Source of the DNA: a virus
DNA: 21,563 nt
Virus record (IMG/VR): IMGVR_UViG_3300025276_000249
Location: 1-21,563 of that record
Reading direction: 5' to 3' (one strand)
The translations under genes and the position numbers were made by a program. This document shows, one piece after another, positions 1-21,563 of the stretch (the first letter of the stretch is position 1; each line of letters opens with the position of its first letter). The notes beneath the pieces are model-generated. The model did no database searches. It was not told the origin of the DNA and worked only from the letters and a program-made list of their open reading frames with translations.

Positions 1-324
1 TTTTTAGATTCTTTAATTATAGTAGATGAGGCACAAAACGTTACTCACGAACAAATGGAGATGATTACATCTCGTATTGGTTTAAGAAGTAAAATGGTAG
101 TATGTGGTGATTCACATCAAACAGATTTAAAGAAAAAATCAGATTCAGGCTTTAAATTCTTATATGCTGCTGCTAGAAAAATTAAAAATTTAGAAGCAAT
201 TACTTTAACTACTAACCATAGAAATGAAATAGTTGAAGATTTAATAAATTATTATAATGAAGCCATAGATAAAGGAGCAAGTATTACAATTTCTGGTTCA
301 TATAATTATAATAATAAAAACTAA
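1..324 (+). CDS. phoH: PhoH-family ATPase, C-terminal part (5' truncated by window)
   Basis: The reading frame is open from base 1, so the start lies outside the window and only the last 107 codons are present. The visible part has the PhoH-type P-loop signatures: a Walker B segment IIVDEAQN (residues 6-13 of the fragment), the following EQMEMITSRIG segment, and the sensor-like GDSHQTDL. The arrangement IVDEAQN, SR(I)G, SKMVV, GD-x-x-Q-x-D is diagnostic of the PhoH family seen in bacteria and commonly carried by marine T4-like phages. The family binds and hydrolyses ATP and has been linked to phosphate starvation and RNA metabolism; its role in phages is unresolved. The Walker A loop must lie upstream. 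The last ~12 residues are Asn/Tyr-rich and low in complexity. The gene ends 26 bases before the next start, in a spacer that carries a late-promoter-like motif. Confidence 0.9.
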   Translation, partial: FLDSLIIVDEAQNVTHEQMEMITSRIGLRSKMVVCGDSHQTDLKKKSDSGFKFLYAAARKIKNLEAITLTTNHRNEIVEDLINYYNEAIDKGASITISGSYNYNNKN

Positions 325-328
325 TATC

Positions 329-343
329 ATATTTATAATAAAA
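329..343 (+). promoter_or_regulatory. Putative late promoter, copy 1
   Basis: The sequence is an exact ATATTTATAATAAAA with TATAAT at motif positions 6-11. It starts 22 bases before the ATG at 351. It is one of nine upstream copies of the same element. With a normal -10 spacing the transcript would begin only about 5 bases before the start codon. Confidence 0.6.
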
Positions 344-350
344 ATATATA

Positions 351-893
351 ATGGCACAATGTATAACTAGCGGTTCGTTAAAAGTACTTATACAAGAAAG
401 TATAACTTTACCAAATAAAAATGAAGAAGTTTGTATTAACGAAGTCACAATCCCGGGTATTAACCAAACAGTAAGAAGAATTGATACTATTTCCACCAAA
501 TTTAGTGGTAGTGGTGTTGAAATCTTAAGATTTGTTGACTCAGAAGAACAACAAGTTGCAGGTTCATTTGTAAGAGATACAGTTAAGTACATGAGATTTA
601 CGAATTTATGCTCTTCTAATTTTGTTTCTCTTTATTTAATTCAAGATAGTCCTGAATCAACATCCCCAAATACTGTTAATAATGGTTCAGGTGATGAGAC
701 ATTATTTAAAATAGATGCAGGTAAATCAATGGTGTTTTCAAATGCACAGATACAAGGAACAGATTATTATGATTATGCTGTAGAAGGATATGTTGATATT
801 CAATATTTTTCATCTTTCTCAACTTTAGCATCCATAAAAGCAAAAGCAGATACCGCAGATGTACAAATAGAGTATTTTGTAGCTTCTTCTTAA
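351..893 (+). CDS. Putative virion structural protein, function unknown
   Basis: This 180-residue protein has no signature I can name. It has no signal peptide or membrane segment. The composition (many Ser, Val, Ile, Thr; alternating hydrophobic stretches such as VSLYLIQ and VDIQYFSSFS) suggests a beta-rich fold, and an Asp/Ser/Asn/Gly-rich loop lies near residues 99-115. The start is supported by the promoter-like motif 22 bases upstream and an A/T-rich leader without a Shine-Dalgarno. Placed between phoH and a TGS-repeat structural gene under a late-type promoter, it is most likely a virion component (head/neck decoration or fibre-associated), but that is inference. Its TAA stop overlaps the next promoter motif, showing how tightly the units are packed. 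Confidence 0.75.
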   Translation: MAQCITSGSLKVLIQESITLPNKNEEVCINEVTIPGINQTVRRIDTISTKFSGSGVEILRFVDSEEQQVAGSFVRDTVKYMRFTNLCSSNFVSLYLIQDSPESTSPNTVNNGSGDETLFKIDAGKSMVFSNAQIQGTDYYDYAVEGYVDIQYFSSFSTLASIKAKADTADVQIEYFVASS

Positions 894-907
894 TATTTAT
901 AATAAAA
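893..907 (+). promoter_or_regulatory. Putative late promoter, copy 2
   Basis: An exact ATATTTATAATAAAA copy that begins on the last base of the upstream stop codon (TAATATTTATAATAAAA). It starts 33 bases before the ATG at 926, and an A-rich leader lies between. Confidence 0.6.
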
Positions 908-925
908 TTAAATTAAAAATAAAAA

Positions 926-1441
926 ATGGCATTAACTTATAGATCAGTAAAAGGCTCAGCATTAACAATTGATGAGGTAGATAATAACTTTAGACATTTC
1001 ACTGGATCCCATTCAGTAACAGGTTCATTAATAATATCTGGAAGTCTTATCCCTGCAGAAGTAGAAGCAACTTTAGGTACACAATTAAAACCTTGGAAAG
1101 AATTATTTGTTAGTAATGGATCTATAGTTTTTGTAAGTGGATCAGGAGAAGGACAAATTACAAGTTCTTTATCACTTGAAAAAGGTGGTTTAATATCAGG
1201 TGGGTTTGATGGTACCTTTACAGGTTCATTTACAGGTTCAGCAGATATAACAGGTTCTTTATCCGGTTCCTTTACAGGGTCTGCGGATATAACAGGTTCA
1301 TTATCTGGTTCATTTTCTGGATCAATTGATGGAACAAATTTTTATTTATATAATCTCCCAACTTCCCAACCAGCAGAAACTGGAAGATTATGGCTATCAG
1401 GTAGTGCTGCTAGCTCTAAATTTTTAATGGTAAGAAGTTAA
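926..1441 (+). CDS. TGS-repeat virion structural protein (fibre/decoration-like)
   Basis: This 171-residue protein opens with ALTYRSVKGSALTIDEVDNNF. A 'G-x-ALT-x-x-E-(V/L)-D-x-NF' pattern is common at the N-terminus of phage fibre and structural proteins. The centre is dominated by Gly-Ser and Thr-Gly-Ser steps, including two perfect tandem copies of FTGSADITGSLSGS (residues 102-115 and 116-129). The C-terminus (GRLWLSGSAASSKFLMVRS) resembles the closing segment of other phage structural proteins. TGS spacing of this kind suits a repetitive beta-structure or trimeric fibre shaft. There is no enzymatic motif, signal peptide or membrane segment. A strong hairpin terminator follows, so it is the last gene of its unit. 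It is a plausible virion decoration or short fibre; the exact location is unknown. Its dense Ser/Thr content makes it a candidate substrate for the glycosyltransferases encoded downstream, which is speculation. Confidence 0.8.
   Translation: MALTYRSVKGSALTIDEVDNNFRHFTGSHSVTGSLIISGSLIPAEVEATLGTQLKPWKELFVSNGSIVFVSGSGEGQITSSLSLEKGGLISGGFDGTFTGSFTGSADITGSLSGSFTGSADITGSLSGSFSGSIDGTNFYLYNLPTSQPAETGRLWLSGSAASSKFLMVRS
1229..1312 (+). repeat. Two tandem 42-bp coding repeats (FTGSADITGSLSGS)
   Basis: Two adjacent 42-base units encode identical 14-residue peptides but differ at synonymous positions (for example GGTTCA against GGGTCT, GCAGAT against GCGGAT). A shortened TGSFTGS precedes them and SGSFSGS follows. 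Identical protein with drifted DNA indicates that selection maintains the peptide rather than a very recent slippage event. Confidence 0.85.
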
Positions 1442-1467
1442 AAATTATTTATTTACATAAAAAATTT

Positions 1468-1494
1468 AAGGACTCATATTGAGTCCTTTTTTTT
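1468..1494 (+). terminator. Rho-independent terminator
   Basis: A 9-bp perfect stem, AAGGACTCA (1468-1476) with TGAGTCCTT (1480-1488), has a 3-base TAT loop and runs into an unbroken T tract to 1494. It closes the unit ending with the TGS-repeat gene. The next promoter motif begins two bases after the T tract. Confidence 0.9.
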
Positions 1495-1495
1495 C

Positions 1496-1510
1496 ATATT
1501 TATAACAAAA
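1496..1510 (+). promoter_or_regulatory. Putative late promoter, copy 3 (neck operon)
   Basis: ATATTTATAACAAAA, one mismatch from the consensus (the T of TATAAT is C). It starts 23 bases before the ATG at 1519 and directly abuts the upstream terminator. Confidence 0.55.
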
Positions 1511-1518
1511 CATAAATT

Positions 1519-2676
1519 ATGAATATACCTATTTGGAATGGTTCTAGTTCATTCGCACCAGGAGAAACACCTTTTGGTTTTTATGATAATGATCCTGAAT
1601 TTAGAAGAGATGCGGATAAGGTATCTGTTTTTTGTGCAAACAGAATGGGTTACCCCTTAGTTGATATTGAATTACAATCTGGATCTTTTTATACAGCATT
1701 TGAAGAAGCAGTAACTATGTATGGAAATGAAATATGGGCCTATATAGTTAGAGATAACTTTTTAGATTTAGAAGGTATTTCAATATTTGAAGAATTAAAT
1801 GAAACTATAATAACCCCCAGTTTTAAACCTATTATTAAATTAACCCAACAATATGCTGATGAAGCAGGAGTGGGGGGTACAATCCCTTGGTATTCAGGTT
1901 CTTTTGATTTAACTAAAGGTCAACAAAATTATAGTTTTGAAACATTTTTGACTGCTAGTGGATTTACAGGGTCTGCTTATTCTGAAGGAATAGAAATTAA
2001 ACGTGTATTTTTCCAGGAACCAATTCCTGCATCTGAATTATATTTAGACCCTTATAGTGGGTTTGGGTTTGGGGGAGCAATAGCTGCCGGAATGGTTGGA
2101 GTAGGAGGATTTGGTGGTGCTATGGGTTTCTTAATGATGCCCCTAAGTTATGATATGCAAGTAATTCAATCTATTGAAATGAACCAACAAGTTAGATGGT
2201 CAAATTATAGTTTTGAAATACATGCTAATGATCTTAAAGTATTCCCTGTCCCAGAACGAAGTGGAAAAATTTGGTTTCAATATATTTTTAACAATGATAG
2301 ATCTTCAAGTGTTGTAAAATGTGCCGAAGATAAAGTTAATAATATTAGTAATGCTAATTTTAAAAATCCTAAGTATAGTTTAATTAATTCTATTGGTAGA
2401 CAATGGATATTTGAAATGACTTTAGCCATAGCTAAAGAAATGTTAGGGTATGTTAGGGGTAAATACACAAGTATACCAATTCCAAATGCTGAAGTTAACC
2501 TAAATCAAGGAGATTTAATAGCAGCAGCAACCGCTGAAAAAACAGCATTATTAGAAAGATTAAGAGCTTATCTTGATGAAACTTCTAGAAAAGCCTTATT
2601 AGAAAGAAAGGCACAAGAAGCAGAATCTAAAATGGTTGAATTACAACAAGTCCCTTGGACAATTTTTATAGGATAA
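1519..2676 (+). CDS. Neck protein, T4 gp13-like (head completion)
   Basis: This 385-residue protein begins a three-gene block whose other members resemble T4 gp14 and gp15, the T4 order for neck and tail-completion proteins. Residues ~31-75 (DADKVSVFCANRMGYPLVDI followed by a helical FEEAVTMYGNEIWAY) match the layout of phage neck proteins: a helical domain in which a 'lrkLGaP' segment precedes an acidic helix. Residues ~300-350 (AKEMLGYVRGKYTSIPIPNA, then GDLIAAATAEKTALLERLRA) resemble the conserved C-terminal part of the family. The middle carries an unusual glycine-rich hydrophobic loop (about residues 180-208), perhaps a pore-facing or insertion element. The C-terminus is charged helix. 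It is probably a structural ring at the portal-tail interface; gp13 is assigned by order and weak motif similarity. The stop is one base from the next ATG, so translation is likely coupled. Confidence 0.7.
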   Translation: MNIPIWNGSSSFAPGETPFGFYDNDPEFRRDADKVSVFCANRMGYPLVDIELQSGSFYTAFEEAVTMYGNEIWAYIVRDNFLDLEGISIFEELNETIITPSFKPIIKLTQQYADEAGVGGTIPWYSGSFDLTKGQQNYSFETFLTASGFTGSAYSEGIEIKRVFFQEPIPASELYLDPYSGFGFGGAIAAGMVGVGGFGGAMGFLMMPLSYDMQVIQSIEMNQQVRWSNYSFEIHANDLKVFPVPERSGKIWFQYIFNNDRSSSVVKCAEDKVNNISNANFKNPKYSLINSIGRQWIFEMTLAIAKEMLGYVRGKYTSIPIPNAEVNLNQGDLIAAATAEKTALLERLRAYLDETSRKALLERKAQEAESKMVELQQVPWTIFIG

Positions 2677-2677
2677 T

Positions 2678-3193
2678 ATGGCAATGTTTACAGGACAGAG
2701 GGATGTCTCTCTGGTAAGAAAATTAAATAGAGAATTAATGGGTAATATTATTACTCAGCAATGTGCCTTATACCAGTTTAAACTAGAAGAAACTAAAGTA
2801 AACATATATGGCGAGGCAGCTGAGTCTAAATTCTATAATGGTCCTTTTTTATTCAATGTTTTAATTAATAGACAAAACCAAGTATATGCCGAAAATGAGG
2901 AGGGTATTCAATTTAACCAACCTATTGAATTTTACTTCCTTAGAGATGACCTTGTTGATGCTGATGTAGTTCCAGCAGTAGGTGATATTGTTTTATATCA
3001 AGAAAGTTATTATGGGGTACAAAGTACTGTAGGTAACCAATATTGGGGTGGAAAAAACCCTGATTATCCAAATAATGTAAATCCACTTAACCCTGGATTA
3101 GAAAAATTTGGAAATAATCTATCAATCCTAGTATCAACATATTATATACCAGCAGATAAAGTAGCTATTTCACCTTATTTAGAAAGAATGTAA
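2678..3193 (+). CDS. Neck protein, T4 gp14-like
   Basis: This 171-residue protein has the gp14-family pattern: an N-terminal basic segment, a conserved V-N-I-Y-G-E-A-x-E-S-K-x-Y motif (residues 41-53), and the later PAVGDIVLYQESYYGVQS segment (99-117) with a following NQYWGGKNPDYP. In T4, gp14 joins gp13 to form the neck that accepts the completed tail. The protein is shorter than T4 gp14 (256 residues). It starts one base after the upstream stop, with no promoter motif, and its TAATG overlaps the next start. It is therefore the middle gene of a translationally coupled operon. Confidence 0.78.
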   Translation: MAMFTGQRDVSLVRKLNRELMGNIITQQCALYQFKLEETKVNIYGEAAESKFYNGPFLFNVLINRQNQVYAENEEGIQFNQPIEFYFLRDDLVDADVVPAVGDIVLYQESYYGVQSTVGNQYWGGKNPDYPNNVNPLNPGLEKFGNNLSILVSTYYIPADKVAISPYLERM

Positions 3194-4116
3194 TGAGCAA
3201 AGTTAGAAAACCAATACCTAAAACCCAAAAACAACTAAGTGTTGAGCAACATACCGCTTATGACACTGAAAGAGGTAACCCTAATGCTAGAATTAATCCT
3301 AATGAATCAGAAACAGGGATAGATTTTAATAGATCAACTAAACTAAGTTTTAAAGATGATTCTACTAAACCTTTTTCTATTGGAATCCAGGATTTAGATG
3401 AAGCAGTATTTTATTATTTTAAAAATGTTATAAAACCTTTTGTATTTCAAAATGGAGAAAGAAGAAATGTTCCTATAATATATGGTTCTCCTGAAAGATG
3501 GAAATCATTCCAACGGGATGGGTATTATAGAGATAAAAGTGGTGCTATAATGTTACCTATTATTGTTTTAAAAAGAGATACATTAACAAAAGATAGAACA
3601 GTGTCTAATAAATTAGATGCTAATGGTGTAAACTTATATGGCTCATTTCAAAAGAAATATAGCCCAGATAATTTTTATAATAACTTTTCAGTATTAAATA
3701 ATAAAAAACCTGTAAAAGAACATTATGCTGTAGCTATGCCTGATTTTGTAACATTGGAGTATAGTGTAATTGTCCAAACATATTATATGGAGCAATTAAA
3801 TAAAATTATTGAAGCTTGTGAATATGCTTCGGATGCCTATTGGGGTAATCCTGAAAGATTTAAATTTAGGGCTTTTATTGATTCTTTTGCCACTGAAACA
3901 TCCCTAACTCAAGGTATGGACCGGTTAGTAAAAGGAACATTTAAAATACAATTAAGAGGATATATTATACCTGATACGATCCAAAAAGAGATGCATTCTA
4001 TTCAAAAATGGAACTCTAAATCTAAAGTTACAATTAATTTTGAAACTACTAGTAATGCAGATACATTTAAACCCGGAGTTAGAACGCTCCCTAATGGACA
4101 AAATAGAGAGAAATAA
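3193..4116 (+). CDS. Tail terminator / proximal sheath stabiliser, T4 gp15-like
   Basis: A 307-residue protein. After a polar, probably flexible N-terminal ~65 residues, there is a segment YYFKNVIKPFVFQNGERRNV running into VPIIYGSPERWKSFQRDGYY (about 74-112) and then LPIIVLKRDTL. This parallels T4 gp15, in which a 'FYNSxFRRY' segment is followed by 'RVPITYASKEHF' and a hydrophobic strand. Later SVIVQTYYMEQLNKIIEAC and FKIQLRGYIIPD match the tail-terminator fold, with a long helix and C-terminal strands. In T4, gp15 caps the tail tube and sheath and docks to the neck. Position directly after the gp14-like gene supports the call. The ATG overlaps the previous stop by one base (TAATG). The C-terminal ~35 residues are polar and Asn/Thr-rich. 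Confidence 0.78.
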   Translation: MSKVRKPIPKTQKQLSVEQHTAYDTERGNPNARINPNESETGIDFNRSTKLSFKDDSTKPFSIGIQDLDEAVFYYFKNVIKPFVFQNGERRNVPIIYGSPERWKSFQRDGYYRDKSGAIMLPIIVLKRDTLTKDRTVSNKLDANGVNLYGSFQKKYSPDNFYNNFSVLNNKKPVKEHYAVAMPDFVTLEYSVIVQTYYMEQLNKIIEACEYASDAYWGNPERFKFRAFIDSFATETSLTQGMDRLVKGTFKIQLRGYIIPDTIQKEMHSIQKWNSKSKVTINFETTSNADTFKPGVRTLPNGQNREK

Positions 4117-4131
4117 TTTGGGTTATTAAAT

Positions 4132-4153
4132 AAGGTTTTGTATATTAAGGTTA
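4132..4153 (+). promoter_or_regulatory. Putative non-late promoter element (class 2), glycosyltransferase operon
   Basis: AAGGTTTTGTATATTAAGGTTA lies in the 67-base gap before the glycosyltransferase operon. A closely similar element is present at 21430-21449. Both share GG-x-TT-y-GTATATTA-r-GGT and neither gap contains the late-type motif. It is probably a distinct promoter class or regulator site. Confidence 0.45.
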
Positions 4154-4183
4154 TTAAAAACTAACCACAGTTATAAAATATAA

Positions 4184-6472
4184 ATGAAAAATTCACCAAA
4201 AATATTTGCTCATGGTAGTTATATAGGAACTACAGGTTATGCTAACCACACAAGAGCATTTTATAGAGAACTCTCTAATTATTACAATTTAAAAGTTAGA
4301 AACTTTACAGTAGGTAAATCTTGGGTAGGTTTTAATAATGAACCTCATAATAACGAGGATTATATTGATAATAAGGACAAAAAATTATTAGCAGAACAAT
4401 CTTTATGGGATAATGATAAAAATTTAAATCATCACCCATTTTATTCTAATTATTCTAATGATTTTGAACATAATGTAAATATTATTTTAAATGAAACTGA
4501 CCATCATTTTTTTTATCAAAACTATGATGGGCCCAAAATAGCATACAATGTTTGGGAAACTACTAGACAACCCGATTATTTTTTTAACCAATTAAAAACT
4601 TTTGATCAAGTTTGGGTAGCTTCTAAATGGCAGAGAGAATGTACTATAGAACAAGGAATAGAACCCCATAAAGTAAAAGTAGTACCTGAAGCTGTAGATG
4701 GGTCAATTTTTAAACCTAATAACAAATCAACCCTTCCAGAATATAAAGATAATAGATTTAAATTTATTTTATTCGGTAGATGGGATTATAGAAAATCTAC
4801 TAAAGAGATTATAGAATCTTTTTTACAAGAATTTAATGAGGATGAACCCGTTGATTTAATAGTATCTATTGATAACCCATATGCTAAAGATGAATTTAAA
4901 TCAACAGAAAATAGACTTAAAAACTACAATTTAAATGACCCTAGAATTAAAATAAAACATTTCCCAACTAGAAAAGAGTATGTTAAGTATTTACAAAAGG
5001 GGCATGTTTTTTTATCTTGCGCAAGATCAGAAGGATGGAATTTACCTCTTATTGAAGCTATGGCTTGTGGTACACCCTCTATTTATTCTAACTGTAGTGC
5101 ACAATTAGAATTTGCTGAAGGGTTAGGATTACCCGTAAATATACTATCTACATCAAAAGCAAAAAAAGGAGAATATAGTAGTTTTTCACAAGAAATGCTA
5201 GAAGGAGAATTTTATGATCCTGATTATAGCCATTTAAAAGAAGTAATGAGAGACGCTTTTAAAAATTATAAAATTCACAAAAAACAAGCATTAGAAGAAT
5301 CAAAAATAATAAGAAAAAAATTCACTTGGGACAACGCAGCTAAGATAGCGGGACAAGAAATAGAAAGTTTATTAAACAATTTACCAAAAAATAAAGTAGA
5401 AATAAGTTTTAATTTAGGGCCTAAAGTAGAGATATTGGGGCATTATGAAGATAAATATTTTATTGAATTTATAAATGGATCTACAGGTCAAGTAATACAT
5501 AGTGATACTATTAGTAATAATATGTGGACCAAATGTAGCAAAAGTTATAATATACCTTGGATAATAAAAGTAAATAATAAAATTGTCCATACTTTTAATT
5601 TAGAAAATAAAACAGTAAAAATATCATTTGAATCAAAATCTATAGGGGATACCTTAGCATGGGCACCACAAATAATAGAATTTAAAAATAAATACAAATG
5701 TAATGTTATAGTTAGCACATTCCATAATGAATGGTTTCAAAATTCAAATTCTTATAAGGGTATTAAATTTGTAAGTCCTGGAGAAGACCATCCCTGTTAT
5801 GCCCATTTCCAAATTGGGTGGTTTAGAGATGAAAAAGGGGGATGGAAAAATTTCTCCGACCACCCTAACCAAGTAAATACTATCCCTTTAATAAAAACAG
5901 CAAGTGATATTTTAAATATTCCTTATACTCCTATAAACCATGGTATTAATTTTACTCCACATAAAAGACCTATAAAAGGAAAATATGTTTGCATAGGACC
6001 TCAATCAACATCAGGATTAAAAGAATGGCCTCATGAAAATTGGAGAAATTTAGCTAAAATATTACATTCTAAGGGTTATAAAGTAGTTAGTTTAACTTTA
6101 AATGGTTTTAAGGGAACTAATATAATAGATAAATCAAAATTACCCTGGGATGAACTATTTAATTACATTCACCATTCAGATTTATTTATAGGACTAGGAT
6201 CAGGGTTATCTTGGATAAACTGGGCTTTAAATAAACATACAATAATGGTAAATAATTTTGTTCCTTATGGGTATGATATACCTAATAACTTAACTAAAAT
6301 TGAAAACCACAACGTATGTAATAATTGTTGGACCCACAATACTCATGTATTCGATGCAGGAGATTGGGATTGGTGCCCAGAAAATAAAGGCACACCTAAA
6401 CAACATATTTGTCAAAAATCCATTTCGGTAGAACAAGTATTACAAAAAATAAAACCTTTACTTAATGAATAA
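4184..6472 (+). CDS. Two-domain glycosyltransferase: GT4 (GT-B) fused to BAHT/TibC-like O-heptosyltransferase
   Basis: This 762-residue protein contains two transferases. Residues 1-400 form a GT-B family 4 enzyme: a glycine-rich N-terminal segment (FAHGSYIGTTGYANHTRAFY), VWVASKWQRE (143-152), KVKVVPEAVDGSIFKP (163-178), FILFGRWDYRKSTKEII (194-210), and the EGWNLPLIEAMACG nucleotide-sugar motif with the E-x7-E pair at E283 and E291. Residues ~405-762 resemble the bacterial autotransporter heptosyltransferases (BAHT; TibC, Aah): GPKVEILG, NNMWTKCSKSY, SFESKSIGDTLAWAPQIIEF (D489 is the likely GT9-type catalytic Asp), NVIVSTFHNEWF, YAHFQIGWF, IPLIKTASDILNIPY, YVCIGPQSTSGLKEWP, and four cysteines C712-x2-C715-x15-C731-x11-C743, as in the iron-binding finger of that family. 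No signal or membrane segment is seen. The 3' end overlaps the next gene by 8 bases. Substrate and sugar are unknown; virion protein O-glycosylation is a hypothesis. Confidence 0.85.
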   Translation: MKNSPKIFAHGSYIGTTGYANHTRAFYRELSNYYNLKVRNFTVGKSWVGFNNEPHNNEDYIDNKDKKLLAEQSLWDNDKNLNHHPFYSNYSNDFEHNVNIILNETDHHFFYQNYDGPKIAYNVWETTRQPDYFFNQLKTFDQVWVASKWQRECTIEQGIEPHKVKVVPEAVDGSIFKPNNKSTLPEYKDNRFKFILFGRWDYRKSTKEIIESFLQEFNEDEPVDLIVSIDNPYAKDEFKSTENRLKNYNLNDPRIKIKHFPTRKEYVKYLQKGHVFLSCARSEGWNLPLIEAMACGTPSIYSNCSAQLEFAEGLGLPVNILSTSKAKKGEYSSFSQEMLEGEFYDPDYSHLKEVMRDAFKNYKIHKKQALEESKIIRKKFTWDNAAKIAGQEIESLLNNLPKNKVEISFNLGPKVEILGHYEDKYFIEFINGSTGQVIHSDTISNNMWTKCSKSYNIPWIIKVNNKIVHTFNLENKTVKISFESKSIGDTLAWAPQIIEFKNKYKCNVIVSTFHNEWFQNSNSYKGIKFVSPGEDHPCYAHFQIGWFRDEKGGWKNFSDHPNQVNTIPLIKTASDILNIPYTPINHGINFTPHKRPIKGKYVCIGPQSTSGLKEWPHENWRNLAKILHSKGYKVVSLTLNGFKGTNIIDKSKLPWDELFNYIHHSDLFIGLGSGLSWINWALNKHTIMVNNFVPYGYDIPNNLTKIENHNVCNNCWTHNTHVFDAGDWDWCPENKGTPKQHICQKSISVEQVLQKIKPLLNE

Positions 6473-8267
6473 TAAATTTGTTTGGACAACAGGAGGGAAC
6501 CAAAATTATTTATTAATGATTGAGGTACTTGCTAAAAGTTTACTAAAATATTCAGAATACAAACTTATAGTGTATGGTTTTAATTGTGATTCTACAATTA
6601 ATTTACCTAATGTAATTAATAAAAGAATTGACTATAAACCTAAACCTACATCAAAATCTACACATGAACCGGACCTATTTAATAAAGATTATTCTATTTA
6701 CTTTGCTAAATTCTTAGCAAATCTAGATTCATTAGAAGAAAATTATAATAACTTTGCATGGATAGATGGTGATGCCTTTGTAACCGAAAATATAGATAAG
6801 TCTTTACAGTATTTATCATCTTTAAAGGATTACCCCTTATTTGCTCAATATTTTCATAAAGACATTAATCAATGGAGGCACCATAATGGTATAAGATTAG
6901 AAGGTAATTATGGTGGTGAGATAGCTGCTATAAAAAATATTAAAAGAAACCCAAACCAAAAATTATTAGCCGCTAATTTTTATTTTTATAATAGGGATAG
7001 TAAACCATTCTTTGAAAAATGTTTAGAATGGAATAAAGAATTAAATAATTATAGCCTTAAACTATATGCAGACGACAATGCTTTTTCTGAAGAAAGAGTA
7101 GCGAATAATATATTATGGGAAGAAAATAAAATATTAGATTTACCAATTACCTGGAATAACTATTACAGTTCAAAAGAAGAAACTTTAGTTGACCCTCATT
7201 TTTTAAAACAAGGATTTGATGTTATGTACGATAAATCTTCATTAGAACCCTATTTTATACATGGGCCAGACCCTTCAGTAAAACCTAAAAGTGCTAAAAC
7301 TTTAGAAAATGCATTTAACGAGTATAATGTTATGAAAAATAAAAATTTAGTTATTATTTTATGTTATTGTGACACACAAAGCAAACTTGACTTATTATCT
7401 AATATGATTTTATCATTAAAAGATAAATATGATATATTAGTATCTACCCATTCTCCTCTCCCGTTAGAAATTCAAAATAATATAGATTATTTAGTATACG
7501 ATAAAAGTAATCCTATTTTAAAATATCCTGAAAGGGGAATGGTATTTTGGAAAACAATTAATATTGAATGCACACCCTGTGGTGAAAAGCCCCCAATAAA
7601 AATATCACATATGATGAATGATTATGGGTGGACAGTTTTTAATTTAAAAAAGAATGCCATTTCTTTTTGTCAAAATTTAGATTATTCCCACTATTCTTTT
7701 ATAAATTACGATATAGAAATAACTAAAGGAGTGTTAAATATGATTAATAACCCAAAAGATTTTATATGTAGCGATTTTAAAGATCCTACTACTAATGCTT
7801 CTTTATTTCCAAGTTTATTATTTAATATTTTAAGCAAAGAAAATGCTAACAAAATTAATAACTCAATATCCAAACAAGAATATACCAGTTCAGACCCTAT
7901 AACTGGGCAATCTTTTACAGATGCAGAAGCCTATTGGGGTCATTTAATTTCTAATTTTAATTATGTTAAAGTTGAAACTGAAATTGTAGGAATGCTAAAT
8001 ACAGGAAATCCTGATGTGTTAAATTATAATAAAAGTAATGATCAATACAAATTGTTTTTTTCTGAAAATAAAGTTTTTATATATGATAATTTTGAAGAAA
8101 AACAAATAAAGATAAGAGTAAATGGGGAGGATATTACTTTAAATGATAAACAATTTACTGTGTACTTTTCTAAAATAGAAGACCTAGGATATTACCATAA
8201 TAATGAACTAATAAACCTTACTTCTAAATTAGAAAGTGATATTTATAATAGAATAGAGGAACAATAA
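6465..8267 (+). CDS. Two-domain GT-A glycosyltransferase
   Basis: The 600-residue protein overlaps the preceding transferase by 8 bases, so the two are co-translated and probably work in one pathway. Residues 1-~288 form a GT-A-type domain: VWTTGGNQNYLLMIEVLAKS at the start, a metal-binding D-x-D as AWIDGDAFV (D101, D103), LLAANFYFYNRDSKPFFEKC (acceptor-side strand and helix), DDNAF (203-207) and the metal-ligand-like FIHGPDP (H266). Residues ~291-600 look like a second, different GT-A-like domain: LVIILCYCDTQSKLDLLSNM, DILVSTHSPLPLEIQNNIDY, VYDKSNP, then NDYGWTVFNLKKNAI and YSFINYDIEI (D416 in the position of a D-x-D equivalent). The last ~100 residues are beta-rich and unassigned. No signal or membrane segment is seen. 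The sugar donor and acceptor cannot be told from sequence. The absence of a late-type motif upstream says it is transcribed with its partner. Confidence 0.8.
   Translation: MNNKFVWTTGGNQNYLLMIEVLAKSLLKYSEYKLIVYGFNCDSTINLPNVINKRIDYKPKPTSKSTHEPDLFNKDYSIYFAKFLANLDSLEENYNNFAWIDGDAFVTENIDKSLQYLSSLKDYPLFAQYFHKDINQWRHHNGIRLEGNYGGEIAAIKNIKRNPNQKLLAANFYFYNRDSKPFFEKCLEWNKELNNYSLKLYADDNAFSEERVANNILWEENKILDLPITWNNYYSSKEETLVDPHFLKQGFDVMYDKSSLEPYFIHGPDPSVKPKSAKTLENAFNEYNVMKNKNLVIILCYCDTQSKLDLLSNMILSLKDKYDILVSTHSPLPLEIQNNIDYLVYDKSNPILKYPERGMVFWKTINIECTPCGEKPPIKISHMMNDYGWTVFNLKKNAISFCQNLDYSHYSFINYDIEITKGVLNMINNPKDFICSDFKDPTTNASLFPSLLFNILSKENANKINNSISKQEYTSSDPITGQSFTDAEAYWGHLISNFNYVKVETEIVGMLNTGNPDVLNYNKSNDQYKLFFSENKVFIYDNFEEKQIKIRVNGEDITLNDKQFTVYFSKIEDLGYYHNNELINLTSKLESDIYNRIEEQ
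8239..8253 (+). promoter_or_regulatory. Late-promoter-like motif inside the 3' end of a coding region
   Basis: ATATTTATAATAGAA, one mismatch from the consensus, lies within the last ten codons of the transferase gene. It starts 28 bases upstream of another copy. It could be a second start for the gene at 8289 or a chance match in AT-rich coding sequence. Confidence 0.35.
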
Positions 8268-8281
8268 TATTTATAAACAAA
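8267..8281 (+). promoter_or_regulatory. Putative late promoter, copy 4
   Basis: ATATTTATAAACAAA overlaps the upstream TAA stop by one base. It starts 22 bases before the ATG at 8289, the same spacing as three other copies (329, 12627 and, within one base, 14645). The -10-like hexamer is degenerate (TATAAA). Confidence 0.5.
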
Positions 8282-8288
8282 AATAAAA

Positions 8289-8540
8289 ATGAGTACAACA
8301 AAGTTATTACAAGAAGAGTTACAAAAGTTAAAAGATTTCCAAAGATCAGAAAATGAAATTACTTTTGCTTTAGGGCAGATAGAAATTAGAAAAACCTTTT
8401 TAGAAAATCAAAAACAAGATCTCCAAAACACTTATAAATCTCTCCTCCTGGACCAAGAAAAAACAGGTAAAGAATTACAAGAAAAATATGGAGAAGGTAA
8501 TATTGATTTAGAAAAAGGAGAATTTATTAAACTAAAATAG
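8289..8540 (+). CDS. Small coiled-coil protein upstream of tail sheath, function unknown
   Basis: This 83-residue protein is almost entirely charged, helix-forming sequence (Lys, Glu, Gln, Leu) with heptad-like leucines over residues ~5-65: LLQEELQKLKDFQRSENE, IEIRKTFLENQKQDLQNTYK. It looks like a two-helix coiled coil with a short acidic tail. It has no catalytic motif, signal or membrane segment. It has its own late-type promoter motif and sits directly before the sheath gene. A structural role or an assembly chaperone for the abundant tail proteins is possible but not demonstrated. The 58-base gap that follows holds a promoter-like motif and no convincing terminator. Confidence 0.75.
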   Translation: MSTTKLLQEELQKLKDFQRSENEITFALGQIEIRKTFLENQKQDLQNTYKSLLLDQEKTGKELQEKYGEGNIDLEKGEFIKLK

Positions 8541-8559
8541 TTCTTTGAGAAAGTCTTTA

Positions 8560-8574
8560 ATATGTATAATAAAA
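8560..8574 (+). promoter_or_regulatory. Putative late promoter, copy 5 (tail sheath)
   Basis: ATATGTATAATAAAA has one mismatch from the consensus and keeps the full TATAAT. It starts 39 bases before the sheath ATG, giving a longer predicted leader than most copies. Confidence 0.55.
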
Positions 8575-8598
8575 CAATATTAAAAATAACATATAAAG

Positions 8599-10947
8599 AT
8601 GGCAGAAACATTATTATCTCCAGGTGTATTAGCTAGAGAAAACGACCAATCATTTATTACTCAACAACCCGCAGAAGTTGGTGCTGCTATTATAGGACCC
8701 GCTGCTTTAGGACCTGTTGAAGTACCTACATTGGTTACTTCTTTTAGTGAATATACAGCAATTTTTGGTACTACAGTACAAAGTGCATCAGTTGCATATT
8801 CATATCTAACTTCATTATCAGCGAATAATTATTTTCAAAGTGGTGGAACAAGTTTATTAGTTACTAGGGTAACTCCAGAAACCTTTACTTCTGCTACAAG
8901 TTCATTTATTAACACAGTTGATGGTTCAGAATTAAAAACAGGTACAGGTGCTGATATAGCTACTAATGCCGCAGCCTTATTTGCTGCAGGTGTTGATGCT
9001 GGTTCAGATTTTACAGGTTCGGGTACAGTAACTTATACATCTGTTGCCCCTACAACAAATGGTAGTGGAACAGGAGCAAAATTTAAGTTAGATACAACTG
9101 CTGGAGCTCCAGTAGCAATTACAGCTTCAACTGCAGGTACAGGGTACAATTTAGGAGATACATTAACATTTTCTACAAATGATAATGGTGGTTCACCAAT
9201 CGTAACAACTAGTTTGTTAGAATCAACTACATTTGCAGCAACAGATACTTATGATGCAGGTACAACTACAATTACTCCTGTAGCATCAAATTTAGATGCA
9301 ACGGGTCAAGCTTGGTCTTTAACCTTTGCAGGTGGAGCAGGTGCTTCAAATTTAACGACAATCGCCGCTACATCAGCTGGAAAAGGAGTTAAAGTAGGAG
9401 ATACATTTACTTGGACAGCAGCTGCTTTACAAACAGCTTTAGGAGGAGTAGCAGGTACAGATGTGATTATTACAGTAAAACCAGCAGATTTAACTGAAGG
9501 AACTTTTACAGTTACTTTAGTAGCAGCTAATCTATCAGATGATGTTACACCTTTTGAATTAGAAACAATTTCCGAAGGTGCAGTAATGAATACAGGAACA
9601 ACTGAATTAACAGGTGGTGCCTTATCAACTGGTTCAGCAGAAAATGTTCGTTGGTCCATCCCTTCAGTAAACACAGCCTCAGGAACATTTAGTTTAGTTA
9701 TCCGTAGAGGTAATGATAATACAAACCAACAAGTAGTATTAGAACAATATAATAATCTATCATTAGATCCATACCAACCAAATTACATATCAGCCCAAAT
9801 TGGTGATATTAGTAAAAATTTAGTTCAGGAAGGAGCAGATTCCTTTATCCAAGAATCAGGATCTTATGCTAATTTATCAAGATATGTAAGAGTAAAATCA
9901 GTAAATTTAAAAACACCTAATTATTTCGATAATAATGGTCAAGCAAAATCTCAATTTACAGGTTCTTTACCAGCAGCATCCTCAGGTTCATTTAATGGAG
10001 CAGATGGAGAAAATATAACAACTGCTACTTCTGGAAGAGTTGCTAACTTTTATGGAAACATAGGAAATGGTGCTGCATTTGATACACAAGGATTAACTGG
10101 TAGTAATTATGATAACGCAATTGCTTTATTAGGGAATGTAGATGAATACCAATATAATGTTATTAGTACTCCTGGATTACTTAACGCAACTCACGCGACA
10201 CAATTAACTAATGTATTATCAAATACAATCCAAAGAGGTGACGCAATCGCGGTATTAGATTTAGTAAAATATGGTAGTTCAATAGCATCAGTTTCTCAAG
10301 CAGCTTCTGCTTTTGATAATAGCTATGCTTCAACATATTGGCCTTGGGTACAAATGATTGATCCACAAACAGGTGAATTAGTTTATTCTCCTGCTTCAAC
10401 GGTGATTCCTGGGGTGTATGTATTTACAGACGCTTCAAGTGAACCATGGTTTGCACCTGCTGGATTAACTAGAGGAGCTTTAGGTCAAGTAGTTAGAGCT
10501 GAAAGAAAATTATCTGCAACTAATAGAGATACTTTATATGAAGCCAATGTTAACCCCTTAGCAACTTTCCCACAATCTGGAGTAGTTGTATTTGGTCAGA
10601 AAACATTACAAAAACGTGCTAGTGCTTTAGATAGAGTAAATGTACGTAGATTGTTAATTTCTCTTAAAGGATTTATATCTGGAGTAGCTGATAATTTAGT
10701 ATTTGAACAAAATACAATTGCTACAAGAAATAACTTCTTAAGTGTAGTTAATCCATATTTAGAAGGAGTACAACAACGACAGGGATTATACGCTTTTAAA
10801 GTAGTAATGGATGATACCAACAATACACCATCCACAATAGATAGAAATGAATTAGTAGGTCAGATTTTCTTACAACCAACTAAAACAGCTGAATTTGTAA
10901 TCCTAGATTTCAATGTACTACCAACTGGAGCAACATTTCCAGCGTAA
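8599..10947 (+). CDS. gp18: Contractile tail sheath protein, T4 gp18-like
   Basis: This 782-residue protein opens with the classic sheath N-terminus LLSPGVLARENDQSFI and AAIIGPAALGPVEVPTLVTS, then EYTAIFG. The C-terminal half carries the conserved sheath core: GDAIAVLDLVKYG, STYWPWVQMIDPQTGELVYS, IPGVYVFTDASSEPWFAPAG, RGALGQVVRAERKLS, NPLATFPQSGVVVFGQKTLQ, RVNVRRLLISLKGFI, and the terminal IFLQPTKTAEFVILDFNVLP. T4 gp18 is 659 residues; the excess lies in a Thr/Gly/Ala-rich region at about 110-345. There two segments (178-191 and 258-271) share a G-x-G-x-x-x-G-D-T-x-T pattern and may be repeated beta-domains exposed on the tail surface. The sheath polymerises around the tail tube and contracts to drive it into the cell. 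The gene has its own promoter-like motif and is followed by the tube gene, also separately promoted, consistent with very high late expression. Confidence 0.96.
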   Translation: MAETLLSPGVLARENDQSFITQQPAEVGAAIIGPAALGPVEVPTLVTSFSEYTAIFGTTVQSASVAYSYLTSLSANNYFQSGGTSLLVTRVTPETFTSATSSFINTVDGSELKTGTGADIATNAAALFAAGVDAGSDFTGSGTVTYTSVAPTTNGSGTGAKFKLDTTAGAPVAITASTAGTGYNLGDTLTFSTNDNGGSPIVTTSLLESTTFAATDTYDAGTTTITPVASNLDATGQAWSLTFAGGAGASNLTTIAATSAGKGVKVGDTFTWTAAALQTALGGVAGTDVIITVKPADLTEGTFTVTLVAANLSDDVTPFELETISEGAVMNTGTTELTGGALSTGSAENVRWSIPSVNTASGTFSLVIRRGNDNTNQQVVLEQYNNLSLDPYQPNYISAQIGDISKNLVQEGADSFIQESGSYANLSRYVRVKSVNLKTPNYFDNNGQAKSQFTGSLPAASSGSFNGADGENITTATSGRVANFYGNIGNGAAFDTQGLTGSNYDNAIALLGNVDEYQYNVISTPGLLNATHATQLTNVLSNTIQRGDAIAVLDLVKYGSSIASVSQAASAFDNSYASTYWPWVQMIDPQTGELVYSPASTVIPGVYVFTDASSEPWFAPAGLTRGALGQVVRAERKLSATNRDTLYEANVNPLATFPQSGVVVFGQKTLQKRASALDRVNVRRLLISLKGFISGVADNLVFEQNTIATRNNFLSVVNPYLEGVQQRQGLYAFKVVMDDTNNTPSTIDRNELVGQIFLQPTKTAEFVILDFNVLPTGATFPA

Positions 10948-10962
10948 GAATTAAAAAGATAA

Positions 10963-10977
10963 ATATTTATAATAAAA
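10963..10977 (+). promoter_or_regulatory. Putative late promoter, copy 6 (tail tube)
   Basis: An exact ATATTTATAATAAAA in the 42-base gap between sheath and tube. It starts 27 bases before the ATG at 10990, and the leader is almost pure A and T. Confidence 0.6.
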
Positions 10978-10989
10978 TAAAAAAATAAA

Positions 10990-11478
10990 ATGGCAGTATT
11001 AGATCCTAACGAAATATTTTTCACCGCTTTTGAGCCAAAACAAGCAAACAGATTCGTCATGTATATTGATGGAATTCCAGCTTATTTAGTAAAAGAAGTA
11101 GGGGCTGTAACTTTATCACAAGGTACAGTTGAATTAAATCATATGAATGTATCAAGATATGTAAAAGGAAAATCCACTTGGGATCCAATTTCTTTAACAT
11201 TATTTGACCCAATTACACCATCAGGAGCACAAGCAACTATGGAATGGGTACGTCTTCACCACGAATCAGTTACTGGTCGTGATGGGTATAGTGATTTCTA
11301 TAAAAAAGATCTTACTTTTAACGTACTAGGACCTGTAGGAGATATTGTATCTGAATGGATTATAAAAGGTGCATTTATTACAAGTACATCATTTGGAGAT
11401 TACAACTGGGATACTGTAGATACTGCTCAAAATATTAGTATAACGGTACAACCCGATTACTGTATTTTAAATTTCTAA
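10990..11478 (+). CDS. gp19: Tail tube protein, T4 gp19-like
   Basis: The 162-residue length matches T4 gp19 (163). Features of the family are visible: ANRFVMYIDGIPAYLVKEVG near the N-terminus, a strand-loop KGKSTWDPISLTLFDPI, the helix ATMEWVRLHHESVTGRDGYS, then KDLTFNVLGPVGDIVSEWII, and the closing FITSTSFGDYNWDTVD followed by ISITVQPDYCILNF. Hexamers stack to form the inner tube through which DNA passes. The gene follows the sheath directly, as in T4, and is closed by a hairpin terminator, so it is a single-gene late unit. Confidence 0.95.
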   Translation: MAVLDPNEIFFTAFEPKQANRFVMYIDGIPAYLVKEVGAVTLSQGTVELNHMNVSRYVKGKSTWDPISLTLFDPITPSGAQATMEWVRLHHESVTGRDGYSDFYKKDLTFNVLGPVGDIVSEWIIKGAFITSTSFGDYNWDTVDTAQNISITVQPDYCILNF

Positions 11479-11507
11479 AAATTTTACCCACCCCTGATTT
11501 AGAAAAT

Positions 11508-11531
11508 AGCTTGCCTTAGGGCAGGCTTTTT
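11508..11531 (+). terminator. Rho-independent terminator after tail tube
   Basis: An 8-bp stem, AGCTTGCC (11508-11515) with GGCAGGCT (11520-11527) including one T-G wobble, has a 4-base TTAG loop and is followed by TTTTTCTTATTTT. It is the most GC-rich patch in this intergenic region. It ends the sheath-tube block. Confidence 0.85.
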
Positions 11532-11578
11532 CTTATTTTAAAAATTATGTGGAGATGTAATAAAAGTTTATTATATTA

Positions 11579-11593
11579 ATATTTATAAATGCA
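11579..11593 (+). promoter_or_regulatory. Putative late promoter, copy 7
   Basis: ATATTTATAAATGCA keeps the ATATTTATAA core but diverges afterwards. It starts 42 bases before the ATG at 11621, the longest leader among the copies. The 142-base gap 11479-11620 otherwise holds only the terminator. Confidence 0.45.
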
Positions 11594-11620
11594 CAAAAAC
11601 GTTATTAACAAATAAAGATT

Positions 11621-12349
11621 ATGTCTAAATTTAAAATACCTACTGAAACAGTAACATTACCATCAAAAGGACTTCTATATTCAAAAGACCACCCATTAGC
11701 TAGTGGTAAAATAGAAATGAAATACATGACTGCTAAAGAAGAAGATATTCTAACAAATTCAGCCTATATTAACGATGGGTCAGTGATTGATAGAGTGTTA
11801 AAAGCATTAGTAATAACTGAATTTAATTGGTCTGATTTATTAATTGGAGACAAAAATGCTATTATGGTAGCAGCCCGTGTTTTGGGTTATGGTAAAGATT
11901 ATACTTTTAACCATAAAGGAAAAAAAGAAACAGTTGATTTAACATCATTAAAAGATAAAGAACTTAATAATGATCTATATACTGAAGGGGTTAATCAATT
12001 TTCTTTTACCCTCCCCCACTCGGGCAATGTAGTTGAATATAAATTACTTACTCACGGTGATGAAACAAAAATCCAAAATGAGTTAAAGGGGCTAAAAAAG
12101 ATTAATAAAGATAACGTTCCTGAAGCTACAACTAGGTTAAAACATATGATTATATCAGTTGAAGGAGATTCTGAAAGAAAAACAGTAAGAGAATTTGTTG
12201 ATACTTATTTGCTAGCACGAGATGCTCGTGCACTTAGAGAAAATATATTAGCAACACAACCAGACGTAGATCTGACTTTTTTTCCCGAAAACGGAGATGA
12301 CGGGGTTAGTATCCCCATTGGAATTAACTTTTTTTGGCCTGACGCTTAA
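11621..12349 (+). CDS. Baseplate hub / tail assembly chaperone, T4 gp26-like (T4_baseplate family)
   Basis: This 242-residue protein has the family signature LPSKGLLY (13-20), a following IEMKYMTAKEEDILTNSAYI (31-50) and DLLIGDKNAIMVAARVLGYG (72-91), then a beta region and a helical C-terminal half. It ends with IPIGINFFWPDA, a characteristic hydrophobic-Trp ending of this family in T4-like phages. T4 gp26 is a hub/assembly protein (208 residues); related proteins in other myoviruses act as tail assembly chaperones for the tape measure. The last 53 bases overlap a second gene in another frame, an arrangement typical of tail-chaperone pairs just upstream of a tape measure gene, which is exactly what follows. 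It has its own promoter-like motif. Confidence 0.82.
   Translation: MSKFKIPTETVTLPSKGLLYSKDHPLASGKIEMKYMTAKEEDILTNSAYINDGSVIDRVLKALVITEFNWSDLLIGDKNAIMVAARVLGYGKDYTFNHKGKKETVDLTSLKDKELNNDLYTEGVNQFSFTLPHSGNVVEYKLLTHGDETKIQNELKGLKKINKDNVPEATTRLKHMIISVEGDSERKTVREFVDTYLLARDARALRENILATQPDVDLTFFPENGDDGVSIPIGINFFWPDA
12276..12349 (+). other. Candidate ribosomal frameshift window (+1 or -2)
   Basis: The frame of the downstream 104-codon gene is open back to 12276 (TGA at 12273-12275) and overlaps the gp26-like gene to its stop at 12347-12349. Two runs of seven T fall inside the overlap at 12277-12283 and 12329-12335, each read as TTT TTT in the upstream frame. A +1 or -2 slip at either would fuse the proteins. 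Translational coupling from the ATG at 12297 is the simpler alternative. Confidence 0.3.
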
Positions 12350-12611
12350 AACAGTCCCCAAAATTAGACAAAATTTATTTAGACAAATCCACGAAATTGT
12401 TTTTCATGGTAAAGGAGGATATGATTGGCATACTGTATACAATATGCCAATTTGGCTTCGTAAATATACTTTTAAACTTATAAAAGATTTTTATGAGGAT
12501 GAGAAAGAATCTATGAAGGCAAGCCAACAGGGTAAAGATAAACAATCTCTTATTAACACTGAAGGTAAAGTAAGCACTCCTAATTTTAAGAATACAACTA
12601 GTTATAAATAA
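12297..12611 (+). CDS. Small tail assembly protein overlapping the gp26-like gene
   Basis: This 104-codon frame overlaps the upstream gene by 53 bases in a +1/-2 relation. The central segment FRQIHEIVFHGKGGYDWHTV, then YNMPIWLRKYTFKLI (residues 28-62), is well structured, aromatic and compact, and I believe it recurs in related marine myoviruses. The C-terminus is charged and disordered-looking. An internal ATG at 12297 follows AAAACGGAG, a rare GGAG-containing upstream sequence for this window, so independent or coupled initiation is plausible. Lack of a promoter motif and its place between a gp26-like gene and the tape measure suggest the second half of a tail assembly chaperone pair. The first ~18 residues are encoded entirely within the overlap and may not be part of the native product if it arises by frameshifting. 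Confidence 0.75.
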   Translation: MTGLVSPLELTFFGLTLKTVPKIRQNLFRQIHEIVFHGKGGYDWHTVYNMPIWLRKYTFKLIKDFYEDEKESMKASQQGKDKQSLINTEGKVSTPNFKNTTSYK

Positions 12612-12626
12612 AAATAAAAATATTTA

Positions 12627-12641
12627 ATATTTATAATAAAA
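12627..12641 (+). promoter_or_regulatory. Putative late promoter, copy 8 (tape measure)
   Basis: An exact ATATTTATAATAAAA that starts 22 bases before the ATG at 12649, with no Shine-Dalgarno in the short leader. Confidence 0.6.
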
Positions 12642-12648
12642 TATCCTA

Positions 12649-14640
12649 ATGGTAAACCTTGATGAATCAGCTGAACAAGCAAGAGCTCTAAAAGAAGAAT
12701 TTGTACTTTTAGAATCAGCATTAACTTCTATAGGGAGTTCAATAAAAGCTGATTTATTAGTAAATTTAGGGTTGGTTAATGAAGAATCTAAAGATTTAGT
12801 TAGAAGTGTTGGTAAAGATATTGGTACTGCTATTTCTAATTCAACTAAACTTCTTGACACACAAGAAGCTCTAATTAAAAAGATTAATAAAGGGGTTAAT
12901 GTTGAAAAAGAACTTCAAAAGGAAATTACAAAAGTTCAGAAAAATAAAACAGCTATACAAAGAAAACTTAGTGTTTTAAAATTAGAAGGTGTTACATTAG
13001 ATGAAGAAGAAGTAAAAGCTTTAGAAGAACAATTAGGTATACAAGAAGATATCCTTAATGAAATGGGAGCCCAAAATGCAGAAATGCAAAAAAGCAAATC
13101 CTTAACTTCTTTAGTAGGTGATTCTCTTGGAAAATTTGCCGATGAATTAGATAAATCTGGTACCCTATCTAAACTATTAAAAGGTAATTTTGCAGAAGTT
13201 CTATCTGTATCTAGAATGGGTGAACTAGCCATGCTAGCTATTGCATCTGCTATTCTCGCAGGTAGTAAAAATATGGCAATGCTATCCCAGGAAACGGGAA
13301 TGTCAAAAGACCAGGCTCTAGCCCTATCTAAATCATTAAATCAAACTGCTATTGATTCTGAAAATGTGGCTTTTACTGGCGCAAAAGCACATAAAGCATT
13401 TAAAGGGTTAACTGAACAAACTGGTCTAACTGCTGAATTTGGGGGTCAAACATTAGAGACCTTCTCTATGTTAACTGGTAAGCTTCATATGGCTGAAGAT
13501 GCTGCATCTTCTTTAACTATGATGGCTAGGATGCAAGGGAAAGAAACTGAACAAATTGTTGCTGATACTGCCGAAACAGCACAAAATATTGCAAATTCGG
13601 CTGGAGTTGGAATTAATTTAAAAGGGGTTTTAAATGATGTTGCTAGTACAAGTAATTCTATAAAAGTATCCTTAGGATCTAACCCTGAAGCATTAGCAGA
13701 AGCAGCAGCAAATGCCGCCTTATTAGGTACTAATCTATCAGGAGTTGATGCAATAGCAAGTAGTTTATTAGATTTTGAACAATCTATAAAAAATGAATTA
13801 GCAGCTGAAATGTTGTTAGGAAAAGATCTTAATTTTGAAAAAGCAAGACAATTAGCTTTAAATAATGATTTAGTAGGGTTATCTGAAGAATTATTAAATA
13901 ATGAAGAATTAACTAATACCTTTGCAACTGGAAACAGAATGCAACAAGAAGCAGCAGCAGCTGCTATAGGGATGAGTAGAGATGCTATGGCCGATCTGGT
14001 GATGAAGCAACAAATGAACAATCTATCAGCACAAGAATTTAACGCTATAAATGGTGAGGGTGCTTACGAACAAATGCAAGCAGTTTCAGCTCAAGAAAAA
14101 TTGCAGTTATCTATGGAGAAAATGAAAGACTCAGTTTCACAAATTGGTTTAGCATTTGCTCCTTTTTTAGATGGTGTAGCTAAAATGGTTTCATATTTAG
14201 CTCAAGCAAAAGGGTTTTTAATACTTATGGGTGGTATATTAGCAGGTTTAGCTGCTAGACAAGCTATTTTGGCAGCAATATCATTAAAAAAAGCCATATT
14301 TGAAATATATGCAAATAATTCAAAATTGGGTCCTATAGGTATAGCAGCCGCTACAATAGGAGTTGGTACCATGATGGCTATAGCAAATACAGAAACAGCT
14401 GATGATATGATCGCTCCTCCAGGATATGGAGATAGAATTTTATCTTCACCAAAGGGGTCAATTGCATTAAATAATCAAGATACTGTAGTAGCAGGAACCA
14501 ATTTAGGTGGTGGGGGAGGTAATAGTATGAATGAAACAAACGCCTTATTAAACCAAATACTTAACAAACAAGGTACAGTAAAAATGAACGCTACTAGTGT
14601 TGGTACAGCATTTAGTGTAAATTCACGACAAATACAATAA
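12649..14640 (+). CDS. Tail tape measure protein
   Basis: The 663-residue protein is long, almost entirely helical and Ala/Leu/Lys/Glu-rich, with a coiled-coil N-terminal third (~50-145). A hydrophobic stretch at 189-205 and two at 522-547 and 560-579 resemble the membrane-active segments of tape measure proteins. The C-terminus has IAPPGYGDRILSSPKGSIAL and a Gly-rich linker (619-624), typical of tape measure tails that attach to the tube terminator or baseplate. Met/Gln/Ala-rich helices in the middle (GMSKDQALALSKSLNQ; GMSRDAMADLVMKQQM) look like imperfect repeats. By the usual ~1.5 angstrom per residue rule, the tail would be near 100 nm long. It follows the chaperone-like pair and has its own late promoter motif. 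It is functionally equivalent to T4 gp29, but no specific gp29 similarity is claimed. Confidence 0.87.
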   Translation: MVNLDESAEQARALKEEFVLLESALTSIGSSIKADLLVNLGLVNEESKDLVRSVGKDIGTAISNSTKLLDTQEALIKKINKGVNVEKELQKEITKVQKNKTAIQRKLSVLKLEGVTLDEEEVKALEEQLGIQEDILNEMGAQNAEMQKSKSLTSLVGDSLGKFADELDKSGTLSKLLKGNFAEVLSVSRMGELAMLAIASAILAGSKNMAMLSQETGMSKDQALALSKSLNQTAIDSENVAFTGAKAHKAFKGLTEQTGLTAEFGGQTLETFSMLTGKLHMAEDAASSLTMMARMQGKETEQIVADTAETAQNIANSAGVGINLKGVLNDVASTSNSIKVSLGSNPEALAEAAANAALLGTNLSGVDAIASSLLDFEQSIKNELAAEMLLGKDLNFEKARQLALNNDLVGLSEELLNNEELTNTFATGNRMQQEAAAAAIGMSRDAMADLVMKQQMNNLSAQEFNAINGEGAYEQMQAVSAQEKLQLSMEKMKDSVSQIGLAFAPFLDGVAKMVSYLAQAKGFLILMGGILAGLAARQAILAAISLKKAIFEIYANNSKLGPIGIAAATIGVGTMMAIANTETADDMIAPPGYGDRILSSPKGSIALNNQDTVVAGTNLGGGGGNSMNETNALLNQILNKQGTVKMNATSVGTAFSVNSRQIQ

Positions 14641-14644
14641 TTTA

Positions 14645-14659
14645 ATATTTATAATAAAA
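14645..14659 (+). promoter_or_regulatory. Putative late promoter, copy 9 (baseplate operon)
   Basis: An exact ATATTTATAATAAAA located four bases after the tape measure stop. It starts 23 bases before the ATG at 14668. It is the last late-type copy in the window, so the five genes to 21428 probably share this transcript. Confidence 0.6.
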
Positions 14660-14667
14660 CAATAATT

Positions 14668-14874
14668 ATGGGACTTTTAGACAAATTACAAACACAAGGG
14701 GGTTCAATCTTATCCAATTTAAATGGATCAACACCTTCAACACCAGAATTTTCAACATCTACATTACATGACACATATTCAGTAGATGGTTCTCCAAAAC
14801 TTAATGGCAAACCCGCTCCATCTAATTTAGATTCTGGTGACCCAGTAAAATACTTAGATAATCTACCTAGATAA
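14668..14874 (+). CDS. Small virion-associated protein, MGLLD N-terminus, function unknown
   Basis: This 68-residue protein is rich in Ser, Pro, Asn and Leu and probably largely unstructured. Its first five residues MGLLD are identical to those of the next gene, six bases downstream. The closing SNLDSGDPVKYLDNLPR looks like a conserved tail segment. It has no catalytic motif, signal or membrane segment. As first gene of the baseplate operon it may be a minor baseplate or tape-measure-associated protein. The start is fixed by the promoter motif 23 bases upstream. Confidence 0.75.
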   Translation: MGLLDKLQTQGGSILSNLNGSTPSTPEFSTSTLHDTYSVDGSPKLNGKPAPSNLDSGDPVKYLDNLPR

Positions 14875-14880
14875 TAAAAT

Positions 14881-16776
14881 ATGGGGCTTTTAGATTTAAC
14901 AACTGACCTTAAATCATTAAGGTATGGACGAGACCGTATAGGTGGTGGTGATAGTAGAGAACCTTTTATCACTAAATCCATTGACAGTACTCCTGGAGAT
15001 ACTGGTGGTCCTGATTTTCTTTTAAGAGCAAATACTTTACAGCATGTAGGAGATGACTTATCTAGAATGGGTCAATTTTTAATATCCCCTAAAGGGTTAC
15101 AATTTGCAGCAAAACAAAATATTTTATCTCGTACTTCGGTAAAAATCCAATCAAGTTCAGACACATCTTTTAACCCCATAAATGATGGGGTGTATTTACC
15201 TACCTCAACTCTAGCCCAATTAGCAGTAGGATCTGCAGGTTCACATTTATTAAAACAAGGGTTAAATCCCTTTAAAAATACTTCACAATCTGGTGCTAAT
15301 ACAGGCATTGGGTTACTAGATGATATATTAAATGCTGAGCTTCCTTTAGAACAACCTATATATGTAAATAGAGTTAATAAAGCGCAATCACCTTCAACAA
15401 ATAGACTAGTAAATTTAGTTGGGGCTAAAATAGGAGTAGCACAAACCAATTCTAATAATTCTATTGACACCTTTTTAAGTTCTTTAACTGGAGGGGGTAT
15501 AAAAGGGTTTGGTGCTGGTTTACTTAATAACTTATTTGGTAAAAATAGTAATAGTGGGTTAGGAATAAATGACAACCAACAAGAAATATTAAGATATAAC
15601 GGAGGCCCAGGTTCTATTTTAGGAGTAGGTCAAACTACTATAAAAAGAGCTACTAATACTCAAGATCATAGTACACCTGGAAGTTATTTACTAAACTATT
15701 CTACCATAACAGGCAAAACAGGTGACGGTGTTTACAGCACCTCAACCCCAAAGGGTATAACGATGGTCGATTTTAGATCCGATTTACTTGGTGCCCAAAA
15801 AGAGGGTATATATAAGGATGTTTTATCAACTTCTTTAACTTATACTGAACCAAAACAAACTTTAGGGGGAAGAGTTAATATGGGTGATCCTGGTAGAAAA
15901 GGAAGAAATCTTATTAATTATACTATTGGAGTACAAGAAGGTGGTAAATCAACAGGCCCCTTAGATAAAATTAATGCTTTACCTTTATATCAACAACCAC
16001 AAATGATAACTGATACATCAGTTATTAATGATTTAGTTAAATTTAGAATTGGTATACTAGATAATAATAGTACACAAAATAATAAAACTTATATTCATTT
16101 TAGATCATTTATAGATTCATTCTCCGATAATTATAGTGCAAATTGGGGTAGTGAAAAGTTTATGGGAAGAGGAGAAAAGTTTTATAGATATGGGGGGTTT
16201 GATAGAACAATAAGTATGGCTTGGACGGTTGCAGCTTTATCTATTGATGAATTAATTCCTATGTACCAAAAATTAAATTTTTTAGCTTCAAGTTTAGCAC
16301 CTGATTATAGCCCTCAAGGATATATGCAGGGGAATATTGCATATTTAACTATGGGTGGGTATTGTTATGAACAACCAGGAATAATCACGAGTATGAATAT
16401 TTCTCCAATGAAAGAATCTCCATACGAAACCAATTTAGATAGTGCAACAGGTAAAGGAGATGGAGGTAAAAAAACAAAAGAATTAGCAATGTATGTAAAT
16501 GTTACAGGGTTTAATTTTATTCCCCTTCATAATTTTGTCCCAAGAATACAAAAGAATACATACTTTGGTGAAGACGTTGAAGGAGCAGGTGGTGGTAAAT
16601 ATATTTCTAAATTTGGTAAAGAAAGATTTATATCATTAAAAAATGCAGTAAATAATAATTATGCATCAAATAATTTTACAAGACCGGCCCCTAAAGAAAA
16701 TCAAGAAAAAACAGATCCAACTCCTAATAATACAGAAAAATCCCAAGGAACAAACACATCAAATCCATTTTCTTAA
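14881..16776 (+). CDS. Baseplate-region virion structural protein
   Basis: This 631-residue protein has a structured N-terminal segment (about 40-130: DFLLRANTLQHVGDDLSRMG, LISPKGLQFAAKQNILSRTS, PTSTLAQLAVGSAGSHLLKQ) that recurs in structural proteins of marine phages. A long Gly/Ser/Asn-rich middle follows. The conserved C-terminal block at about 385-520 contains VKFRIGILDN, YIHFRSFIDSFSDNYSANWG, FMGRGEKFYRYGGFDRTISM, LIPMYQKLNFLASSLAPDYS and QPGIITSMNIS. That block resembles tube-like or baseplate-tube-junction proteins (gp48/gp54 role in T4), but the match is by pattern and position only. The last ~45 residues are Pro/Asn/Thr-rich and disordered-looking. No enzymatic motif is seen. It shares MGLLD with the preceding small gene and lies between tape measure and gp53-like genes, which supports a baseplate role. 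Confidence 0.75.
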   Translation: MGLLDLTTDLKSLRYGRDRIGGGDSREPFITKSIDSTPGDTGGPDFLLRANTLQHVGDDLSRMGQFLISPKGLQFAAKQNILSRTSVKIQSSSDTSFNPINDGVYLPTSTLAQLAVGSAGSHLLKQGLNPFKNTSQSGANTGIGLLDDILNAELPLEQPIYVNRVNKAQSPSTNRLVNLVGAKIGVAQTNSNNSIDTFLSSLTGGGIKGFGAGLLNNLFGKNSNSGLGINDNQQEILRYNGGPGSILGVGQTTIKRATNTQDHSTPGSYLLNYSTITGKTGDGVYSTSTPKGITMVDFRSDLLGAQKEGIYKDVLSTSLTYTEPKQTLGGRVNMGDPGRKGRNLINYTIGVQEGGKSTGPLDKINALPLYQQPQMITDTSVINDLVKFRIGILDNNSTQNNKTYIHFRSFIDSFSDNYSANWGSEKFMGRGEKFYRYGGFDRTISMAWTVAALSIDELIPMYQKLNFLASSLAPDYSPQGYMQGNIAYLTMGGYCYEQPGIITSMNISPMKESPYETNLDSATGKGDGGKKTKELAMYVNVTGFNFIPLHNFVPRIQKNTYFGEDVEGAGGGKYISKFGKERFISLKNAVNNNYASNNFTRPAPKENQEKTDPTPNNTEKSQGTNTSNPFS

Positions 16777-16785
16777 TAAAAAGTA

Positions 16786-17088
16786 ATGAGCAGATACAAC
16801 ACAACAAACCAATACAGAAATACTCAAAGACGTCCTTATTATGGTTCAACAAAATATCCTGTTGTGCCTTTAAGTTCTAGTGATATATATGTTATTACTC
16901 AGGAAGATGACAGGTTTGATCAATTAGCTCAACAGTATTATGGGGATTCTAAATTATGGTGGGTTATAGCATGTTCTAACCCAAATTTAAAACAAAATTC
17001 ATATTTTCCACCTGTGGGAATTCAAATAAGAATCCCAACAGATATTGCTCAAGTAATAAATCAACAGGAATTAATAAATGCAAGATAG
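16786..17088 (+). CDS. Baseplate wedge-like protein with LysM-type fold (gp53-like)
   Basis: This 100-residue protein has a compact segment at 33-84, DIYVITQEDDRFDQLAQQYY followed by GDSKLWWVIACSNPN and ...VGIQIRIP. The pattern 'D-R-x-D-x-L-A-x-x-Y-Y-G-(D)-x-x-L-W-W-V-I-A-x-x-N' is shared by T4 gp53-type wedge proteins and by LysM-like tail proteins (P2 gpX). In those proteins the domain is structural in the baseplate rather than peptidoglycan-binding. The N-terminal 30 residues are basic and Tyr/Asn/Arg-rich. The gene begins nine bases after the upstream stop without a promoter motif, and the next gene starts two bases after its own TAG. It is thus an internal gene of the baseplate operon. 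Confidence 0.82.
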   Translation: MSRYNTTNQYRNTQRRPYYGSTKYPVVPLSSSDIYVITQEDDRFDQLAQQYYGDSKLWWVIACSNPNLKQNSYFPPVGIQIRIPTDIAQVINQQELINAR

Positions 17089-17090
17089 TT

Positions 17091-20000
17091 ATGACAGGAA
17101 ATTTAATTGGAGAAAATTTTGACCCTTATGTCTTTGAACAAATTAACCAAAGACAATTACTTTATGGTAGAGGCTATGAGGGTGGGGCATCTACAAATAT
17201 AACAACAAACGAACTTTCCTTAATAAATAATAATAGTTCTTTTTTAAAACTAGCATCTGGGGTTAACATTTTTCAATCCCAACCTGAAGTAACAAAAAGT
17301 GATGAAGTTGAAGGTCTCCAAAATGAGAATGTACCTATTGTGGGTCCAATAGAGTTTTCACCCACAGAATTATTTTCCACAGCCCCAACCCCACAACTAA
17401 CACAAACGGATGAAACGGCAGTTAAAAACAACAATAAATTAATAGATGATATCAATGATCAGATAAAAAAAAATAATGCTAACCAATTAAAGGGGGCATT
17501 AAATAAACTAAAGAATTTAGGGTTTAGCCCTAAAGAAATAGAATCCTTTAGAAATGGTAATGCTTTAGCTAAAAGCGCTGTTTTATTTAATGGTTTATCT
17601 TCTCTATCCGGTACTACACTAAAACAAAGAGAGGGTATTGCAGAAAGTTTAAACGTATGGAATTCTTCAAGTGTTTATGGTTTAGGGGGTAATAAATTTG
17701 GAAAACAACCAATGCCTGGATTAATTTCTGCCGATATAAAATGTATAAATAGGGGTTCTATAAGAAGTGCTAATATAAAAATTAAGGCATATAACCAATT
17801 CCAATTTAATTTGTTAGAATTACTTTATATGAGGTTAGGGTATACTATGTTATTGGAGTGGGGTCATGTAAATTATTTAGATCAAAAAGGGAAAAAACAA
17901 ACTATAGGTACAACTTTAACAGAAAAATCATTTTTTAATAATGAAGACAAAGACCAAAGAGAGGTATTAGATGAAATACAAGACCAAAGAATAAAATATC
18001 AAGGAAATGTTGACGCTTTTTTTGGAAGGGTTACTAACTTTAGTTGGAAATTTTCTTCTGATGGTACTTATGATATTGATTTAGAATTATATACCTTGGG
18101 GGATGTAGTTGAATCTTTAACAGTTAATGTTCCTGTATCAACTCCATCATCTACTGGTGAGAATGCTTTAAAAGTTGTAGGTAATTATACTATACTAGAT
18201 AAATGGATGGATAGTTATATTGCAACATATGGGGAAAATGCTGTATCTGGTGGGGGTAAATACATAAATATTCCTTCTATTAACTACGCTCCGGGAGGAC
18301 GTGTTTATAAACAATTAGAAGGGTGGGACAAAGATAATAAGTATTATTGTACTTTTAAAGAATTACTATCAAAAATAGTAGAACATTGTATTCCATTAGT
18401 TGTGGGAAAAACAACTTATCCCATGGTTAACTTTGATTTAGGTGAAAATCTTAATATAGTAAGTGCTCAACCTAATCAAATCTCATTTGACTTAGAAAAA
18501 GTTTTCATCAAACCCGATTTATATATCCCTAATCTTACACCTTTAGCAACTTTAAAACAAGATTATTTAAAAACATATTTTGTAAAAGATAAAGATAATG
18601 ATAATGATTTATATTATGGTCAAATAATGAATTTATATCTTAATTTTAAATTTATAAAATCATCACTTATAAAAAATATAGATTCTGATGGGAATTTAGG
18701 CCTTTATAATTTTTTAGTTAGTATATGTGATGGTATAAACTCTTCTTTAGGAGATGTTAATAAAATCCAACCCATTATAAAAGATGGAAATACTATAGTA
18801 ATTATAGATCAAGTTCAACCTAAAGGTAATTCCACTATTATAAAAAAACTAATCCCTACAGTTGAACAACCAAAATCATATCCTTTGGAGTTATATGGGT
18901 TTAATGGTAATAAATCAAACTTTATTTTTGACTTTTCTTTCGAAAGTAAAATTGATTCTAAATTATCAACTTCCCTAGCTATTGGTGCTACTGCAGGTAA
19001 TTCTCAAACATCATTAACTGATGGTACTGCTTTTTCTACCTGGAATACTGGACTACAAGATAGGTTTTCAAAACAAATCATTCCGGCCTCAAATACAATT
19101 GATGAAGCCGCTTTAATTGAAGCTGAAAAAAAAGAAACAGATATAAAACTTGAAGAATTATGGGCAGGAGATAATACCTTCGGACATTTTGATTGGTTTG
19201 GTGATGATACCCGATCAGGAACAATAGGAAGATTTTCATTTAAAAGACTCACCCTCCCAGAATTTAAAACAAAATACACCCAATTTATAAACCAAAATCC
19301 AATTCTACAAACAAAAGAAGATTTTGAATCAGCACCTAAGGGACTAAACTATGCCTCTTTGCTAGCAAAAAATATTGGTGGTACATTAGCCCAAGGTATA
19401 GCTTATAACGAAAATGATGCTACTTATTTAAATATTGTAGATAAAAATAATTATTCCCAATTAAAACAATATTTTAAAAGTTATATCCAACAAAGAGATG
19501 AAAAGATATATAGAATAACAAATACTGCTTCTCAAAGAGAAGGTTTTATACCACTTTCATTAAATATAACCTTATTAGGTTTATCTGGTATAAAAATATA
19601 TCAAAAACTTCCTATAGTTACTAAGTTTCTCCCAAGCCAATATTTTACAAAAGAACAAGATACTCTTAATTTTATAATACAAAACGTAGACCATAGTATA
19701 TCTAATAATAAATGGGAAACTAAAATTTCCACCTTAAGTATACCACCATCAGCAACAACAAATGTAAATATAATAGATGATACTTTATTCTCATTTTTAG
19801 GAGTAGATGGTCCCAATAGTTTCGATTCTTACGTTAAAGCAACAGCTTGGAGTGCTTGTTTTATTTCATATTTAGCATCTTCAAATAATGTACGCTTCCC
19901 AGTTTTTGCGGCACATTGGCAATATTGTCAATCTATTAGGGCCGGAAATGAAGGTTGGACTTCTTTTGATCCTAGAGAAGCATCACCTTCTTCAACTTAT

Positions 20001-20552
20001 AGTGCTAAAAAAAGACAACTTTCCAGTCGGACTGAAAATAATAAAGATACAGTGTATGGTGATAACTCATATAAATCTGTCCAAATAGGTGATATAATTG
20101 TTAAAAATAGAGAAGGCAATAATTTAAAATATTCAACTGAGCAATTTAGTGGTGCAACACACGGAGACATAGTAACAGAAATAAATGAAGATACAATTGC
20201 AGTAATAGGAGGAAATGTAAGTGATACAGTAAAGAAAGAATATTATACTATTACAAAAGATCCTATTGGAACAGATGAAAGATTCATAACCATATCAACT
20301 AATGGAGCAATTAAAATTACTGGGGAGGCAAAACAAGAACTGGTATTTATTGCTCTAAGATGTGACGACCAATCTAAGGCCTTATTAATGGTAGAACAAG
20401 CTAAAAAGGAATTAGCACTTTGGAGTAGTAAAGGATGGAAAGATGATAACCCAGAATCATTTACAACTTTAACAAAATATTATGATGCTGCTAATCTATT
20501 CTATCCTACAGAAGGAATTCCTGCATCAACTAACCAATCAACTACTTCCTAA
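17091..20552 (+). CDS. Large baseplate hub protein (gp27-like) with C-terminal DUF2272-like domain
   Basis: At 1153 residues this is the largest protein here. The N-terminal ~200 residues are polar and low in complexity. Residues ~209-345 hold a hub-like domain: PGLISADIKCINRGSIRSAN, IKIKAYNQFQFNLLELLYMR, LGYTMLLEWGH, then FFGRVTNFSWKFSSDGTYDI and LELYTLGDVVESL, the last part recalling phage D/gp27-type hub proteins. The middle is beta-rich. From about 905 the sequence resembles DUF2272, a papain-like/NlpC-related domain found in phage tails: VKATAWSACFISYLASSNNV (W920, C923), FPVFAAHWQY (H942), VQIGDIIV, THGDIVTEI (H1024, D1026) and AVIGGNVSDTV (1037-1047). The Cys is displaced from the usual W-C-A-x-F position, so hydrolase activity is uncertain. 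The domain may help penetrate peptidoglycan, as the lysozyme domain of T4 gp5 does. The gene lies in the baseplate operon with two-base and three-base gaps on either side. Confidence 0.8.
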   Translation: MTGNLIGENFDPYVFEQINQRQLLYGRGYEGGASTNITTNELSLINNNSSFLKLASGVNIFQSQPEVTKSDEVEGLQNENVPIVGPIEFSPTELFSTAPTPQLTQTDETAVKNNNKLIDDINDQIKKNNANQLKGALNKLKNLGFSPKEIESFRNGNALAKSAVLFNGLSSLSGTTLKQREGIAESLNVWNSSSVYGLGGNKFGKQPMPGLISADIKCINRGSIRSANIKIKAYNQFQFNLLELLYMRLGYTMLLEWGHVNYLDQKGKKQTIGTTLTEKSFFNNEDKDQREVLDEIQDQRIKYQGNVDAFFGRVTNFSWKFSSDGTYDIDLELYTLGDVVESLTVNVPVSTPSSTGENALKVVGNYTILDKWMDSYIATYGENAVSGGGKYINIPSINYAPGGRVYKQLEGWDKDNKYYCTFKELLSKIVEHCIPLVVGKTTYPMVNFDLGENLNIVSAQPNQISFDLEKVFIKPDLYIPNLTPLATLKQDYLKTYFVKDKDNDNDLYYGQIMNLYLNFKFIKSSLIKNIDSDGNLGLYNFLVSICDGINSSLGDVNKIQPIIKDGNTIVIIDQVQPKGNSTIIKKLIPTVEQPKSYPLELYGFNGNKSNFIFDFSFESKIDSKLSTSLAIGATAGNSQTSLTDGTAFSTWNTGLQDRFSKQIIPASNTIDEAALIEAEKKETDIKLEELWAGDNTFGHFDWFGDDTRSGTIGRFSFKRLTLPEFKTKYTQFINQNPILQTKEDFESAPKGLNYASLLAKNIGGTLAQGIAYNENDATYLNIVDKNNYSQLKQYFKSYIQQRDEKIYRITNTASQREGFIPLSLNITLLGLSGIKIYQKLPIVTKFLPSQYFTKEQDTLNFIIQNVDHSISNNKWETKISTLSIPPSATTNVNIIDDTLFSFLGVDGPNSFDSYVKATAWSACFISYLASSNNVRFPVFAAHWQYCQSIRAGNEGWTSFDPREASPSSTYSAKKRQLSSRTENNKDTVYGDNSYKSVQIGDIIVKNREGNNLKYSTEQFSGATHGDIVTEINEDTIAVIGGNVSDTVKKEYYTITKDPIGTDERFITISTNGAIKITGEAKQELVFIALRCDDQSKALLMVEQAKKELALWSSKGWKDDNPESFTTLTKYYDAANLFYPTEGIPASTNQSTTS

Positions 20553-20555
20553 TAT

Positions 20556-21428
20556 ATGTACTACCCAAAAACACAAATATCTACAGGATTATATACTAAT
20601 GGAGGAGAACTTTCTTTTGTAAATTCTCCAACTACTTATCAAGGGTATTATTACCAAACATCAAACGGAAGGTATTTTTCGAATAAAACTCCGGATGATA
20701 CTCCAACAATAGAATTATTTGCACAATCTGGAAATTCAAACTCTACTAGTTCTATGTTTCCAGAACAGATTAATAATAATAATCCATCCAATAAGCAAAA
20801 TTATTATCTTATTAAAGGTATATATTCTGTTTTACCCTTACCTCAAAATACAGCACCATCACCTCCTATATCATTAAGCCCCCTACCTACAGAAGAGGAT
20901 TACCAGTTAGGGGAATTTAAAAGATATTTTGCTTATAAATTTTCATCATATAAAACAGTAGAAATAGATGAATTCCAATATAACCAGTACCAAAACGAAG
21001 ACCCAAGTGTCCAATTTGAATTATATACTACAACTCAACTTACTTGGTTATTAAAAGGAAATAAAGAGAAAGTATCTAAAACTAACTATAACTTAGTTAA
21101 ACTTAATGAATCCAACAACAATTTACCTTACTTTTATAAATATTTTCAAGGTAAATATGATAAATACTTCCAATATAATGTAAATGAAAATTTATATAGT
21201 AATGGAAAAACAATTAAAAACTCAAAAACCGGAAAACCATATGTAGGTTATTATCACATACACCCAACTAAGGGACCAATGGTAGGAAGACAGCATATTA
21301 TGGAAGCTCATGATTATTTGGAGTTTGTAACAACAGGTTCAACATTAAACCCCTTACCACCAACAACCCAATCTGGTTCATATGAAGAACCTACTAAGAC
21401 GATCACAAATACATTTGGAGGTTACTAA
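20556..21428 (+). CDS. Baseplate/tail-tip structural protein, function unknown
   Basis: The 290-residue protein is Tyr/Asn/Pro/Ser-rich, with no signal peptide or hydrophobic helix. Recognisable short segments are YYYQTSNGRYFSNKTPDDTP near residue 31 and GYYHIHPTKGPMVGRQHIME followed by AHDYLEF near 231. The HIHP tetrapeptide is at 234-237. This second block occurs, in my recollection, in structural proteins of related marine phages. The His-x-His could bind a metal, as in some phage tail-tip proteins, but only one such motif is present. The gene starts three bases after the hub stop, so it is the last member of the baseplate operon, and is probably a hub-, spike- or fibre-attachment-related virion protein. 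The gap after it carries a different promoter-like element. Confidence 0.72.
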   Translation: MYYPKTQISTGLYTNGGELSFVNSPTTYQGYYYQTSNGRYFSNKTPDDTPTIELFAQSGNSNSTSSMFPEQINNNNPSNKQNYYLIKGIYSVLPLPQNTAPSPPISLSPLPTEEDYQLGEFKRYFAYKFSSYKTVEIDEFQYNQYQNEDPSVQFELYTTTQLTWLLKGNKEKVSKTNYNLVKLNESNNNLPYFYKYFQGKYDKYFQYNVNENLYSNGKTIKNSKTGKPYVGYYHIHPTKGPMVGRQHIMEAHDYLEFVTTGSTLNPLPPTTQSGSYEEPTKTITNTFGGY

Positions 21429-21429
21429 T

Positions 21430-21449
21430 AGGGTTCGTATATTAGGGTA
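21430..21449 (+). promoter_or_regulatory. Putative non-late promoter element (class 2), second copy
   Basis: AGGGTTCGTATATTAGGGTA matches the element at 4132-4153 around GTATATTA-r-GGT. It lies 13 bases before the ATG at 21462, and the late-type motif is absent. It suggests that a non-late unit begins here. Confidence 0.45.
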
Positions 21450-21461
21450 AAATAAGGTTAT

Positions 21462-21563
21462 ATGTACTGGCTTGTAGAAAACGAGGAACAGTTAAATGTT
21501 TTGATAAATAGTGGTTATAAAAAAGCGTTCATTGAGGTAATACCTTATAATGATACGATACAC
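21462..21563 (+). CDS. N-terminal part of an unidentified protein (3' truncated by window)
   Basis: An ATG-initiated frame remains open to the window end, giving 34 residues beginning MYWLVENEEQLNVLINSGYK. The pattern (short strand, 'VENEEQL' helix, KKAFIEVIP strand, then a polar turn) fits the beginning of an exonuclease-like or polymerase-like domain. I suspect a replication enzyme such as a phage DNA polymerase, but this rests on weak recollection. It follows a class 2 promoter-like element, not the late motif, which supports a non-structural role. The 33-base gap from the preceding gene has no terminator. Confidence 0.55.
   Translation, partial: MYWLVENEEQLNVLINSGYKKAFIEVIPYNDTIH

What the first reader, a model, noticed from the sequence alone, without database searches (positions are those of the whole stretch)
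4184..6472. GT4 domain fused to a TibC/BAHT-like protein O-heptosyltransferase in a phage tail module
The C-terminal half (from about residue 405) follows the BAHT family from end to end: NNMWTK, SK-x-IGDTLAW, STFHNEWF, QIGWF, PLIKTASDILNIPY, IG-x-QSTS and a C-x2-C-x15-C-x11-C cluster (C712, C715, C731, C743) at the place of the family's iron finger. Known BAHT enzymes glycosylate Ser/Thr of autotransporter adhesins in Gram-negative bacteria. Finding one joined to a GT4 enzyme inside a phage structural region suggests a sequential protein O-glycan pathway carried by the phage.
Basis: partly seen in the sequence, partly recalled or inferred. Interest (0 to 1): 0.78.

Follow-up and report, generated by a model that had tools for sequence, protein, structure and literature searches.

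The report
Phage enzyme sugar-coating collagen-like fibres
A marine bacterial virus carries a two-part sugar-adding enzyme next to its tail genes; its relatives in viruses and bacteria repeatedly sit beside collagen-like proteins made of glycine, serine and threonine repeats, which suggests that this enzyme family decorates such repeat proteins rather than the bacterial adhesins it was first known from.

Summary
ORF 4184-6472 joins a GT4 glycosyltransferase to a TibC-like (BAHT) domain in a T4-like tail module. TIGR04414 matches at E=8e-57 but at 193 bits, under its 200-bit cut-off. A pLDDT-90.7 model matches TibC crystals (TM to about 0.83). TibC's catalytic Asp, Thr-226, Lys-230, Trp-305 and all four iron-finger cysteines are kept in essentially all of 75 phage homologues. 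The adenine-contacting Arg-286 and the ring-forming thumb are absent in all 75. At least 589 virus stretches encode the domain. In 89 sampled contigs it is fused to GT4 (72) or follows a separate GT4 gene (14), and 87 have o83/tail-sheath genes downstream. The autotransporter reading is not supported: no strand-loop-strand target repeats were found. The best new clue: bacterial sister enzymes often lie within about 200 bp of small exported proteins with (Gly-Ser/Thr-Ser/Thr)n repeats, sometimes the only such arrays in the genome; some phage copies lie beside collagen-like tail fibres of the same repeat. I infer a phage protein O-glycosylation module acting on such fibres or other virion proteins. 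The window fragment itself shows no such fibre; donor, acceptor and activity are untested. New variant of a known kind.

The parts
4184..5383 (+). GT4 (GT-B) glycosyltransferase domain, residues 1-400; EX7E motif E283/E291, with R199 and K204, invariant in 47 homologues
   Evidence: Pfam PF00534 E=3e-11 and phrog_2170 E=7e-31; alignment A2; closest non-TibC solved fold 3oy2, a Chlorella virus GT
5396..6469 (+). TibC/BAHT-like O-glycosyltransferase domain, residues 405-762, with an N-terminal beta-rich subdomain at residues 404-470
   Evidence: TIGR04414 E=8e-57; TibC 4rap phmmer 1.8e-29; model pLDDT 90.7 with TMt 0.78-0.83 to TibC
5648..5650 (+). D489, aligned with the TibC catalytic base Asp-110
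   Evidence: D in 74 of 75 phage homologues, the other being a gap
6008..6022 (+). T609 and K613, aligned with TibC Thr-226 and Lys-230 (beta-phosphate contacts)
   Evidence: 75 of 75
6155..6157 (+). L658 at the place of TibC Arg-286 (adenine contact): not conserved
   Evidence: L/T/V/I/S in all 75 phage homologues
6212..6214 (+). W677, aligned with TibC Trp-305 (heptose O4 contact)
6317..6412 (+). Cysteine cluster C712, C715, C731, C743 (iron-finger position, same spacing as TibC C339/C342/C358/C370)
   Evidence: 75 of 75
6465..7319 (+). GT-A-like domain with D101-G-D103 motif; its start overlaps the end of the GT4-BAHT gene; fused directly behind BAHT in the roughly 1240-aa versions of other phages
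   Evidence: no family-library hit; the GT-A assignment is inference from the motif
7320..8267 (+). CDTQ domain of unknown fold; travels with BAHT in phages (same Mel-JY01 polypeptide by eye, LR756501 neighbour)
   Evidence: no Pfam hit; predicted model unusable, pLDDT 45
8289..8540 (+). 83-aa conserved small protein between the glycosylation cassette and the sheath
   Evidence: o83 or sheath downstream in 87 of 89 phage contigs
8599..10947 (+). Tail sheath
   Evidence: phrog_23 E=5e-62; nearest isolate Flavobacterium phage immuto
926..1441 (+). 171-aa T/S-G-S repeat protein, the only obvious Ser/Thr-Gly repeat protein in the window; possible local acceptor, weakly supported
   Evidence: repeat content; variable copy number in close relatives, absent from other BAHT phages such as L008 and L067

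Best explanation
The gene encodes a bifunctional phage protein O-glycosylation enzyme. The TibC-like domain puts the first sugar on Ser/Thr of a Gly-Ser/Thr repeat protein, most likely a collagen-like tail fibre or another virion protein of the phage itself, in the infected cell before assembly. The fused GT4 domain and the downstream GT-A-like and CDTQ domains extend or trim the glycan. Shown here: domain identities, conserved catalytic residues, synteny with tail genes, and genomic pairing of this enzyme class with (G-S/T-S/T)n proteins in bacteria and in some phages. Inferred: catalysis, order of steps, acceptor and donor. The sugar may be heptose, since phosphate- and heptose-contact residues are kept, but loss of the adenine-contacting Arg leaves the donor open. 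Without the beta-hairpin thumb it probably does not form TibC's dodecamer. The window fragment does not contain the long fibre seen in relatives, so for this phage the acceptor is extrapolated.
For: TibC homology by profile, sequence and structure with catalytic, phosphate and Cys4 residues conserved. Tail synteny in 87 of 89 contigs. Bacterial homologues found by sequence alone lie next to GTS-repeat genes: 41 bp (L021, L023), 8 bp (L022), 108 bp (L025), 172 bp (L027). Genome-wide, all 7-unit arrays of G006 (3.8 Mb), G002 (2.6 Mb) and G214 (2.3 Mb) fall beside the BAHT gene. In 201 genomes of the Methylobacter family, arrays occur in 6 of 8 genomes with this class against 7 of 193 without, p=5e-7. 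GTS neighbours in 10 of 13 bacterial loci of this class against 0 of 17 of the classical class. Phage fibres near BAHT are Pfam Collagen (E to 1e-108), two of three scanned with S74 tips; repeat ORFs lie 67 bp upstream in L087/L089/L090/L092. Mel-JY01, whose gene is far from the sheath, still has the repeat gene 1.7 kb away. Reverse scan: 11 of 120 GTS-array virus loci hold BAHT.
Against: No GTS array in the window or in its closest longer relatives (G215-G219), all fragments. Only 11 of 54 phage contigs with more than 2.5 kb upstream show such an ORF within the fetched stretch. Most GTS-array virus loci have no BAHT in the fetched stretch. Adjacency does not prove modification. Class-mates L129, L024 and L026 have no clear array next door. 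The donor-base Arg is lost.
Confidence: 0.55

Rival explanations
1. The cassette modifies host surface polysaccharide (LPS O-chain or core), changing receptors or blocking superinfection, as proposed for glycosyltransferases in the host-recognition region of pelagimyophages. BAHT here acts as a GT9-like LPS enzyme.
For: Published interpretation for marine myophages (PMC7029224); the cassette sits where the related isolate immuto has tail-fibre genes; GT9 Pfam similarity; sugar-nucleotide genes nearby.
Against: Closest family is protein O-glycosyltransferases with the Cys4 iron-finger, described as unique to that family. Bacterial sisters pair with exported repeat proteins rather than with evident LPS genes (flanks of 1.5 kb only).
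Confidence: 0.22
2. The enzyme glycosylates another structural protein made next door (sheath, tube, 83-aa protein or the 171-aa TGS-repeat protein), and the GTS fibres are an unrelated neighbour in a variable region. From my own knowledge, some mycobacteriophages are reported to glycosylate capsid and tail proteins.
For: Near-invariant position before o83-sheath-tube; TGS repeats in ORF 926-1441.
Against: Mel-JY01 and L081/L082 lack the sheath neighbourhood; the 171-aa protein is absent from many BAHT phages; bacterial sisters have no phage tail genes in their flanks but do have GTS proteins.
Confidence: 0.2
3. It heptosylates host autotransporter adhesins, as TibC/AAH do.
For: TIGR04414 similarity and conserved core residues.
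Against: Outside the SLS-partner clade, no thumb and no Arg-286, below cut-off, no SLS repeats in the records tested.
Confidence: 0.03

Closest known systems
TibC / AAH, bacterial autotransporter heptosyltransferases (TIGR04414; PDB 4rap, 4rb4; PMC4358343)
   Same: GT-B fold, catalytic Asp, Thr/Lys/Trp ligand residues, Cys4 iron-finger with identical spacing, beta-rich N-terminal subdomain
   Different: Fused to GT4, 193 bits against a 200 cut-off, Arg-286 lost, beta-hairpin thumb deleted, no SLS autotransporter partner, phage tail setting
GT4 family phage glycosyltransferases (phrog_2170)
   Same: N-terminal half, EX7E motif
   Different: Joined to a BAHT domain
Uncultured Caudovirales phage proteins already named Aah/TibC or FkbM (A0A6J5SVC1, A0A6J5SUQ0; Mel-JY01 WWT39291.1)
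   Same: Phage multidomain glycosyltransferases with BAHT-like parts; the name Aah/TibC is already used for a phage protein
   Different: No partner or acceptor proposed, to my knowledge
Glycosylated collagen-like proteins: BclA of the Bacillus exosporium; mimivirus collagen with its own hydroxylase/glycosyltransferase (PMC8968730)
   Same: Glycosylated Gly-X-Y repeats; collagen modified by a virus-encoded enzyme
   Different: Other enzymes (my knowledge); here Gly-Ser/Thr-Ser/Thr repeats in phage fibres and small exported bacterial proteins

Membership tests
BAHT (TIGR04414, autotransporter strand-loop-strand O-heptosyltransferase) | Score over the curated 200-bit cut-off | tested here: not met
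   192.8 bits, E=8e-57
BAHT | TibC-like GT-B fold | tested here: met
   TMt 0.78-0.83 to 4rap/4rb4, best hits
BAHT | Catalytic Asp-110 | tested here: met
   D489; D in 74 of 75 phage homologues, one gap
BAHT | Thr-226, Lys-230, Trp-305 | tested here: met
   T609, K613, W677; 75 of 75
BAHT | Arg-286 adenine contact | tested here: not met
   L658; no Arg in 75 phage homologues, Arg in all classical-class sequences aligned
BAHT | Four iron-finger cysteines | tested here: met
   C712/715/731/743, 75 of 75; metal binding and geometry not tested
BAHT | Beta-hairpin thumb | tested here: not met
   Thumb-tip residues F265/V266 fall in a gap in all 75; no long hairpin between strands 633-636 and 647-649 in the model
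BAHT | Dodecameric ring | not testable with these tools
   No assembly data; thumb absence argues against it
BAHT | SLS-repeat autotransporter acceptor (TIGR04415) nearby or in the genome | tested here: not met
   No match over the cut-off in 17 genomes or records; the window's own genome is incomplete
BAHT | Heptose transfer from ADP-heptose to Ser | not testable with these tools
   Needs an assay
GT4 glycosyltransferases | Pfam PF00534 over cut-off and EX7E motif | tested here: met
   43.5 bits against 26.4; E283 and E291 invariant in 47

The most novel reading that the evidence does not exclude
TIGR04414-like enzymes form two functional classes: the known one for SLS autotransporters, and an unrecognised one dedicated to O-glycosylating collagen-like Gly-Ser/Thr-Ser/Thr repeat proteins in bacteria, which widespread marine phages have joined to GT4 to glycosylate their own collagen-like tail fibres.
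Probability: 0.5. Interest if true: 0.78.

Novelty: new variant of a known kind. Interest (0 to 1): 0.62.

Why it matters
If true, a large and widespread group of uncultured phages makes glycoprotein virions with its own enzymes, and glycosyltransferases in phage host-recognition regions, usually read as LPS modifiers, would need re-reading. It would give a concrete enzyme-acceptor pair for simple Gly-Ser/Thr repeat proteins in bacteria, testable by two-gene co-expression, and would extend the TibC family beyond autotransporters.

Tried and rejected
Autotransporter acceptor: rejected by the search for TIGR04415 and the tree. Repeat protein 926-1441 as a general acceptor: weak, since many BAHT phages lack it. 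Structure of the 600-aa neighbour: pLDDT 45, unusable, so no fold search was made. The first genome-contig scan, with the single sequence, found nothing; the alignment query worked. GTS arrays in the window and near relatives: none; four complete T4-like isolate genomes without BAHT hits also had none, too few for a rate. Pattern hits in G078, G174, G181, G202 and G146 mostly read stop codons or other residues in that frame and look like artefacts, but were still counted against the hypothesis. tblastn of a GTS protein in plasmids found nothing, probably because of the low-complexity filter. Literature searches for a BAHT/collagen-like link found none in the held library; most subscription papers are not covered. 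DNA glycosylation was considered; no evidence for it was seen.

Full report
The ORF at 4184-6472 is real (762 aa) and lies in a 21.5-kb virus fragment with T4-like tail genes: head-tail adaptor Ad2 (1519-2676), sheath (8599-10947) and tube (10990-11478). The nearest isolate for sheath and tube is Flavobacterium phage immuto, so a Bacteroidota host is possible but not shown.

Domains. Residues 1-400 are GT4, with the EX7E glutamates E283 and E291 invariant in 47 homologues. Residues 404-757 match TIGR04414 along the whole profile at E=8e-57, but at 192.8 bits they fall just under the 200-bit equivalog cut-off. TibC is the only PDB sequence match and the best fold match of a confident model (pLDDT 90.7, TMt 0.78-0.83).

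Residues. With TibC as reference (PMC4358343), D110, T226, K230, W305 and the four iron-finger cysteines map to D489, T609, K613, W677, C712, C715, C731 and C743. In 75 distinct phage homologues they are all conserved, apart from one gap at the Asp column. Arg-286, which contacts adenine and is needed in TibC, is L658 here and is never Arg in the 75. So the catalytic core is TibC-like, the donor nucleotide is open, and a TibC-style dodecamer is unlikely (inference).

Distribution. In 89 phage contigs kept after removing repeat records (some near-copies remain), it is fused to GT4 in 72 and directly follows a separate GT4 gene in 14; o83 and/or sheath genes follow within seven genes in 87. Relatives add a GT-A-like domain and a PIG-L deacetylase in one chain of about 1240 aa, or genes for GT25, 2-oxoglutarate oxygenases, methyltransferases and nucleotide-sugar enzymes. 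In the window the next gene (6465-8267) overlaps the GT4-BAHT gene and carries a D-G-D motif domain plus the CDTQ domain of unknown fold; its structure prediction failed.

Acceptor, bacterial side. No SLS target repeat (TIGR04415) over the cut-off was found in 17 genomes or records carrying the domain. Instead, bacterial relatives picked up by sequence similarity sit beside genes with (G-S/T-S/T/A)n repeats: L021 and L023 at 41 bp, L022 at 8 bp, L025 at 108 bp, L027 at 172 bp. Several of these proteins begin with signal-peptide-like or lipoprotein-like N-termini (judged by eye). A genome-wide pattern scan put all arrays of G006, G002 and G214 next to the enzyme gene. In 201 genomes of the Methylobacter family the enzyme splits into a 650-bit class, mostly next to SLS-like proteins, and a 300-bit class, mostly next to GTS proteins. 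Arrays occur in 6 of 8 genomes with the second class against 7 of 193 others (p=5e-7). In two of the six (G003, G066) the strict array is elsewhere in the genome and only a weaker one is adjacent. GTS neighbours occur in 10 of 13 loci of this class and 0 of 17 of the classical class. Genomes of one family are related, so these p-values overstate independence; the separate lineages (Polaromonas, Arenicellales, another gammaproteobacterium, Methylobacter relatives) give the stronger argument.

Acceptor, phage side. Large collagen-like repeat proteins, some with S74 chaperone tips, lie upstream of GT4-BAHT in L042, L044, L051, L058, L069, L087, L089, L090, L092 and others. Mel-JY01, whose gene is away from the sheath, also has one 1.7 kb off. 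From the other side, 11 of 120 virus loci chosen only for GTS arrays contain BAHT; the true background of BAHT is unknown because the scan was truncated. The window lineage shows no array in fragments up to about 35 kb, and only 11 of 54 phage contigs with more than 2.5 kb upstream show a repeat ORF in the fetched stretch. The phage-side link is therefore weaker than the bacterial one.

Phylogeny. SLS-partner enzymes form one clade (100/100) and the marine phage domains another (100/100). The phage clade lies on the side of most GTS-partner bacterial enzymes (91/83, moderate); two GTS-partner rows and one megaphage row fall nearer the SLS clade. The root is a midpoint, for drawing only.

Conclusion. 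The LPS-modification reading from the literature (PMC7029224) remains the main rival. Phage proteins have already been named Aah/TibC in public tables, so the phage homologue is not new by itself; the pairing with GTS-repeat proteins is the part for which I found no report in the papers available here.

Noticed in passing
window 7320-8267; L016; L018; L047: CDTQ domain (about 300 aa, no Pfam, PHROG or NCBIfam hit) recurs in phage glycosylation cassettes, in up to three copies in L047; probably an undescribed sugar-related enzyme domain.
   Followed up: partly
L006:1671-3729, L085:3684-4298: GT25 glycosyltransferase and 2-oxoglutarate oxygenase genes near collagen-like or S74 fibres and BAHT, reminiscent of collagen hydroxylation and glycosylation.
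   Followed up: partly
L004:1527-2972, L013:5774-6805: APS kinase-like, cytidylyltransferase-like and DUF2061 genes (in L004 also a HAD-like gene) inserted just before GT4-BAHT in several phages; possible activated-donor supply.
   Followed up: partly
window 8599-10947 and homologues: Sheath proteins come in two main length classes (about 566-604 and 750-793 aa); the window's is of the long class and rich in Ser/Thr in its N-terminal half.
   Followed up: no
L020 (JAAEPJ010000383.1): A contig binned in a bacterial MAG is a phage of this group (sheath, tube, GT4-BAHT).
   Followed up: no
LR756501.1 (W03): A 735-kb phage genome has over 1000 matches to the GTS-repeat pattern and a BAHT gene.
   Followed up: no
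L026 / L115: Bacteroidetes MAG contig with CDTQ-BAHT, GT4-GTA and methyltransferase genes in a row; may be a phage or prophage.
   Followed up: no
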